A stretch of 64,000 nucleotides of DNA. Origin: Hypnocyclicus thermotrophus. Lineage in GTDB: Bacteria > Fusobacteriota > Fusobacteriia > Fusobacteriales > Fusobacteriaceae. The translations under genes were made by a program, and so were the position numbers. The stretch is from assembly GCF_004365575.1 (NCBI RefSeq), contig NZ_SOBG01000007.1:62001-126000 (forward strand), in the 5' to 3' direction. The notes beneath the pieces are model-generated. The model did not search any database. It saw nothing but the letters and a program-made list of their open reading frames with translations, and was not told the DNA's origin. This document shows, one piece after another, positions 1 to 64,000 of the stretch. Within the stretch, counting starts at the first letter, position 1, and every line of letters starts with the position of its first letter.

Positions 1-308
1 TAATATCTGATATGGGGTATAAAGTTTTAGAAGCGTCTAGAGCAGAAAAAGGACTACAGCTAATAAAAAAAGAAAAAATAGATTTGATATTATTAGATAT
101 TCAGCTTCCAAATATGAATGGATTAGAAGCTATACAGCAAATAAGAAAAATAAATATGGAAGTTCCAGTATTTATGATAACAGCTTTTCATAATATGAAA
201 AATGTGGTAGAGATGTTAGATGTTGAGATTCAAGGTTTTATACCGAAACCTTTTGAAATATTAGAATTAAAAGATAAAATTTCAAAAATATTGGAGGCAA
301 AAAAATGA
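1..308 (+). CDS. Response regulator receiver protein, 5' end outside the window
   Basis: CheY-like receiver domain. The phosphoacceptor Asp is in LILLDIQLP, the conserved Thr in MITAF and the conserved Lys in IPKPFE. The reading frame is open back to the window edge (I-S-D before the first internal Met), and the first beta strand with its acidic pair is absent. The ATG at 12 is therefore internal and the gene starts upstream. No output domain follows, so this is a stand-alone receiver or the C-terminal end of a longer protein. Its TGA overlaps the ATG of the HD-GYP gene (ATGA), which indicates co-transcription and coupled translation with the signalling operon that follows. Confidence 0.85.
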   Translation, partial: ISDMGYKVLEASRAEKGLQLIKKEKIDLILLDIQLPNMNGLEAIQQIRKINMEVPVFMITAFHNMKNVVEMLDVEIQGFIPKPFEILELKDKISKILEAKK

Positions 309-1351
309 TGGTTAAAACTATTGATTTAAAAGAAAATATGGAATTAAAAGAGGGAATAGTTGTAAATAATATTGTACTTATAGAAGAGGGGACAAAATTA
401 ACAAAAGAGCTTATTGAAAGAATAAAAAAATTTAATATAGAAGAAGTCTCTATTAAAGATGAGGAAAAAAACATAGAGGATATTTTACTTGAAGAAGAAA
501 AAATAAAAGAAGAGTTTAAAAAAGAATATTTAGAAAGTATAGAAGACACAAAAGAAGTATTAGAAGATGTTTTAAATAATAAAATTGATGATACTACATT
601 AGAATTAATTGTAGATAAAACAATGGGTAATATAGAAAAGGATAAAAATATATTACTATCATTAATGGATATGAAATCTGAAGGAGAATATTTATTTGAT
701 CATAGTTTAAAAACTACAATGTTAGCTATTATGTTAGGGAAAGAATTAAATTATACTGATGAAGAATTGGAAATATTAGGAAAAGCTGCAATATTACATG
801 ATGTAGGAATGCTTAAAGTAAAAAAAGAAATAATTGATAAAAAATCAAAATTAACTTTAGAAGAGATGGAAGAAGTAAAAAAACATATAGATATTACTTT
901 GGATTTGTTAAAAAATGAAGAAAAAGAAGTATTAGAAATAATAAAATATCATCACGAAAGAATAGATGGAAAAGGTTATCCAAATGGACTTAAAAGCGAG
1001 GATATACCAGATATGTCTAAAGTATTAAAAATAGCAGATATATATGCGGCACTTGTATCAAATAGAAGTTATAGAAAAGCTTTTAATGCAAATGAAGCAA
1101 TAAAAGAGATGGTTCATGCTTCTGGAAAAGAAATAGATTTAATTTTATTTAAGAAATTTTTAAAAATCATGTCAATGTTTCCAATAGGAAGTAAAGTTAG
1201 ATTAAGTAATGGGAAAATAGCTATAGTAAAACAAATTACAGAAAATATTTTTAGACCTGTAATAGATATTGAGGAGAATGGGAAAATAGAAAGAATAGAT
1301 TTATCAAAAAAAGAAAACTTTTTATTGCATATAATGGGGTTAGCAGAATGA
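305..1351 (+). CDS. HD-GYP domain protein, probable cyclic-di-GMP phosphodiesterase
   Basis: 348 aa. The N-terminal half (about 1-110) is charged and has no recognised domain. The C-terminal half holds an HD-GYP domain with FDHSLKT, the HD pair in ILHDVGML, the diagnostic HHERIDGKGYP, and ADIYAAL with another metal-ligand Asp. The family hydrolyses cyclic di-GMP or related dinucleotides. The residue after HDVG is Met rather than the usual Lys. No membrane segment or signal peptide is seen, so it should be cytosolic. It overlaps the receiver gene before it and the lipoprotein gene after it by 4 bases each. A partner receiver protein upstream fits the common response-regulator/HD-GYP pairing. 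Substrate is inferred. Confidence 0.85.
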   Translation: MMVKTIDLKENMELKEGIVVNNIVLIEEGTKLTKELIERIKKFNIEEVSIKDEEKNIEDILLEEEKIKEEFKKEYLESIEDTKEVLEDVLNNKIDDTTLELIVDKTMGNIEKDKNILLSLMDMKSEGEYLFDHSLKTTMLAIMLGKELNYTDEELEILGKAAILHDVGMLKVKKEIIDKKSKLTLEEMEEVKKHIDITLDLLKNEEKEVLEIIKYHHERIDGKGYPNGLKSEDIPDMSKVLKIADIYAALVSNRSYRKAFNANEAIKEMVHASGKEIDLILFKKFLKIMSMFPIGSKVRLSNGKIAIVKQITENIFRPVIDIEENGKIERIDLSKKENFLLHIMGLAE

Positions 1352-2289
1352 AAAAAGCTTTATTTTTTTTAATTTTAATTATAGTAGGATGTAGTCGAGA
1401 GATAATTTTAAGAAAGGAACCTTTAGAAAAGGTTCCTTTTAAAAGTGAATTAAAAAATACAGGAAATGTAATTAAAATATTTTATATTGAATACCCAAAA
1501 ACAATAAATGAAAAAAATAAGTTTTGGACAGAATTTAGTAATATATCTAAAAAATTAATTGCTACTCAAGAAAAAAGAAACATTATTTTAACAAAAGAAT
1601 TTTTTGATGATTTAAAAATTTTAACTCAAGAAAAAATATTTAAAGAAGAAAAAATATTTATTAAAATAGCTTCAGATTTAACGGAAGAAGAGAAAAAAGA
1701 ATTAGTAAAATATTTTAAAGAATCCGAGAAAGAAACTGTTGATGATTATTTGAAGTTACAGATCAAATATTGGTTAACAAGATTACATAAAATAGGTGAA
1801 TTTAAAGAAGAAAAAATATACAATGAGAAAATTAAAAACGATTTAATTTTAGAAGTAATAGAAAAAAGAAAAGAACAATTAAAATATATAATCAATGCTA
1901 ATTATAACTATATAGCTAAATTGGATAATATTAATGTAGATAGTAAAATATATTTTAATGATAAAAATGTAAATATAGAATATGAAAGTATTTTAAAAAA
2001 TCAAATTTCAAAATACGAATACGTATATATAACAAATTTAACAGAGGATATTATAGAAAAAATTTATAATAAAATAATAAAATTGGATAAAAACATTATT
2101 ATATCAAATGCCAAATATAAGGGATATATATATAATGATAAATTTGTATTTTTTGTAAATGGAGAAAAAACTGTAAAAGAGTATAACGAATATAATGTTT
2201 TCATTGAAATAAAAAGTAGTAGCTTAAAAGAATTATTAAAATATAAAAATCTAATTACTTTGAATGAATTTTTAAAAGGAGAAAAATAA
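1348..2289 (+). CDS. Lipoprotein of unknown function in signalling operon
   Basis: 313 aa. It starts with a lipoprotein signal (MKKALFFLILIIVGCS, lipobox IVGC, Cys15), so it should be membrane anchored outside the cytoplasm. The rest is Lys/Glu/Asn rich with no domain I recognise. Its ATG overlaps the HD-GYP stop (ATGA) and its TAA shares a base with the ATG of the phosphatase gene, so it belongs to the same operon. An envelope component of this signalling pathway, perhaps a sensor or a target, is a guess from position only. Codons 22-31 lie in a strong 12-bp hairpin (see 1413-1439). Confidence 0.7.
   Translation: MKKALFFLILIIVGCSREIILRKEPLEKVPFKSELKNTGNVIKIFYIEYPKTINEKNKFWTEFSNISKKLIATQEKRNIILTKEFFDDLKILTQEKIFKEEKIFIKIASDLTEEEKKELVKYFKESEKETVDDYLKLQIKYWLTRLHKIGEFKEEKIYNEKIKNDLILEVIEKRKEQLKYIINANYNYIAKLDNINVDSKIYFNDKNVNIEYESILKNQISKYEYVYITNLTEDIIEKIYNKIIKLDKNIIISNAKYKGYIYNDKFVFFVNGEKTVKEYNEYNVFIEIKSSSLKELLKYKNLITLNEFLKGEK
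1413..1439 (+). other. Strong intragenic hairpin near the 5' end of the lipoprotein gene
   Basis: A perfect 12-bp inverted repeat (AAAGGAACCTTT / AAAGGTTCCTTT) with a 3-base loop lies 65 bases into the coding sequence and is followed by a short T stretch. It resembles a weak terminator or attenuator and may lower expression of the distal operon genes. The role is inferred. Confidence 0.5.
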
Positions 2290-3776
2290 TGATTTTATTA
2301 ATGTATTTATTATTAAATATAGGAGTAATAATGTTTTTCAAACAAAAATATCAAAAAGAAAAAATAAAATCTAATGAAGAATTAATTAAAAATATCATTC
2401 AAAGAAACAAAGATTATAAAACAGATGATGAAATTCAAGATGAATACATAGAACTTATAAATGATATTGAAAATCAAGAGAAAGCTTTAAAAATATCATT
2501 GGACGAAATAAACTCGTATAAAAAAGAATTAAATATAACTTATAAAAGTTTGTTAGCTAAATCAACAGAATTAGAATATAGTAACTTAGTTTTAGAAAAA
2601 AGAGTAGCAAATTTATCAAATTTAAATGCAATAGGAAAATCTGTTTTATCTGAATTAGAGTTAGATAAAATTATTTCTATAATATTAGATGCATATTTTG
2701 TTTTAACAGGAGCTAAAAAGATAGTTTTATATTTATGGGAAGAAGGAGTATTAGTAAATAAAGCAATTAAAGGAAATGTAAAAGCTAAGAAAAAATATGA
2801 GTTTATAAAAGAAGAACTAGATCCTAATTTGATTTATGAAAATATATCAAAAGATATAGTAGATATAAATGAAGACATTATTTACTCAAATCTAAATGTA
2901 AAAGGGAAAGAATTGGGAGTAATATATATTATAGAAGATAGCGAGAATAAAAGAAAATCTGATGATAGAGAAACAATATCTGCTTTAGCAATGCATGTAG
3001 CAATAGCAATAAATAACTCTAAGGTTTACTCAGAACTAGCAATAAAAGAAAGATTAAATAAAGAATTGAATATAGCTGCAAAAATACAAAAAGATTTATT
3101 ACCTAAAAAATCAGGAGTGAAATTTGATATTGATATTTCTGAATATTTTGAACCAGCAAAAGAAATAGGTGGAGATTATTATGATTATAACATTTATTCA
3201 GACGACGAAATTTATATTACAATAGGAGATGTAAGTGGAAAAGGTGTACCTGCGGCATTGTTAATGACAACAATTAGAGCAATATTAAAGACACTTTCAT
3301 TTACAATAAATGCACCAAATATTATGTTAGATATGCTTAATAAACTTATGTATAAAGATATGAGTAGTGATATGTTTGTAACAATTTTTCATAGTAAATA
3401 TAATAAAAAAACAAATATTCTTGAATTTTCTAATGCAGGGCATAATCCACTTTTAGTGTATAGGAATAAAGAAAATAATATAATGGAAGAAAATGTAAAA
3501 GGAATAGCCATTGGATTTTTAGAAAATTATAATTATAAAGAAGGAAAATTAAAACTTTTTAAGAATGACATATTAGTATATTATACTGATGGAATAACTG
3601 AAGCAGAAAATGAAAATGGAGAATTATTTGGAATAGATAGATTAAAAGAGATAATATTGAAAAATAGTTATAAATCAAGTATAGAGATAAAAAATGAAAT
3701 ACTAAATGGTGTAAGAAAATATAGAGGTAATAAATTGCAAACAGATGATATTACATTGCTAGTATTAAAAGTATAG
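2289..3776 (+). CDS. GAF-SpoIIE/PP2C serine phosphatase (RsbU-like), membrane linked
   Basis: 495 aa. One N-terminal hydrophobic segment (about 2-16) is followed by a predicted coiled coil (about 20-105), a GAF-like domain (about 105-245) and a C-terminal PP2C/SpoIIE phosphatase. Metal-binding and family motifs are intact: EIGGDYYDY, GDVSGKGVPAALLM, SNAGHNP, YTDGITEAEN and the terminal DDITLL. Proteins of this type dephosphorylate anti-anti-sigma-like STAS proteins in partner-switching pathways; no STAS or anti-sigma gene is in this window. The start codon shares an A with the upstream TAA. The neighbouring hybrid kinase could control it. Confidence 0.88.
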   Translation: MILLMYLLLNIGVIMFFKQKYQKEKIKSNEELIKNIIQRNKDYKTDDEIQDEYIELINDIENQEKALKISLDEINSYKKELNITYKSLLAKSTELEYSNLVLEKRVANLSNLNAIGKSVLSELELDKIISIILDAYFVLTGAKKIVLYLWEEGVLVNKAIKGNVKAKKKYEFIKEELDPNLIYENISKDIVDINEDIIYSNLNVKGKELGVIYIIEDSENKRKSDDRETISALAMHVAIAINNSKVYSELAIKERLNKELNIAAKIQKDLLPKKSGVKFDIDISEYFEPAKEIGGDYYDYNIYSDDEIYITIGDVSGKGVPAALLMTTIRAILKTLSFTINAPNIMLDMLNKLMYKDMSSDMFVTIFHSKYNKKTNILEFSNAGHNPLLVYRNKENNIMEENVKGIAIGFLENYNYKEGKLKLFKNDILVYYTDGITEAENENGELFGIDRLKEIILKNSYKSSIEIKNEILNGVRKYRGNKLQTDDITLLVLKV

Positions 3777-3792
3777 CTTTGAGGTGAAAAAA

Positions 3793-5496
3793 GTGGAAAT
3801 AAATAAAAAAATATTATTAATAGATGACCAAAAAGAAATATTAGAAAGTATGAAAAATCTACTTTCTGGTCAAGATAATTTAAAAATAATAAATAATAAG
3901 CTAGATGATTTACTTAGTGATTTTTTTGAAGAAGAAAAAAAAGAACAAGAGGAAGAAAAATACCAAGTTGATATAGCTGAAGATGGCCAAACAGGATATA
4001 ATATGGTGAAAAAAGCATTAGAAAGAGATGAACCGTATTCAGTAGTAACAATAGATATGAGGATGCCTGGTTGGGATGGATTACGGACAGCAAAAGAGAT
4101 AAGAAAAATTGATGAAAATATAGAAATAGTAATAATTACAGCATATACTGATAGAAATAGAAAAGAACTTGTAAAGAAAATAGGAAAACCTGAAAAGTTA
4201 TTATATTTAAAAAAACCTTTTGAAAGAGAAGAAATTTTACAAATAATAATGTCGCTTACAATAAAATGGTCATTAGAAAAAAAAGTACAAAATCAATTTC
4301 ATATAATAAAAGATTCAAATAATAAATTGGAAAAAATAATTGAAAGTATAAGTAATATAGAAGAAAAAGTAATATCAAATTTTAGCGATATATGTAAAGT
4401 AGTACTTACAGAATTAAAAGCACTTTTTGATTTTGAAGAACTTTTTATTTTTTTAGAAAACAATATAATAAAATATGATGAAAAGACAGAAGTAGATTTT
4501 AATTATAAAAATTTAATTAAAATAATAGACACAAATTCTAAATTTATCGTCTATAATGATTATTTGATTACTAAACTAGGGGATATTGAAGATGTAAAAT
4601 TAGATAATCCAATAATAGCAGTAATTAAATTTAATAAAGAAAAATTTACTGAAAAAGAAAGAAAATATTTTGAAATATTTATAACGCACGTAAATAATTT
4701 TTTTATAAATTCAAATCTTTATATTGAATTAGAAAAAAAGAATAAAGAGCTTGTGCAAAGTAATATAAAATTGAAATTAGCAAATGAATTAAAAAGAAAA
4801 TTTTTAGTGACTTCTTCGCACGAATTAAGAACGCCAACTTCATTATTATTAGCGTATTCAGAAATTTTATTTGATAAAAATTATAGAAATAAAGAAAAAA
4901 TTTTAAAAAAAATATTTAAAGTAAGTCTTAGAATAAATGAATTAATAGAAAAAATGTTTAACGCACTTACAACAGAAGATATGAAAGAATCAATAGCACA
5001 AAAAATTGAAAAAACAAAGTTAAAAGAAATGTATGAAGAGGTAAAATCAAAAGTAGAAATTTTTCTAGAAAAGCGAAATCAAAAATTTATATATATAAAT
5101 GAAACTTCGTATGAAGAAATACATATTGACAAACATAAGATAATAAATTTTGTATTGTATAATCTAGTTGTAAACGCTATAAAATTTTCAGAAGATGGAG
5201 AAATTATTATATTTAGAGTAAAAGAGGATATTGAGAAAAATAAGATTTTAATTTCAATAGAAGATAAGGGAATAGGTATATCAAATGAAGATATAGAAAA
5301 TATATTTAAACCTTTATTTGTAGGTGGAGAGGAAAATAAACATCATTCGGGAATATATGAATACAAATCAAAAGGATTAGGACTAGGATTAACTATTGCA
5401 AAAAATGTAATAGATTCAATGAAAGAAGAAATTTACTGTAAAAGTAATTTAAAATCAGGGACAGTAGTTACATTTACATTAACAAAGCAAACTTAG
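3793..5496 (+). CDS. Receiver-histidine kinase hybrid sensor
   Basis: About 567 aa, with GTG 3793 as likely start because GAGGTG (3781-3786) is ideally spaced for it; the GTG at 3784 lies inside that site. Domain order: receiver with ILLIDDQ, phosphoacceptor VVTIDMRMP, ITAYT and LKKPFE; a coiled coil; a degenerate GAF-like region; HisKA with H box TSSHELRTPTS; and HATPase with N box VVNAIKFS, DKGIGIS and GLGLGLTIA. An acidic insert (FFEEEKKEQEEEKY) after the first helix makes the receiver longer than usual. No membrane segment is seen. It closes the signalling operon and may transmit phosphate to the other operon members. Confidence 0.88.
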   Translation: MEINKKILLIDDQKEILESMKNLLSGQDNLKIINNKLDDLLSDFFEEEKKEQEEEKYQVDIAEDGQTGYNMVKKALERDEPYSVVTIDMRMPGWDGLRTAKEIRKIDENIEIVIITAYTDRNRKELVKKIGKPEKLLYLKKPFEREEILQIIMSLTIKWSLEKKVQNQFHIIKDSNNKLEKIIESISNIEEKVISNFSDICKVVLTELKALFDFEELFIFLENNIIKYDEKTEVDFNYKNLIKIIDTNSKFIVYNDYLITKLGDIEDVKLDNPIIAVIKFNKEKFTEKERKYFEIFITHVNNFFINSNLYIELEKKNKELVQSNIKLKLANELKRKFLVTSSHELRTPTSLLLAYSEILFDKNYRNKEKILKKIFKVSLRINELIEKMFNALTTEDMKESIAQKIEKTKLKEMYEEVKSKVEIFLEKRNQKFIYINETSYEEIHIDKHKIINFVLYNLVVNAIKFSEDGEIIIFRVKEDIEKNKILISIEDKGIGISNEDIENIFKPLFVGGEENKHHSGIYEYKSKGLGLGLTIAKNVIDSMKEEIYCKSNLKSGTVVTFTLTKQT

Positions 5497-5537
5497 TAAA
5501 CATATGTTTAGAAAATAAATTTTTTTTAAATTATATC

Positions 5538-5566
5538 TTGAAAAAATTTCGAAATAGAGGTATAAT
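5538..5566 (+). promoter_or_regulatory. Sigma-70-type promoter for the nucleoside-binding protein gene
   Basis: TTGAAA (5538-5543), a 17-base spacer and perfect TATAAT (5561-5566). A 10-bp palindrome ATTTCGAAAT lies in the spacer (5546-5555) and could be an operator. The 5' leader is about 45 bases, with AAGGAGG before the ATG. Confidence 0.75.
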
Positions 5567-5619
5567 TATGATACGATATCTTCGAAAAACAGACTATTAA
5601 AATTTAGAAGGAGGATGTA

Positions 5620-6624
5620 ATGAAGAAAGGTCTAATTTTAACAATTTTAACAGGTTTAATTTTAACATTTGTAAGCGTTAACACTTATGCGGGGCTTTTT
5701 TTTGGAAACAAAAAAGAAAAAGCGGATAAAGGGTTAAAAGTAGGAATTGTTTTATCAATTGGTGGATTGGGAGACAAATCTTTTAATGATGCTGCTTACA
5801 GAGGATTACAAAGAGCAAAAGAAGAATTAGGAGTAGATTTTAAATATGTAGAACCTGCATCTCCTGCAGAAGATGAAGGATATTTAAGAGAATATGCAGA
5901 AGCTGGATATGATTTAGTAATTGCTACAGGATTTTTAATGAGAGATGCAGCTGAAGCTGTTGCAAAAGATTTCCCAGAAACTAAATTTGCAATTATTGAT
6001 GATGTGGTAGATTTACCAAACACACAATCTTTATTATTTAAAGAAGATGAAGGTTCATTCTTAGTAGGAGCTTTAGCTGCTATGATGTCTAAAACAGGAA
6101 CTATTGGATTTGTTGGAGGAATGGAAGTACCTTTAATTAAAAAATTCCAAAGAGGATATGAAATGGGAGCTAAATATATAAATCCAGATATTAAAATTGG
6201 AGTTTTATATACTTCAGGGCCTAATCCATTTAATGACCCAGTTAGAGGAAAAGAAAATACTTTAGCGTTAGTAAAACAAGGTGCAGATGTTGTATATCAT
6301 GCAGCTGGTGGAACTGGAGCTGGGGTTATAGCTGGAGCTAAAGATGCTGGAATATATGCAATAGGAGTAGATTCTAATCAAGATGGAGAAGCACCAGGAG
6401 TTGTTCTTACATCAATGTTAAAAAGAGTTGATGTAGCAGTATTTGAAGCTGTAAAAGCTCTTAAAGAAGGAACTTTTAAAGGTGGAATAAAGAGATTTGG
6501 AGTTGCTGAAAATGGAGTAGGAACTACTGATTTCGAATTTACTAAAGATATAATTGGAGCTGAAAAAATAGCTAAATTAGAAGAAATAAAACAAGATATA
6601 ATAGCAGGGAAAATTAAATTTTAA
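5620..6624 (+). CDS. BMP/PnrA-family nucleoside-binding periplasmic protein
   Basis: 334 aa. It has a cleavable signal peptide (MKKGLILTILTG..., cleavage near NTYA-GLFFG) and no lipobox Cys, unlike the TmpC/BmpA lipoproteins of spirochetes and Gram-positives; that fits a free periplasmic protein in a diderm. Family motifs: GGLGDKSFNDAAYRG, VIATGFLM, FAIIDDVVD, GFVGGMEVPLI and VVYHAAGGTGAGV. It should deliver purine nucleosides to an ABC importer that is not in this window. Downstream deoD and cdd support a nucleoside salvage role. It has its own promoter and is followed by a hairpin terminator. Confidence 0.9.
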   Translation: MKKGLILTILTGLILTFVSVNTYAGLFFGNKKEKADKGLKVGIVLSIGGLGDKSFNDAAYRGLQRAKEELGVDFKYVEPASPAEDEGYLREYAEAGYDLVIATGFLMRDAAEAVAKDFPETKFAIIDDVVDLPNTQSLLFKEDEGSFLVGALAAMMSKTGTIGFVGGMEVPLIKKFQRGYEMGAKYINPDIKIGVLYTSGPNPFNDPVRGKENTLALVKQGADVVYHAAGGTGAGVIAGAKDAGIYAIGVDSNQDGEAPGVVLTSMLKRVDVAVFEAVKALKEGTFKGGIKRFGVAENGVGTTDFEFTKDIIGAEKIAKLEEIKQDIIAGKIKF

Positions 6625-6626
6625 TT

Positions 6627-6650
6627 AAAGCCGGATTATTCCGGCTTTAT
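6627..6650 (+). terminator. Intrinsic terminator after the BMP-family gene
   Basis: An 8-bp stem AAAGCCGG / CCGGCTTT with a 6-base loop starts just after the stop codon and is followed by a mixed T-rich stretch. Confidence 0.75.
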
Positions 6651-6675
6651 CTTTCCTATAAAGATAAATATTAAA

Positions 6676-6697
6676 AAAGGTGACGTAAGTCACCTTT
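6676..6697 (+). other. Second hairpin with GUAA tetraloop upstream of deoD
   Basis: A perfect 9-bp stem AAAGGTGAC / GTCACCTTT closed by GTAA, a GNRA-type tetraloop in RNA. It lies 28 bases after the first terminator and about 70 bases before deoD. It may be a back-up terminator or a leader element controlling deoD; the sequence alone does not decide. Confidence 0.5.
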
Positions 6698-6766
6698 AAA
6701 TTTCTAAAGTGGATAATTACGAGAAAATAATCAAGAGAGAATTTTAATAGTTTTAGGAGGAATAAA

Positions 6767-7462
6767 ATGAGTGTACATATAGGAGCTAAAAAAGGAGAAA
6801 TAGCAGAAACAGTTTTACTTCCTGGAGATCCAATGAGAGCAAAATGGATAGCAGAAACATTTTTGGAAGATGCTGAATGTTATAATACTGTTAGAGGAAT
6901 GTATGGTTATACGGGGTATTATAAAGGGAAAAAAGTGTCAGTACAAGGAACAGGAATGGGAGTTCCATCTATTTCTATATATGTAAATGAATTAATAAGA
7001 GATTATGGAGTAAAAAATCTTATAAGAGTAGGATCAGCTGGTTCGTATCAAGAAAATGTAAAAGTAAGAGATATAGTTTTAGCAATGGCAGCATCTACAA
7101 ACTCTGGAATAAATAGACATAGATTCAATGGTGATTTTGCGCCGACAGCTAATTTTGAATTATTTATGAAAGCGGTAACTGCAGCAAAAGAAAAAAATAT
7201 AGAAGTTAAAGCAGGAAATATATTAACAAGTGATGAATTTTATCAAGATGATTTTAATTCTTATAAAAAATGGGCATCATTTGGAGTACTTGCAGTAGAA
7301 ATGGAAACAGCTGCTCTTTATACAATAGCTGCTAAATATGGAGTTAAAGCTTTAACGATTTTAACTATATCAGATTCATTAGTAACAGGTGAAGAAACAA
7401 CATCTGAAGAAAGAGAAACGACATTTAAGGATATGATTGAAATAGCTCTTTCAACACTTTAA
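6767..7462 (+). CDS. deoD: Purine nucleoside phosphorylase DeoD type
   Basis: 231 aa, the normal length for the hexameric bacterial PNP. It catalyses phosphorolysis of purine (deoxy)nucleosides to base and (deoxy)ribose-1-phosphate in the cytosol. Visible motifs: [37 protein letters not shown], the nucleoside-binding VEMETAALY, and SDSLVTGE near the C-terminus. AGGAGG is well placed before ATG 6767. It is followed after 18 bases by cdd, so the two are probably co-transcribed as a nucleoside salvage unit fed by the upstream binding protein. Confidence 0.95.
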
Positions 7463-7480
7463 TTATCAAGGAGAGTAATT

Positions 7481-7873
7481 ATGGAAGAAAAAAAAATAAT
7501 TGATTTAATAGATGAGGCTATTCAAGCTAGAGAAAATGCTTATGTAGAATATTCGCATTTTTCAGTAGGAGCTATAGTTGTAGATGATAAAGGGAAGCAT
7601 CATAAAGGAGCAAATGTAGAAAATGCTTCTTATGGATTATCTAATTGTGCTGAGAGAACAGCAATATTTACAGCGGTTACAAATGGTATGAAAAATATAG
7701 ATACTATTTGTATTGTAGCAGATACTACTGGACCTGTAAGTCCTTGTGGAGCATGCAGACAAGTAATAAAAGAATTTTCAGCAGAAAATACAAGAATTAT
7801 TTTGGCAAACTTGAAAAAAGAATATAAAATACTAACTATGGAAGAGCTTCTTCCATATGGATTTAAATTATAG
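7481..7873 (+). CDS. cdd: Cytidine deaminase
   Basis: 130 aa, the length of the small tetrameric Cdd type with three Cys zinc ligands. The zinc and catalytic motifs are NCAERTAIF (Cys and catalytic Glu) and PCGACRQV (Cys-x2-Cys); substrate contact NVENASYG is present. It deaminates cytidine and deoxycytidine to uridine forms. It lies 18 bases after deoD with a GGAGAG ribosome site. Its TAG stop is inside the stem of the following terminator hairpin. Confidence 0.95.
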   Translation: MEEKKIIDLIDEAIQARENAYVEYSHFSVGAIVVDDKGKHHKGANVENASYGLSNCAERTAIFTAVTNGMKNIDTICIVADTTGPVSPCGACRQVIKEFSAENTRIILANLKKEYKILTMEELLPYGFKL

Positions 7874-7890
7874 GAGACGATTAGTCTCCT
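7872..7890 (+). terminator. Hairpin overlapping the cdd stop codon
   Basis: A 7-bp stem AGGAGAC / GTCTCCT with a GATTA loop, followed by TTATTATTTTAAT. It starts within the cdd TAG codon and runs into the long AT palindrome at 7890-7933. Confidence 0.6.
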
Positions 7891-7933
7891 TATTATTTTA
7901 ATATTTAATTCTAATTAAATATTAAAATAATAA
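7890..7933. repeat. Perfect 21-bp AT-only inverted repeat
   Basis: Arms 7890-7910 and 7913-7933 are exact reverse complements made only of A and T, separated by two bases (CT). It could extrude as a cruciform or form a long RNA hairpin just upstream of the ribosome site of the glycosylase gene (GAGGTG at 7941). Confidence 0.85.
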
Positions 7934-7951
7934 ATAAAATGAGGTGAAAAA

Positions 7952-8596
7952 ATGGATATAAAAGAATTAAAAAATAGCTATAAAAGGCTTAAAATAGACA
8001 TCGAAAAGAGGTTGGAAGAATTTAAATTAATATGGTTAGAAGGAAATAATGAAGATATTTTTATTGAATTAGCTTTTTGTATATTAACTCCCCAATCAAA
8101 AGCTAAAAGTGCATGGAAAGCAATAACAAAATTGAAAGAAACAGGGTTATTATTTTATGGGGAAGAAGAAGAAATAGTGGAATATTTAAATATAGTAAGA
8201 TTTAAGAATACAAAAGCAAAAAATTTAGTGCTTTTAAGAGAAACTATAAAAGATGAAAACGGTGTAATAATAATAAAAGAAATATTAGATAAATTAGAAT
8301 CACCAATTAAAATGAGAAATTGGATAGTAAAAAATATAAGAGGGATTGGGTATAAAGAAGCAAGCCATTTTTTGAGGAATATAGGTTTTGGTAGTAAGCT
8401 AGCTATTTTAGATAGACATATATTAAAAAATTTGTTTAAATTAAATGTAATAAATGAAATCCCTAAAACATTAACAGCAAAAAAATATTTAGAAATTGAA
8501 AATAAAATGATAGAATTTTCTAAAAAAATAAACATAAAAATGGAACATTTAGATTTTGTATTATGGTATCAAGAAGCAGGAGAAATTTTTAAATAG
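7952..8596 (+). CDS. Ogg2-type 8-oxoguanine DNA glycosylase/AP lyase
   Basis: 214 aa, matching the short archaeal-type (MjaOgg/Ogg2) family rather than MutM. Motifs: ELAFCILTPQSKA near the N-terminus, the helix-hairpin-helix NIRGIGYKEASHFLRNIG, catalytic Asp in LAILDRHILKN, and the C-terminal LDFVLWYQEAGEIF. The Lys of GYKEASH matches the position expected for the Schiff-base nucleophile. It would remove 8-oxoguanine and cleave the abasic strand. It is preceded by GAGGTG and an AT palindrome and is not obviously co-transcribed with cdd. The symbol ogg is often used for this family. Confidence 0.85.
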   Translation: MDIKELKNSYKRLKIDIEKRLEEFKLIWLEGNNEDIFIELAFCILTPQSKAKSAWKAITKLKETGLLFYGEEEEIVEYLNIVRFKNTKAKNLVLLRETIKDENGVIIIKEILDKLESPIKMRNWIVKNIRGIGYKEASHFLRNIGFGSKLAILDRHILKNLFKLNVINEIPKTLTAKKYLEIENKMIEFSKKINIKMEHLDFVLWYQEAGEIFK

Positions 8597-8610
8597 AATC
8601 TTTTCTTAAA

Positions 8611-8639
8611 TTGTCAAAAATATGTATTTATGATATAAT
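8611..8639 (+). promoter_or_regulatory. Promoter for miaB
   Basis: TTGTCA (8611-8616), a 17-base spacer and perfect TATAAT (8634-8639), about 50 bases before the miaB ATG. Confidence 0.7.
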
Positions 8640-8686
8640 CTTGATATTGTAGTAACTTTAAAATGTAGGAGGAATAATAAAAAATA

Positions 8687-10000
8687 ATGAAAAAAGTAGC
8701 AATTTTAACATATGGTTGTCAAATGAATGTAAATGAAAGTGCAAAAATAAAAAAACTATTAGAAAATAATAGTTATGAAGTAATAGAAGATATTAAAAAT
8801 GCTGATGTAGTATTTTTAAATACATGTACTGTAAGAGAAGGAGCAGCAACACAAATATTTGGAAAACTTGGAGAATTAAAAAATATAAAAGAAAAAAAAG
8901 ATAATAAGATGGTAATAGGAGTAACAGGGTGTTTTGCACAGGAGCAAGGAGAAGAATTAATAAATAAATTTAATTATATTGATATTGTTATTGGAAATCA
9001 AAATATTGCTAAACTACCTAAAGCAATAGAAGATATAACAAATAGTGATTTAAAACATGTTATTTTTACAAATAATGAAGATGAATTACCACCAAGTTTA
9101 GAAGCAGATTTTGAAAATGGATTTTCAGCATCTATCGCAATAACATATGGATGTAATAACTTTTGTACATATTGTATAGTACCATATGTAAGAGGACGAG
9201 AAAGATCTGTACCTATGGATGAAATTATAGAAGAAACTAAAAAATTTGTAAATAAAGGATATAAAGAGATACTTCTTTTAGGTCAAAATGTCAATTCATA
9301 TGGAAAAGACTTGAATAGTGGAGAAAATTTTGCTAAATTATTAGAGGAATTAAACAAAATAGAAGGAGAATTTTGGATAAGATTTACATCTCCTCATCCA
9401 AGAGATTTTACAGATGATGTAATAAATGTAATAGCAAAATCAGAAAAAGTAACAAAATCAGTTCATTTACCACTTCAAGCAGGCTCTACAAGAATTTTAA
9501 ATTTAATGAATAGAGGATATACAAAAGAAGAGTATATAGCACTTGCTAATAAGATAAAAGAAAAAATACCAGGAGTAGCACTTACAACAGATATAATAGT
9601 AGGATTTCCATATGAAACAGAAGAGGATTTTTTAGATACCTTAGATGTAGTAGAAAAAGTAAAATATGATAATGCATTTATGTTTATGTATTCTAAAAGA
9701 AGTGGAACTAAAGCAGCTGAAATGGATGGGCAAATTGATGATAATATAAAAAAAGAGAGATTACAGAGATTAATTAATTTACAAAATGAATGTTCTAAAA
9801 AAAATAGTAATATATATAAAGGAAAAATTGTAAAAGTATTAGTAGAAGGACCTAGTAAAAAAAATAAACAAGTTTTAAGTAGTAGAACTGGAACAAATAA
9901 AGTAGTACTTTTTGAAGGGAATATTAACTTAAAAGGAACTTTTGTTAATGTAGAAATTACAGAAACAAAAACATGGACATTGTATGGTAAATTAGTTTAA
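8687..10000 (+). CDS. miaB: tRNA-2-methylthio-N6-dimethylallyladenosine synthase
   Basis: 437 aa, full MiaB length. The N-terminal methylthiotransferase domain carries three auxiliary-cluster cysteines (TYGCQMN, NTCTVRE, TGCFAQ). The radical SAM core has YGCNNFCTYCIVP followed by VRGRERS, and a C-terminal TRAM-like segment ends at KTWTLYGKLV. The enzyme adds a methylthio group to i6A37 of tRNAs using S-adenosylmethionine and two Fe-S clusters. MTREQ- or RimO-type alternatives are less likely because the PYVRGRERS motif is MiaB-like. It has its own promoter, and the GH13 gene follows after 22 bases. Confidence 0.95.
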   Translation: MKKVAILTYGCQMNVNESAKIKKLLENNSYEVIEDIKNADVVFLNTCTVREGAATQIFGKLGELKNIKEKKDNKMVIGVTGCFAQEQGEELINKFNYIDIVIGNQNIAKLPKAIEDITNSDLKHVIFTNNEDELPPSLEADFENGFSASIAITYGCNNFCTYCIVPYVRGRERSVPMDEIIEETKKFVNKGYKEILLLGQNVNSYGKDLNSGENFAKLLEELNKIEGEFWIRFTSPHPRDFTDDVINVIAKSEKVTKSVHLPLQAGSTRILNLMNRGYTKEEYIALANKIKEKIPGVALTTDIIVGFPYETEEDFLDTLDVVEKVKYDNAFMFMYSKRSGTKAAEMDGQIDDNIKKERLQRLINLQNECSKKNSNIYKGKIVKVLVEGPSKKNKQVLSSRTGTNKVVLFEGNINLKGTFVNVEITETKTWTLYGKLV

Positions 10001-10022
10001 TATAGAGAGGATGGTAAACTAA

Positions 10023-11342
10023 ATGAAAAAAGGTATAAGAGTATATAATTTATATCCCAAATTAATAGGTAAAATGGATAATTGGATTAATCATTTTGAT
10101 AGGATTCAAGACATGAATTTTAATTGGATTTATATTAATCCTATAAATGCATCAGGATTTTCTGGTTCTGATTATGCAATAAAGGATTATTATTTATATA
10201 ATCCAATGTTTATAAAAGGCTGGCCATTAAAATCAGAAGATTATAAGGAAGAAAATTTAGAAAAAGATAGGAAAAAAGGGAATGAATTATTAAAAAAAGT
10301 TTGCAGTGAAGCAGAAAAAAGGGGTATAAAAGTAATGTATGATATTGTTATAAATCATACAGCAATAGATTCACCGTTAGTAAAATTAAAACCAGAATGG
10401 TATGAAAGAGATGAAAATGGGAAAGTAAAAAATGCAGGAGCGGATGATAATGGAACTTGGGTTGTTTGGGGAGATTTAGCTCAAATAGATAATGCTAATT
10501 CTCCAGATAAAGAGAATTTATGGAAATATTGGTTAGATATGTTACTTCATTATTGTGATCTTGGAATAAGAGGTTTTAGATGTGATGCTGCATATCATGT
10601 ACCAGCAGATTTGTGGAATTATTTGATTTCTAATGTAAAAGAAAAATATAGTGATGTGATATTTGTTGCAGAAACACTTGGATGTACTCCAACACAACTT
10701 ATGAATGTGTCAAAAGCTGGATTTGATATTGTAATGAACAGTATCAAATGGTGGAACTATAAAGATGAATGGTTTTTAAAAGATTATAAAGAATGGGCAG
10801 GGAAATATTTTTCAATGACTTTTCCAGAAAATCATGATACAGAAAGATACTACAATGAAGTGAATGGAAATAAAGACTTAGCAATTAATAAATATGCTAT
10901 ACAAGCTTATTTTTGTTCAAGTATAGCAACAACAATTGGATTTGAATTTGGATTTAAAAGAAAAATAGATGTAGTACAAACTAACCCAGAATGGTGGGAA
11001 AATGCTAATTATGATATATCTAAAGAAATAAGCGAAATAAATAAAATTAAATCTCAATACCAAATATTACAAGAAGATAATATGATAATTCCTTATGATT
11101 TTCATAATGAAGAGTTATTTGGATTTGCTAAAGAAGCTTTAAATAAAAGTGAAAAAATATTTGTAGTAGCAAATTTAAGTCCGTATAATTGGCATAATAT
11201 CAATATACCTAATTTTTATGAAATTATGAATGGTGATAAAATAAAAGATATTTCTCATGGGCATAAAATGGAAACTGTATTTAATAATTTAGATTATAGT
11301 TTGAAGCCTGGAGAGGTGAAACTTTTTTATATAAAATATTAA
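10023..11342 (+). CDS. Intracellular GH13 alpha-amylase-family enzyme
   Basis: 439 aa, no signal peptide, essentially one (beta/alpha)8 barrel with a short C-terminal beta domain. All four GH13 regions are present: I YDIVINHTA, II GFRCDAAYH (nucleophile Asp), III FVAETLG (acid/base Glu), IV FPENHDTE (transition-state Asp). The style (AETLGCT, SIKWWNY) recalls GlgE-like and related glucan-active proteins, but the exact substrate cannot be read. It probably acts on intracellular alpha-glucans or maltooligosaccharides. A degenerate paralogue is encoded at 20763-22034. The AGAGG upstream is about 12 bases from the ATG, a loose spacing. Confidence 0.85.
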   Translation: MKKGIRVYNLYPKLIGKMDNWINHFDRIQDMNFNWIYINPINASGFSGSDYAIKDYYLYNPMFIKGWPLKSEDYKEENLEKDRKKGNELLKKVCSEAEKRGIKVMYDIVINHTAIDSPLVKLKPEWYERDENGKVKNAGADDNGTWVVWGDLAQIDNANSPDKENLWKYWLDMLLHYCDLGIRGFRCDAAYHVPADLWNYLISNVKEKYSDVIFVAETLGCTPTQLMNVSKAGFDIVMNSIKWWNYKDEWFLKDYKEWAGKYFSMTFPENHDTERYYNEVNGNKDLAINKYAIQAYFCSSIATTIGFEFGFKRKIDVVQTNPEWWENANYDISKEISEINKIKSQYQILQEDNMIIPYDFHNEELFGFAKEALNKSEKIFVVANLSPYNWHNINIPNFYEIMNGDKIKDISHGHKMETVFNNLDYSLKPGEVKLFYIKY

Positions 11343-11357
11343 ATTTTTTAAATAAAA

Positions 11358-11390
11358 TAGAAAACTCTTTTTAAATAAAAGAGTTTTCTA
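11358..11390. terminator. Inverted repeat between the GH13 gene and the receiver gene
   Basis: A 14-bp stem (TAGAAAACTCTTTT / AAAAGAGTTTTCTA) with a 5-base loop. No T-run follows on the plus strand, so termination may be weak, or the element may be processed or act as an attenuator for the downstream operon. Confidence 0.5.
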
Positions 11391-11413
11391 ATATAAAAAA
11401 AAAGGGGGCTAAA

Positions 11414-11788
11414 ATGAAAAAAATTTTAATTGTTGATGATGAAGTAGATGTAGTAGAAGTAGTAGAAATGCTTTTAGAAACTGAAGGATATGAGGTAATA
11501 AAAGCATATAATGGAAAAGAAGCACTTGAAATAGTGGAGAAAATTACTCCAGATTTAATTATATTAGACATAATGATGCCAGAGATAGATGGAGTAGAAG
11601 TATGTAAAAGAATGAGAAATATCCAAAAACTAAAAGATATACCAATTGTTATGTTTTCAGCAAAATTATCTGCAATAGACAAAAAAGAATCCTTTAATGC
11701 AGGAGCTGATGGATTCATTACAAAACCTTTTAATGCAAGAGGATTTATTTCAGGAATTGAAACTTATTTAGAGTTGGGGAGAATGTAA
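11414..11788 (+). CDS. Stand-alone response regulator receiver (CheY-like)
   Basis: 124 aa consisting only of a receiver domain. It has ILIVDDE with the acidic pair, phosphoacceptor LIILDIMMP, VMFSAK with the conserved Ser, and the conserved Lys in FITKPFN. There is no output domain, so it acts through protein contact or phosphorelay; the cognate kinase is unknown. It has AGGGGG before the ATG, and the cation exchanger begins 2 bases after its stop, so the two are tightly linked. Confidence 0.9.
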   Translation: MKKILIVDDEVDVVEVVEMLLETEGYEVIKAYNGKEALEIVEKITPDLIILDIMMPEIDGVEVCKRMRNIQKLKDIPIVMFSAKLSAIDKKESFNAGADGFITKPFNARGFISGIETYLELGRM

Positions 11789-11790
11789 AA

Positions 11791-12786
11791 ATGGTATATT
11801 TGTTAATTTTTTGCATATTAGCTTATTTAACAATAAAAACTGGTCAAAACTTAAGTATATATGGAGATGCAATAGGTGATATAAAAGAACTAGATAAATC
11901 ATGGATAGGAATAGTAATGCTTGCGTCAATTACATCACTTCCAGAAATGATTACAAGTATTTTTTCGACGTTATTAGGGCATCCTGATATGGCAGTGTCA
12001 AATATATTTGGTAGCAATATATTTAATGTTTTTATTATTTGTATTTTAGATGTGTTTGTTATAAAAAACATATGTTTCACCAATAAAATTGATAGAGGAC
12101 ATCTTTTGCCTGGATTTTTTTCTATTTTAATATCTATTTTTTTCATTTTTGGATATATTTTCAAATCATTTAATGTTTTTCATATAAGTATTATATCGAT
12201 TATTATATTTATAGTATATTTAGTATCTATGCGACTTGTATATATTTATCAAAATGAGTATGAATTTAATATGGAAAATAACATTGGCATAGAAATAGAA
12301 GAAAAGCAAAATTTAGCTTATAAAGAAGCTAAAAAAGGATTTATTATTAATGCTATATTAATTGTATTATTTGGTATAGGACTTAGTTATACAGCAGATA
12401 GAATATCTATTATACCTATATTTGGAATAACTTTAGGAGCAAGTTTTGTAGGGACTATATTACTTGCAGTAGCGACATCACTTCCAGAATTAACAGTATC
12501 TATACAAGCAGTAAAATTAGGTGCTTATGATATGTCTATAGGAAATATATTAGGAAGCAATCTATTTAATTTATCGCTTTTAATATTGATTGATTTATTT
12601 TATTTTAAAGGAGCAATGTTTGATAAATTAACAGAATATCATATTATCTCAATGGCAGCATCTGTTATTATGGTATTAATTATAATTTTAGGAACATTTT
12701 TTAATAAAAAGAAAAAACCTTATGATGGGTATTTAGTAGGAATTATATATATAATATCTATGTATATATTATATATATATAGATAG
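11791..12786 (+). CDS. CaCA-family cation antiporter (calcium/sodium or proton exchanger)
   Basis: 331 aa, ten or so hydrophobic segments, with the two signature alpha repeats of the Ca2+:cation antiporter family. Repeat 1 is SITSLPEMITS...GSNIFN and repeat 2 is VATSLPELTVS...GSNLFNL. This is the YrbG/Na-Ca exchanger type, an inner-membrane calcium (or other cation) exporter driven by Na+ or H+. The coupling ion cannot be determined. It starts 2 bases after the receiver gene stop and is followed after 15 bases by rho. The last 60 bases of the gene are almost pure AT repeats encoding the final membrane helix. Confidence 0.88.
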   Translation: MVYLLIFCILAYLTIKTGQNLSIYGDAIGDIKELDKSWIGIVMLASITSLPEMITSIFSTLLGHPDMAVSNIFGSNIFNVFIICILDVFVIKNICFTNKIDRGHLLPGFFSILISIFFIFGYIFKSFNVFHISIISIIIFIVYLVSMRLVYIYQNEYEFNMENNIGIEIEEKQNLAYKEAKKGFIINAILIVLFGIGLSYTADRISIIPIFGITLGASFVGTILLAVATSLPELTVSIQAVKLGAYDMSIGNILGSNLFNLSLLILIDLFYFKGAMFDKLTEYHIISMAASVIMVLIIILGTFFNKKKKPYDGYLVGIIYIISMYILYIYR

Positions 12787-12801
12787 TTTGGAAGGAGAAT
12801 A

Positions 12802-14049
12802 ATGGTACAACCAAATGAATTAATAAGTTATAAATTAAAAGAGTTAAAAGATTTAGCTAAAGATATGGGGATATCTAAAATATCAACTTATAATAAAGAA
12901 GAGCTTATTTATCAAATAATAATAGAAGAAAATTTAAATAAAGGGGAAATTATTGGTTATGGAAGGCTTGAAATTTTACCTGATGGATATGGTTTTTTAA
13001 GAGAATCTAATTTAGAAAAAGATATATATATATCTGCTTCTCAAATAAAAAGATTTAATTTAAGAACTAATGATATGGTATTAGGTGAAATAAGAACGCC
13101 AACTCCAGATGAAAAAAATTATGCAATGAAAAAATTAATTTTGGTAAACGGAGATACTTTAGAAGCAGCAAAATCTAGAGTACAATTTGATGATTTGATA
13201 CCCTATTATCCAACAGAAAGAGCGAAACTTGAAACAGATGAAAAAGATAATATAGTAGGTAGATTTATTGATCTTATAGCGCCTATAGGACTTGGACAAA
13301 GGGGATTAATAGTAGCACCTCCTAAAGCTGGGAAAACTATGCTAATAAGCCAAATAGCAAATAACATAATAAAAAATAGAAAAGATATAGAAGTGTGGAT
13401 ACTTCTTATAGATGAAAGACCAGAAGAAGTAACAGATATAAAAGAAAATGTTACAAACGCAGAAGTATTTGCATCTACTTTTGATGAAAATCCAGAAAAT
13501 CATATAAAAGTAACAGAAAAAATACTTGAAGAAGCTAGAAGAAAAGTCGAAAATGGAAAAGATGTATTTATTTTAATGGATAGTATTACAAGGCTTGCAA
13601 GAGCTTATAATATAGTAATGCCTTCAAGTGGAAAACTTATTTCTGGTGGAATTGATCCAATAGCCCTTTATCATCCAAAGAAATTTTTTGGTTCAGCAAG
13701 AAATATAAAAAATGGAGGTAGTTTAACAATAATAGCTACAGCATTAATAGATACAGGTAGTAGAATGGATGAAGTGATTTATGAAGAATTTAAAGGAACT
13801 GGAAATATGGATATTCATCTTGATAGAAATTTAGCAGAGCTTAGAATATATCCCGCAATTGATATTAAAAAATCTGGAACAAGAAAAGAGGAGCTTTTAT
13901 TTACTAAAGAAGAATTAAGACTTATCTGGGGTATAAGAAGGTATTTAGGGAAATATGATAATGCAGAAGCAGCAAAGAGACTCATAGATACAATAAAAAA
14001 TACCAATTCAAATAGAGAACTTTTAGAAATGTATAAAAGTGGAGAATAA
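12802..14049 (+). CDS. rho: Transcription termination factor Rho
   Basis: 415 aa, standard length without the large insert found in Actinobacteria. N-terminal Rho_N helix region (about 1-45); RNA-binding cold-shock-like domain with [16 protein letters not shown]; ATPase core with P-loop [21 protein letters not shown], Walker [17 protein letters not shown], and the secondary RNA-site [13 protein letters not shown]. It is an RNA-DNA helicase acting in factor-dependent termination. GGAAGGAG precedes ATG 12802. It ends the receiver-antiporter-rho run. Confidence 0.97.
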
Positions 14050-14052
14050 TTA

Positions 14053-14081
14053 TTGTAAAAAAACTTTTAATGTGGTAAAAT
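14053..14081 (+). promoter_or_regulatory. Promoter for the LysM/M23 peptidase gene
   Basis: TTGTAA (14053-14058), a 17-base spacer and TAAAAT (14076-14081), about 28 bases before the ATG. Confidence 0.55.
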
Positions 14082-14109
14082 TATATTATTATATTTAAGG
14101 AGGAAGAGC

Positions 14110-15105
14110 ATGAATAGGCAATATTTAAAAGGGCTCTTATTGGTTATTATATTGGGAATAGTGGGGCTAACTTTTTTTAAAAAAACTAAATCTGATGAAA
14201 TTTTACCAACAGATAAATTTGTTAGCTATAAAGAGGCGATAAAAGAAGTAGAAGGAACAGACAAAATTGAAGAAGGTTCACAGATTGAAGATGGTGGAGT
14301 AGAAATATTAGATGATAATACTATATCATTTGAAAAAGAATATGTTGTAGTTGATAAAGAACCAATAGATGAATCGAAAGAAATAAAAGTAACCTATTAT
14401 ACAGTTCAAAAAGGAGATTCTCTTTATAAAATATCGAGTAAACTTGGAATAGATATGAATTATTTGATTGCAAATAATCCAACTGTAAAAAATGGTATTA
14501 TTAGAATAGGTCAAAAGTTAAAAATAGTAAATGATAATAATATAGAATATATAGTTCAATCTGGAGATTCGTTATTTAAAATAGCAAAAAAATATAATGT
14601 GAAAATGGATGATATAATTAGTAAAAATGATTTAGACACGACAAATCTTATAGTTGGAGACAAATTAATAATTGAGAATCCTGATTTAAGCTTTATTAAT
14701 AAAACAATTAATCAAGGACCAAACTTTAAATGGCCTATTAGATATTTAGGTGTGACAAGCCCATACGGAAAAAGATTTCATCCTGTATTAAAAAGAAATA
14801 TTTTTCATGCAGGAGTAGATCTTCGAGCAAGAGTAGGTACTAATCTTTATGCACCAGAAGATGGAACAGTAAAAACAGCGGGTTGGCTTGGTGGATATGG
14901 GAAAATTATTATTATAAAACATAGTAATGGTTATGAAACAAGAATGGCACATTTAAATAATATATATGTTAAAGTAGGTCAAAAAGTAACAAAAGGTCAA
15001 TTAATAGGAAAAACTGGGCAAACAGGAAGAGTTACAGGACCACATTTACATTTTGAAATAAGAAAAAATGGAAAAACATTAAATCCAATGAAATTTAGAA
15101 AATAG
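14110..15105 (+). CDS. Murein hydrolase: two LysM domains plus M23 endopeptidase
   Basis: 331 aa. An N-terminal membrane anchor or uncleaved signal (YLKGLLLVIILGIVGLTFF) is followed by an acidic linker, LysM 1 (YTVQKGDSLYKISSKLGI), LysM 2 (YIVQSGDSLFKIAKKYNV) and a C-terminal M23/LytM domain. The zinc motif residues are intact (FHAGVDLRA with His and Asp; PHLHFEIR), so it should be an active DD- or LD-endopeptidase, not an EnvC/NlpD-type activator with a lost site. It probably cuts peptidoglycan cross-links during growth or division. A strong terminator follows. Confidence 0.92.
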   Translation: MNRQYLKGLLLVIILGIVGLTFFKKTKSDEILPTDKFVSYKEAIKEVEGTDKIEEGSQIEDGGVEILDDNTISFEKEYVVVDKEPIDESKEIKVTYYTVQKGDSLYKISSKLGIDMNYLIANNPTVKNGIIRIGQKLKIVNDNNIEYIVQSGDSLFKIAKKYNVKMDDIISKNDLDTTNLIVGDKLIIENPDLSFINKTINQGPNFKWPIRYLGVTSPYGKRFHPVLKRNIFHAGVDLRARVGTNLYAPEDGTVKTAGWLGGYGKIIIIKHSNGYETRMAHLNNIYVKVGQKVTKGQLIGKTGQTGRVTGPHLHFEIRKNGKTLNPMKFRK

Positions 15106-15110
15106 AATTT

Positions 15111-15150
15111 AACCTATAGATATATGAAAATATATTTATAGGTTTTTTTT
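15111..15150 (+). terminator. Strong intrinsic terminator after the M23 gene
   Basis: A 15-bp stem with one G-U pair, starting AACCTATA and ending TATAGGTT, closed by a GAAA tetraloop and followed by eight T. Confidence 0.88.
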
Positions 15151-15221
15151 ATTTATTTTTTTGATAAAAAATTATATAATATAAATAATTATATTATTTA
15201 AAATAAGGAAAGGTGAAAACC

Positions 15222-16931
15222 ATGAAAAAAATATTATTTTATTTAGCATCAATATTAGTATTTAGTAGTTGTGGGATATTTGATTTTTTTACAGAAAGTG
15301 TTACAAGTACAGCAACAAAAAAAGCTATAACATTATCAATAGATAATAATTCTAATAGTGCTTATGAAGCATATGCAATATTTACTAATGAAGAATATTA
15401 TTCATACGCAGGACAAATAAAAATAACAAGTAATAATATAAATAGCAGCTTAAATAATTATATGGCTAATTATAATATAAATACATTAGGGAATGATGAT
15501 ATTATAAAACATCCTGTATTTTATAATAATGGAAAATTGATAAGAGAAAAATCTATAGAAAATACCATCTCATATAATATTAGAGCTAGCATAACAAATA
15601 CAAGCTATACTGAAGGAAGTAAAGAAGAATTTTATGCATTGTATGCTGGAACAGGAGATTATTATAAAGAAAATAATGAATTAAATAAAAAACAAGCTAC
15701 TTTAAAAAAACAGGTAAATAATATTGAAGTAAAAGTAGAGAATAATAATTCTAGTACAAGAACATTAAATATATGGGTTGCAGATGATGTATGGGAAACA
15801 GTAGTAACTCAAGAAATGATAGATGCATTAGCGGATAAATTTTTAAAAACAGGATTTGATAATGATATATATGATTGGGTAACTAATATATATGGCGATG
15901 AATGGTTTGAAGGTAATGATGAATATACAAATACAATAGACGGAAATAAAGAAATAAATATATTAATTTATAATATAAATGAAGGGAATAATAGTAATGG
16001 TAGTTATTTAGGTTTTTTTGACAGTACACATAATTTTATAAATAATGAAAATAATAAATATTCTAATGAAAAAATAATGTTTTTTATAGATAGTGGAAAT
16101 CTAGCAAAAAAAGATGAGAATAGTAACTGGGATATAACTTATGTAGATAAAGAAGGTAAAGGGCCAGCAATTATATTATCAACATTAGCACATGAATTTA
16201 CGCATATGATAATATTTTATCAAAAATATTATAATCAAGATATAAATATAGATTCATGGATAAATGAGATGTGTGCCATGACTACAGAGGATATTCTAGC
16301 AAATAAACTTGGAATAAATAATCCGATAAATATACGACAAGACGAATTTTCATTATATTCAAATAGTTATCCAGTTAATGAATGGACAAACTCAACATTA
16401 CATTATGCTAATAAATATTTTTTTGGAGCATTTTTATTAAGAAATTTTGGAGTGGGAATATTTCATGATATTGCAACTAATGAATATAATGGAATTACAG
16501 CTATAGAAAAAGCTTTAGAAAAAAATGGATACAATATAAAATTTGAAGAATTATTAAAATATTGGGGAGAGGCTATATTAACATCAGATAAATATGAACT
16601 AGATTATGTTTATAGTAGTAAAGATTTATCTTATAATGGTATAACATATAGAGTAGCTCCTATAAACGTAGTAGATAATAAAAACTATAAAAATATAATA
16701 TTTTATGGACTTGATGATAGTAGTGCTCCAGATCTTGATCTTGGGGCTAATATTTATTATAAATTAACTCCATATTCAATAGTAAGTGATAGTGAATGGG
16801 ATATAACAATTCCTAGTGGAGTGGGAATAAATATTATTATTAAAGATTCTTTAGGGAATTTTAAAACAAAAGAATATTTTGAAGCAGAGGCGATAAAAAA
16901 CAATAATAATTTTATATTAGAAATAAAATAG
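15222..16931 (+). CDS. Zinc metallopeptidase lipoprotein (M30/hyicolysin-like)
   Basis: About 569 aa. The start is ATG 15222, since AAGGAAAGGTGA sits at the right distance and the GTG at 15213 is part of it. Lipoprotein signal MKKILFYLASILVFSSCG, so it is anchored in an outer leaflet. The zinc site is LAHEFTHMIIFYQ (HExxH) followed by SWINEMCAM, whose Glu fits the third ligand of the M30-type metallopeptidases. The rest is Asn/Ser rich with no clear domain; a C-terminal beta-rich section is likely. It is a surface or periplasmic protease of unknown target. ispG starts 9 bases later, so the two may share a transcript. Confidence 0.75.
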   Translation: MKKILFYLASILVFSSCGIFDFFTESVTSTATKKAITLSIDNNSNSAYEAYAIFTNEEYYSYAGQIKITSNNINSSLNNYMANYNINTLGNDDIIKHPVFYNNGKLIREKSIENTISYNIRASITNTSYTEGSKEEFYALYAGTGDYYKENNELNKKQATLKKQVNNIEVKVENNNSSTRTLNIWVADDVWETVVTQEMIDALADKFLKTGFDNDIYDWVTNIYGDEWFEGNDEYTNTIDGNKEINILIYNINEGNNSNGSYLGFFDSTHNFINNENNKYSNEKIMFFIDSGNLAKKDENSNWDITYVDKEGKGPAIILSTLAHEFTHMIIFYQKYYNQDINIDSWINEMCAMTTEDILANKLGINNPINIRQDEFSLYSNSYPVNEWTNSTLHYANKYFFGAFLLRNFGVGIFHDIATNEYNGITAIEKALEKNGYNIKFEELLKYWGEAILTSDKYELDYVYSSKDLSYNGITYRVAPINVVDNKNYKNIIFYGLDDSSAPDLDLGANIYYKLTPYSIVSDSEWDITIPSGVGINIIIKDSLGNFKTKEYFEAEAIKNNNNFILEIK

Positions 16932-16940
16932 AGGTGAAAA

Positions 16941-17990
16941 ATGAGAAAAACTAGAGAAATAAAAGTAGGAAATATAAAAATTGGTGGTAATAGTAATATA
17001 ATAATACAATCTATGACGAATACAAACACTGCTAATATAAAAGAAACGGTTAAACAAATAAAAGAATTAGAAAAAGCAGGATGTGAATTAGTAAGAGTAA
17101 CAGTTAATACAGAAGAAGCAGCATATGCAATAAAAGAGATAAAAAAAGATATAAATATACCATTAGTTGCTGATATACATTTTGATTATAGACTTGCATT
17201 ACTTGCAATTGAGAATGGAATAGATAAACTTAGAATAAATCCAGGAAATATTGGCGGAGATGGAAATGTAGAAAGAGTAGTAAGAGCAGCTAAAGAAAAA
17301 AATATCCCAATAAGAATAGGTGTAAATGGGGGGTCATTAGAAAAACATATTTTAGAAAAATATGGAAAACCTACGCCAGAAGCACTAGTAGAAAGTGCTA
17401 TGTATCATATAAAATTATTAGAAAAATTTGAATTTTATGATATAGTAGTATCTCTTAAATCTAGTGATGTAAAAGTTATGGCAAAAGCATATAGATTAAT
17501 TAGTAACAAAATAGACTATCCTCTTCATTTAGGAGTAACAGAAGCAGGAACAATCTTTCAAGGTACTATAAAATCTGCAATAGGGATAGGAAGTTTATTA
17601 TTAGATAATATCGGAAATACAATAAGGGTATCTCTTACAGCAAGTCCAGTAGAAGAGATAAAAGTAGCAAAAGAAATATTGAAAATTTTAGGATATAGAA
17701 ATAAGGGGGTAGAGATAATATCATGTCCAACTTGTGGTAGAACTGAAATTGATTTGATAGGATTAGCAGAAAAAGTAGAAGAGGAATTTAAAAAATATAA
17801 AGAAAATATAAAAATTGCAGTAATGGGTTGTGTAGTAAATGGACCTGGAGAAGCAAAAGAAGCTGATTACGGAGTAGCTGGTGGAAAAGGCGTAGGAGTA
17901 ATTTTTAAAAAAGGTAAAATTGTAAAAAAAGTAGATGAGCAAGATATTTTAGATGAGCTTCGAAAAATTATTGAGGAGGATTTAAAATAA
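16941..17990 (+). CDS. ispG: 4-hydroxy-3-methylbut-2-en-1-yl diphosphate synthase
   Basis: 349 aa, the short bacterial IspG/GcpE form. N-terminal TIM barrel with [21 protein letters not shown] and [11 protein letters not shown]-terminal 4Fe-4S domain with [11 protein letters not shown] (two Cys) and [11 protein letters not shown] (third Cys and the Glu ligand). It performs the penultimate step of the MEP isoprenoid pathway. GAGGTG precedes the ATG. Its last bases contain a second Shine-Dalgarno (GAGGAGG, 17973-17979) that serves the overlapping lipoprotein gene. Confidence 0.97.
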
Positions 17991-18295
17991 AAAAAATAAT
18001 TTTGATTATATTAATAATATTTATTTCGTGTAGTAATATTGATCTATTAGTTCGAGGATATTATGAAGTATCATTTGAATTTGATAATAATATTGAAAAA
18101 GTTTATATAGATAATATGGAAATAATAGAAAATAAAAAATATTATTTAAATAGAGCATATCATACAGCAGAAATAATATTAAAGTCTTCATCTATTAAAA
18201 AAGTAGAACTTTTCTTAGTAGATAAAGTAGGGATATATTTTATTTCAGAAAATAATATATATTTGATAAATAAAAAATATCAAATAATAGAGTAG
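17987..18295 (+). CDS. Small lipoprotein, apparent ATA start codon
   Basis: About 102 aa if started at ATA 17987. No ATG exists at the right place. The frame upstream of the TTG at 18002 reads [16 protein letters not shown], a textbook lipoprotein signal. The GAGGAGG at 17973-17979 sits 7 bases before the ATA, overlapping the ispG stop. The ATA start is therefore my preferred reading; TTG 18002 would lose the positive N-region and has no ribosome site. The mature part shares a motif (F-x-N/D-x-x-I-x-KV, then NKxYYL) with the next lipoprotein, so the two are probably paralogues. Function unknown. A mutated ATG (decaying gene) is the alternative. Confidence 0.65.
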
Positions 18296-18304
18296 GAGAT
18301 AATA

Positions 18305-18763
18305 ATGAAAACATTAAAAATAATAATACTAAGTATATTAATTTTGTTTATCTCATGTAGTAATAGTAGTATAAATAAAAAAATAAAAAAAAATAAAATA
18401 GAAGTGGTATTTAATTGGGATGAAAAAATATATAAAGTAAAACTTAATAACAAAAATATTATAAAAAATAAGGTATACTATTTAAAACCTGATAAATATA
18501 CTATTAGTTGGATACAAACAAAAATAAATACAGAATTAAAAATAAGCAATAAAAGTGAAGATACAGGAACAAGTTTTGGAGTTAGTTTTATTATAAATTC
18601 AAAACAATTGGAATTAATAGAAGATAGTTATATAGACATAGTTTCTTCAGCTAAAGAAAATGCTAGCTTAAAAATTTATAATAAAAATATAATAAAAAAA
18701 GACAAAGAGTTTGACATGTTAGAATACAAAGAAAAAGAAATAAAAATCATTAAAAGGGAATAG
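18305..18763 (+). CDS. Small lipoprotein, paralogue of the preceding gene
   Basis: 152 aa. Lipoprotein signal with lipobox LFISCSN (Cys18). The mature protein is Lys/Asn rich. The stretch VVFNWDEKIYKVKLNNKNII...KVYYL matches [20 protein letters not shown]...KKYYL of the upstream protein, suggesting an old tandem duplication of a short beta-rich domain. No named domain recognised. GGAG precedes ATG 18305. It is 9 bases after the previous gene and 12 bases before the permease start, so all may be co-transcribed with ispG. Confidence 0.7.
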   Translation: MKTLKIIILSILILFISCSNSSINKKIKKNKIEVVFNWDEKIYKVKLNNKNIIKNKVYYLKPDKYTISWIQTKINTELKISNKSEDTGTSFGVSFIINSKQLELIEDSYIDIVSSAKENASLKIYNKNIIKKDKEFDMLEYKEKEIKIIKRE

Positions 18764-18775
18764 GCGGTGAACAAT

Positions 18776-20695
18776 ATGGCATTAAAAAAAGAACTTGGGT
18801 TTTTGGATTTATTTAGTATAGCATCGGGAGCAATGATTAGTTCTGGGATATTTATACTGCCAGCACTAGCGTTTTCGAAAGCAGGTCCTTCAATGATAAT
18901 ATCCTATTTATTAGGCGGGTTAATAGCATTTGTAGGGATATTAGGAATAATAGAATTAACTACCGCAATGCCAAAAGCCGGTGGAGATTATTTCTTTATA
19001 AATAGAACTTTAGGACCATTGATAGGGACTATTTCAGGAGTTCTTAGTTGGTTTGCAATTTCTTTAAAAACAGCATTTGCAATATTTGGTATATCAGGAA
19101 TAACAGCAAGATTTTTATATGGCGAAGAGATGATTAGTAGTGATATTCTAATAATTTCGATTTTTGTAACAATATTTTTTGTTGTACTAAATATTGTTGG
19201 TGTAGATTTAGCAAGTAAATTTGAAGTTTTATTAGTAGTTGTATTGATATCTATTATAGTTATTTATATAATAATGGGTATTTTTAAAATCGATATACAA
19301 GCTTTTACACCATTTATTCAAAAATATAAAATAAATATGGAAAATGAATTTGTATTTGAAAAAGCAATATCTATATTTTCTAAAGAGGGTATGATAACAA
19401 TATTTTCAACGACAGCATTTGTATTTGTTTCATTTGGAGGGTTATTAAAGGCAGCTTCAGTATCAGAAGAAGTAAAAAATCCAACTAAAAATGTACCTTT
19501 AGCCTTAGTAGCTTCTATTATAACAATCACAATATTATATACTTTATTATTGTTTGTAACGGTAGGAGTAAGTAAAGGAAGAAATTTGATGATGTCAATT
19601 ACACCAATAGCTGATGTAGGAAGAACTATAGCTGGAGATTTTGGATTTTATATTATAATAATAGCTTCTATGTTAGCATTTATTACTACAGGAAATGCAG
19701 GGATAATGGCAGCTTCAAGATATCCATTAGCACTTAGTAGAGATAGACTTTTTCCTAAATTTATAAGTAAAGTACATAAAAAGTTTAAAACGCCTATTTA
19801 TTCAATAGTTATTACAGGAATGTTTATTATGGGATCGTTATTATTATCGCTTGAATCTTTAGCTAAAACAGCATCAGCAGTAATATTATTAACATATATT
19901 CTTACAAATGTTGCAGTAATAATTATAAGAGAAAGTGATATGGCAAATTATCAACCTAGTTTTAGAACACCATTTTATCCAATTCCACAAATATTTACAA
20001 TAATAATATATTCATTGTTTATAGGTGAACTTGGATATAAAGCAGTAGAAACTAGTTTTGCATTTGTTATATTTAGTATTATATTATACTTTCTTTATGG
20101 GAAAAAACATGCTAAAAAACAATATGCATTTCTACATTTATTAATTAAAATGACAGAAAATTTAAACGTAACACATGATCTTGAAAGTGAATTAAGAGAT
20201 ATTATTCATGAAAGAGACGATATAGAATTAGATGAATTTGATAAACTTGTAAAACAAGCAGTAATTATGGATTTAAAAGGACCATTAACATTAGATGAAT
20301 TATTTGAAGTAGAAACAGAAAGCTTAAAAAATATATTAGGAATACCTAAAAATATATTGTTAAAACTTTTTCATGAAAGAGAAAAAGAAAGTTCTACAGC
20401 TATAACTAATTTTACAGCAATACCTCATATTGTATTAAATACGGAAAAAGAAATTTTTCATTTAACAATAATTAGATGTAAAGAAGGAATAATTTATAAT
20501 AAAGAAAAAAATAATATAAAATCAGTATTTTTATTTATTAGTAGTAAAAAAATGAAAAAAACACATTTGCAGACTTTAGCTTCGATAGCATCATTAGTTA
20601 GAGATAAAGATTTTAAAGAAAAATGGATAAATGCTAAAAATGCTGATTATATAAGAGATATGGTATTATTAAGTAAAAGAAAAAGAAATAATTAA
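18776..20695 (+). CDS. APC amino-acid permease fused to a PTS EIIA-type domain
   Basis: About 639 aa. The start is probably ATG 18776, placed 5 bases after AGGCGGTGA; the GTG at 18767 lies in that site. Residues 1-450 form an APC-superfamily transporter with about 12 membrane helices (SGAMISSGIFILPALA, GGDYFFINR, FGGLLKAASVSEEVKNP). A linker follows, then about 150 residues resembling PTS EIIA of the fructose/mannitol/PtsN class, with a conserved-looking FTAIPHIVL whose His is the normal phosphorylation site. The cargo is unknown. The fusion suggests transport controlled by phosphotransferase status. Confidence 0.85.
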   Translation: MALKKELGFLDLFSIASGAMISSGIFILPALAFSKAGPSMIISYLLGGLIAFVGILGIIELTTAMPKAGGDYFFINRTLGPLIGTISGVLSWFAISLKTAFAIFGISGITARFLYGEEMISSDILIISIFVTIFFVVLNIVGVDLASKFEVLLVVVLISIIVIYIIMGIFKIDIQAFTPFIQKYKINMENEFVFEKAISIFSKEGMITIFSTTAFVFVSFGGLLKAASVSEEVKNPTKNVPLALVASIITITILYTLLLFVTVGVSKGRNLMMSITPIADVGRTIAGDFGFYIIIIASMLAFITTGNAGIMAASRYPLALSRDRLFPKFISKVHKKFKTPIYSIVITGMFIMGSLLLSLESLAKTASAVILLTYILTNVAVIIIRESDMANYQPSFRTPFYPIPQIFTIIIYSLFIGELGYKAVETSFAFVIFSIILYFLYGKKHAKKQYAFLHLLIKMTENLNVTHDLESELRDIIHERDDIELDEFDKLVKQAVIMDLKGPLTLDELFEVETESLKNILGIPKNILLKLFHEREKESSTAITNFTAIPHIVLNTEKEIFHLTIIRCKEGIIYNKEKNNIKSVFLFISSKKMKKTHLQTLASIASLVRDKDFKEKWINAKNADYIRDMVLLSKRKRNN

Positions 20696-20696
20696 A

Positions 20697-20725
20697 TTGT
20701 AAAATAGAAAAAATTATGATAAACT
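20697..20725 (+). promoter_or_regulatory. Possible promoter for the GH13-like pseudoenzyme gene
   Basis: TTGTAA (20697-20702), a 17-base spacer and TAAACT (20720-20725), directly after the permease stop. Confidence 0.4.
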
Positions 20726-20762
20726 TATATAGAAATGTAAAAGAAAAGAGGTGTTTGAAATA

Positions 20763-22034
20763 GTGAAAATATATAATCTATTCCCTCTTATAGCAGGAAA
20801 AATAAGTGATTGGATAGATAAGTTAGATGATATAAAAGATATGAATTTTGATGTTATATACTTAAATCCAATATATCAAACGGGATATTCTAGAAATATC
20901 TATGCTCCTAAGAACTTTTATGAGATAGATGAAAAATATTTAGACCCATTTTCAGAAAAATCACCGGCTGAGCAATTTAGAGAGTTTATAAATGAAGTAC
21001 ATAAAAGAGATATGAAAATTGTACTAGAGCTTATAGTTACTCATACGGCAATTGATTCAGATTTATTACTTACACATCCAGAATGGTATAAATATAATGA
21101 ATATGGCGAAATAAAAAAGTATAGTATAAATAATTATGATACTTTGGTTGAATGGGGCGATTTATTAGAAATCAATAATCATCATGGAGATGAAACAATA
21201 AAAACATATCTTTGGAAATACTGGATAGATTTAGCACTTCATTATGAAAATTTGGGTATAGATGGAATAAAACTTCATTCAGCATTTAATGTACCAATGG
21301 ATTTAGTTAAAGAATTGGTTGATAGTTTAAAGAATAAAAATAAAGAATTTATAGTTATAGGAGATAACTTAGGAGCTAGTTTTAATGATATGCTTGATTT
21401 GGCTCAAGCTGGAGTAGACTATTTATTTAGTAGTTTTAAATGGTGGAACTTCAGAGCAACTTGGTTTTTAGAACAGCATTATAAATTGAAAGAAATGGTA
21501 AAAATGATTTCATTTCCAGAAAATTATGATACAGAAAGAGTTGCAATGAGGTATAATGAAAATATAGAAGCTTCTAAAGCATTTTATATATTAGCTGCTC
21601 TTATTAATAGTTCTATTATGATTCCAATTGGATTTGAACATGGAAATAAAGTAAAACTTAATGAACTTAGAGGACTTGAACCAGAATTAAATATTGGAAA
21701 TTTAGATTTAAAAGAATATATTTTACATGTAAATAGACTAAAAGATGAGATAAATCTTTTTTCAGAAGAAAATGATATATATTACTTAAGTCAAGAAAAT
21801 CCAAATATTTTTGCTTTCAAAAGAATAAGTAGAGATAAAAAAGAGAGGGCCTTAGTCATAGCAAACCTTAATTTTATTTCAAGTCAATATTTAAAAATGG
21901 AAGATATTTACTATATTTTAGAAAGTGATAAAGTTATTGACCTTTCTCTTGAAAATAAAGAGGAAATTAAAAGTAAATTTTACGAAAAAACTCTTAATCC
22001 GGGGGAAGTAAGAGTTTTATATACAAAAGATTAA
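20763..22034 (+). CDS. GH13-family paralogue with degenerate catalytic motifs
   Basis: About 423 aa from GTG 20763 (AGAGGTG at 20747-20753 is correctly spaced; GTG 20751 is inside it). It aligns end to end with the enzyme at 10023-11342, sharing YNL-P, LNPI, HTAIDS, KWWN and TER. The catalytic positions have changed: region I D..NH to E..TH, region II GFRCDAAYH to GIKLHSAFN (nucleophile Asp to His, Arg to Lys), region III AETLG to GDNLG (Glu to Asp), region IV NHDTE to NYDTE. The fold is preserved and the frame is intact, so it is likely a pseudoenzyme with a binding or regulatory job. No signal peptide. glyA follows after 21 bases. Confidence 0.8.
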   Translation: MKIYNLFPLIAGKISDWIDKLDDIKDMNFDVIYLNPIYQTGYSRNIYAPKNFYEIDEKYLDPFSEKSPAEQFREFINEVHKRDMKIVLELIVTHTAIDSDLLLTHPEWYKYNEYGEIKKYSINNYDTLVEWGDLLEINNHHGDETIKTYLWKYWIDLALHYENLGIDGIKLHSAFNVPMDLVKELVDSLKNKNKEFIVIGDNLGASFNDMLDLAQAGVDYLFSSFKWWNFRATWFLEQHYKLKEMVKMISFPENYDTERVAMRYNENIEASKAFYILAALINSSIMIPIGFEHGNKVKLNELRGLEPELNIGNLDLKEYILHVNRLKDEINLFSEENDIYYLSQENPNIFAFKRISRDKKERALVIANLNFISSQYLKMEDIYYILESDKVIDLSLENKEEIKSKFYEKTLNPGEVRVLYTKD

Positions 22035-22055
22035 GAAATATAGAAGAGGTGAAAA

Positions 22056-23297
22056 ATGTTAGAAAATTTGAAAAAAATGGATATGGGAATTTATGAAGTA
22101 ATAATTAAAGAAGAAGAGAGACAAGAATCAGGTATTGAGCTTATTGCATCTGAAAATTTTGTTTCAAAAGCTGTAATGGAAGCAGCAGGAAGTGTATTAA
22201 CTAATAAATACGCTGAAGGTTATCCAGGGAAAAGATATTATGGAGGATGTCATTTTGTAGATGAAGTTGAAACTCTTGCAATAGAGAGAGCAAAAAAACT
22301 TTTTAATGTAAATTATGTAAATGTACAACCTCATTCAGGGTCACAAGCAAATATGGCAGTATATATGGCTCTTATTAATGTAGGAGATACTGTTATGGGA
22401 ATGGGACTTGATCATGGAGGACATTTAACACATGGATTAAATGTAAATTTTTCTGGTAAATTATACAATATAGTTAGTTATGGTGTAGATAAAGAAACAG
22501 AAATGTTAGATTATAGTAATATTAGAGAAATAGCTTTAGAACATAAACCAAAAATGATAATAGCAGGAGCAAGTGCATATTCTAGAGAAATAGACTTTAA
22601 AAAATTTAGAGAAATAGCTGATGAAGTAGGAGCATATTTATTTGTAGATATGGCACATATAGCAGGATTAGTAGCAGCAGGTGAACATATGAGTCCAGTA
22701 CCATATGCACATGTAGTTACAACAACAACTCATAAAACCTTAAGAGGTCCTAGAGGTGGAATGATAATGACAAATGATGAGGAGATTGCTAAAAAAATAA
22801 ATAAAATAATTTTTCCTGGAATACAAGGTGGACCTTTAATGCATATAATTGCTGCAAAAGCAGTATCATTTCATGAAGCGTTACAAGATGATTTTAAAGA
22901 ATATCAAAAACAAGTAGTAAAAAATGCAAAAACTTTAGCTAAAGCTCTTGAAGAAAAAGGATTTAGAATAGTAAGTGGAGGAACAGATAATCATTTAATG
23001 TTGGTAGATCTTACTTCTAAAAATATTACAGGTAAAGATGCAGAAAAAGCACTTGTAAAAGCTGAAATAACAGCAAATAAAAACGGAATCCCTTTTGATA
23101 AACAAAGTCCATTTGTAACAAGTGGAATAAGACTAGGAACACCGGCAGTTACTACTAGAGGAATGAAAGAATCTGAAATGATAAAAATAGCTGATTTAAT
23201 AACAAAAGTATTAGAAAATATCGATAATGAAGAAGTTATATTACAAGTAAAAGAGGAAGTGCATAGATTATCAAAAGAATTTCCTCTATATAAATAG
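22056..23297 (+). CDS. glyA: Serine hydroxymethyltransferase
   Basis: 413 aa, standard length. PLP-dependent fold type I enzyme interconverting serine and glycine with tetrahydrofolate. Motifs: [54 protein letters not shown], and the PLP-lysine motif [15 protein letters not shown]. It feeds the one-carbon pool that uses FolD and Fmt, encoded further along. GAGGTG precedes the ATG. It ends with a good terminator. Confidence 0.97.
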
Positions 23298-23302
23298 TTA
23301 TT

Positions 23303-23331
23303 AAACACTTGCAGTTGCAAGTGTTTTTTTA
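23303..23331 (+). terminator. Intrinsic terminator after glyA
   Basis: Inverted repeat AAACACTTGCA / TGCAAGTGTTT followed by a run of T, starting 6 bases after the glyA stop. About 80 bases of featureless AT-rich sequence then precede the pan operon promoter. Confidence 0.85.
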
Positions 23332-23414
23332 TATATATATAATATGTTAAGTTTTAGTTTACAAAATAAAAGAAAAATTAATATATACTTTTTGATTTAA
23401 AAAGTAAAAAAAGC

Positions 23415-23443
23415 TTGAAATAAAAATATTTTACTAGTATAAT
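23415..23443 (+). promoter_or_regulatory. Promoter of the pantothenate operon
   Basis: TTGAAA (23415-23420), a 17-base spacer and perfect TATAAT (23438-23443). The start point is expected near 23450, giving a leader of about 40 bases. Confidence 0.75.
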
Positions 23444-23460
23444 AATTACATATGAAAAAA

Positions 23461-23478
23461 TATTACTAATTAGTAATA
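23461..23478. promoter_or_regulatory. 18-bp perfect palindrome in the pan operon leader
   Basis: TATTACTAA directly abutting TTAGTAATA. It lies just after the expected transcription start and 3 bases before the GGAGG ribosome site region of panG. The position suits a repressor operator or a translation-blocking hairpin. Confidence 0.5.
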
Positions 23479-23491
23479 AATTGGAGGATGT

Positions 23492-24322
23492 ATGAATATT
23501 GGATTTATAGGTTCTGGGAAAGTAGGGATATCACTAGCTAGGTATTTTAAAAATAAAAATATAGATATAATAGGATTTTATGAACTTGATAAAAATAAAA
23601 TAGAAAAATATAATAAAGAATTTACATTTTTTAAAAAGATAAAAGAATTTATAGAAAATATAGATATTATTTTTATAACTGTAAATGATGATAATATTAA
23701 AATTATTCGAGAAAAATTAGAAAAACTAGGATTTGAAAATAAAATTTTAATACATATGAGTGGTTCATTACCAAGTAAGGAAATTAAAATAAAAAAAAAT
23801 TTTGCTTATTCTATTCATCCTATGTTTGCTTTTTCAGATGATAATACCCAAGATATAGAAAAAGCAACCTTTTCTATTGAAGGGGATAGAGAAAAAATAG
23901 ATTATTTAGTAGATTTTTTTAATAAATTAGGAAATGAAATACTAAAAATAGAATCTGATAAAAAAGATATTTACCATTTATCAAATGTAATAGTTTCGAA
24001 TTTAGTTTTATCTTTAATAGAAATTGGAATAAATTATTTAGGTGAATGCGGGATAGAGAAAAATGAAGCAAAAAAAGCAATTTTTCCACTTATAGAGAAT
24101 AATATTAATAATATTAAAGTAAAAAATATAGAAAAAGCTGTAACAGGGCCTGTAGAAAGAGCAGATATAATAACATTAAAAAAACACTTAAAAGTAATAA
24201 AAGATGTAGATAAAGATTTATATATTAGATTGTCTAGTAATTTGTTAAAATTGTCAAAATTAAAAAATGTAGATAAAGATTATACTGAGTTAGTAGAGAT
24301 ATTAAGGAGTGATAAAAAGTGA
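23492..24322 (+). CDS. panG: PanG-type ketopantoate reductase (Rossmann + DUF2520)
   Basis: 276 aa. The N-terminal Rossmann motif [16 protein letters not shown] binds NAD(P)H. Midway HMSGSLPS and SIHPMFAF, then a helical DUF2520-type C-terminal half with TGPVERAD. This is the Rossmann/DUF2520 architecture that, from memory, defines PanG, a third form of ketopantoate reductase described in Francisella and related to proteins beside panBC in some Firmicutes. Its place as first gene before panB-panC-panD strongly supports the same role here, reducing ketopantoate to pantoate. No panE or ilvC is in the window. Its stop overlaps the panB GTG start. Confidence 0.8.
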
Positions 24323-25146
24323 AAAAGACAGTACCTCAATTTGTAGAAGCAAAACAAAAAAAAGAAAAATTAACGATGGTAACGGCTTATGATTATTCAA
24401 TAGCAAAATTAGTGGATAATAGTAATATAGATTCAATACTTGTTGGAGATTCACTTGGAATGGTAATGCTTGGTTATGAGAATACCCTTCAAGTAACAAT
24501 GAAAGATATGATTCATCATACAAAAGCAGTAGTAAAAGGGGCTAAAAACACTATGGTAATAGCCGATATGCCTTTTATGTCTTATCATGTAAGTATAGAA
24601 AAAGCAGTAGAAAATGCAGGAAGACTTATAAAAGAGACTAATGCAACAGCTGTAAAATTGGAAGGTGGTATTGAAATGGCTGATACAATAAAAGCAATTG
24701 TAAAAGCTCAAATACCTGTAGTAGCTCATATTGGACTTACCCCTCAATCTGTTAATATATTTGGAGGATTTAAAGTTCAAGGGAAAAATATTGATGCAGC
24801 TAAAAAATTGATTGAAGATGCAAAAGCAGTAGAAAAAGCAGGGGCATATGCAGTAGTATTAGAATGTGTTCCTGAAAAATTAGCTAAGATTATTACAGAG
24901 GAATTGGAGATACCAACTATAGGAATAGGGGCTGGAAATGTATGTGACGGACAAGTATTAGTATATCAAGATATGTTAAATATGTTCTCAGGATTTAAAC
25001 CAAAATTTGTAAAAATGTACGCAGATATTGGAAAAGATATAGAAAATGCATTTAATAGATATGTAGAAGAAGTAAAAACAGAAGTTTTTCCAGCAAAAGA
25101 GCACACATTTGCAATATCTGATGATGTAATAGAAAAATTATATTAG
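24319..25146 (+). CDS. panB: 3-methyl-2-oxobutanoate hydroxymethyltransferase
   Basis: 275 aa, decamer-type PanB. It transfers a hydroxymethyl group from methylene-tetrahydrofolate to ketoisovalerate, giving ketopantoate. Motifs: [65 protein letters not shown]. The start is GTG, overlapping the panG stop (GTGA), so translation is probably coupled. It needs the folate one-carbon unit produced by GlyA. Confidence 0.96.
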
Positions 25147-25155
25147 GTGATAAAA

Positions 25156-26007
25156 ATGATAAAAATAATAGAAAAAATAGATGAATTAAGAAAAATTTTA
25201 AAAGAGTACAGAAGAAATAATCAAACTATAGGTTTTGTGCCAACGATGGGGTATTTACATGAGGGACATGCGTCTTTAATAAAAAGAAGTAGTAGTGAGA
25301 ATGAAATTACGATAGTAAGTATTTTTGTTAATCCAATTCAATTTGGACCAAATGAAGATTTAGATAAATATCCTAGAGATTTAGAAAGAGATAAAAAAGT
25401 AGCATTTGAAAATGGGGCAGATATTATATTTCATCCAAAAGTAAATGAGATGTATCCTGAAAAATTATATACTTTTGTAAATGTAGAAAATCTTGATAAA
25501 GAGCTTTGCGGTGCGAAAAGAGAAGGACATTTTAAAGGAGTAGCAACTGTTGTAACAAAGCTATTTAATATTGTGAATCCGGATAAAGCTTATTTTGGGA
25601 AAAAAGATGCTCAACAATTAGCTATAATAAAAAAAATGGTAAAGGATATGAACTTTGATATAGAAATAATTGGTTGTGATATAATAAGAGAAAAAGATGG
25701 ACTTGCAAAAAGTTCTAGAAATAGTTATTTGAAACCAAAAGAGAGAAAAGCAGCAACTATATTGAAAAAAACTCTTGATAAAATAAAAGAAATGTTAGAT
25801 AATAAAGAAACAGATGTAAAAAAAATTATAAATTTAGCAATAAAAAATATAGAAAAAGAACCACTTGCTAAAATTGATTATGTCGAAATAGTTGATTTAT
25901 ATACTTTAGAAAAAGTAAATAAAATAGAAACGGATGTGTTAGTAGCAATGGCAGTATATATAGGGAAAACAAGACTTATTGATAATTTTGATTATAAATT
26001 TAATTAG
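25156..26007 (+). CDS. panC: Pantothenate synthetase
   Basis: About 283 aa. ATG 25156 is preferred because TAGGTGA (25144-25150, overlapping the panB stop) lies at correct spacing; the GTG at 25147 is inside it. ATP-dependent ligation of pantoate and beta-alanine. Motifs: FVPTMGYLHEGHASLI (HIGH-like nucleotide site), FVNPIQFGPNEDLDKYPR, GHFKGVATVV, YFGKKDAQQL and the KMSKS-like AKSSRN. Third gene of the pan operon. Confidence 0.96.
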   Translation: MIKIIEKIDELRKILKEYRRNNQTIGFVPTMGYLHEGHASLIKRSSSENEITIVSIFVNPIQFGPNEDLDKYPRDLERDKKVAFENGADIIFHPKVNEMYPEKLYTFVNVENLDKELCGAKREGHFKGVATVVTKLFNIVNPDKAYFGKKDAQQLAIIKKMVKDMNFDIEIIGCDIIREKDGLAKSSRNSYLKPKERKAATILKKTLDKIKEMLDNKETDVKKIINLAIKNIEKEPLAKIDYVEIVDLYTLEKVNKIETDVLVAMAVYIGKTRLIDNFDYKFN

Positions 26008-26046
26008 AATTAAAGAATAATTTTTTATAATAATATGGAGGAAAAA

Positions 26047-26433
26047 ATGATATTAAGTATGTTAAAAGCAAAAATTCATAGAGCTACAGTGACACAAGCG
26101 GAACTTGATTATGTCGGAAGTATAACAATAGATGTAGAATTACTTGAGCAATCAGGTATAAATGAATATGAAAAAGTACATATTGTAGATATAAATAATG
26201 GAGAGAGATTTGAGACTTATACAATAGCAGGAGAAAGAGGAAGTGGAGTAATATGCTTAAATGGAGCTGCTGCTAGAATGGTACAGAAAAATGATAAAAT
26301 AATCATAATGGCTTATTGTCAATTAGATTCAGAAGAAGTGGAAAATCATAAACCTAAAGTTATTTTTGTAGATGATAATAATAAAATTACTAAAATATCA
26401 AATTATGAAAAACACGGAAGATTAGTTGATTAA
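26047..26433 (+). CDS. panD: Aspartate 1-decarboxylase proenzyme
   Basis: 128 aa from ATG 26047; GGAGG at 26037-26041 is the ribosome site, which rules out the ATG at 26035. It is a pyruvoyl enzyme making beta-alanine. The self-cleavage site Gly-Ser is visible in DYVGSITID, at the usual residue 24-25. Other motifs: [19 protein letters not shown] and [13 protein letters not shown]. It completes the panG-panB-panC-panD set, so the cell can make pantothenate from ketoisovalerate and aspartate. Confidence 0.96.
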
Positions 26434-26459
26434 TAGTTTAGATAAAGAAAGGTGTTAAC

Positions 26460-27107
26460 ATGAAAAAAATATTAATGTTTATAATAATAATAAGTAACGT
26501 AATATTTGCTGGTACAATAAAAGTAACGGGAATAGGGAAAATAAATACCAAACCAAATATAGCAAATATAAGTTTAGGGGTAATGACTGAAAATGAAGAT
26601 GTATCTAAAGCTATAAAAGAAAATACTGGTAAAGTATCCAAGATAATATCAAAACTTTTAGAGTTGGGAATTAAAGAAAAAAATATTAATACTTCAAATT
26701 ATAGTTTATATTATGATAAAGAAGATTATAATGATAAAGATTCTAAAAAAATTTATAAGGTAAATAATTCTTTGAATATTGAAATAGAAAATATAGAAAG
26801 AATTGGTGAGATAATAGATTTATTAGTAAAAAATGGGGTAAATAATATTTGGAATATAAGTTTTGGAGTAAAAAATAGAGAAAAATTTGAAGAAAAAGCA
26901 AAAATTATAGCATTAAAAAATGCAGAAGAAAAAGCAAAAAAAATATTAGAATCGCAAGATTTAAAATTAGGAAAAATAAAAAATATTTCAGAAAATATAG
27001 ATCCTAATATACCTAGATATAGTTATGAAATGAATAGAAGTGCTGTAGCAGCTAATAATTATACAATAATATCATCAGTTTTTGTTGAATATGAAATAAG
27101 TTATTAA
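26460..27107 (+). CDS. Periplasmic SIMPL-domain (DUF541) protein
   Basis: 215 aa. A signal peptide (MKKILMFIIIISNVIFA-G) is followed by a SIMPL/DUF541 domain: TIKVTGIGKINTKPNIANISLGV at the start, NTSNYSLYYD, a repeated beta-alpha pattern, and FVEYEI at the end. The family is periplasmic or outer-membrane associated, with no firm biochemical role (linked in E. coli YggE to oxidative stress). It lies 26 bases after panD with AAAGGTG and may be read through from the pan operon. A strong terminator follows. Confidence 0.85.
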   Translation: MKKILMFIIIISNVIFAGTIKVTGIGKINTKPNIANISLGVMTENEDVSKAIKENTGKVSKIISKLLELGIKEKNINTSNYSLYYDKEDYNDKDSKKIYKVNNSLNIEIENIERIGEIIDLLVKNGVNNIWNISFGVKNREKFEEKAKIIALKNAEEKAKKILESQDLKLGKIKNISENIDPNIPRYSYEMNRSAVAANNYTIISSVFVEYEISY

Positions 27108-27141
27108 TTTAAAAACCTCTTAAGAATAAGAGGTTTTTAAA
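27108..27141. terminator. Terminator after the SIMPL-domain gene
   Basis: A 14-bp stem TTTAAAAACCTCTT / AAGAGGTTTTTAAA with a 6-base loop AAGAAT. A-run and T-run on both sides allow bidirectional function. Confidence 0.8.
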
Positions 27142-27147
27142 TTATTT

Positions 27148-27176
27148 TTGAAATATTTGTAATAATGTATTATAAT
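27148..27176 (+). promoter_or_regulatory. Promoter of the pabC-to-folD operon
   Basis: TTGAAA (27148-27153), a 17-base spacer and TATAAT (27171-27176). The next clear terminator is after folD at 36451, so this promoter may serve eight genes. Confidence 0.72.
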
Positions 27177-27205
27177 TAACATAGAATGTGAAAAAAGGAG
27201 AAAAA

Positions 27206-27976
27206 ATGTATTATTTAAATGAAAAAATATACAATAAATCTCCATTAGGGGAAGATTACTTTTATGGGATATCATTATTTGAAACTATTATGGGTTATAA
27301 AAATAAGCTAATCTTTTTAGATGAGCACTTAAAAAGGTTAGAAAATTCAATGAAATTTATAGGGATTGATAAAAAAATCGAAAAAAATTATTTATATGAT
27401 TTAATAAATCAAGAAAAAGATTTAAATGATGAATTTATGTTAAAAATTCAAGTAAGTAGTGAAAATTTATTTATAAAAATAGAAAACTTTTCACATAGAT
27501 ATTTTAAAAATGGAATTAAACTTGTAGAAATAGTAAAATATTATCAAAGTGAGCTAGGATTTTTAAAAAGTGGAAATTATTTATTAAATATTTTAGCTAG
27601 AAAAGAAGTGATGAAAGAAAATGGATTTGAAGGGGTTTTTAGAAATAGAAATAATATTATTACAGAAGGGACAATTTCAAATATATTTTTTATAAAAGAT
27701 GAAATAGTATTTACACCAAGTTTAGATTTGAATATTTTAAATGGGATTGTAAGAGAAAAAATAATAGAGATACTTAAAAAAAATGGTATAAAGGTACAAG
27801 AAGGGCATTATACAAGCAAAAATTTGTTAGAAGCGGATTCTATTTTTATATCAAATTCATTAATGAAATTAGGTTGTTTATGGGTATCAGAGTATAATAA
27901 TATTTATTACAAAAAAAGCGAAATTATTCACTTGATAGAAAAAGAATATTTAAAATTAATAAAAAGTATGATATAA
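27206..27976 (+). CDS. pabC: Aminodeoxychorismate lyase-like class IV aminotransferase
   Basis: 256 aa from ATG 27206 (AAGGAG at 27195-27200). PLP fold type IV protein. FYGISLFETIMGY near the N-terminus, KSGNYLLNILARKE containing the likely PLP lysine, TEGTISNIFF and LNGIVREKII. Branched-chain aminotransferase and D-amino acid transaminase share this fold, but the length and the presence of pabB two genes downstream favour 4-amino-4-deoxychorismate lyase, releasing p-aminobenzoate for folate. No pabA glutaminase is in the window. Confidence 0.8.
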   Translation: MYYLNEKIYNKSPLGEDYFYGISLFETIMGYKNKLIFLDEHLKRLENSMKFIGIDKKIEKNYLYDLINQEKDLNDEFMLKIQVSSENLFIKIENFSHRYFKNGIKLVEIVKYYQSELGFLKSGNYLLNILARKEVMKENGFEGVFRNRNNIITEGTISNIFFIKDEIVFTPSLDLNILNGIVREKIIEILKKNGIKVQEGHYTSKNLLEADSIFISNSLMKLGCLWVSEYNNIYYKKSEIIHLIEKEYLKLIKSMI

Positions 27977-27993
27977 TACCTAAGGTGATGAAT

Positions 27994-29949
27994 TTGGAAT
28001 TTAATAATAAATTAAAATTTTTTTTAATATTTATAATTTTTGTTTTCGTTATTCTTTTAGGACGATTATTTAGTTTGCAAATTATTCAAAGTAGAAAATA
28101 TAAAGAAATAGTAAAAACACAAATAATAAAAAATTATAATTTAGAAGGTAAAAGAGGAAAGATATTATCAAAAAATGGAGATGAATTAGCTTATGATATT
28201 ACCTATTTTTATATAATTTTAAATCCATATAATATTGTAAAAGATAATGTAGAAAAAGAGTATAGCTTAATTTTATCCAAATATATTAAAGAAAAAAAAT
28301 CATCTTTTGAAAAATTATTAAATAAAAAGTATAAAGATGGTAGAAAATATTTAAAAATAAAAAATGTATTAGATGAAAAATTAAAAGAGAAATTAATAAA
28401 AGAATTAAAAAAGAATAAGTTATATAAATATAGTTATATAACTTTTGAAACCTCAAACATAAGAAAATATGCTAATGAAAAATTATTTAGACATATAATA
28501 GGATTTTTGGGATATAACGAAGATAATATAAAAGTTGGAAAATTTGGAGTAGAAAAAATATTTGAAAATGAATTAAAAGGTAAAAAAGAAAAAATTATTA
28601 GTTATGTAGAGAAAACAAGAAAAAGAGAATTACCAATGTTTTCTTCATTTAAAAATAATAATAATGAAATAAATCCAGATGGTGATAATGTTGTTTTAAC
28701 AATAGATTATTTTATGCAATATATTTTATATGAAGAATTAATAAGTATGTATAATGATTATCAACCAAATTGGGCTTCAGGAATAATAATGAATCCTAAT
28801 AACGGAGAAATACTTTCAATGGTATCACTTCCAGTTAATAAAGTAGCATATACAAAAAATACTATAATCCAAAATATATATGAGCCTGGTTCGGTAATGA
28901 AACCAATAATAGTATCTGCAGCACTTGAAGAAAAATTAGTTTCAACAAAAGATACTTTTAATAATTTAGAGGGAAAAATAGTAAAATATGATGCAGTTAT
29001 TAGAGATAGTAGTAATTCATCTAGAGGAATATTAAAATTAGAAGATGTATTAATAAAGTCAAGTAATGTAGGAATGGTTAAAATAGCTGATAGAATAGAC
29101 GCAAAAACTTTTGAAGAATATCTTAAAAAATTTGGATTTTATGAAAAAACAAATATAGATTTACCTAATGAGATTAATATAAAACAACTACCTTATAAAA
29201 AATGGGATGGATTAAAAAAATATACAATGGCATTTGGTCAAGGGATAGCAGTAACTCCTATTCAAATGATAAACGCGTTTAGTGCAGTTATAAATGGAGG
29301 GATTCTTTATAAGCCAAGAGTAATAAAAAAAATAACTACAGCTGAAGGAGAAACAATTAAAGAATTTAAATCAGAAATTATTAGGAGTAATATTATTTCT
29401 AAAGAAACATCAGATACAATAAAAAAAATATTATATAAAGTTGTAGAAGAAGGAACAGGTAAAAAAGCTAAAATTGACGGTTATAGTATAGGTGGTAAAA
29501 CAGGAACTTCACAAAAAAGTGAAAATGGGAGATATTCTGATGATAAATTTATAGTGTCTTTTATGGGATTTTATCCTTTAGATAAGCCAGAATATTTAAT
29601 ATTATTAATAGCAGATGATCCTAAAAGTGATAAAAATGTATATGGTGGAAGTATATTAGCACCTGTATTTAAAAATGTAATGAAGAGAATTTTTAAATAT
29701 AAAAATATACCACCAGAAAAAAATATAGAGGAGTTAGAAGACGAGGAAGTAAAATATAATAAAATAGAATTTGATTTAAAATATATGCCAGAGTTAAAAG
29801 GGCTAACATATAGAGATGTTATAGGAGTGTTTAAAGACACGGAATTCAAATTGGATATAAGTGGAAGAGGTAAGGTTGTTTATCAATATCCAAAGCCAGG
29901 AATTGAGCTTAAGAAGAATATAGCAATAAAAATAAAACTAGAGGAGTAA
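27994..29949 (+). CDS. Class B penicillin-binding protein (FtsI/SpoVD-like) with PASTA domain
   Basis: About 651 aa. One N-terminal membrane helix (FFLIFIIFVFVILLGRL), a PBP dimerisation domain and a transpeptidase domain with active-site PGSVMKP (SxxK), SSNVG (SxN) and GGKTGTSQK (KTG). The C-terminal 55 residues (MPELKGLTYRDVI to the end) form one PASTA-like repeat. It cross-links peptidoglycan, probably in septation. The start is uncertain: TTG 27994 is best spaced after AAGGTGA; GTG 27985 and ATG 27988 overlap that site. Its location amid folate and translation genes is not the usual dcw cluster. Confidence 0.9.
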   Translation: MEFNNKLKFFLIFIIFVFVILLGRLFSLQIIQSRKYKEIVKTQIIKNYNLEGKRGKILSKNGDELAYDITYFYIILNPYNIVKDNVEKEYSLILSKYIKEKKSSFEKLLNKKYKDGRKYLKIKNVLDEKLKEKLIKELKKNKLYKYSYITFETSNIRKYANEKLFRHIIGFLGYNEDNIKVGKFGVEKIFENELKGKKEKIISYVEKTRKRELPMFSSFKNNNNEINPDGDNVVLTIDYFMQYILYEELISMYNDYQPNWASGIIMNPNNGEILSMVSLPVNKVAYTKNTIIQNIYEPGSVMKPIIVSAALEEKLVSTKDTFNNLEGKIVKYDAVIRDSSNSSRGILKLEDVLIKSSNVGMVKIADRIDAKTFEEYLKKFGFYEKTNIDLPNEINIKQLPYKKWDGLKKYTMAFGQGIAVTPIQMINAFSAVINGGILYKPRVIKKITTAEGETIKEFKSEIIRSNIISKETSDTIKKILYKVVEEGTGKKAKIDGYSIGGKTGTSQKSENGRYSDDKFIVSFMGFYPLDKPEYLILLIADDPKSDKNVYGGSILAPVFKNVMKRIFKYKNIPPEKNIEELEDEEVKYNKIEFDLKYMPELKGLTYRDVIGVFKDTEFKLDISGRGKVVYQYPKPGIELKKNIAIKIKLEE

Positions 29950-29953
29950 ACAG

Positions 29954-31324
29954 GTGAAGTTATTTGAAAGTAATATTTCAATTGTTGATTTTTATAAAAT
30001 AAATAAAGAAAATTTTTCAGAAGAATTTATTATACTTGACTCAGCTAATAAGAGTAAATTATCTAATTATTCATATATATGTGCTTATTTTAATAATAAA
30101 ATTACATTAAAAGATAATTTAGTGAAATTTAATAATCAAATAATTGAAGAAAATATTTTTTATAAAGCTAGAGAAATATTGGAAATAAATAATAATAAAA
30201 AATATAAATATCCGTTTTATAATGGTGGACTGATAGGAATAATTTCTTATGACTATAATAAATATATAGAAAAATTGCCTAATATAGCAAAAGACGATTT
30301 AGGAATTGAAGATATATATTTTGTAATGCCTAATTTAATTATAGTAAAAGATGAAAAAACTAATGAATTTTATGAATTGAATTATTCAGATAAAAGATTT
30401 AAATGGAATAATACAATAAATTTTAAAAATAATATTGAAATAATTGAAGAAGATGTTGAGTGGGAAGATATAAAAAATTTTATACCTAATATGTCAAAAG
30501 AACAATTTGAAAAAATTGTAGAAAAAGCTAAATATTATATAAAAGAAGGAGATGTATTCCAAGTAAACCTAAGTCAAAGATTTATGACGGAATTTCCAGA
30601 CGAAGATAGTTTTTATTTATACGAAATACTTAGAAAAATTAATCCATCGCCATTTGCATCTTTTATAAATTTAAAAGAATTTAGACTTATTAGTCAATCA
30701 CCAGAAAGACTAGTTAAATTAGAAAATAATAAAATAGAAACAAGACCTATAGCAGGAACTAGAAGAATAAAAAAAGATAATAAAATAGATAATATAAATT
30801 TTGAAAAAGAATTAAAAATAGATGAAAAAGAATTAGCAGAACATGTAATGCTTGTTGATTTAGAAAGAAATGATATAGGGAAAATATCAAAAATTGGAAC
30901 TGTAAAAGTAAATGAATTTATGGTAATAGAAAAATATTCTCACGTAATGCATATAGTATCCAATATTATAGGAGAATTAGATAAAAAGTATGATGGATTT
31001 GATGTTATAAATGCTATGTTTCCAGGTGGAACAATAACAGGTGCTCCTAAAATAAGAACTATGGAAATTATAGAAGAATTAGAACCTACTAAAAGAGGTT
31101 TTTATACAGGAAGTATGGGATTTATAGACTTTAATGGGAATATTGATTTTAATATTATTATAAGAAGTTTTATTCAAAAAGAAAATAAAGTGTACTTTCA
31201 AGTAGGAGCAGGTATTGTATATGATTCGGATCCTAAAAAAGAGTATAAAGAAACTATTAATAAAGCTAGAGCAATGATTTTAGCTTATAAAAATTATATA
31301 AATAATAAAAAAGGTAAAATATGA
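29954..31324 (+). CDS. pabB: Aminodeoxychorismate synthase component I
   Basis: 456 aa, GTG start with AGGAG 7 bases upstream. Chorismate-binding enzyme family with VFQVNLSQRF, QSPERLVKL, ETRPIAGTRRI, HVMLVDLERNDIG and MFPGGTITGAPKIR. The PGGTITGAPK form distinguishes PabB from anthranilate synthase TrpE (PAGTVSGAPK). It converts chorismate with ammonia to aminodeoxychorismate, which the pabC product cleaves. The 4-base overlap with priA (ATGA) shows tight coupling. Confidence 0.92.
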   Translation: MKLFESNISIVDFYKINKENFSEEFIILDSANKSKLSNYSYICAYFNNKITLKDNLVKFNNQIIEENIFYKAREILEINNNKKYKYPFYNGGLIGIISYDYNKYIEKLPNIAKDDLGIEDIYFVMPNLIIVKDEKTNEFYELNYSDKRFKWNNTINFKNNIEIIEEDVEWEDIKNFIPNMSKEQFEKIVEKAKYYIKEGDVFQVNLSQRFMTEFPDEDSFYLYEILRKINPSPFASFINLKEFRLISQSPERLVKLENNKIETRPIAGTRRIKKDNKIDNINFEKELKIDEKELAEHVMLVDLERNDIGKISKIGTVKVNEFMVIEKYSHVMHIVSNIIGELDKKYDGFDVINAMFPGGTITGAPKIRTMEIIEELEPTKRGFYTGSMGFIDFNGNIDFNIIIRSFIQKENKVYFQVGAGIVYDSDPKKEYKETINKARAMILAYKNYINNKKGKI

Positions 31325-33462
31325 GATATTTAAATTTATATGTTTATGGACAAGAAGGTTTTTATGTTTATTTAGATGAAAACAACGAATATGAAATAGG
31401 TGAACATGTCCTTGTAATGTTTATGAATAGAAAAAAAATAGGACTTGTAGTTTCTGAATCAAAAGATAGAGAATTTTCTTTTAAAGTAAATAAAATCCTT
31501 CAAAAGCTTTATGGTGAAATAAAATTTAGTAAAAATTTAATAGAACTTTTTTTATGGATACAAAATCATTATTTATGTAGTTTTTCTCAATTAATAGATA
31601 GTATTTATCCAAAAGATTTGAAAGCAGAGATAGAAAAATATTATAAATTATCAAATGAATTTATACCTGCAGATGAAAAAGATAAAGAATTTCTCAATTA
31701 TATAAAGAAAAAAGAGAAATATAAATTAAAAACTTTATATAATAGATATACAAAAGGATATATTGAAAAATTAATAAAAAAGAAAGTTTTAGAAGAAGTA
31801 AATCAAGAATTTAACACAAAAAATAATTATAATGATTTTAAAGATATAAAAGTTATACTAGAAAACAATAAAATAAATTTAAATGAAGAACAAAAATTAG
31901 CAAAAGAAAAAATAATTAATGGGAATAAAAAATACTACTTACTCTATGGAGTAACAGGTTCTGGAAAAACAGAAGTATATATACAACTTATAAGAGATGC
32001 TATTATAGAAAATAAAGGTGCAATATTTTTGTTACCAGAAATATCATTGACTCCACAAATGATAAAGAGATTTAAAGAAGAATTTGGAGAACAAATAGCC
32101 ATACTTCATAGCAAACTTACTAATACTGATAGAAAAAAAGAGTGGTTAAGTATATATAATGGGAATAAAAAAATAGTATTAGGAGTGCGTTCAGCAATAT
32201 TTGCACCAGTAAAAAATCTAAAATATATAATAATGGATGAAGAACATGAAACAACATATAAGCAAGACACTAATCCAAGATATAATGCTAAATATGTAGC
32301 AATCAAAAGAGCAGAAATTGATAACTGCAAAGTTATATTTGGAAGCGCAACGCCTTCAATAGAGAGTTATTATTTTGCACAAAATAATATTTTTGAATTA
32401 ATTAAATTAAAAAATAGATTTAATAGTATAAAAATGCCTAAAATAAATATAGTAGATATGAAAAGAGAAGAAAATGAATATTTTAGTAAAAAACTTATAA
32501 AGAGAACAATAGAAGAGTTAAGAAAAAATAATCAAGTAATATTTTTTATCAATAGAAAAGGTTATTCTACGTATATTCAGTGTAAAGAATGTGGACATGT
32601 AGAAGAATGTCCGAATTGTGCAGTATCACTTGATTTTTATGCAAGTAGTAAAGAATACAAATGTAATTATTGTGGATATAAAAGAAAATATACTAATAAA
32701 TGTAGTAGTTGTGGAAGTACAAATTTAAAATATTCTGGAAAAGGTACTGAAAAAATAGAAACCGAATTAAAAAAACATTTTAAAGATAGTAAAATAATAA
32801 GAGTGGATGCAGACACTACAAAAGATAGAGATAGCTATGCACAAATATATAATGATTTTTATAATAAAAAATATGATATAATGATAGGAACTCAAATAAT
32901 TTCTAAAGGATTTCATTTTCCAAATGTAACTTTGGTGGGCATTATTACAGCAGATACAATAATTAATTTTCCAGATTTTAGAGCTGGCGAAAAAACATTT
33001 CAAATTATATCTCAAACAGCAGGAAGAGCAGGACGAGATAAAAAAGAGGGAGAAGTGTTAATTCAAACTTATAATCCAGATCATTATAGTATTTTATCAG
33101 TTATAAATCATAATTATGAAGAATTTTATGATATAGAAATAAAAAATAGAAAAATGCTTAATTATCCACCATTTTCTAGAATCATAAATATAATTGTATC
33201 AGGATTAGAAATAGAGAAAGTATTTAAAAAAGCTAAAAAATTATATGGTATACTGATAAATATAGCTAAAAATTTAGAAATATATGGGCCTATTGAAGCA
33301 CCTATATTTAAAATAAAATCTAGATATAGATATCAAATATTTATTAAAGGAGAGAGAAAAGAGATAAATAGAATAAAAAAATATATTATAGAAAATGTAA
33401 ATAAAGAAAAAAATGATAGTGTGAGAATAGTAATTGATGTTGATCCAATGAATTTAATGTAA
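31321..33462 (+). CDS. priA: Primosomal replication restart helicase PriA
   Basis: 713 aa. N-terminal 3'-DNA-binding region; helicase core with Walker A GVTGSGKTEVY, DEEH box IIMDEEHE, FGSATPSIES; eight zinc-binding cysteines inserted in CKECGHVEECPNCA...CNYCGY...CSSCGS; then GTQIISKGFHFPNV and TAGRAGRDKKEG. It reloads the replisome at stalled forks. It overlaps pabB by 4 bases, and def follows after 13 bases, an arrangement (priA-def-fmt) common in bacteria. Confidence 0.96.
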   Translation: MRYLNLYVYGQEGFYVYLDENNEYEIGEHVLVMFMNRKKIGLVVSESKDREFSFKVNKILQKLYGEIKFSKNLIELFLWIQNHYLCSFSQLIDSIYPKDLKAEIEKYYKLSNEFIPADEKDKEFLNYIKKKEKYKLKTLYNRYTKGYIEKLIKKKVLEEVNQEFNTKNNYNDFKDIKVILENNKINLNEEQKLAKEKIINGNKKYYLLYGVTGSGKTEVYIQLIRDAIIENKGAIFLLPEISLTPQMIKRFKEEFGEQIAILHSKLTNTDRKKEWLSIYNGNKKIVLGVRSAIFAPVKNLKYIIMDEEHETTYKQDTNPRYNAKYVAIKRAEIDNCKVIFGSATPSIESYYFAQNNIFELIKLKNRFNSIKMPKINIVDMKREENEYFSKKLIKRTIEELRKNNQVIFFINRKGYSTYIQCKECGHVEECPNCAVSLDFYASSKEYKCNYCGYKRKYTNKCSSCGSTNLKYSGKGTEKIETELKKHFKDSKIIRVDADTTKDRDSYAQIYNDFYNKKYDIMIGTQIISKGFHFPNVTLVGIITADTIINFPDFRAGEKTFQIISQTAGRAGRDKKEGEVLIQTYNPDHYSILSVINHNYEEFYDIEIKNRKMLNYPPFSRIINIIVSGLEIEKVFKKAKKLYGILINIAKNLEIYGPIEAPIFKIKSRYRYQIFIKGERKEINRIKKYIIENVNKEKNDSVRIVIDVDPMNLM

Positions 33463-33475
33463 TATGGAGGTAAAA

Positions 33476-33985
33476 ATGATAATGGATATAGTAACATATG
33501 GTAGCAGTGTATTAAGAGAAAAATCAAAAAAAATAGAGAAAATAGATGACGAAATAAAAACTCTTTTAAATAATATGGTAGAAACTATGCAGGAGGCACA
33601 AGGTGTAGGTTTAGCAGCTCCACAAGTGGGAATAAATATTAGAGCTTTTGTTCTTGATATTGGTGATGGAAATATAAGAAAAGTAATTAATCCAGAATTT
33701 TTAGAATTTTCTAATAATATAGTAGAGCAAGAAGAAGGATGTTTGAGCATACCTGGAATATATAAAAAAGTAAAAAGACCTGAATCACTTAAAATAAAAT
33801 ATTTAAATGAAAATGGTGAAGAAGTAATAGAACAAGCAGAGGGGTTATTAGCTAGAGCATTTCAACATGAATATGATCATTTAGAAGGGGTTCTTTTTGT
33901 GGATAAAATTTCACCAGTAGCAAAAAGATTGGTCTCGAATAAATTGCAAAAATTAAAAAAAGAAACATTAAAAAAAATAAAATAG
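33476..33985 (+). CDS. def: Peptide deformylase
   Basis: 169 aa from ATG 33476, with GGAGG at 33466-33470; the ATG at 33464 overlaps that site. All three metal motifs are intact: GVGLAAPQVG, EEGCLSIPG (Cys ligand) and QHEYDHLEG (HExxH). It removes the formyl group from nascent N-formyl-methionine. It is adjacent to fmt, which adds that group to the initiator tRNA. Confidence 0.96.
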   Translation: MIMDIVTYGSSVLREKSKKIEKIDDEIKTLLNNMVETMQEAQGVGLAAPQVGINIRAFVLDIGDGNIRKVINPEFLEFSNNIVEQEEGCLSIPGIYKKVKRPESLKIKYLNENGEEVIEQAEGLLARAFQHEYDHLEGVLFVDKISPVAKRLVSNKLQKLKKETLKKIK

Positions 33986-33993
33986 GAGGGAAT

Positions 33994-34926
33994 ATGAGAA
34001 TATTATTTATGGGAACACCAGAATTTGCAGTTCCTTCTCTAGAAATATTAAATAAATATCATGAAATTATTGGAGTATTTACAAAAATAGATAAGCCAAA
34101 TCAAAGAGGGAAAAAAATAAAATTTAATCCTGTAAAGCAATATGCAATTGATAATAACTTAGATATATATCAAGTGAAATCAGTAAAATCAAAAGAAGTA
34201 ATTGAAAAAATAAAAGAACTAAACCCAGATCTTATTGTAGTAGTAGCATATGGCAAAATATTACCAAATGAGCTTATAGAAATACCAAAATATGGAACAA
34301 TAAATGTACATTCATCATTATTACCAAAATATAGAGGAGCAGCTCCTATTCATTATGCAATAATTAATGGAGAAAAAGAAACAGGAGTAACCATTATGGA
34401 TATTGCAGAAGAACTTGATGCAGGAGATATAATTTTGCAAGCTAAAACAGAAATAAGTGATGATGATAATTTAAAAAGTGTTCATGATAGATTGGCTGAA
34501 ATAGGTGCTAAAACTTTATTAAAAGCAATAAAATTAATTGAAGAAGGAAAAGTAATAAGAAAATCACAAAATCATGAAGAAGCGACATTTGTAAAACCAA
34601 TATTAAAAGAAGAAACAAAAATTAATTGGAATAAATCTAAAAGAGAAATATTTAATTTCGTAAGAGGATTAGATCCATTTCCAGGAGCATTTTTTACGTT
34701 TAATAATAAAATTTTTAAATTATATAGAGTAGAAGAGTATGATAAAACATATGAAGATGCAGAAATCGGAGAAATAGTAGAGTTTGATAAAAAAAGAGGA
34801 CCTATTGTAAAAGTTAAAGATGGTTCTATAATTTTAACAAAAGTTAAACCAGAAAATAAAAAAACTATTTCTGGAAGAGATATAATTAATGGAAATTATT
34901 TTGAATTATGTAATAGATTGAATTAA
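33994..34926 (+). CDS. fmt: Methionyl-tRNA formyltransferase
   Basis: 310 aa, standard length. Formyl-transferase domain with MRILFMGTPEFAVPSL, VVVAYGKILP, the folate and catalytic region NVHSSLLPKYRGAAPIH, GVTIMDIAEELDAGDI; C-terminal OB-type domain. It uses 10-formyl-tetrahydrofolate, made by the FolD encoded two genes downstream, to formylate Met-tRNA. AGGAGGG precedes the ATG, 8 bases after def. Confidence 0.96.
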   Translation: MRILFMGTPEFAVPSLEILNKYHEIIGVFTKIDKPNQRGKKIKFNPVKQYAIDNNLDIYQVKSVKSKEVIEKIKELNPDLIVVVAYGKILPNELIEIPKYGTINVHSSLLPKYRGAAPIHYAIINGEKETGVTIMDIAEELDAGDIILQAKTEISDDDNLKSVHDRLAEIGAKTLLKAIKLIEEGKVIRKSQNHEEATFVKPILKEETKINWNKSKREIFNFVRGLDPFPGAFFTFNNKIFKLYRVEEYDKTYEDAEIGEIVEFDKKRGPIVKVKDGSIILTKVKPENKKTISGRDIINGNYFELCNRLN

Positions 34927-34947
34927 AATGATTGGAGGTAATTATTA

Positions 34948-35577
34948 ATGAAAGAAGAAAGAATATCACCGAAGGTGATCGAAAGATTAACAAAATATTT
35001 AAGATGTTTAGAAAATCTTCCACAAGAGGATTATATTTCATCAGAAGAATTAGCAGAAAAAATGGGATTTACAGCGGCACAAGTAAGAAAAGATTTATCT
35101 AATTTTGGAGAGTTTGGAATTAGAGGTAAAGGATATCAAGTAAGAAATCTTTATGCAGATATTGAAAAAATATTAGGTGTTCATAAAACTAATAATGTAA
35201 TTATTGTAGGAATGGGAAGACTAGGAAATGCACTTTTTTCTGAACCAGAATTTACAAAAGAAAGTTTTAATATTGTAGGAATTTTTGATAATTCGGAAAA
35301 TAAAATAGGAAAAGAAATAAATGGTATTAAAATAAGAGATATAAAAGAATTAGAGCATTTTATCAATAGAAAAGAAGATGTAAATATAGCAATTATTACA
35401 GTACCAAAGTCAGTAGCACAAGAACTTACTGATTATTTAGTGAAATGTGGAATAAAAGCAATACTCAATTTTGCACCAATAAAATTAAATGTGCCAAAAA
35501 ATGTTGTAGTAGAAAACATAGATTTATATGCTAAATTACAAGAGTTAAATTATTGGAAAGAAAAAGTTTTAAAATAA
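34948..35577 (+). CDS. rex: Redox-sensing transcriptional repressor Rex
   Basis: 209 aa. N-terminal winged helix with [16 protein letters not shown] and [24 protein letters not shown]-terminal Rossmann domain with [11 protein letters not shown], which senses the NADH/NAD+ ratio. Rex represses fermentation and anaerobic respiration genes when NAD+ is high. I saw no clear Rex operator (TTGTGAA-N-TTCACAA style) in the intergenic regions of this window, so its targets lie elsewhere. Confidence 0.95.
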
Positions 35578-35596
35578 ACAGGAGGATTATATTTTA

Positions 35597-36451
35597 ATGA
35601 AGAAAATAATTGATGGGAGAAAAATCTCTAATGCTATAAAAGAAGAGATAAAAAAAGAAGTAACTGAATTAAAAGAAAAAACAGGAAAAATTCCTGGACT
35701 TGCAGTAGTTTTATTAGGGGAAAATCAAGCTTCAAAAGTATATGTAGGTTCAAAAATAAGAACTTGTGAAGAATTGGGAATTTTTTCTGAAAAATATCAT
35801 TTATCAGAAAAAACAACAGAAGAAGAATTATTAAGATTAATTCAAACGTTAAATAAAAAAGAAAATATTGATGGAATATTAGTACAATTACCCATTCCAA
35901 ACCATATATCAGAACAAAAAATAATTGATGCAATTTCTTATAAAAAAGATGTAGATGGTTTTCATCCAATTAATGTGGGAAAGACTCTTATAGGAGATAA
36001 AACAGGATTTAAATCATGTACACCATATGGAATAATAGAAATGTTAAAAAGAGAAAATATAGAAATATCAGGTAAAGATGCAGTAATAATAGGTAGAAGT
36101 AATATCGTAGGTAAACCTATGGCATCTTTACTTATAGCAGAAAGTGCTACTGTACAAATTTGTCATAGTAGAACAAAAGATTTAGCAGAAAAAACTAAAA
36201 AAGCAGATATACTAATATCAGCTGTAGGAAAAGCTAAATTTATAAAAAAAGATATGATAAAAGATGGAGCAGTAGTTATTGATGTAGGAATGAATAGGGA
36301 TGAAAATAATAAATTATGTGGAGATGTAGATTTTGATGATGTATATGAAAAAGTAAGTAGGATAACGCCTGTACCTGGCGGAGTAGGACTTATGACTGTA
36401 ACAATGCTTATGAAAAATACATTACTATCATTTAAAAATAATAGATTATAA
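35597..36451 (+). CDS. folD: Bifunctional methylenetetrahydrofolate dehydrogenase/cyclohydrolase
   Basis: 284 aa, standard FolD length. Motifs: [18 protein letters not shown] with the catalytic Lys region [26 protein letters not shown], the NADP site [16 protein letters not shown], and [16 protein letters not shown]. It interconverts 5,10-methylene-, methenyl- and 10-formyl-tetrahydrofolate, linking GlyA and PabB/PabC folate supply to Fmt. Last gene before a terminator. Confidence 0.97.
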
Positions 36452-36482
36452 AAAGTTCTAAATTAATAGAACTTTTTTTATT
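36451..36482 (+). terminator. Intrinsic terminator after folD
   Basis: A 10-bp stem AAAAGTTCTA / TAGAACTTTT with a 6-base loop and a T-run. It begins at the folD stop codon. Confidence 0.85.
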
Positions 36483-36601
36483 TTTTGAAACTTTCTTTAA
36501 TTGGTCACAAAATGAACACATTAATAGAGTAAGATTATAGTGTAAGAAGAGATAAAGTCTTAATCAAAACTAAAATATATAAAATAAAAGGAGTGAGTAA
36601 A

Positions 36602-37132
36602 ATGAAAAAAAGATTTTTAATAGCAGGATTAATAGCAATAGCGGTAATTACTAGTACATATGCACATGGTGGTGCAGGAAAAATGTCAGGAAATGGGTAT
36701 AATAGAAATAGTAAAAATTTGAATAATAGAGATTATAAATTTACTAATGAAGAAATAGAAAAATATGAAACAGAACTTAGAGCAAAATATAATATTAAAA
36801 ATGATGAAAAAATTGATTATAAAAAATTAACAGATAAAGAATTAGAAGAATTTGGAGAAATTTTAATGGATAGTATGGTATATGATAAAGAAAGACATGA
36901 ATTTATGGAAAAATTAATGGGCGGAGATAATAGCGAACAGTTAAAATATATGCATATAAATACAGCAATAAATTATCTTGAAGGATATGGATTTGGAATG
37001 GGTGGAATGATGGGAAACAATGGAATATGGGGAAATAATTCTGATGCATTAGATATATTAAAAGAAAGATATGCAAAAGGAGAAATAACAAAAGAAGAAT
37101 ATAATGAAATGAAAGCTGAATTAACTAAATAG
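36602..37132 (+). CDS. Exported protein with C-terminal SHOCT motif
   Basis: 176 aa from ATG 36602; AAAGGAGTGAG upstream excludes the GTG at 36593. Signal peptide MKKRFLIAGLIAIAVITSTYA followed by HGGAGK. The mature part has a glycine/methionine-rich stretch (GYGFGMGGMMG) and ends in a SHOCT motif (LDILKERYAKGEITKEEYNEMK). It resembles small exported proteins beside metal- or envelope-stress two-component systems. The similar next gene, and the OmpR/histidine kinase pair after it, suggest a sensory or regulated partner. Function unknown. Confidence 0.75.
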   Translation: MKKRFLIAGLIAIAVITSTYAHGGAGKMSGNGYNRNSKNLNNRDYKFTNEEIEKYETELRAKYNIKNDEKIDYKKLTDKELEEFGEILMDSMVYDKERHEFMEKLMGGDNSEQLKYMHINTAINYLEGYGFGMGGMMGNNGIWGNNSDALDILKERYAKGEITKEEYNEMKAELTK

Positions 37133-37344
37133 AGGTGGAAAATATGTGGAGATTTTTTAACGGTGGATGTTATAATTTGTTTGGAGGTCAAGGAATAATG
37201 ATGATAATATTTTGGATAGTAATAGTGGCATTAATATTTTACTTTATAAATAAAAATGGAAATAAAGAAATATTTAAAAGTAAAACATCTTTAGAAATTT
37301 TAAAAGAAAGATATGCAAAAGGAGAAATAACAAAAGAAGAATAT
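37058..37344 (+). repeat. 45-base exact direct repeat encoding two SHOCT motifs
   Basis: Copies at 37058-37102 and 37300-37344 are identical and in frame, encoding LKERYAKGEITKEEY in two adjacent genes. Exact nucleotide identity points to recent duplication or gene conversion rather than protein-level selection alone. Confidence 0.9.
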
Positions 37345-37368
37345 GAAAAAATAAAAAAAGATCTATAA
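37144..37368 (+). CDS. Single-span membrane protein with SHOCT motif
   Basis: 74 aa from ATG 37144 (GAGGTGG site just upstream; GTG 37135 lies within it). Short N-terminal MWRFFNGGCYN, one membrane helix (IMMIIFWIVIVALIFYFI), then a cytosolic tail ending in a SHOCT motif identical for 15 residues to the one in the previous gene. It lies 11 bases after that gene. Function unknown. The pair may act together at the membrane. Confidence 0.78.
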   Translation: MWRFFNGGCYNLFGGQGIMMIIFWIVIVALIFYFINKNGNKEIFKSKTSLEILKERYAKGEITKEEYEKIKKDL

Positions 37369-37377
37369 TATGGTATA

Positions 37378-37420
37378 ATAATAGAGTGAGAATATTAAAT
37401 TTTCACTCTATTATATATTT
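37378..37420 (+). terminator. Terminator between the SHOCT genes and the two-component genes
   Basis: A 12-bp stem ATAATAGAGTGA / TCACTCTATTAT with a 13-base AT loop, followed by ATATTTTTAT. Confidence 0.65.
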
Positions 37421-37434
37421 TTATGAGGTGTAAA

Positions 37435-38124
37435 ATGAAAAGAATACTTATTATTGAAGATGAAAAAAATATACGAAAAATAATAAAAGATTATTTGAAA
37501 AAAGAAAATTATAAAATATTAGAAGCTGAAGATGGAGAAGAAGGATTAAATAAGTTTTTTGAAAATAATATTGATTTAGTAATATTAGATATAATGTTAC
37601 CTAAAATAGATGGATGGAGTGTATGCAAACAAATTAGGCATAAAAATAAAGAAGTATATATTCTGATGTTAACAGCTAGAGATAAAGAATTAGATGAAAT
37701 ATTTGGATTTGAGCTTGGAGCAGATGAATATATAACAAAACCATTTAGTCCAAGAGTATTAGTAGCTAAAATAAATAGAATTTTTAAAAAAAACTTAGAA
37801 TTAAATAAAAGTAATAAAATAAAAATAGAGAAATTACTAATAAATAAAGATAGTCATAGAGTATATTATGATAATAATTTACTTAATTTATCACCAAAAG
37901 AGTATGAACTTTTATTATATTTAATAGAAAACAAGAATATAGTTTTGTCACGAGAAAAAATATTAGATAATGTATGGGGATATAATTTTTTTGGAGATGT
38001 ACGAACAGTAGATACACATATTAAAAAACTTAGAAAAAAAATAGAAAATAATTATATTGAAACAATAAGAGGGTATGGTTATATGTTCTCATTTAAGGAG
38101 ATTGATTATGAAAAAAACAAATAA
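37435..38124 (+). CDS. OmpR/PhoB-family response regulator
   Basis: 229 aa from ATG 37435 (GAGGTG at 37425-37430). Receiver domain with ILIIEDE, phosphoacceptor LVILDIMLP, LTARD and YITKPFS; winged-helix output domain with LSPKEYELLLYL, SREKILDNVWGY, VDTHIKKLRKK and RGYGYMF. It overlaps the histidine kinase gene by 17 bases, so the two form a pair. Likely targets are the adjacent SHOCT genes, by position only. Confidence 0.92.
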   Translation: MKRILIIEDEKNIRKIIKDYLKKENYKILEAEDGEEGLNKFFENNIDLVILDIMLPKIDGWSVCKQIRHKNKEVYILMLTARDKELDEIFGFELGADEYITKPFSPRVLVAKINRIFKKNLELNKSNKIKIEKLLINKDSHRVYYDNNLLNLSPKEYELLLYLIENKNIVLSREKILDNVWGYNFFGDVRTVDTHIKKLRKKIENNYIETIRGYGYMFSFKEIDYEKNK

Positions 38125-39529
38125 ATTTAGTATTAAAATGTTTTTTATATTTTCGTTAATATTGTTTTTTTCAATGATATTTATAATTTTATTAAATAGA
38201 GTGTTTCTAAATAAATATTATATATATAAATATAAAATAAAAATGGAAAAAGAGTTAAAAGAAATATCTAAAAACCAGAATGATATTTATTATATAATAA
38301 AAAATTATAAAGGTGAATTTAATGTTTTTATATCAAAGAAAAAAAACTTTAGAGATAATAATTTTCATATGAGTATGGGAATGATGACAAATACTACTAT
38401 GATGAAAAATCATATTATAAATAATCTTATTAAAAAATTAGATGAAAATAAAGATTATATAATAGATAGTTACTATAATATGCCTTTTGGATATAATGAA
38501 ATAGTAGGAGTTTTAAAAAAAAATGATGATTTTATAGTTATGACATTTCCGATTAATAAAATTAAAGAAAATTCCCAAATAGCAAATGAATTATTTCTAA
38601 TAATAGTTTTTATAGTAATATTTTCAGTGAGTTTTGTTAATTTTTATTTTATAAAAAGATTTTCAAAACCTCTAAAGAAACTCATTGATTTTACTAATGG
38701 TTTAGCCAATCTTGATTTTTCTAAACGAATCCAATTAAAAACAGGAGATGAAATAGAAAATTTAGCAAATTCATTTAATTATTTGGCAAATGAATTAGAA
38801 ATAAATTTTAAAAAATTAAATGATGTAACAGAAAATCTAAAAAAAGAAAAGGATATTAGGGATGAATTTTTAAAAAATGTAAATCACGAATTAAAAACCC
38901 CAATAGCTTTAATTAAAGCATATACAGAAGGATTAAAAGACAATATTGCAGATGATAGAGAGGAATATTATAATATTATTTTAAATGAAACTGATAGAAT
39001 GGAAGAAATGGTAAAAAAACTTCTTGAAGTAATAAAAAATGAAGAAATAAATTTAAAAAAATTAGAAAAAATTAATTTGAAAAATTATATAGAAAATATT
39101 TTAGAGAAATTTAAAGTTGATTTTATAAATAATAATATAAAAAAAGATATAGAAATAAACGAAAGCATAAATATTTGTTATACTAAAACAGATTTTGAAA
39201 CATTAATGGTAAATATTATTACGAATGCAATAGGAAATATAAAAGAGCCAAAACAGTTTTATATAAAAGGAAAAGATAATAATGAATATATAGAACTTGC
39301 TATATTCAATAGTAGTGAAAAAATAGATGATGAAGAAATAGAAAAATTGTGGGAGCCATTTTACAAAAAAGATAAATCAAGAAAAAGAAGTTATGGTGGA
39401 ACAGGACTTGGATTATCAATAATAAAAAAAATATTAAATAAACATAAAAATAATTTTTTATTTGCATATAATGAAAATAAAAAAGGTATGGAATTTAAAA
39501 TTTTATTTAAAAAAGAGAGTTGTAAATAA
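38108..39529 (+). CDS. Membrane sensor histidine kinase with HAMP domain
   Basis: 473 aa from ATG 38108 (AAGGAG 7 bases upstream). Two membrane helices (about 10-30 and 155-180) flank an extracytoplasmic sensor segment rich in Met and Asn (SMGMMTNTTMMKN). HAMP, HisKA with H box VNHELKTPIAL, and HATPase with NIITNAIGN and GTGLGLSI. The Met-rich sensor patch and the Met/His-rich exported SHOCT protein hint at copper or other soft-metal sensing, a weak inference. It ends 6 bases before a convergent kinase gene. Confidence 0.9.
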   Translation: MKKTNKFSIKMFFIFSLILFFSMIFIILLNRVFLNKYYIYKYKIKMEKELKEISKNQNDIYYIIKNYKGEFNVFISKKKNFRDNNFHMSMGMMTNTTMMKNHIINNLIKKLDENKDYIIDSYYNMPFGYNEIVGVLKKNDDFIVMTFPINKIKENSQIANELFLIIVFIVIFSVSFVNFYFIKRFSKPLKKLIDFTNGLANLDFSKRIQLKTGDEIENLANSFNYLANELEINFKKLNDVTENLKKEKDIRDEFLKNVNHELKTPIALIKAYTEGLKDNIADDREEYYNIILNETDRMEEMVKKLLEVIKNEEINLKKLEKINLKNYIENILEKFKVDFINNNIKKDIEINESINICYTKTDFETLMVNIITNAIGNIKEPKQFYIKGKDNNEYIELAIFNSSEKIDDEEIEKLWEPFYKKDKSRKRSYGGTGLGLSIIKKILNKHKNNFLFAYNENKKGMEFKILFKKESCK

Positions 39530-39545
39530 CTCTCTTAAGTTTTTT
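39513..39545. terminator. Bidirectional terminator between convergent kinase genes
   Basis: A 9-bp stem AAGAGAGTT / AACTCTCTT flanked by A-runs on the left and a run of T on the right. It overlaps the 3' ends of both genes. Confidence 0.75.
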
Positions 39546-40344
39546 TTGTAATAGGAATGGTAAAACTAAATGAACTTCCAATATTAATAATACTAGAAAT
39601 TTTTAAATCCCCGCCTAATCTTTTAATAAAATCAATACATAAAATAAGACCAAGACCAGTGCCATCTTCACCATTTGTCCCACTAGTACTAGAAAATTTA
39701 AAATTATTTAATATTTTATTTATTTTTTCTTCTGATATACCAACTCCAGAATCTTTTATTGTGATAGTTACACAATTGTCTTTTTTTTCAGCTAAAACTT
39801 CAATTTTACCATTATTCTCAGTAAACTTTATTGCATTAGAAAGTAGATTTCGGATAATAGTTTTTAGCATGTTTTCATCAGTAATCATATAAATTTTTTT
39901 ATCTATAGAAGTATTTAAAGATATATTTTTGTTTTCAGCATTTAATTTAAGTATTTTCATTTGACTAGTAATAGCTTCTCTTAATTCAAATTCATTAGGA
40001 TTGAATTCAATTTGATTGAGGTGAGATTTTGCCCAATATAATAAATTTTCTAATAAGTTATAAGTAGTTTTTGAAGATTCTTTTAATTGTAAAAGAGTTC
40101 GTTCAATATATTTTTTTTCGACATCTTCACTATATAGTTTTATCAATAAATATTCTACTAAATTATTATAAGTAGCAATTTGCCCCATTAAGTCATGAGA
40201 AATAATTGAAAATATTTTTTCTTTTCTATGTTTTAATGCATAGATTTCATTTTTTAGTTCTTCATTTTCTTTTTTCAATAAATTATTTTTACCTATTAAA
40301 ACTTTAATTTTACTTTTTTTCCCCCTTAATAAATACCTAAACAT
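39535..40344 (-). CDS. Soluble histidine kinase without membrane segments
   Basis: 269 aa. A short basic N-terminus and a coiled coil (about 15-45) lead straight to a HisKA-like domain with IISHDLMGQIATYNNL, then HATPase with NLLSNAIKFT, DSGVGIS and GTGLGLILC. There is no sensor domain, so the signal must come through the coiled coil or a partner protein. GGGAGG precedes the ATG. No response regulator is encoded on its strand next to it; the orphan receivers at 1-308 and 11414-11788 are possible partners. Confidence 0.88.
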   Translation of the reverse strand: MFRYLLRGKKSKIKVLIGKNNLLKKENEELKNEIYALKHRKEKIFSIISHDLMGQIATYNNLVEYLLIKLYSEDVEKKYIERTLLQLKESSKTTYNLLENLLYWAKSHLNQIEFNPNEFELREAITSQMKILKLNAENKNISLNTSIDKKIYMITDENMLKTIIRNLLSNAIKFTENNGKIEVLAEKKDNCVTITIKDSGVGISEEKINKILNNFKFSSTSGTNGEDGTGLGLILCIDFIKRLGGDLKISSIINIGSSFSFTIPITKKT

Positions 40345-40417
40345 AAAACCTCCCGAGTACTAAAACAAAACTTTATGACTAATATTAGCATATTTTTTAA
40401 AAAAAATCAAAATATAA

Positions 40418-40447
40418 TTGACAAGTTTATAAAAAATATAGTATTCT
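40418..40447 (+). promoter_or_regulatory. Promoter of the 23-residue peptide unit
   Basis: Consensus TTGACA (40418-40423), an 18-base spacer and TATTCT (40442-40447). The only gene before the terminator at 40540 is the small ORF at 40468. Confidence 0.6.
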
Positions 40448-40467
40448 ATTTATAGGAAGGTGATAGT

Positions 40468-40539
40468 ATGAAATTTTTAAAAAGAGTTTGGAAGACGTTA
40501 GCATTTATGGTAATTTCAATGATAAATAATATAGAATAA
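40468..40539 (+). CDS. 23-residue basic hydrophobic peptide
   Basis: Starts MKFLKRVWKTLAF and ends in NNIE. The first nine residues carry four positive charges and are followed by a hydrophobic stretch, so a membrane-active or membrane-inserted amphipathic peptide is plausible. AGGAAGGTGA is correctly placed before ATG 40468. A consensus promoter lies upstream, and a strong terminator begins at the stop codon, giving a self-contained unit of about 100-120 bases of RNA. It could equally be a small regulatory RNA with a short reading frame. Function unknown. Confidence 0.55.
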   Translation: MKFLKRVWKTLAFMVISMINNIE

Positions 40540-40568
40540 AAAATTGGCTATTATATAGCCAATTTTTT
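40540..40568 (+). terminator. Intrinsic terminator after the small peptide gene
   Basis: An 11-bp stem AAAATTGGCTA / TAGCCAATTTT with loop TTATA and a T-run. On the minus strand it may also terminate the Cys-rich protein transcript. Confidence 0.85.
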
Positions 40569-40583
40569 ATTTTGAAATTAAAA

Positions 40584-40823
40584 TTAATAATCTTTTCCAG
40601 CTGCGAGAATATTACTTTTATCAAAAGCGTGACATGGAGTAACCCCATAAACCATCCCACAATGAGGACATTTAGACTCAAAAGTTTTCATTATAAAACT
40701 TTTTTGACATTCACAATCAATTTTTACAGGTAAAGGCATAGCTTGTCTTTCAAATCCCATCATTCTCAATTTATCAACTATTTGTTTTCCACTTTCAAAT
40801 TTTCCTGAACATCCTTCATGCAT
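40584..40823 (-). CDS. Small Cys-rich protein, probable metal binder
   Basis: 79 aa, no signal peptide. Six cysteines: Cys5 (EGCSG), Cys37 and Cys39 (DCEC), Cys52 and Cys55 (KCPHCGMVYG), Cys64 (TPCHAF), plus two nearby His. This looks like a zinc-ribbon or other metal site. GGAGG precedes the ATG. It is the last gene of the minus-strand cluster, 32 bases after the ABC ATPase. I do not recognise the family. A metallochaperone or adaptor role is suggested only by the Cys pattern and the neighbours. Confidence 0.75.
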   Translation of the reverse strand: MHEGCSGKFESGKQIVDKLRMMGFERQAMPLPVKIDCECQKSFIMKTFESKCPHCGMVYGVTPCHAFDKSNILAAGKDY

Positions 40824-40855
40824 ATTAATACCTCCTAATTTATATTTTAAAAATT

Positions 40856-41875
40856 TTAAATTTTTTTATCTAAAGTGATTTCTTTACCATATCTTAGTTT
40901 ATTTCTCATATCTTGCATAATTTTATCAAGCTTTTCAAGTTCTGATAAAATACTTCTTTCTTTTTCTGTTACATTTATAATTTTTGTAATTCCACCGTTA
41001 TTTATGACAATTCTTTTATTTCCCATAAGTGCCAAAATAGGATCATGTGTAGCCATTATTACAATTTTTTCTTCTCCTACTAATAGTTCAAGAGCTTTTT
41101 TTCTATCAATTCCGGCATTTTCAATTTCATCTATAAGTACTATAGGAGAACTACTTAATATTGCTGTATCAGCGATCATAAGCGCTCTAGATTGACCTCC
41201 ACTAAGACTTGTTATAGGTGTATCTTTAGTAAATTTTTCTCCAGCTAATTCATTAGCTTTTGCTATTATTTTTTTTACTATTTCTTCATCATTTTCAACC
41301 ATTCTACTTTGTGCATGAAGTTTTAAAAATTCATATACAGTAAGATCCATTACAAAGTTCATATTTTGAGATAATTGAGCGACTAGTTTATTACCAGCTG
41401 AAAATCTATTTGCTATATCAACAGGATTATTATCTATATGAATAATTCTTTTTGTAGGAGTATCTCCTTGAGCGGCCCATTCAATATCAGCTAATAATCT
41501 ACTTTTTCCACTACCTGTAGGTCCAACAATACATATTATTTCTCCAGCATGGACATCTATTTTATCATAATTTTCTTTTTCACCGTATTTATTGTATCCT
41601 GGATAAATTGTAAGTGTTTTAACTTTATTATCATTCATTCCAAGAAATTCTATCATTTGATTAGTATAATCAATAATATTTTCAATTATTTGATCATCAT
41701 CAATAGTATTTTCTTCTTTTTCGATTTTATCAATTGAATCAAGGAGTTGAATAAGAGTTAAATTTTCTTTGTTTTCAACATTTATTAGATTGTCTTTAAA
41801 ATAATCTGATAAAAATGAATATTCTTCCTTTAATTCTTTTATAGTTAATATTTCTAATTTTTTTCTATTTAGCAT
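40856..41875 (-). CDS. ABC-type ATPase without a partner permease
   Basis: About 339 aa from ATG 41875 (GGGTGA upstream). The first 100 residues are an extra helical acidic domain not usual in transporter ATPases. The ABC core follows: Walker A GPTGSGKS (about 118-125), Q-loop, signature LSGGQS, Walker B PIVLIDEIE, H-loop MATHDP, then a short coiled-coil tail. No membrane gene accompanies it. It overlaps the GTPase gene by 11 bases. A cytosolic ATP-driven assembly or delivery role is more likely than transport. Confidence 0.85.
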   Translation of the reverse strand: MLNRKKLEILTIKELKEEYSFLSDYFKDNLINVENKENLTLIQLLDSIDKIEKEENTIDDDQIIENIIDYTNQMIEFLGMNDNKVKTLTIYPGYNKYGEKENYDKIDVHAGEIICIVGPTGSGKSRLLADIEWAAQGDTPTKRIIHIDNNPVDIANRFSAGNKLVAQLSQNMNFVMDLTVYEFLKLHAQSRMVENDEEIVKKIIAKANELAGEKFTKDTPITSLSGGQSRALMIADTAILSSSPIVLIDEIENAGIDRKKALELLVGEEKIVIMATHDPILALMGNKRIVINNGGITKIINVTEKERSILSELEKLDKIMQDMRNKLRYGKEITLDKKI

Positions 41876-42569
41876 TATTATCACCCAAATCTATTTTTCT
41901 TACATTTCCCATTTGATGTTCTTCCCCAATTCTTGTTTCTCCTAAACAGTAAGAGCAAAGAGCTGAAGGCATAGAGAATCTTAATTTTTTTCCTTTTAAT
42001 GTTTCAATGTTTTCATTGTTATCGTACATAAGAGTAGATAATTCATAAGCGCCTTGGCCAGTTAATCCATTTATATGTATTGTTTTTGCTTTTGGATTTA
42101 CTGAATTTACTCTAGAAGCAAATACTTCTCTTTCTGCTTGAGAAACAATATCTCCTTTAGTTATAACAACAATATCAGCACTTTTTAACATAGGACCTAT
42201 TTTTTTAGGTGTATTTATACCACTTAGATTATCTATTACACATATGGCTTTTATATCTTGAATATAAGGCGAGCATCTATTACAAAGTCCAGCACTTTCT
42301 GTAATTAAAATATCTAAATTCTTTTCTCTTCCCCACTGAACGACTTCTTCGATATTACTTACAAAATAATGATCTGGACAAAGAGAAGCAGATAATCCTT
42401 TTTTTACAGGAACACCTATTTTTTCATATATTAAATCATCATCTGTATATAGGCAATCAAATTTTACAACGCCTACTTTTATATTTCTCTGTTTGAAACT
42501 TTCTATAGTTTTAATAATAACCGAAGTCTTACCTGATGAAGGTGGACCAGAAAATGTAATTAGATTCAT
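41865..42569 (-). CDS. SIMIBI/G3E-like GTPase with cysteine pairs (HypB/UreG/CobW style)
   Basis: 234 aa. P-loop GPPSSGKT (8-15); ESAGLCNRCSP in the Walker B position (91-101) with a CxxC; TKGD (137-140) fitting the guanine-specificity loop; a second CxxC near the C-terminus (ALCSYC, Cys205 and Cys208); further Cys at 39, 64 and 110. HypB, UreG and CobW-type proteins insert metals into enzymes with GTP. The Cys pairs suggest it carries a metal. It starts one base after the upstream gene stop and overlaps the ATPase gene, so the three are translated together. The target enzyme is unknown. Confidence 0.82.
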   Translation of the reverse strand: MNLITFSGPPSSGKTSVIIKTIESFKQRNIKVGVVKFDCLYTDDDLIYEKIGVPVKKGLSASLCPDHYFVSNIEEVVQWGREKNLDILITESAGLCNRCSPYIQDIKAICVIDNLSGINTPKKIGPMLKSADIVVITKGDIVSQAEREVFASRVNSVNPKAKTIHINGLTGQGAYELSTLMYDNNENIETLKGKKLRFSMPSALCSYCLGETRIGEEHQMGNVRKIDLGDNNAK

Positions 42570-43778
42570 CTATTCTTCCTCCTTAATTGAATTATTAAAT
42601 ATTTCTTCACAATAATTAATTAATTTACCGATATCATTTGAATTTATAAAATCCCATCCAAGCCAAATAAATTTATTATTTTCTAATTTATTATCTACTT
42701 TAGGATGTGTAGATGGAAATAAACCTTTATGAGATAATATTTCTCCTATTTCTTTTGAAGCAAAAAATTTTGCTATATTTTCTAATTTATCTTTTTTATT
42801 TTTTTTAGTTAACATAAATATGGGAGATATAATAGCTCCATCTTCTGGCCATTGAGCTACCATAGGGCCTCCTTGACCTGTCATTTTTGTAAAAAAATAA
42901 GGCATAATAGTAACAATAGGTTTTTTCATTTTCAATCTATCTGATTTAACCATTTGAGCAGGATGCATACTTCTAAGCAGAGCTCTTCCAAGTCTTTTAA
43001 CTCCATCTTCACCATATAATTTATAGATATTTAATAAAATAGCGTTGAATAAATCAAAATCTGAGACAGGTAAACTTATAGAATTTTCATATTCATCTGA
43101 TAATATATCTGCCCAAGTTTTAGGAAATTTTTTATTTCCTAACTCTTCAGTATTTACCAAAAATACAGCAGGTACAACAGATATTATAGAATAATAATTA
43201 TTAGGATCTTTTATATTTAAATCTTTAAAATCTTTGTTATATTCAGTTATTCCAGTAATATCTTCAAATATTTTTTCTTTTCTATATTGACCCATTAAGT
43301 CATCTTCAAAAAACAAATCAAATCCTGCAGAGATAAATATATCTGAGATGTTTGAACTATCTTTTTTAATACTTTCTTTTAACCAATCAAGACCACTTGA
43401 AGCTGCTTTTAAATCTGCAGAGATATTTAAAGAATTTTGTTTTTTAAATTTTTCAAATCCTTCTAATAATGGGACTCTTACCGGACAAGGCAAAAGACCA
43501 GTAATTGAAATATCACTATTAGTTTTAATTTCTGAATTTTTTAATGTAATATCTTCAGTTTCAATGTTATGAGAAATAAAATCGTTAATTCCTTCAAGGA
43601 ATGCATCAACAGATAATTTTTTTAATTTTATACTTTGCTCTAATGATATTTTTCCGACAGTTTTTAACATTAAGTTATTTTCAAAACCTTTAAATCCCTT
43701 AGATTTGAAAAACTCTATTGTTTCTGGATATTTATTTAGTATTTCGATTATTGTCATTTCTTTATTTATAAAATTCAT
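42570..43778 (-). CDS. DUF1858 fused to a solute-binding-protein fold, cytosolic
   Basis: 402 aa. Residues 1-70 look like DUF1858 (MTIIEILNKYPETIEFFKSKG...), the domain also found in Ric/ScdA-type iron-sulfur repair and Hcp-associated proteins, but without the usual Cys. Residues about 90-395 resemble a type 2 periplasmic binding protein of the ferric/polyamine kind (LLPCPVRVPLLEGFEKF, PKTWADILSDEY, NKFIWLGWDF). There is no signal peptide and no lipobox, so it should be cytosolic. AGGAGG precedes the ATG. It is the first gene of the cluster, with a predicted activator site upstream. A ligand- or cofactor-carrier role is inferred. Confidence 0.8.
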   Translation of the reverse strand: MNFINKEMTIIEILNKYPETIEFFKSKGFKGFENNLMLKTVGKISLEQSIKLKKLSVDAFLEGINDFISHNIETEDITLKNSEIKTNSDISITGLLPCPVRVPLLEGFEKFKKQNSLNISADLKAASSGLDWLKESIKKDSSNISDIFISAGFDLFFEDDLMGQYRKEKIFEDITGITEYNKDFKDLNIKDPNNYYSIISVVPAVFLVNTEELGNKKFPKTWADILSDEYENSISLPVSDFDLFNAILLNIYKLYGEDGVKRLGRALLRSMHPAQMVKSDRLKMKKPIVTIMPYFFTKMTGQGGPMVAQWPEDGAIISPIFMLTKKNKKDKLENIAKFFASKEIGEILSHKGLFPSTHPKVDNKLENNKFIWLGWDFINSNDIGKLINYCEEIFNNSIKEEE

Positions 43779-43821
43779 ATTAAACCTCCTAAAAATATAT
43801 CTTTTATTTCTTTACAAAACA

Positions 43822-43850
43822 AGTATACAATTTTCTATTGATTTTTTCAG
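43822..43850 (-). promoter_or_regulatory. Predicted activator-dependent promoter of the DUF1858 cluster
   Basis: Reading the minus strand: CTGAAA (43850-43845), a 17-base spacer and TATACT (43827-43822). The poor -35 box, together with an adjacent CRP/FNR-type palindrome centred 41.5 bases before the expected start (about 43815), fits class II activation. The start point is not measured. Confidence 0.5.
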
Positions 43851-43864
43851 TAACATAAGTTACT
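43849..43864. promoter_or_regulatory. CRP/FNR-type operator palindrome AGTAAC-N4-GTTACT
   Basis: A perfect 6+6 inverted repeat with a 4-base spacer in the 121-base gap between the divergent regulator and cluster. It has the size of a CRP/FNR-family site and, from memory, resembles the GTAAC-N4-GTTAC sites reported for HcpR regulators in some anaerobes. On the regulator side a TATAAT at 43866-43871 directly adjoins it, which would suit autorepression. Confidence 0.7.
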
Positions 43865-43899
43865 ATATAATATATTATAATAAAAAAGTGAGGTATACA

Positions 43900-44562
43900 A
43901 TGAAAAGATTAGTTGAAATGTCTATTTTTAAAGGTTTAAAAGAGATAGAAATAGAAAATATTTTAAAAAAAGTAAGATATAATATAAAAAAATATAAAAA
44001 AGATGAAGTAATTGCTTTTCGTGGAGATGAAGTTAACAATATGTTAATCTTATTAGAGGGATTTCTTTATACTGAAATGCAAAAAAATGATGGAAAATGT
44101 ATTAAAATTGATGAATTAAAAAAAGGAGATATATTGGCAAGTGCATTTATTTTTGGAGAAATGAATTATTATCCAGTTGATATTTATTGTAAAAGTGATG
44201 CAGAAATATTTTGTATTACAAAATCTGAATTATTAAAGCTTTTTAGATTGAACGAACAAATACTTGTAAATTATTTAAATAATATATCGACAAAAACACA
44301 ATTTTTAAGCAAAAAGATTTGGTTTGATTTTAAAAATAAATCAATTATAGAAAAATTAAGAGATTATATAAATGAAAATATAAAAGAAGATAATACGTTT
44401 AAATTTCATAAATCATTAAAAGATATATCGGAAACTTTTGGAGTAGCAAGACCATCATTATCAAGAACTCTATCACATTTGATAGATAAAAAAATAATAG
44501 AAAGAATAGGCAAAAATCATTATAAAATTTTAGATGAAGATAAATTATTAGAAGAAGAATAA
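43900..44562 (+). CDS. CRP/FNR-family transcriptional regulator (HcpR-like by operator)
   Basis: 220 aa from ATG 43900 (GTGAGG 6 bases upstream); the frame is open further upstream, but that region contains the promoter and operator. N-terminal cyclic-nucleotide-binding-type beta roll (FKGLKEIEIENIL, EGFLYTEM); C-terminal helix-turn-helix with LKDISETFGVARPSLSRTLSHL. It lacks the N-terminal Cys cluster of FNR, so it is not an oxygen-sensing Fe-S FNR; a heme or redox ligand is possible as in HcpR. It is divergent from the DUF1858 cluster and probably controls it and itself. Confidence 0.88.
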   Translation: MKRLVEMSIFKGLKEIEIENILKKVRYNIKKYKKDEVIAFRGDEVNNMLILLEGFLYTEMQKNDGKCIKIDELKKGDILASAFIFGEMNYYPVDIYCKSDAEIFCITKSELLKLFRLNEQILVNYLNNISTKTQFLSKKIWFDFKNKSIIEKLRDYINENIKEDNTFKFHKSLKDISETFGVARPSLSRTLSHLIDKKIIERIGKNHYKILDEDKLLEEE

Positions 44563-44569
44563 ATAGATT

Positions 44570-44598
44570 TTGAAAAACTTTCTTAATTATAGTATAAT
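44570..44598 (+). promoter_or_regulatory. Promoter for the membrane-anchored coiled-coil protein
   Basis: TTGAAA (44570-44575), a 17-base spacer and perfect TATAAT (44593-44598), beginning 7 bases after the regulator gene. Confidence 0.72.
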
Positions 44599-44629
44599 AG
44601 TTGTATTAATAATAATTAATGGAGGTAAG

Positions 44630-45496
44630 ATGTATAAAAATTATTTTTTATTAGGATTTGGATTATCTATTCTAATAACGGGAATTATAATGAAAACTTC
44701 TTTAAAAGAAGAAAAAAATATTTTAAAATCTAAAGAAAAAATAGAAAAAATAGAAAAAAAAGAAGAGATAAAAAATAAAGAAGTAGAAAAAACAAAAGAA
44801 GAATTTGAAAAATTATTAAAAACAATTGAAGAAATTAATAATGAAAAAACAAATAAAATAAAAGAAGAAAAAAAAGAAGAAATTTCAGAAAAAATATTAA
44901 CTAAAAAAGAAGAAAAAAAAGATAATCAAATAGAAATAAAAAAAGAAAAAAATATAGTAACGTTAGCAGAACAAAAAGAAAATAAAAATAACGAAATAAA
45001 AAAAGAGGTTAAAATAGAAACTAAAGAAAATAAAATTATTTTTGTAGAAAATAAAAATAAATTAATAGATGATTTTTCAAACATATATAACATTAATTTT
45101 GGTGATTTGAAAGATAAAGAAGAAATAAAAAATAAGTTAAAAAAAATATTAGATATTTCTTTAATAAGAGTAAAAGATAAAGAATATATAATAAGTAAAG
45201 ATAAATTTCCAAAAGAAATAGCTATGGATATAAGCAATAAATTAAATAATTTATTTGGAATAGATTCTGTGTTAACAATAAAAGAGTGGAGATTAGTTTT
45301 ATTGAAAGATAAAAATCTCGATAACTTGGTTAAAGAGCAAAAAAGATTTGAAAAATATATAGAACTTGAAATTTTTGAAAAAAATGGAGAATATATTTTA
45401 CAATCAAAGAATATTTTCTTTAAAAAAATTGCAGTTGAATATGCAAATTTAATAAAAAATAAAGAAAATATAGATATAATTATTATGCAACAATAA
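44630..45496 (+). CDS. Membrane-anchored Lys/Glu-rich protein with duplicated C-terminal domain
   Basis: 288 aa from ATG 44630 (GGAGG at 44621-44625). The upstream in-frame ATG at 44570 sits in the promoter and is rejected. One N-terminal membrane helix (YFLLGFGLSILITGII), about 130 residues of Lys/Glu-rich coiled coil or disordered sequence, then two related units of about 40 residues (ISLIRVKDKEYIISKDKFPKE... and IELEIFEKNGEYILQSKNIFFKK...), a SPOR-like pattern in outline. It may be a periplasmic cell-wall-associated protein. The family is not recognised. Confidence 0.7.
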   Translation: MYKNYFLLGFGLSILITGIIMKTSLKEEKNILKSKEKIEKIEKKEEIKNKEVEKTKEEFEKLLKTIEEINNEKTNKIKEEKKEEISEKILTKKEEKKDNQIEIKKEKNIVTLAEQKENKNNEIKKEVKIETKENKIIFVENKNKLIDDFSNIYNINFGDLKDKEEIKNKLKKILDISLIRVKDKEYIISKDKFPKEIAMDISNKLNNLFGIDSVLTIKEWRLVLLKDKNLDNLVKEQKRFEKYIELEIFEKNGEYILQSKNIFFKKIAVEYANLIKNKENIDIIIMQQ

Positions 45497-45522
45497 AAAA
45501 TGAGAGTTTTGACTCTCATTTT
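45497..45522. terminator. Bidirectional terminator between convergent genes
   Basis: An 11-bp stem AAAATGAGAGT / ACTCTCATTTT starting at the stop codon of the coiled-coil protein gene and 9 bases beyond the stop of the 54-aa gene on the other strand. Confidence 0.78.
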
Positions 45523-45530
45523 AAATATAT

Positions 45531-45695
45531 CTAATTATTACTTCTTGCTACTTGAATTTCATTTAATACTTTTGCTAAAGCGACCCATTCATCTACATAT
45601 TTTTTATTAAAGGGGTTATTCTTTAGTTCAAATTCTACGGCATTTAATTCTTCTAAGTAAAGTTGTTCATAAAAAGTAAGTTTATCCATAAACAT
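45531..45695 (-). CDS. 54-aa acidic protein of unknown function
   Basis: Begins MFMDKLTFYEQLYLEELN and ends IQVARSNN. An excellent GGAGGTGG site lies 5 bases before the ATG, and a terminator follows the stop, so the short frame is very likely real. It is mostly helical and amphipathic, acidic, with no membrane segment or Cys. It lies alone between convergent and divergent neighbours. No family recognised. Confidence 0.75.
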   Translation of the reverse strand: MFMDKLTFYEQLYLEELNAVEFELKNNPFNKKYVDEWVALAKVLNEIQVARSNN

Positions 45696-45781
45696 GTAAA
45701 CCACCTCCAAATATTTGATTATATAAGGTGCTGCATATATATTATATGATAAAAATTAATATTTCCTTTAAAAATTTTTAT

Positions 45782-45810
45782 TTGTTACGATAATTAATAT
45801 ATAGGATAAT
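45782..45810 (+). promoter_or_regulatory. Promoter for the outer-membrane-barrel-like gene
   Basis: TTGTTA (45782-45787), a 17-base spacer and GATAAT (45805-45810), about 40 bases before the ATG. Confidence 0.5.
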
Positions 45811-45849
45811 ATTACTTTAAAATTAAAATTTAATTAGAAAGGAGAAGAT

Positions 45850-46353
45850 ATGAAAAAAACACTTATTTTATTTATTTTATTAATGGGAGTTCAAGCGTAT
45901 GCACTGGATATTACACTTAGATTACCTGTTAGTACAAACACAGCGTTTCAAAAATTAAATGAAACGGATAATAGTGCAAGAGTTGGTATAGGTTTAGAAG
46001 CAGGCCAAGACTTAATTACATTTTCAATAGGAGCAGGAATGGAATGGGACAAGTCTATTAGCTTAAGTACAGGAGAAAAATTTGCACCAAGATTGACTTA
46101 TGGATATTTAAAATATAATTTATTTCCAGTAGCATTTAAACCATATTTAGTAGGTAAATACGGCTATATGAGTGCATATAGTAAATCTGGTTTTACATCT
46201 CTAGACACAAGTACTTTTTGGGGAATGGGGCTTGGAATAGATATATTTAATTCACAAGGTGAATTACTTTATACAAATTATCCAGTGACAATAAATGGTA
46301 CAAAAGATACTATGACAATGATTACATTAGCTTTAGGAATAAAAATATTTTAA
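45850..46353 (+). CDS. Small outer-membrane beta-barrel-like protein
   Basis: 167 aa. Signal peptide MKKTLILFILLMGVQAYA, cleaved before LDITLRL. The mature part alternates short amphipathic strands (VGIGLEAG, FSIGAGMEW, PRLTYGYLKYNL, YLVGKYGYMSAYS, FWGMGLGIDIF) and ends with a C-terminal Phe (LALGIKIF), as outer-membrane barrels do. This would suit an eight-stranded barrel. AAGGAG precedes the ATG. Its presence supports a diderm envelope. Function unknown. Confidence 0.75.
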   Translation: MKKTLILFILLMGVQAYALDITLRLPVSTNTAFQKLNETDNSARVGIGLEAGQDLITFSIGAGMEWDKSISLSTGEKFAPRLTYGYLKYNLFPVAFKPYLVGKYGYMSAYSKSGFTSLDTSTFWGMGLGIDIFNSQGELLYTNYPVTINGTKDTMTMITLALGIKIF

Positions 46354-46354
46354 T

Positions 46355-46390
46355 AAAAAAAGGGCTTTTATTTAAAAAAGCCTTTTTTTA
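46355..46390 (+). terminator. Terminator after the barrel-like protein gene
   Basis: An A-rich/T-rich stem built around GGGC and GCC with one G-U pair, starting at the stop codon and followed by a run of T. Confidence 0.75.
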
Positions 46391-46391
46391 T

Positions 46392-46419
46392 TAAAAAGAG
46401 ATAGCAATTTGCTATCTCT
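46392..46419 (-). terminator. Terminator after rpsO
   Basis: A 10-bp stem AGAGATAGCA / TGCTATCTCT with a 3-base loop, followed on the minus strand by a T stretch. It faces the plus-strand terminator just to its left. Confidence 0.8.
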
Positions 46420-46427
46420 AAAATTAA

Positions 46428-46688
46428 TTATTTTCTTATTCCTAATTCTTTTATTAAATTTCTATATCCTTCGATATCTTTAGATTTTAAGTAATTTAAT
46501 AATCTTCTTCTTTTACCAACCATTTTTAAAAGACCTAATCTTGAATGATGATCTTTTTTATGAACTTTTAAATGTTCAGTTAAATGATTAATTCTATCTG
46601 TTAAGATAGCTACTTGAACTTCTGTAGAACCAGTATCTTTTTCACTTTTACCAAATTTTTTTACTAAATCTTTTTTGTTTGCCAACAT
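46428..46688 (-). CDS. rpsO: 30S ribosomal protein S15
   Basis: 86 aa, normal length. Motifs: [23 protein letters not shown] and [21 protein letters not shown]. It binds the 16S rRNA central domain early in 30S assembly. TAGGAGG is placed before the ATG. The leader of about 75 bases from a strong promoter is unusually GC-rich for this genome and may carry autoregulation. Confidence 0.97.
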
Positions 46689-46763
46689 TTTGTTACCTCC
46701 TAATTATATTATTATTTAATCCAAGTATAGAGCCGGCAACAGCTACTAAACCTAGAATAAATG
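46689..46763 (-). promoter_or_regulatory. rpsO leader, candidate S15 autoregulatory RNA
   Basis: About 75 bases between the expected transcription start and ATG. It contains the locally GC-rich GTAGCTGTTGCCGGCTC, which can fold as AGCUG-UUGC-CGGCU, and flanking UCUAGG / CUUGGA that can pair with two G-U pairs. S15 genes are autoregulated through leader structures in several bacteria, so the role is plausible but unproven. Confidence 0.35.
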
Positions 46764-46769
46764 CAACAA

Positions 46770-46798
46770 ATTATATCATAATTAATAAATTATGTAAA
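46770..46798 (-). promoter_or_regulatory. Promoter for rpsO
   Basis: On the minus strand: TTTACA (46798-46793), a 17-base spacer and TATAAT (46775-46770). It directly follows the ftsH stop codon. Confidence 0.7.
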
Positions 46799-46801
46799 GA
46801 A

Positions 46802-48928
46802 TTAATTTTTATATTTTTTTAAATTTTCAGTAATAGTATCTTTTAAAAAATCTTCTTTTACTTGAGGAAAACCAATAATTTCTTCTAATTCTTCAGACAT
46901 TATAGTTTCTTTTTCAAGAAGTTGTAAAGAAATTTTTTCAAGAAGTTCTATATTATCAGATAATATTTTTTTAGCGGAATTATATGCATCATTAATAAGT
47001 TTTTTAACTTCTGCATCTATTAGTTTAGCAGTATCTTCACTATATATTCTTTGTTTAAACCATTCTCCTTCTTGAGAATCATCAAGCATAAGAGGTCCAA
47101 ATTTATCTACCATACCAAACCGAGTAACCATAGCAAGAGCCATTTTTGTAGCTCTTTCAATATCATTACTTGCTCCAGTAGTAATATCTCCAAATACAAG
47201 TTCTTCAGCAGCTCTTCCACCAAGAAGTGCTTGTAATTCTGATAAATATTCATTTTTTGATTTTAAATATTTATCTTCAGTAGGTAAACTCATAGTATAA
47301 CCAAGAGCCGCCATACCTCTAGGAACAATAGTTACTTTATGTACAGGGTCTGTATGAGGAATCATCCATTGAACAAGTGTATGACCTACTTCATGGTAAG
47401 CTACAATATATTTTTCTTTTTCAATAGTAAGTCTAGATTTTCTTTCAGGTCCAATAGATACCTTTTCACTAGCTTCTTCTAAGTCAGCCATAGTAATAAC
47501 AACTCTATTATCTCTAGCAGCTAAAATTGCAGCTTCATTTAATAAATTAGCTAAATCAGCACCAACAAAGCCAGGCGTTTTTCTAGCAACTACTTGTAAA
47601 TCTACATCTTCGGCTAATTTTTTATTTTTAGAATGAACTTTTAATATTTCTTCTCTACCTTTTTTATCAGGTCTATCAACTACTACTTGTCTATCAAATC
47701 TACCTGGTCTCATAAGAGCTTTGTCAAGGATTTCAGGTCTGTTTGTAGCGGCAATAACTATAATAGTTTCATCATTTCCAAAACCATCCATTTCTACAAG
47801 AAGTTGATTTAGAGTTTGCTCTCTTTCATCATTTCCGCCACCTTGTCCACTTCCCCTTTTTCTACCAACAGCATCAATTTCATCTATAAATACAATACAA
47901 GGTGCATTTTTTCTAGCTTTTCCGAATAAATCTCTTACTCTTGAAGCTCCAACACCAACAAACATTTCAACAAATTCAGAACCAGAAATACTAAAAAATG
48001 GTACATTTGCTTCTCCAGCAACAGCTTTTGCTAAAAGGGTTTTTCCTGTACCAGGCGCCCCCATTAATAATACACCTTTAGGAATTTTAGCTCCAGCTTT
48101 TAAGAATTTTTTAGGTTCCTTTAAAAACTCTACTATTTCTTGAAGTTCAACTTTTGCTTCATCAGCTCCAGCAACATCATTAAAAGTAACTTTTACTTTT
48201 TGTGATGTTCCATCTTTTGTTTTAGATTTACCAATATTAAATATTTGAGGACCACCACTATTACTATTTCCTCTATTCATTCTATTTAGTAAAAATATCC
48301 ATACAACTATAAGCAATATCATTGGTGACCATGATAAGAATATATTAGTTAATAAAAGTGGCATTCTATCAGGTTCTAGAGATATTACATCTATATTTTT
48401 TTCATCAATAATTTTCATTAGTTTTTCGTCTTGAGATATTCTATATGTTATCATTTTAGTTTTATATTTTTGTTTAGTTACATCATCATATGCATATAGA
48501 TAGTCTTCTTTTTCTTCAACTCTTAGAATATTACCATTTTTAAGAGTATTAATAAATTCAGTATAAGATACTTCTTTTATAGTTTGAGTTGTAGAAGTTG
48601 ATAAAAGATTTGGTAGGGAAATAATAAGGACAATCACAAAAAGAATTAATACAATATTTTTAAAATTAACTTTTAATTTTTTTTCGCTATTTTCATCAGA
48701 AAATAACTCTTCTAATATTTTATCTTTATCTTTTTTTGTATCTTCTTTTTTATCCTTTTTTTCTTCATTAGTTTTATTTTCTTTCTTATTCTCTTCTTTC
48801 TTATTTTCTTTAGAATCTAATTTTTCATTAGAATCATTAGACTCTTTATTCTCATTTTGAATATCTTCATTTTTTTGAACATCTTCATTTTCATGAGAAT
48901 TATTTTGATTTTCATAATCATTATTCAT
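46802..48928 (-). CDS. ftsH: ATP-dependent zinc metalloprotease FtsH with charged N-terminal extension
   Basis: 708 aa, longer than usual. Residues 1-85 are an added Asn/Glu/Lys/Asp-rich, probably disordered cytosolic segment before membrane helix 1 (about 90-109). A periplasmic loop, helix 2 (about 196-215), the AAA domain with MGAPGTGKT and the pore motif [27 protein letters not shown], and protease site YHEVGHTLV (HExxH) follow. AAGGAGG precedes the ATG and there is no other Met in the extension, so the long start is well supported. It overlaps tilS by 8 bases, a widespread pairing. Confidence 0.96.
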
Positions 48929-50276
48929 TAGTTTCTACCTCCTTAAGTTCGATTATTAAAAATTTTTTAGTAGTTGTGGTAGTCTTAAATTCTTCGCTTA
49001 ATCGAATATTACCAACACAAACTATTTTATCATTATTAATTATTAAAGGCAAAGAATTTCTTTTATATTTATCAATTTTTTCATTTATAAAGAAATCTTT
49101 TAATTTTTTTTTGTTTTTTGAGCCAATAGGGATAAAAAAATCGCCTTTTTTTCTTGTACGAATTAAAAATTCATTATGTAAAATTTTATCTTTATCAATA
49201 CAAAAAACATTATTTTTTGAAATATACTTATCACTTTCTCTAATAGAAATATAATAATTATTAAATATTAAATTTGAATTAATTTTTAATGTTTTTTCTA
49301 AAGAATTGTTATTAAGAATTTTAATATTATCAGAAATATAAAATTCATTATATATTTTATATAATTTTTTTTGCTCATTTAATAAGTATTCTTTGCTACC
49401 ATTTGAATACAACAAATTAAAAATTTTATTAATTTTTTTTCTGTTATAGGCAATATTATTGTTTTTTAGAATAGTTTTAATAATTTCTTTTTGTAAGTAT
49501 TCTGGAAAAGATATAAGTTTATCAATATCAAATTTCTTTCCAGAGTTATTTATATAATTATCAATTTCTTTTTTAAAGTATTTATTAATGTCATTTAACT
49601 CATCAATTAAAGATATGATTTTATCTTTAAAATTTGAGTTAAATTCTTTTTCAAAATATGGAATTAATTCAAGTCGAATTTTATTTCTAGTATAAATTGA
49701 TTTGAAATTACTCTCATCAATTTGATATCTCAAATTATTTTCTTCTAGAAATTTTAGAATTTCCTCTTTTTTGATATATAATAAAGGACGAATATAATAA
49801 TCTCTTTTTACAGGAATAGAACAAAGTCCATCTATAGATGTTCCTCTCGATAGTCGAAACATAAATGTTTCTACATTATCATCTAAAATATGTGCAAGAG
49901 CCACTTTATTAGCGCCTATTTTATTTTTTATTTCTTTAAAGAAGTTGTATCTAACTTCTCTACCAGCTTCTTCTTCACTAAGTTTAAAAGAGGTAGCATA
50001 TTTTTTTATATCTACACTTTTTATAAAAGTAGGAATATTGTATTTTTTACCTAATTCAATAACAAATTGTTCATCTAAATCAGCATCTATTCCTCTTAAG
50101 TTATGATTGATATGTGCAAAATAAAGAGATAAATTATATTTAGATTGTAATTTATAAAGTAAATGAAATAAACAAACTGAATCAGGACCACCTGATAATG
50201 CAATAATTATTTTATCATTTTTTGAAATTAAATTATTATTTTGTATAGTTGATAAAAATTTATTATAAATTCTCAC
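48921..50276 (-). CDS. tilS: tRNA(Ile)-lysidine synthase
   Basis: 451 aa, GTG start with AAAGGAAAA upstream. N-terminal PP-loop ATPase ALSGGPDSVCLFHLL, AHINHNLRG, AHILDDNVETFMFRLSRG, RPLLYIKKEEI and YTRNKIRLELIP; C-terminal TilS-type domain. It modifies C34 of tRNA(Ile) to lysidine, switching decoding from AUG to AUA. This is essential in a genome so rich in ATA codons. It is translationally coupled to ftsH. Confidence 0.95.
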   Translation of the reverse strand: MRIYNKFLSTIQNNNLISKNDKIIIALSGGPDSVCLFHLLYKLQSKYNLSLYFAHINHNLRGIDADLDEQFVIELGKKYNIPTFIKSVDIKKYATSFKLSEEEAGREVRYNFFKEIKNKIGANKVALAHILDDNVETFMFRLSRGTSIDGLCSIPVKRDYYIRPLLYIKKEEILKFLEENNLRYQIDESNFKSIYTRNKIRLELIPYFEKEFNSNFKDKIISLIDELNDINKYFKKEIDNYINNSGKKFDIDKLISFPEYLQKEIIKTILKNNNIAYNRKKINKIFNLLYSNGSKEYLLNEQKKLYKIYNEFYISDNIKILNNNSLEKTLKINSNLIFNNYYISIRESDKYISKNNVFCIDKDKILHNEFLIRTRKKGDFFIPIGSKNKKKLKDFFINEKIDKYKRNSLPLIINNDKIVCVGNIRLSEEFKTTTTTKKFLIIELKEVETNE

Positions 50277-50287
50277 TATTTTCCTTT

Positions 50288-51433
50288 CTATTTTTCAGCA
50301 ATTTGATAATTTATGCTTTTGATGCTAACACCTTGATAATATTTTTTTAATATTTCAATATAATTTTTACCTTTTTTAGCTAATGTATAAGCACTCCACT
50401 GAGGAAGTCCTACACCATGTCCAGAACCACTACCAGAAAAATAAAAATAATTTCCTGATGATTTTATTGTGAACATTGTACTAAAAATTTTAGAATAACC
50501 TACTATTTGACGCAATTTATCCCCAGAAATAGTAATTGTTTTATCGCCTATAATTTTTACTTTTTTAGCACGCTTACTTTTTATTTCAATGATTTTAATA
50601 TAAGAGACTTTGAATCCTATTAATTTTGAAAAATCTTGCTTATTAATTTTATAACTCCAATGTCTACGAGGTGATTCTATATCATTTTTTCTATCATCAA
50701 CACTTCTAAGATAAGGAATTTTACTTCCCCAAACATCTTCACTATTAGCAGTATATCCTCCACTACTAGCATGAAAAAGAGCGTTTATATATTTTCCATT
50801 ATAAGTAATAACTTGATTTTCTGTCTGATTAATCAAATCATTTATTCTTTTGTTTTCTTTATTATAACCTAAATATACCTGAGAAGTAACTCCATCTTCT
50901 ACATCATATAAATCAAACTTTTTATTTTTCATTGAATAGAATAAATATGTTCTAGCTGCAACAGCTTGAGCCTTTATAGCTTCGTCAGGAAATGAAAAAC
51001 CTATTTCTGAAGGAACAACACTATATAAATATTCTTCGGTTCTTACTATATTAATAGGAAGAATATGGTTATTATGCGGTAATAATTCTAATTCGCCTCT
51101 ATAAGTAGAATATGTTTTTCCATTTTTACTAATATCAAACATTGAAATAATATCTAATTTTTTTATTATTATTTTGTTAGTTATGCTATTTAAAATTTTT
51201 ATTTTATTATTATAGTAAGTGATTTTTATACTATCATTTTTAGAAAGTATAGAAGTTTTGTTATTATATTTTATTAATAAATTTCCGTTAATAGACTTTA
51301 TATAAATAGAATTACTTTCAAATCTTTTTAAACCTACTCTAATTAAAGGACCAAAAGTATCTAAAGATAATTGATAATCAAATGAAAATGAAAAAGTTGA
51401 TAATAAAATAAAAAATAATAATATTTTTTTCAA
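50288..51433 (-). CDS. SpoIID/LytB-domain protein, probable peptidoglycan enzyme
   Basis: 381 aa, TTG start (AAAGGAG 8 bases upstream). Signal peptide LKKILLFFILLSTFSFS. The SpoIID domain has RTEEYLYSVVPSEIGFSFPDEAIKAQAVAARTY (only in part quoted: VVPSEIGF, QAVAARTY), then HASSGGYTANSEDVWG and SGSGHGVGLPQWSAY. SpoIID proteins cut glycan strands lacking stem peptides; outside sporulators they are linked to cell-wall turnover. It lies 11 bases before tilS on the same strand. Confidence 0.9.
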   Translation of the reverse strand: MKKILLFFILLSTFSFSFDYQLSLDTFGPLIRVGLKRFESNSIYIKSINGNLLIKYNNKTSILSKNDSIKITYYNNKIKILNSITNKIIIKKLDIISMFDISKNGKTYSTYRGELELLPHNNHILPINIVRTEEYLYSVVPSEIGFSFPDEAIKAQAVAARTYLFYSMKNKKFDLYDVEDGVTSQVYLGYNKENKRINDLINQTENQVITYNGKYINALFHASSGGYTANSEDVWGSKIPYLRSVDDRKNDIESPRRHWSYKINKQDFSKLIGFKVSYIKIIEIKSKRAKKVKIIGDKTITISGDKLRQIVGYSKIFSTMFTIKSSGNYFYFSGSGSGHGVGLPQWSAYTLAKKGKNYIEILKKYYQGVSIKSINYQIAEK

Positions 51434-51435
51434 TG

Positions 51436-53091
51436 TTAAATCTCCTTTATTATTAAATCATTATTATAGATAAAAAGTATCTCTTTTTTCTCTTTTTTAT
51501 TATTTATTATATCATAATTAAATATTTCATATTCAGTTTTTTTATAAGCTTCTCGTTTAGATTTGAAATTTAAATTATTTAATAATTCATTATATTTTTC
51601 TTTATCAGTATTTCTTTTGAACCAATATGGAAAATATCCCGTTTTTCCTATTGAGAGATAATCAAATTTTAAATATTCTATAAAAATATCAATATTTTTA
51701 AAAGATTTGTCTAAATAAAATTCATATAAATAATTAAATATAGACACTTGTTTATGAGCGACATTAATTAATTTTCTCTTTTTATAATACTCAGAAATAT
51801 TTTCATAAAATTCAAAAGGTGAATCATAAAAATTTATTAAGATATAATTTAAAGATTTTAAAAATTTATTAGAATTATAATAAAAATCTAACGCTTTTTC
51901 AATATTTTTTAGTTTTACAAGGTCATTAAAAGATATATAATTATTACTTAAGACTTCGTATGGTGGGAAATCGAGATAATTATAATTATATTTACTAACA
52001 AGACTCTCCATTTCAGTACCATTTAAAATTTTTAAAAAACCTAATTGTATCATTTCAGCTTTTAAAGAATGAACATAATTAAATGATTTTTTAAATGTAT
52101 TATAATCTTCTTCAGGTAAACCAGCTATTAAATCAACATGTAAATGTATATTATCTTTTATATCCAAAATATTTTTTTTGAGTATTTCTAATTTATTTGT
52201 TCGATGAATAATATTTAAAGTTTTTTCATTAATAGTTTGAATTCCTATTTCAAATTGGAAATATTTTCTAGGAACTTTTTGTAAAAATTTAATAACCTCT
52301 TCATCAAATAAATCTACACTTATTTCAAAATGAAAAGTAGTTTTTTCATTATAATTTTCTAATAAAAATTTCCATATTTCTAAATATCTTTTTTTATTAA
52401 GATTAAAAGTTCTATCAACAAATTTTACTAATTTTACTTTTTTATTAATAAATTTCATTAAATCAGTTTTAACTCTTTCTAATGAAAAATATCTAACTTT
52501 TTTATCAAGTGAAGACATGCAGTAAGCACAATTAAAAGGACATCCTCTTGAAGATTCATAATATAATATTAATGGTGATGTTTCAGATAATTCATTTTCA
52601 TCATATGGGAAAGGAATTATGTCTAAATTTAAAATAGGTGTTTTATATCCATTAAATGTTATTTTCTTTTCTTTTCTATAATAAATACCTTTTACAGAGT
52701 CAATGTCTTTAGTTAAAAATTCTAAAAAAATTTCTTCACCTTCACCAGAAATGATATAATCAATTTCTTTGTATAAATTCATTAGTTTTTCTGCTTGATA
52801 AGATACTTCAGGTCCGCCTAATAAAATTTTTGTATTAGGTAAAATCTTTTTTATTTCAATAATTAATTTATATACATATTCACTATTCCAAATATACGTT
52901 GAAATAGCAATTAAATCAGGATTTTCTTCATTTATAGTAGTCAAAATTTCGAGTAAATGATTATTTATAGTTTTTTCAATTAAATTTATTTTATAAAAGC
53001 TATTTATTTCAATATATTTTTTTATATATCTAAGAGCAAGATTAGTATGTACAAACTTACTATTTATTGCTAAAAATAAAATATTTTTCAT
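51436..53091 (-). CDS. B12-binding radical SAM protein (DUF4080 type)
   Basis: 551 aa. N-terminal cobalamin-binding-like Rossmann domain (about 1-140, with KILLGGPEVSY), radical SAM core with RGCPFNCAYCMSS (CxxxCxxC), DRTFNLNKKRYLEIW and LIAGLPEEDY, and a long C-terminal helical region of the DUF4080 kind. The substrate is unknown; proteins of this class methylate or rearrange unactivated carbons. GGAGAAG precedes the ATG, and the spoIID gene starts 2 bases after its stop. Confidence 0.85.
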   Translation of the reverse strand: MKNILFLAINSKFVHTNLALRYIKKYIEINSFYKINLIEKTINNHLLEILTTINEENPDLIAISTYIWNSEYVYKLIIEIKKILPNTKILLGGPEVSYQAEKLMNLYKEIDYIISGEGEEIFLEFLTKDIDSVKGIYYRKEKKITFNGYKTPILNLDIIPFPYDENELSETSPLILYYESSRGCPFNCAYCMSSLDKKVRYFSLERVKTDLMKFINKKVKLVKFVDRTFNLNKKRYLEIWKFLLENYNEKTTFHFEISVDLFDEEVIKFLQKVPRKYFQFEIGIQTINEKTLNIIHRTNKLEILKKNILDIKDNIHLHVDLIAGLPEEDYNTFKKSFNYVHSLKAEMIQLGFLKILNGTEMESLVSKYNYNYLDFPPYEVLSNNYISFNDLVKLKNIEKALDFYYNSNKFLKSLNYILINFYDSPFEFYENISEYYKKRKLINVAHKQVSIFNYLYEFYLDKSFKNIDIFIEYLKFDYLSIGKTGYFPYWFKRNTDKEKYNELLNNLNFKSKREAYKKTEYEIFNYDIINNKKEKKEILFIYNNDLIIKEI

Positions 53092-53108
53092 TAACTTCTC
53101 CTTATCAA

Positions 53109-53141
53109 GAAAAAATAAGCGTTCTATATTAAAGAACGCTA
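53109..53141. terminator. Terminator after cheR
   Basis: An 8-bp stem AGCGTTCT / AGAACGCT with a 7-base loop. On the minus strand it begins in the cheR stop codon and ends in a T-run, so it separates cheR from the radical SAM gene. Confidence 0.75.
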
Positions 53142-53969
53142 TTTTTGATATATCATTAAATTTTCATTGTTAAATTTTCTATATGTAAAATTATTATCAA
53201 TTCCATTTAATGTTTCAGAATGTCCTAAAATAAAAAATCCATTAGGATTTAACTTATCATAAAATTTATCGACAATCTCTTTTTGAGTGTGTTTTTGAAA
53301 ATAAATAAATACATTTCTACAGAAAATAATGTCCATTTTAGGAATACTTGTAAATCTATCAGTTAAATTAAATCTTTTGAAAGTTACTAAAGATTTAAGC
53401 TCATTTTTCACAGTAACAATACCATTTTTTTCATCAATATCAAAATATTTTAAATATTTTTTTTCAACATTTTTAATATCTTTAATATCATATTTTCCTT
53501 CTTTAGCAATATTTAAAACTTTTTGATTTAAATCAGTACCTAAAATTTTAATATTTTTTCCTTTTAATTCAGGTATTTCTTTCAAAACAGCAGCTATAGT
53601 ATATGCTTCTTTTCCAGTAGAAGCAGCAGCACTCCAAATATTGATAGTAGAAATTCTTCTATTGGCTAATAATTCAGGTATTACCATTTTTTCTAAAGCG
53701 ATAAATTGTTTATCATGTCTAAAAAAAGATGTTTCGTTAGTAGTAACTTCATCAAAAAATTTAATTACTTCCGGATCAGACATTGACTTGTTTTTTATTA
53801 TATTAAAATATTTAGTATAAGAATCAAGTTCTAAATCTCTAAGTCTTCTTCTTACTCTATTTTGTAAGATAGTTTTTTTATTTATTGTATAGTGTATACC
53901 ACTTCTCTCATAAATATAATCTCTAAAAAGTTCAAATTCTTTGTCATTCATTTCAATTTTGATAATCAT
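53139..53969 (-). CDS. cheR: CheR-type protein-glutamate methyltransferase
   Basis: 276 aa, complete CheR. N-terminal helical domain with RDYIYERSGIHY and NRVRRRLRDL, then TTNETSFFRH, SAM site WSAAASTGKEAYT (a variant of the usual CSTGEEPYS), GTDLNQKVL, DIIFCRNVFIYF and GHSETL. It methylates glutamates of chemoreceptors. No other chemotaxis gene is in the window, so the pathway, or a non-chemotaxis target, is elsewhere. Its ATG shares a base with the mltG stop; GGAAG lies upstream with loose spacing, and ATG 53951 is an alternative start. Confidence 0.9.
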   Translation of the reverse strand: MIIKIEMNDKEFELFRDYIYERSGIHYTINKKTILQNRVRRRLRDLELDSYTKYFNIIKNKSMSDPEVIKFFDEVTTNETSFFRHDKQFIALEKMVIPELLANRRISTINIWSAAASTGKEAYTIAAVLKEIPELKGKNIKILGTDLNQKVLNIAKEGKYDIKDIKNVEKKYLKYFDIDEKNGIVTVKNELKSLVTFKRFNLTDRFTSIPKMDIIFCRNVFIYFQKHTQKEIVDKFYDKLNPNGFFILGHSETLNGIDNNFTYRKFNNENLMIYQK

Positions 53970-54919
53970 TAAAAATTACTTCCTTTCTTATATCTTAGAT
54001 GTTCTTTATATGTAGTAGAAAAATGATGAACTCTATCTTTGGTTAATACAAAATATAAATAGTTACTATTTTTAGGATTTTCAGCCGCTAAAAAAGATAT
54101 TTTTCCAGGATTTGAAATAGGTGTAGGCGGAAGTCCTTTATAATAATATGTATTATATTTTGAGTTTATTTTTAGATCTTTTTTAGAAAAATTACTTTTT
54201 TGGTAATTAAATAGATATGCTAAAGTAGCACATGATTGAAGTTTCATATTTATATTTAATCTGTTATGAAATACAGAAGAAATCAAATATTTTTCTTTAT
54301 CATTAGCTGCTTCTTTTTCTATGATTGATGCAAGAATTAAATTATTATAAAATTTATTTTTATCAGGATAATTTTTAGGTGGATACTTTTTTAAAAAATT
54401 ATCTAAAAACATATTTATAATTTCATTTTCAGATTGTGATTTAGTAAAATAATATGTATCAGGATAAAAATAGCCTTCAAAATTTTGATTTGGTGTAGGA
54501 TAATAAAAATTTTTTTTATTTTTTAAAATTTCTTCAAATTTTTTAATATCAATTAAATTATTTGAATTTAATCTATTTTTAACCTGTTTTAATGTAAATC
54601 CTTCAGGAATAACAATTTTGATTATTTTATAAGAATTTTTAGTAAATTCTTTAAATAATTCATTTTTTGTATAGTAATTATTTAAATTAAAAGTACCTGC
54701 TTTTATTTTTTTCGAATCAAAAAAAAATTTAAAAAAAACTCTATCAAAAAAGTTATAATTTATATTTAATTTGTTATATATTTTTTTAATAGTATCATTT
54801 GTATTTATTGTAATATTTAATTGATAAAAATTTTTATTATAATAAAAATCAAAATAAAAGTAACCGCTACTTAAAATTAATACAGTAAAAATCAAAAAAA
54901 ATATTTTTTTAAATTTCAT
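53969..54919 (-). CDS. mltG: MltG/YceG-type endolytic murein transglycosylase
   Basis: 316 aa. One N-terminal membrane helix (FFLIFTVLILSSGYFYF), a LysM-like segment, then the YceG catalytic domain with EGYFYPDTYYF, ASIIEKEAANDKE (catalytic Glu), SVFHNRLNINMKLQSC and GLPPTPISNPG. It cleaves nascent glycan strands to set their length. Overlapping ends link it to cheR, an odd pairing. The Asn/Lys/Phe-rich composition matches its neighbours. Confidence 0.92.
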   Translation of the reverse strand: MKFKKIFFLIFTVLILSSGYFYFDFYYNKNFYQLNITINTNDTIKKIYNKLNINYNFFDRVFFKFFFDSKKIKAGTFNLNNYYTKNELFKEFTKNSYKIIKIVIPEGFTLKQVKNRLNSNNLIDIKKFEEILKNKKNFYYPTPNQNFEGYFYPDTYYFTKSQSENEIINMFLDNFLKKYPPKNYPDKNKFYNNLILASIIEKEAANDKEKYLISSVFHNRLNINMKLQSCATLAYLFNYQKSNFSKKDLKINSKYNTYYYKGLPPTPISNPGKISFLAAENPKNSNYLYFVLTKDRVHHFSTTYKEHLRYKKGSNF

Positions 54920-54984
54920 AAATTTCCTCTTAATATTAGATTTTCCTTACATATTATATCATATAAAAATAAAGATTAGAATAT

Positions 54985-55251
54985 TTATTTTTTATTAATA
55001 TAATAATTTATTGTAATAGCATTTTCAAGTTTTATTTCCATTTCATTTTCTTTAAATAAAAATTCTTCAATTAAAATGTATTTTTCGTTATCTTTATTAA
55101 AATAATATCTTCGTTCTAAATTTTTTAATGAGTTTTGCTTAAAATTACTATCAAGAATAAAATCTTGTTTTAGGATTTCACCTTTTTTTTTCTCTATTTT
55201 TTTAGGAAAATTATCTATGCTATTTAATATTTCGATTGTTTTACTTTTCAT
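54985..55251 (-). CDS. 88-aa protein of unknown function
   Basis: Lys/Glu/Asn-rich, no signal peptide or membrane segment. It contains ILNSIDNFPKKIEKKKGEIL and ends TINYYINKK. The pattern LERRYYFNKDNEKYILIEEFLF suggests a small beta-sheet protein. The ribosome site GAGGTG is partly buried in a hairpin upstream (55262-55281). It lies 65 bases upstream of mltG on the same strand. No family recognised. Confidence 0.65.
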   Translation of the reverse strand: MKSKTIEILNSIDNFPKKIEKKKGEILKQDFILDSNFKQNSLKNLERRYYFNKDNEKYILIEEFLFKENEMEIKLENAITINYYINKK

Positions 55252-55261
55252 ATATTATTCA

Positions 55262-55281
55262 CCTCATAAATATTTACGAGG
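55262..55281 (-). promoter_or_regulatory. Hairpin covering the ribosome binding site of the 88-aa gene
   Basis: In the minus-strand RNA, CCUCGUAAAU pairs with AUUUAUGAGG (nine Watson-Crick pairs and one G-U), and GAGG at its 3' end is the Shine-Dalgarno. The CCUC arm would hide it. A melted stem or a bound factor would be needed for efficient translation. Confidence 0.45.
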
Positions 55282-55368
55282 AAAAATAAAAAATCCTTTA
55301 AATTAAAATAAGAAAATCTAAAAAAATTAGAATTTTATCAAAATATATAGAGTGATTAAATAATAAAC

Positions 55369-55992
55369 TTATTTTTTAACTAAACCTATTCCATCTCCAA
55401 AAGGTAAAAGAGTAAAATCATGGTTTTGATATAAATAGTCAATAAAATTATCTAGTTTTTTAACAATTGTTTTAAAACGTTTAGGATATTCTTTATATAA
55501 ATATCCTCTAAACATAATATTATCAATAAATATTAATCCATTTTCATTCAACAAATTATATGAAGTATTAAAAAAATTTTGATATTGACCTTTTGCAGCA
55601 TCAATAAATATAAAATCATATTTTTTATTAAGTGTAGGAATAATATCTAAAGCATCACCAAGTAATATGTCAATATTATTGTTGTTTGACTTTTTAAAAT
55701 TAGATTTTGCAATATCATATCTTTCTTTATCTATTTCTAGCGTTGTAATATGACAATTATCGTTTAAGGTTTTTGACATAATAAGTGTAGAATATCCAAT
55801 AGCACTTCCAATTTCTAAAATATTTTGATATTTATTAGTAGAAAGTAAAAATCTAAGAAATTCTTTAACTTCTTTTGTGATTATTGGAATATTATATTTT
55901 TCAGCATATTCTTCTAATTCTAAAAAAAATGTATTTTTTTCATTTAATTTTGAATATATATAGTCGTTTGCTTGCTTTAATTCTTCAAGCAT
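55369..55992 (-). CDS. SAM-dependent O-methyltransferase family 3
   Basis: 207 aa, caffeoyl-CoA/catechol O-methyltransferase-like fold. NILEIGSAIGYSTLIMSKTL is the SAM motif, TTLEIDKERY, ILLGDALDIIP, FDFIFIDAAKGQY and GLIFIDNIMFRG. In bacteria such proteins (YrrM, TrmR) include a tRNA 5-hydroxyuridine methyltransferase, and the neighbouring tRNA/rRNA modification genes rsmB and tgt make this a reasonable candidate. The substrate is not proven. AAAGGAG precedes the ATG, 25 bases after rsmB. Confidence 0.85.
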   Translation of the reverse strand: MLEELKQANDYIYSKLNEKNTFFLELEEYAEKYNIPIITKEVKEFLRFLLSTNKYQNILEIGSAIGYSTLIMSKTLNDNCHITTLEIDKERYDIAKSNFKKSNNNNIDILLGDALDIIPTLNKKYDFIFIDAAKGQYQNFFNTSYNLLNENGLIFIDNIMFRGYLYKEYPKRFKTIVKKLDNFIDYLYQNHDFTLLPFGDGIGLVKK

Positions 55993-56016
55993 ATTAATCT
56001 CCTTTCGTTATAAATA

Positions 56017-57309
56017 TTAAGAATTTTTTTTCAATTTAATAATATAAAACGCATCTAAAAAATTATCAAATATATTAATACCGTTATATTTATCTTTGAT
56101 GAAATTAACATTTTTGGGGATATCAGTTTCAACAACAGAAAAATTAGAATGTGTCTCTAAAAACTTACGTATGTTAGCTGTATTTTCTTCTTTAGTTATA
56201 GTGCAAGTACTATAAACTAATATTCCACCCTTTTTTAATTTTTTACTAGCAGAATTTAATATATCTAATTGTAATCTAGCAAGTTCCTCAACATTAGATA
56301 TTGTTTTATTGTATATAGCTTCTGGTTTTTTTCTAATTACACCAAATCCACTACACGGAGCATCAACTAAAATTTTATCAAATTCACCATTTAATTCATT
56401 TATTTTTCTTGCATCATGTAATATAGGATAAACATTTTTAATACCCATATTTTCAGCATTATTTTTAATAAGTTTAATTTTATGTTCGTGAATATCAAGA
56501 GAAATTATTTCACCAGTATTATTCATTGATTCAGCGATAACCATAGATTTACCGCCAGGAGCACTACAAGCATCAAGAATTCTATCATCTTTATTAGCGT
56601 TTAAATTTTTTGCTGCAATATATGAGGAAGCATCTTGAACTGTTAATTTTCCAGATTTAAATTCATCTGTATTTAATATTTTTCCATCAGATAAATAATA
56701 TACAAAATCAACTTGCTTTAAGATTTTTATATTTAATTTATTTAATAAATTTAAAAATTCTTTTTCAGTATACTTTAATTTATTAATTCTTATACTTAAG
56801 TAAGGTGTTTCTTTTAAAGTTTTTAAAATTTCTTTAAAGTTTTTGGGATAATCGGATTTTATTTTATTATAAAACCATTTTGGATAAGAGTATAAAAGGT
56901 ACTCTTTTTTATTTAATAATGAATTAAAAATTTCATTTTTTTCACGAAAAATTTTTCGTAAAACACCATTTACAAAATTAGCTACTTTTTTATCATATTT
57001 ATTTTTTGTAAGTTCAACAGCTTCCCAAACGACTCCTTTTTCATCACTATCCATAAAAAGTCCTTGGTAAAGGGATAAACGGAGTAGATTTTTTAACCAA
57101 GGATATTCTATTTTTTTTGTATATGTACGCAAAACATATTCTAAAAACATCTGTTTTCTAATCATTCCGTAAAAGACTTCAGTAATAAAAGATTTTTCTT
57201 TTATTGGTAAATTAGGATTTTCCCTAAAATAATCATTTAATGCAATATTAGAATATTTTCCGGCTTCATAGTGAGAAAAAACATCTATTATTCTCTCTTT
57301 TATATTCAT
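56017..57309 (-). CDS. rsmB: 16S rRNA (cytosine-967-C5)-methyltransferase
   Basis: 430 aa from ATG 57309 (AAAGGAG just upstream; the upstream frame to 57339 has no site). N-terminal NusB-like RNA-binding domain (about 1-130), then the methyltransferase with VQDASSYIAAKNL, DACSAPGGKSMVIAE, the catalytic Cys motif VDAPCSGFGVIRKKPE and second Cys YSTCTITKEEN. RsmB methylates C967 of 16S rRNA. It has its own probable promoter after the tgt terminator. Confidence 0.94.
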   Translation of the reverse strand: MNIKERIIDVFSHYEAGKYSNIALNDYFRENPNLPIKEKSFITEVFYGMIRKQMFLEYVLRTYTKKIEYPWLKNLLRLSLYQGLFMDSDEKGVVWEAVELTKNKYDKKVANFVNGVLRKIFREKNEIFNSLLNKKEYLLYSYPKWFYNKIKSDYPKNFKEILKTLKETPYLSIRINKLKYTEKEFLNLLNKLNIKILKQVDFVYYLSDGKILNTDEFKSGKLTVQDASSYIAAKNLNANKDDRILDACSAPGGKSMVIAESMNNTGEIISLDIHEHKIKLIKNNAENMGIKNVYPILHDARKINELNGEFDKILVDAPCSGFGVIRKKPEAIYNKTISNVEELARLQLDILNSASKKLKKGGILVYSTCTITKEENTANIRKFLETHSNFSVVETDIPKNVNFIKDKYNGINIFDNFLDAFYIIKLKKNS

Positions 57310-57341
57310 ATAACTCCTTTCAAAAATGTAGATTAACAATA

Positions 57342-57370
57342 ATAATATATTTTATTGCTGTATTCTACAA
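57342..57370 (-). promoter_or_regulatory. Probable promoter for rsmB
   Basis: On the minus strand TTGTAG (57370-57365), a 17-base spacer and TATTAT (57347-57342), right after the tgt terminator. Confidence 0.45.
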
Positions 57371-57371
57371 T

Positions 57372-57398
57372 AAAAAAAGGGTAAATAACCCTTTTTTT
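57372..57398. terminator. Terminator after tgt
   Basis: An 11-bp stem AAAAAAAGGGT / ACCCTTTTTTT with a 5-base loop, 11 bases beyond the tgt stop. The symmetric A and T runs would allow it to work in both directions. Confidence 0.85.
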
Positions 57399-57409
57399 AT
57401 AAATAAATT

Positions 57410-60747
<3,338 letters not shown>

Positions 60748-60773
60748 CTATTCACCACATTTCTTTATCTTTT

Positions 60774-60802
60774 AAAAAAATAGACGACTCATAAGAGTCA
60801 TC
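60774..60802 (-). terminator. Terminator after apt
   Basis: Minus-strand stem GATGACTC / GAGTCGTC (one G-U pair) with loop TTAT, then TATTTTTTT. It falls between apt and rel. Confidence 0.82.
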
Positions 60803-60803
60803 T

Positions 60804-61331
60804 CTAGTATTTTAAAATTGAAAATACATTATGTCCATTTAATTTATCTACACCATTTAAATCTTTAAGTTCAATCATAAAAGCTAATTCGTGTATTTTA
60901 GCACCAATTTTATCTACTAAATCAATCATAGCTCTCGCTGTTCCGCCAGTAGCTAAAAGATCATCTACAATAACAACAGTAGATTCTTTTTCAATAGCAT
61001 CTTCATGTATTTCAATAGAGTTAGTTCCATATTCTAAAGTATAATCAGCAGAAATTGTTTTATATGGAAGCTTTCCTTTTTTTCTTACAGGAATAAATCC
61101 AGCTCCAATATTATATGCAATAGCAGCTCCAAAAATAAAACCTCTAGCGTCAGCTCCTAATACATAATCGATATTTTTATCTTTATATCTTTCAGTGAAA
61201 ATATCTATAACATCTTTTAATCCTTTTTTGTTTTTTAATAATGTAGTAATATCTCTAAAAAGTATTCCTTTTTCTGGAAAATCAGGAATTGTTCTTATTA
61301 AGTCTTTTAAATAATCAAAGTTTTTTTCCAT
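60804..61331 (-). CDS. apt: Adenine phosphoribosyltransferase
   Basis: 175 aa, normal length. Motifs: IPDFPEKGILFRDIT, VLGADARGFIFG, FIPVRKKGKLPY, and the PRPP loop VVIVDDLLATGGTA. It converts adenine and PRPP to AMP, complementing DeoD in purine salvage. AGGAGG precedes the ATG at loose spacing. A clear promoter lies upstream and a terminator downstream, so it is likely monocistronic. Linkage of apt with rel is common in bacteria. Confidence 0.97.
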   Translation of the reverse strand: MEKNFDYLKDLIRTIPDFPEKGILFRDITTLLKNKKGLKDVIDIFTERYKDKNIDYVLGADARGFIFGAAIAYNIGAGFIPVRKKGKLPYKTISADYTLEYGTNSIEIHEDAIEKESTVVIVDDLLATGGTARAMIDLVDKIGAKIHELAFMIELKDLNGVDKLNGHNVFSILKY

Positions 61332-61378
61332 TTTAATTATATTTCCTCCTAAATATTTATAATATACACTGAATTTTT

Positions 61379-61407
61379 ATTCTACAAGATAAATATAATA
61401 ATGTCAA
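61379..61407 (-). promoter_or_regulatory. Promoter for apt
   Basis: On the minus strand TTGACA (61407-61402), a 17-base spacer and TAGAAT (61384-61379). It begins immediately after the NUDIX gene stop; no terminator separates the two genes. Confidence 0.72.
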
Positions 61408-61409
61408 CC

Positions 61410-61850
61410 TTATTCCCAAATATTTCCAATATATTTGATATTTTTATCATTGTTTTTAAAATAATCAATTAGTTCTTTTTTTATGTTTGGATACATAACA
61501 ATATTATCTATTTTATTAATATCAATGTATTTTAAGTCAACCAATCTTTTTTCTTTTGATAATTTTAAAATACCACTACTATATTCTACTTCAAAAAAGA
61601 AATTAATAATATGTTTTTCTCCATTTGGATCAATAGCTTCAGAAATAAAAAGTAAATCATTCACACGTATATTTAAATTTGTTTCTTCAATAAATTCTCT
61701 TTTTAATGCTTTTTGCATAGTTTCTCCAAAGTCAACTCCACCACCAGGTAATAACCAATATTCTTTTCCGTTTTTTTTATGTTGAATTAACAATAATTTT
61801 CCTTCTTTAACAAGTATTCCAGCAACACGGACTCTTGGATTTTTATTCAT
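61410..61850 (-). CDS. NUDIX hydrolase
   Basis: 146 aa. The NUDIX box is intact: GGGVDFGETMQKALKREFIEET (in part GxxxxxE...REFxEE). It binds divalent metal and hydrolyses a nucleoside diphosphate linked to another moiety; the substrate cannot be told. AAAGGGG upstream overlaps the end of the phosphatase gene, which stops 2 bases before its ATG, so it is co-transcribed with that signalling gene. Confidence 0.9.
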   Translation of the reverse strand: MNKNPRVRVAGILVKEGKLLLIQHKKNGKEYWLLPGGGVDFGETMQKALKREFIEETNLNIRVNDLLFISEAIDPNGEKHIINFFFEVEYSSGILKLSKEKRLVDLKYIDINKIDNIVMYPNIKKELIDYFKNNDKNIKYIGNIWE

Positions 61851-61852
61851 AA

Positions 61853-63877
61853 TTATAACCCCTTTATAGCTAATATTGTAATATCATCATTTTGTTTATT
61901 TCCATTAGTAAATTTTTTTATATCAAACATTAAATTTTCAATTAATGCTTTTGCATTTAGTTGATGGTATTTTTTAATGCTGTCATATAATCTTTCAAAT
62001 TCAAAAAAATCATTATTTAAACTTCTAGCCTCTACAACACCATCGGTATATAAAAGGAAAACATCATCTTTATTGTATTTTATAATTTCTTTTTCAAAAG
62101 TTTCTTCTAAGAAACCTAAAACAGTACCTCCAGCTTGATACTCTAAAATAGTATTGTTTTTAGAATCATAATGTAATACAGGGTCATGTCCAGCATTTGA
62201 AAGTTCAATTTCTTGTTTTTCAGTATCTATTTTAAAACAAACAGCAGTAACAAATTTACCATTTAAGTTTTCAGTTATTAAATAATCATTTAATAACGAA
62301 AGTATTTTTTCTGGAGAAAATTCATTTAATTTTGTAATAGACATTTTAAAAGTAGTTTTTAACATACTCATTAATAAAGATGCAGGAATACCTTTTCCAG
62401 AAACATCAGCAACAATACCAATAACAATATTTTCATTTATTTGAATTAAATCATAATAATCTCCACCAACTGCTTTTGCAGGAATATTTATACCATAGAA
62501 GTCACCGTTTTTAGGTTTAGGCATTTCTTGAGGAAATAATCCTGCTTGTATTTGGCTAGCAATTTTTAATTGTTCTTCTTCTTTTCTTCTTTCAATTTCT
62601 TTATTTAAAAAGTCGATATTTTGTACAGCAATTGATATTTGATTTGCGAGTGAAGTTAAAAAACTTACATTTGCAGCTGAAAATTCAGTTTCTTTATTAA
62701 ACAGTATAATTCCACCAATAATTTTTTTCCCATTAAATAAAGGAACTTCAAGGAAATTTTTTAATTTTTTTCTTAGCGTAGACGGTAACAAAGAGAAATT
62801 AGGTAAAATTGAAACATTATTTACGATAACTTCTTTATCACTATTTTTAATAAAGAAAAAAATATTTTCCATTCTTGATAAAAGTTTTAACTCAGCTTTT
62901 AATTTAGAATCTTCAACATTTACTATTGAAGAGATTTTGATATTATTATGTTCGTAATAATATATTAATCCAAATTCAGCTTCGATTATATCAAGTGAAA
63001 GTTCAATTATTTTTTCTTCTAATTCTTTTTTGTTATATATCTTACCAATTTCTTTTCCTATTTTATATAAAGTTACGATTTCTTCATACATGTTAGAAAC
63101 TTCATCTAATTGAAGTTCTAAATTATTTTCAGTATCTTTTAATTTTAAATTTAATTCTTCGATTTTTTTATCTTTATTTTTTAATTTTAAATTTAACTGT
63201 TTAACAAAATATAAATTATTTAACATATGTGTAAATCCTTGAATAATAGCTTTTGTCAATTTAAATAATAATTCGTTTTCTAAATATTCAGTATCATTTA
63301 TATTTATGAAAATAACTCCATGATGGATATAATAATTTTTCAGATTAATTATAAAATTATAACCACTATTATAGTTATAATCTGTATGAACAAAAATTCC
63401 ACCTTCAACATTTTTTATTTTATTTAATATTTCTTCAGAAATTTTATTTTCATTAGATAGTTGACTAAAAATTTTAAAGCCTTTAGAAGAATTTTTATAG
63501 ATAATTAATTCTTTTATATCAAAATATTTTGTTAGATAAAAAGAAATTTCATCAAAGAACATATCATAACTGATATTAGAATTCTCTAAGGCATCAAAAA
63601 CTTGTAAAAAAGCATCTAATAAAAAATCTTTTTTTAATATCAAATTATTATCTTTTGTTATTTTATTTATAAGTTTATTAGTTTGTTCTTCTTGAAAATT
63701 TAATTTTTCAGATTTATTTTTATCTAATAAATTATAGTTATATTCTAGTTCAGTTATTTTATTAAATAATTTATCTATTTCTTCGTTAAAAAAATATTCA
63801 AATGTACTAAAACTATCAAAACCAAAAAAATTTCTATATGTAGAATTATTTAAATTAAATTTAGAATTTTTATTCAT
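61853..63877 (-). CDS. Large GAF-SpoIIE/PP2C phosphatase
   Basis: 674 aa, no membrane segment. An N-terminal region of unknown fold (about 1-215) with a possible first GAF-like sensor, a long coiled coil (about 215-265), a GAF domain (about 265-420), and the SpoIIE phosphatase with AVGGDYYDL, VADVSGKGIPASLLM, SNAGHDPVLHY, YTDGVVEA and NDDITILAIK. The metal ligands are conserved, so it should be active. It is a second partner-switching-type phosphatase beside the one at 2289. The ATG lacks a visible ribosome site, so the start or the initiation mode is uncertain. Confidence 0.88.
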   Translation of the reverse strand: MNKNSKFNLNNSTYRNFFGFDSFSTFEYFFNEEIDKLFNKITELEYNYNLLDKNKSEKLNFQEEQTNKLINKITKDNNLILKKDFLLDAFLQVFDALENSNISYDMFFDEISFYLTKYFDIKELIIYKNSSKGFKIFSQLSNENKISEEILNKIKNVEGGIFVHTDYNYNSGYNFIINLKNYYIHHGVIFININDTEYLENELLFKLTKAIIQGFTHMLNNLYFVKQLNLKLKNKDKKIEELNLKLKDTENNLELQLDEVSNMYEEIVTLYKIGKEIGKIYNKKELEEKIIELSLDIIEAEFGLIYYYEHNNIKISSIVNVEDSKLKAELKLLSRMENIFFFIKNSDKEVIVNNVSILPNFSLLPSTLRKKLKNFLEVPLFNGKKIIGGIILFNKETEFSAANVSFLTSLANQISIAVQNIDFLNKEIERRKEEEQLKIASQIQAGLFPQEMPKPKNGDFYGINIPAKAVGGDYYDLIQINENIVIGIVADVSGKGIPASLLMSMLKTTFKMSITKLNEFSPEKILSLLNDYLITENLNGKFVTAVCFKIDTEKQEIELSNAGHDPVLHYDSKNNTILEYQAGGTVLGFLEETFEKEIIKYNKDDVFLLYTDGVVEARSLNNDFFEFERLYDSIKKYHQLNAKALIENLMFDIKKFTNGNKQNDDITILAIKGL

Positions 63878-64000
63878 AATTTTTTTTATTGTTTTTGAAA
63901 AATAGAGTCGTAATCTGAATTCATATAAAAAGTAGCTAAAAGTAAGAATAATTATTTGAAAAAAATATAAAATAATATAATTTTGAATATAAAAATCAAA
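63878..64000. other. AT-rich upstream region without recognised feature
   Basis: About 120 bases upstream of the second phosphatase gene, running to the window edge. I see no convincing promoter, terminator or open frame in it. Confidence 0.4.

What the first reader, a model, noticed from the sequence alone, without database searches (positions are those of the whole stretch)
40418..40568. Self-contained transcription unit for a 23-residue basic hydrophobic peptide
A consensus TTGACA promoter, a good Shine-Dalgarno, a 23-codon frame and a strong terminator that begins right at the stop codon lie within 150 bases. The peptide has a cationic N-terminus then a hydrophobic stretch. It could be a membrane-active peptide, a toxin-like or signalling peptide, a kinase-modulating small protein (a soluble histidine kinase is divergent from it), or a small RNA.
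Basis: partly seen in the sequence, partly recalled or inferred. Interest (0 to 1): 0.6.

Follow-up and report, generated by a model that had tools for sequence, protein, structure and literature searches.

The report
Tiny conserved peptide gene beside kinase
This is very probably a real gene for a 23-residue, positively charged, greasy peptide, kept almost unchanged in the one known sister species next to a signalling kinase that has no membrane anchor; what the peptide does is still an inference.

Summary
At 40418-40575 (+) lie TTGACA-18-TATTCT, AGGAAGGTG, a 23-codon ORF (MKFLKRVWKTLAFMVISMINNIE) and a terminator. The promoter match alone is not above chance and the terminator is shared with the convergent gene, but promoter plus SD-led ORF appeared in 0 of 5000 shuffles. 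The only other genome of the genus (a Fusobacteriales MAG) keeps the unit in place: 21/23 residues and 68/72 bases identical, against 109/153 in the flanks. Changes fall at codon positions 1, 0, 3. The RNA body folds no better than shuffles. This favours a translated peptide over an sRNA. Nothing similar was found in the other 96 of 98 phylum genomes, nor in phages, plasmids, PDB, Pfam, NCBIfam, PHROGs or PADLOC. Most likely: a genus-restricted small-protein gene whose product sits at the membrane face. Its best candidate partner is the divergent histidine kinase (39535-40344), which lacks a membrane helix and is equally genus-restricted; that link is inferred (about 0.25). Toxin, pheromone and sRNA readings are weaker rivals.

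The parts
40418..40423 (+). -35 hexamer TTGACA of the peptide gene
   Evidence: identical in sister genome
40442..40447 (+). -10 hexamer TATTCT (TATCTT with spacer 17 in sister)
40454..40462 (+). Shine-Dalgarno AGGAAGGTG
   Evidence: unchanged in sister
40468..40539 (+). 23-codon ORF, MKFLKRVWKTLAFMVISMINNIE
   Evidence: 21/23 residues kept in sister, E 1.9e-18 and 3.2e-18 in two genomes only, the profile being built from these two
40535..40571 (.). probably bidirectional intrinsic terminator shared with the convergent gene 40584-40823
   Evidence: transcript fold z -4.3, hairpin kept in sister
40382..40410 (-). probable promoter of the divergent kinase: TTGATT (40410-40405), 17 nt, TGC-TAATAT (40387-40382); its -35 lies 7 bp from the peptide's -35 (4 bp in sister)
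   Evidence: read by eye; not tested
39535..40344 (-). 269-aa histidine kinase without a membrane helix, H, N, G1 and G2 motifs present; candidate partner
   Evidence: HATPase_c 1.4e-23; alignment; max Kyte-Doolittle over 19 residues 1.17; only 2 of 61 family genomes at E<=1e-50

Best explanation
A monocistronic small-protein gene confined (so far as sampled) to one genus of Fusobacteriales. It gives an mRNA of about 120 nt (start near 40454, end near 40575) with almost no leader, translated into a 23-residue peptide of net charge +3. Its cationic N-terminal helix (MKFLKRVWKTL) and short hydrophobic stretch should place it on the inner face of the cytoplasmic membrane rather than across it. 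Most likely job (inferred, about 0.25): membrane-side partner or feedback regulator of the divergently transcribed kinase, which has no membrane helix of its own. Shown: sequence elements, conservation of frame, synteny, restriction to two genomes. Inferred: transcription, translation, membrane location, kinase partnership. The confidence given is for the real gene with a membrane-associated product, not for the kinase link.
For: Frame kept without indels, 21/23 residues, 68/72 bases versus 109/153 in the flanks 40345-40453 and 40540-40583 (Fisher p 4e-5; gaps counted as mismatch). Codon-position differences 1,0,3, expected for window genes 2.0,0.9,5.0 and for intergenic DNA 2.8 each; log-likelihood ratio 1.9 nats against the intergenic rate and 3.7 against the local flank rate. 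It is the only one of 13 intergenic ORFs of 15-59 aa in the window with ATG, SD and an open frame in both genomes. Promoter, SD and terminator all retained. Kinase and peptide are both found only in the two genus genomes. Among 26 ATPase-domain genes of the genome whose start could be read (some with little upstream left), only this one has a divergent SD-led ATG ORF.
Against: Only two genomes; four substitutions are few, and whole-CDS conservation against the average intergenic rate is weak (P 0.07). 171 of 871 other 72-nt intergenic windows are equally conserved, though 145 of these lie in one gap that hides a conserved 59-aa ORF. Membrane affinity is predicted from composition only: the 18-residue helical moment is reached by 411 of 5000 shuffles, and no full-length membrane helix is predicted. 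No direct evidence links peptide and kinase; the kinase model was poor (pLDDT 45).
Confidence: 0.6

Rival explanations
1. Membrane-active or toxin-like peptide, for example a type I toxin held in check by an antisense RNA, or a secreted amphipathic lysin.
For: Short, cationic, hydrophobic product from its own promoter.
Against: No convincing antisense promoter: the 9/12 site on the minus strand (40472-40443) is the kind expected by chance. The predicted leader is too short for the translational control usual in such toxins (the usual layout is recalled). Single copy; no match in PADLOC or phage families. Amphipathicity not beyond shuffles.
Confidence: 0.15
2. Precursor of a peptide pheromone, arranged like streptococcal shp genes divergent from their cytoplasmic receptor, with the neighbouring kinase as receptor.
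For: Same size and layout as shp2/shp3 (22 and 23 aa, divergent from cytoplasmic Rgg receptors; PMC5167397, passages seen); the two residue changes between species lie at the C-terminus, where mature SHPs lie.
Against: The receptor candidate is a kinase, not an Rgg/RRNPP protein; the C-terminal changes are conservative and only two; export and re-import partners not tested.
Confidence: 0.1
3. Regulatory small RNA in which the ORF is incidental or secondary.
For: About 120-nt predicted transcript with a strong terminator; unit conserved.
Against: The body of the RNA without terminator folds no better than shuffles in both species (z 0.23 and 0.06); no Rfam match in the window; substitutions and indels spare the frame.
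Confidence: 0.1
4. Neutral remnant or chance ORF between two genes.
For: Only two genomes, small ORF, AT-rich gap.
Against: Combined features in 0 of 5000 shuffles; coding-like substitution pattern; CDS is the most conserved part of its gap.
Confidence: 0.08

Closest known systems
SHP pheromone precursors of Streptococcus (shp2/shp3 with rgg2/rgg3)
   Same: 22-23 residues, basic start then hydrophobic stretch, divergent from a cytoplasmic regulator gene (PMC5167397 passages)
   Different: Neighbour is a histidine kinase, not an Rgg receptor; different order of bacteria; no sequence relationship shown or tested; export and import not tested
Small membrane regulators of histidine kinases (MgrB, SafA, MzrA)
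   Same: Small membrane-directed protein proposed to act on a kinase; MgrB also has a short cationic N-terminus (PMC8404706 passages)
   Different: MgrB is 47 residues with a membrane helix and acts on a membrane kinase; here the hydrophobic stretch is short and the kinase has no membrane helix; no interaction shown
Type I toxin peptides (TisB, DinQ class; search listing only)
   Same: Short hydrophobic peptide with its own transcript
   Different: No antisense RNA gene identified, very short leader, single copy

Membership tests
Protein-coding small gene | Reading frame conserved between species beyond the flanking DNA | tested here: met
   68/72 vs 109/153 identical, no indels, positions 1,0,3; two genomes only
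Protein-coding small gene | Transcript and translation observed | not testable with these tools
   no RNA-seq or ribosome profiling on hand
SHP/Rgg (RRNPP) signalling pair | Adjacent Rgg/RRNPP receptor gene | tested here: not met
   divergent neighbour is a HATPase_c kinase, 1.4e-23
SHP/Rgg (RRNPP) signalling pair | Export, Eep processing and Opp import | not tested
   genome not searched for these
Type I toxin-antitoxin | Antisense RNA antitoxin overlapping the toxin mRNA | tested here: inconclusive
   only a chance-level minus-strand promoter match
Type I toxin-antitoxin | Membrane-spanning hydrophobic helix (usual for the membrane toxins of this type) | tested here: not met
   best 19-residue Kyte-Doolittle mean 1.03; the usual 1.6 cut-off is recalled
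Small histidine-kinase regulator (MgrB-like function) | Binds and changes activity of a kinase | not testable with these tools
   only co-location and co-restriction shown
Structured small RNA | Structure of the RNA body beyond shuffles | tested here: not met
   z 0.23 and 0.06; no Rfam match in the window

The most novel reading that the evidence does not exclude
A two-gene peptide-kinase signalling module: a 23-residue membrane-surface or secreted peptide is the input of a divergently encoded histidine kinase that lacks a membrane helix or recognised sensor domain, with back-to-back promoters that can hardly both be occupied, giving a feedback switch. This would be a peptide-sensing kinase design outside the Agr- and Rgg-type systems.
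Probability: 0.13. Interest if true: 0.6.

Novelty: new member of a known kind. Interest (0 to 1): 0.3.

Why it matters
Genes this small are generally missed by annotation. This one has a complete, minimal transcription unit and is easy to test. If it does act on the membrane-helix-free kinase beside it, it would add a new way for a cytosolic histidine kinase to receive a membrane or peptide signal.

Tried and rejected
Paralogues and distant relatives: the peptide search of 96 order genomes gave 10 places, two real; the other eight (E 0.22-1.43) were read. Most lie inside longer frames or lack a start. One, L046 (MKFLKKIWFVLAAFIFGVLSKQVHHLK), resembles it at the N-terminus but is near a contig end behind an unrelated gene, so homology is not shown. 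A two-row profile over 98 phylum genomes gave E<=10 hits in 64 of 98, but only two places below 0.01, the two sequences the profile was built from.

Empty site: 28 loci of the neighbouring 79-aa gene were scanned; none of the 26 outside the genus has a similar peptide within 600 nt downstream (limited to SD-led ORFs; a first script, missed most loci through a poor motif and is superseded).

DNA search hits elsewhere in the genome: one other hit was read, L003, and is AT-rich noise; the rest were not read individually. A leader-peptide or attenuator reading was rejected: the next gene downstream is convergent, so nothing lies behind the terminator to regulate. The first two-sequence alignment was made in the wrong orientation and is superseded. 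Kinase structure prediction was too poor to use. Viral contig pattern: 0 matches, with a pattern that finds only near-identical peptides. Related-kinase search in genome contigs: 13 loci, the sister MAG at 90% and then 36% or less; flanks of those distant loci were not examined. Small-protein and Fusobacterium literature searches: listings only, except passages of PMC11005410, PMC5167397 and PMC8404706; none was seen to mention this peptide, and its sequence was not searched for in print.

Full report
Observation. The gap 40345-40583 holds TTGACA (40418-40423), an 18-nt spacer, TATTCT (40442-40447), AGGAAGGTG (40454-40462), a 23-codon ORF (40468-40539) and a hairpin (40535-40571). Promoter matches in this AT-rich DNA are common: 14 found against 16.7 expected, and one of at least 10/12 is present in 1132 of 5000 shuffles of the gap. 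An SD-led ORF of 15-60 codons occurs in 25 of 5000, and promoter plus SD-ORF in 0 of 5000 (motif list chosen after seeing the site). The hairpin was listed on the minus strand, so it is probably shared with the convergent 79-aa gene 40584-40823; the 'strong terminator' is therefore not private to the peptide.

Where it is. The genome (2.2 Mb, 17 contigs) has one other genome held in its genus, G001, which the public record names as a Fusobacteriales MAG. The window aligns nearly end to end with one contig of G001 at about 88-89%.

Coding or not. In G001 the same gap has TTGACA-17-TATCTT, the same SD, MKFLKRVWKTLAFMVISMINDID and a hairpin with a changed loop. Identity is 94.4% in the CDS (68/72), 92.9% in the 14-nt leader, 80.6% in 40418-40453, 79.5% in 40345-40417 and 50% in 40540-40583; CDS against the last three gives p 4e-5 (gaps counted as mismatches, the leader left out). 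There are no indels in the CDS. The four changes are at codon positions 1 (one) and 3 (three); two are silent and two are N21D and E23D. Window genes predict 2.0, 0.9 and 5.0, intergenic DNA 2.8 each; the likelihood ratio favours coding by 1.9 nats (intergenic rate) or 3.7 nats (local rate). This is moderate, not overwhelming: four or fewer changes in all at the mean intergenic rate has P 0.07, and 171 of 871 other 72-nt intergenic windows are as conserved, 145 of them in the gap 45497-45849 that contains a conserved 59-aa ORF. Of 13 intergenic ORFs of 15-59 aa, five are open in both genomes; this is the only one of them that starts with ATG behind an SD. The RNA fold is explained by the terminator: z -4.3 and -3.7 with it, 0.23 and 0.06 without. 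Rfam has no match in the window.

Spread. Peptide relatives: 2 of 96 order genomes and 2 of 98 phylum genomes at a credible E-value. No match in phage or plasmid records, PDB, Pfam, NCBIfam, PHROGs or PADLOC. The 79-aa neighbour is found in 28 of 96 genomes, and none of the 26 loci outside the genus has a similar SD-led peptide downstream. The gene is therefore specific to this genus as far as sampled.

The divergent kinase. 39535-40344 (-) has a catalytic domain, SHDL, NLLSNAIKFT, DSGVGI and GTGLGL (the meaning of these motifs is recalled) and no hydrophobic stretch long enough for a membrane helix. At E<=1e-50 it too is found only in the two genus genomes of 61 in the family; beyond the sister MAG (90%) the relatives found in genome contigs are at most 36% identical, by a search that sought only two short motifs. 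Its probable promoter (TTGATT-17-TAATAT with TG before the -10, read by eye) puts the two -35 boxes 7 bp apart here and 4 bp apart in G001, so two polymerases could hardly sit there at once (inference). Among 26 ATPase-domain genes of the genome whose start could be read, of 30 loci examined and several with little or no upstream left in the stretch, only this one has a divergent SD-led small ORF. All this makes a functional pair plausible, but it is one inheritance event and not independent evidence.

Peptide. Net charge +3 (+2 in G001). Helical moment 0.82 over the first 11 residues; over 18 residues 0.49, reached by 411 of 5000 shuffles; best 19-residue hydropathy 1.03. It looks like a membrane-surface helix or a truncated signal peptide rather than a spanning helix (inference).

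Comparison. The layout is that of streptococcal shp genes (22-23 aa, divergent from a cytoplasmic receptor; PMC5167397, passages), but the receptor type differs, so it is not a member. Small kinase regulators such as MgrB (PMC8404706, passages) act on membrane kinases and have a membrane helix. Type I toxins (listing) need an antisense RNA that was not identified. Verdict: a real, genus-restricted small-protein gene (about 0.8), membrane-associated (about 0.6), partner of the kinase (about 0.25).

Noticed in passing
45531-45710 (-): An intergenic 59-aa ORF (probably starting at an internal ATG, MFMDKLTFYEQ...) is identical in 59 of 60 codons read as residues, stop included, between the two species; it looks like a further small gene.
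   Followed up: no
40584-40823 (-): A 79-aa cysteine-rich protein without Pfam or NCBIfam match is conserved in 28 of 96 Fusobacteriales genomes, downstream of an ABC-type ATPase, a CobW/HypB-like GTPase and a solute-binding protein with DUF1858.
   Followed up: partly
L010:191-1486: In the sister MAG the ATPase and the 79-aa protein form one 431-aa frame, whereas they are separate in the window; fusion or sequence error not resolved.
   Followed up: no
15213-16931 (+): The 572-aa ORF is unusually diverged for the window, with 113, 93 and 151 differences at codon positions 1, 2 and 3, suggesting rapid evolution, replacement or misalignment.
   Followed up: no
55252-55368: Intergenic stretch with only 44% of bases identical to the sister species in an otherwise well conserved window; part of it lies between two alignment blocks and so was counted as mismatch.
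   Followed up: no

What the first reader, a model, noticed from the sequence alone, without database searches (positions are those of the whole stretch)
43822..43864. Palindrome AGTAAC-N4-GTTACT centred near -41.5 of the cluster promoter
The perfect operator overlaps the upstream edge of a weak -35 (CTGAAA) that is 17 bases from TATACT on the minus strand. With the start 7 bases after the -10, the palindrome centre falls at -41.5, the classical class II activator position of CRP/FNR proteins. On the other side it abuts the TATAAT of the regulator, suggesting autorepression. The motif resembles HcpR sites of some anaerobes (from memory). So the regulator may switch the cluster on and itself off in response to NO-like stress.
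Basis: partly seen in the sequence, partly recalled or inferred. Interest (0 to 1): 0.66.

Follow-up and report, generated by a model that had tools for sequence, protein, structure and literature searches.

The report
HcpR activator site driving metal-handling-like cluster
A perfect DNA palindrome in this anaerobe is almost certainly the docking site of the nitric-oxide-stress regulator HcpR, which would use it to switch on an uncharacterised three-gene cluster; the same site stands in front of the stress gene hcp here and in front of both targets in several bacterial phyla, so the cluster looks like an overlooked partner in NO defence.

Summary
The palindrome AGTAACATAAGTTACT (43849-43864) is real and its core is exactly the published HcpR2 motif GTAACnnnnGTTAC. 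The 2.2-Mb genome has three perfect sites: this one, and two upstream of its only hcp, in a duplicated 58-bp promoter. All have the same layout: site, 22 nt, -10, giving a centre at -41.5 (start sites predicted, not mapped).

Across 61 fusobacterial genomes the site stands before the cluster's first gene (27/42) and before hcp (27/50), even where the regulator lies elsewhere. The -10 is near-consensus at a fixed 22-23 nt, on the gene side only; the -35 is no better than random. That is a class II activator layout. The regulator has the HcpR2 helix (R-P-S-L-S-R) and the Met that binds heme in P. gingivalis HcpR. Autorepression is plausible only in the window's own genus.

Fourteen fusobacterial genomes keep regulator and cluster with no hcp detected. 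Binding, NO response and cluster function are untested.

The parts
43849..43864 (.). HcpR operator AGTAACATAAGTTACT (core GTAACN4GTTAC, 43850-43863)
   Evidence: motif as in PMC1274295; conserved in relatives
43845..43850 (-). nominal -35 CTGAAA of the cluster promoter, overlapping the operator edge; this position matches the -35 consensus no better than random across relatives
43822..43827 (-). -10 element TATACT, 22 nt from the GTAACN4GTTAC core; predicted start at 43815
43785..43790 (-). ribosome-binding site AGGAGG of the first cluster gene
   Evidence: read from the sequence
42570..43778 (-). cluster gene 1: DUF1858 domain fused to a ferric-binding-protein-like SBP_bac_6 domain, no signal peptide detected (402 aa)
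   Evidence: Pfam; model and fold match; N-terminal hydropathy
41865..42569 (-). cluster gene 2: CobW/HypB/UreG-type GTPase with invariant C64, H67, C96, C99, C205, C208 (234 aa)
40856..41884 (-). cluster gene 3: ABC ATPase with about 100-aa N-terminal extension (342 aa)
40535..40571 (-). terminator-like hairpin after the cluster
   Evidence: 1 found, 0.9 expected, so weak
43900..44562 (+). HcpR-type Crp/Fnr regulator (220 aa; recognition helix RPSLSR, heme-ligand-equivalent Met60)
43844..43849 (+). -35-like TTTTCA of the regulator's own promoter
43866..43871 (+). -10 TATAAT of the regulator's own promoter; the operator fills the 16-nt spacer

Best explanation
The palindrome is the operator of the divergently encoded regulator, an HcpR2-type Crp/Fnr protein. 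A dimer bound at -41.5 would act as a class II activator of the 42570-43778 / 41865-42569 / 40856-41884 operon, whose promoter has a good -10 and no real -35. The same protein would activate hcp through two identical sites. In this genus the site also fills the spacer of the regulator's own promoter, so bound HcpR probably also represses itself. The signal is most likely NO or nitrite stress sensed through heme. Shown from sequence: site, geometry, conservation, helix and Met residues, co-occurrence. Inferred: binding, activation, autorepression, the NO signal, and the cluster's role (best guess: cytosolic iron or metal-centre handling during NO stress).
For: Three perfect sites in the genome: this one and two before the only hcp. 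Among sites with at most one mismatch, only these three both have a -10 at 22-23 nt and lie outside genes; the window site is listed as inside an ORF only because of a spurious TTG start. Relatives: exact site upstream of the cluster gene in 27/42 and of hcp in 27/50; reversed control 0; 56 of 57 exact sites in 482 kb lie in target upstreams, and the 57th lies between hcp and hcpR in G055. -10 at 22-23 nt in 52/54, mean 5.5/6; -35 1.9/6 against 1.7 random; other side of the site has no -10 peak. Regulator: R180-P181 and the heme-ligand Met invariant in the fusobacterial orthologs examined; groups with the T. maritima and P. gingivalis HcpR structures, support 97/93; the three other Crp-like proteins tested lack this helix. 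hcpR-cluster co-occurrence p=5e-8. Across phyla, 42/80 cluster loci have an exact site before gene 1 and 10 more have GTAACN4GATAC.
Against: No transcription start, binding or expression data. In RPALSR regulators (genus g17) the cluster sites are degenerate (GTAAT/GTGAT halves). Two cluster-bearing genomes lack a detected close regulator (G032, G037). No site was found before several Bacillota clusters or directly before spirochaete and Cloacimonadota clusters. Fisher p-values treat related genomes as independent.
Confidence: 0.88

Rival explanations
1. The regulator binds the site but represses the cluster (and itself), with NO relieving repression.
For: The site overlaps the nominal -35 of the cluster promoter and fills the spacer of the regulator promoter.
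Against: Without an activator these promoters have no usable -35 (1.9/6 against 1.7 random) while the -10 is near-consensus at a fixed class II spacing. HcpR proteins of P. gingivalis, C. difficile and B. thetaiotaomicron are positive regulators of hcp.
Confidence: 0.07
2. The regulator is a Crp/Fnr protein with a HcpR-like helix but a different signal (for example CO, redox or iron), and the cluster is unrelated to NO.
For: Fourteen fusobacterial genomes have regulator and cluster without hcp. Identity to solved HcpR proteins is low. T. maritima HcpR2 has His, not Met, at the heme-ligand position.
Against: Shared operator with hcp, hcp directly downstream of the cluster in other phyla, conserved Met, Rrf2-family regulator genes in front of the spirochaete clusters, and DUF1858 induction by NnrR in Bradyrhizobium.
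Confidence: 0.12
3. The palindrome is a chance match or serves an unrelated regulator.
For: One or two exact 14-mers are expected by chance in a 2.2-Mb AT-rich genome (own estimate); with one mismatch the genome count equals the reversed control.
Against: Position, invariant spacing, recurrence before the same genes in several phyla, and absence of any reversed-control match in the same upstreams.
Confidence: 0.02

Closest known systems
HcpR2 regulon (Rodionov et al. 2005, PMC1274295)
   Same: Operator GTAACnnnnGTTAC, Crp/Fnr regulator with Arg180/Pro181, hcp as target
   Different: Reported for F. nucleatum as hcp only, and the HcpR2 branch was said always to co-occur with hcp. Here a second target cluster is conserved, and 14 fusobacterial genomes have regulator plus cluster with no hcp detected.
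Porphyromonas gingivalis HcpR (PMC12750200)
   Same: Same fold, conserved Met ligand; heme/NO-dependent activation of hcp is shown there
   Different: Its helix has Gln at 181 and a different DNA motif; no such cluster is described in the papers read
Class II CRP/FNR promoters
   Same: Dimer site centred at -41.5/-42.5, strong -10, no -35
   Different: Activation not measured here
HypB/UreG metallochaperone GTPases
   Same: Fold, P-loop and Cys/His metal-ligand-like residues
   Different: Scores far below the HypB and UreG family cut-offs; partners are an ABC ATPase and a DUF1858/ferric-binding-like protein, and the genes are HcpR-regulated

Membership tests
HcpR2 branch of Crp/Fnr regulators | cNMP-binding fold plus Crp-type HTH | tested here: met
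   PF00027 E=8.5e-12 and PF13545 E=3.2e-9, both over cut-off
HcpR2 branch of Crp/Fnr regulators | Recognition helix with Arg180 and Pro181 | tested here: met
   GVARPSLSR; invariant R,P in the fusobacterial orthologs; rule from PMC1274295
HcpR2 branch of Crp/Fnr regulators | Groups with known HcpR proteins in a tree | tested here: met
   With 1o5l (T. maritima; named HcpR2 from memory) and 9day (P. gingivalis HcpR), support 97/93; the genome's other Crp-like proteins fall outside
HcpR2 branch of Crp/Fnr regulators | GTAACnnnnGTTAC upstream of hcp in the same genome | tested here: met
   Two perfect copies before the only hcp
HcpR2 branch of Crp/Fnr regulators | No FNR-type N-terminal cysteine cluster | tested here: met
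   No cysteine in the first 60 residues of the translation
HcpR2 branch of Crp/Fnr regulators | Heme-based NO sensing | tested here: inconclusive
   Met68 equivalent (Met60) conserved; heme and NO binding need experiments
HcpR2 branch of Crp/Fnr regulators | Binds the operator and activates transcription | not testable with these tools
   Needs gel shift and reporter
Class II activator promoter | Site centred near -41.5 with conserved -10 and weak -35 | tested here: met
   -10 at 22-23 nt in 52/54 sites; -35 at random level; start sites predicted, not mapped
ABC importer (for the cluster) | Exported binding protein and a membrane permease | tested here: not met
   No signal-peptide-like N-terminus in the window protein; no recurrent multi-TM gene flanks the cluster in 80 loci, by a simple hydropathy test
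HypB / UreG equivalogs | Score over the curated cut-off | tested here: not met
   HypB 50.9 against 121.2 bits, UreG 31.7 against 204.2
TIGR03980 hybrid cluster protein-associated domain | Score over the curated cut-off | tested here: not met
   20.7 against 44.95 bits; the Pfam DUF1858 cut-off is met

The most novel reading that the evidence does not exclude
The three-gene cluster is an undescribed NO-stress machine of anaerobes: a cytosolic ferric-binding-like/DUF1858 protein, a cysteine-rich HypB/UreG-like GTPase and a soluble ABC ATPase that build, load or repair metal centres (of Hcp or of other iron-sulfur enzymes). It would be a core HcpR target in several phyla, in some lineages replacing hcp as the regulator's reason to exist.
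Probability: 0.4. Interest if true: 0.8.

Novelty: new member of a known kind. Interest (0 to 1): 0.58.

Why it matters
Operator and regulator are of a known kind, so the site alone would be a routine regulon prediction. What matters is the target: genes with a very conserved GTPase (77-98% identity across phyla) tied to hcp by operator, operon and regulator, whose annotation as an ABC importer looks wrong. Papers found in the held library describe hcp, and sometimes a ferredoxin-like gene, as the HcpR2 target; none found there describes this cluster, though most subscription journals and the 2005 supplementary tables could not be read. The 14 genomes with regulator and cluster but no hcp make a direct test possible: is the cluster an NO defence in its own right?

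Tried and rejected
Chance palindrome: rejected by position, spacing and conservation. Another Crp-like protein of the genome as the binder: the three intact Crp-type candidates tested lack the R-P-x-L-S-R helix. A wider regulon in this genome: the other 1-mismatch sites with a -10 at 22-23 nt lie inside genes, and one-mismatch counts equal the reversed control. Classical ABC importer: no permease or signal peptide found. Symmetric activation of the regulator from the same site: no -10 at the class II distance on that side. Literature searches for the cluster found no description.

Full report
Observation. The palindrome is at 43849-43864 exactly as described and is the only perfect match in the window. 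The minus-strand CTGAAA-17-TATACT and the plus-strand TTTTCA-16-TATAAT promoters are both there. With a start 7 nt after the -10 the centre is at -41.5. An exact GTAACN4GTTAC in a 121-bp gap has a chance of about 3e-5 under a Markov model of the window.

The window genome (2.2 Mb, 17 contigs) has three exact GTAACN4GTTAC sites. Its single Prismane-family gene, hcp, is at C1:208683-210311, and the other two sites lie just upstream of it, inside an exact 58-bp duplication. The three promoters share one layout: GTTACTGAAw, a 17-nt spacer from the nominal -35, then the -10. No other site with at most one mismatch and a -10 at that distance lies outside a gene. So the predicted regulon in this genome is hcp plus the cluster.

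Literature anchor. Rodionov et al. 2005 derived GTAACnnnnGTTAC for HcpR2 and tied it to Pro at position 181; they described the F. nucleatum regulon as hcp only and the HcpR2 branch as always co-occurring with hcp (PMC1274295). P. gingivalis HcpR uses Met68 as a heme ligand and activates hcp in response to NO (PMC12750200). B. thetaiotaomicron HcpR binds heme and is needed for hcp transcription (PMC13370916).

Regulator. The 220-aa protein has cNMP-binding and Crp HTH domains. Its closest solved sequences are 1o5l and the HcpR structures 9day/5v30/6np6; 1o5l as T. maritima TM1171 is from memory. The helix reads RPSLSR, and Met60 aligns with Met68. Both Arg-Pro and Met are invariant in the fusobacterial orthologs examined, and one genus with RPALSR has degenerate sites. 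In a tree it groups with the two HcpR structures (support 97/93), apart from the genome's other Crp-like proteins. Crp genes next to hcp in genus g7 group elsewhere, so F. nucleatum-type genomes may use a different regulator.

Conservation in Fusobacteriota. In 61 genomes exact sites stand upstream of 27 of 42 cluster genes and 27 of 50 hcp genes; the reversed control gives none. This includes many genomes where the cluster is far from the regulator. Of 57 exact sites in 482 kb fetched, 56 are in target upstreams; the last lies between hcp and hcpR of G055 (that sample was fetched around these genes, so it is enriched for them). The -10 is 22 or 23 nt from the site in 52 of 54 promoters (mean match 5.5/6). 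The -35 position matches TTGACA at 1.9/6, the random level. The reverse side of the site shows no such -10. This is the signature of a class II activator acting towards the cluster and hcp. The site inside the regulator's own promoter is seen only in the two genomes of the window's genus; elsewhere the site is mostly 110-170 bp from the regulator gene. I therefore treat autorepression as lineage-specific and unproven.

Co-occurrence. The regulator goes with the cluster (40 both, 5 regulator only, 2 cluster only, 14 neither; p=5e-8) more tightly than with hcp (p=0.13). Fourteen genomes have regulator and cluster but no hcp found, several of them near-complete; no genome with the regulator lacks both. 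The genomes are related, so these p-values are only a guide.

Beyond the phylum. A search of species genomes brought 80 loci. The order gene 1 - GTPase - ATPase is kept in nearly all, the GTPase is 77-98% identical to the window's, and hcp lies downstream, within about 3 kb, in 23 of 80. Exact sites precede gene 1 in 7/7 Fusobacteriota, 18/20 Bacteroidota and 16/35 Bacillota loci plus one Aminicenantes locus; ten more Bacillota have GTAACN4GATAC. All 52 have a -10, or in Bacteroidota a TAnnTTTG element, at 21-23 nt under a lenient rule. In 13 Bacillota loci a second exact site stands directly before hcp. In four spirochaete loci the site stands before an Rrf2-family regulator gene that precedes gene 1. 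No site was found before the Cloacimonadota clusters or several Bacillota clusters. Records from the search for related loci are partly metagenome bins.

What the cluster may do. Gene 1 joins DUF1858 to a domain whose model (mean pLDDT 84) matches ferric-binding and related binding proteins, but no signal peptide and no neighbouring permease were detected. The GTPase matches HypB and UreG in fold (model pLDDT 70, weak C-terminus) with invariant cysteines, but scores below both family cut-offs. The third gene is an ABC ATPase with an extra N-terminal region. NnrR, the NO-responsive regulator of Bradyrhizobium, strongly controls a DUF1858 gene (PMC6710368). My best guess is cytosolic handling of iron or metal centres under NO stress; this is inference.

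Verdict. The operator is a new member of a known kind; the conserved, uncharacterised target is the part worth following.

Noticed in passing
L016:5470-5527 and L016:5599-5656 (own genome, upstream of hcp): Exact 58-bp tandem duplication holding the whole HcpR site and -10, so hcp has two identical activator-promoter units 129 bp apart.
   Followed up: partly
L266:4576-4989, L244:377-865, also L211, L270, L207, L268, L271: Spirochaete versions of the cluster are preceded by an Rrf2-family regulator gene with a CPLG..C..C cysteine pattern; in L211, L244, L266 and L270 a GTAACN4GTTAC site lies in front of it.
   Followed up: partly
L240, L241, L253, L254, L265, L267 just upstream of gene 1: A conserved ~112-aa protein (MEIRNY...NPHG...) sits in front of the cluster in Cloacimonadota-type and related genomes; function unknown.
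   Followed up: no
L198, L205, L206, L225 just downstream of gene 3: A small conserved protein beginning MHDGC follows the cluster in Marinifilaceae and one fusobacterial bin.
   Followed up: no
G007:C3:12419-14837 and G028:C25:56118-58571: In genus g7, hcp has a different Crp/Fnr gene next to it (R-S helix, no heme-ligand Met), and neither the cluster nor a close HcpR ortholog was found.
   Followed up: partly
genus g17 genomes, e.g. G045, G047, G048 upstream of gene 1: Sites read GTAATATATATTAC where the regulator helix is RPALSR instead of RPSLSR, a possible helix-operator co-change, though perhaps a single inherited event.
   Followed up: partly
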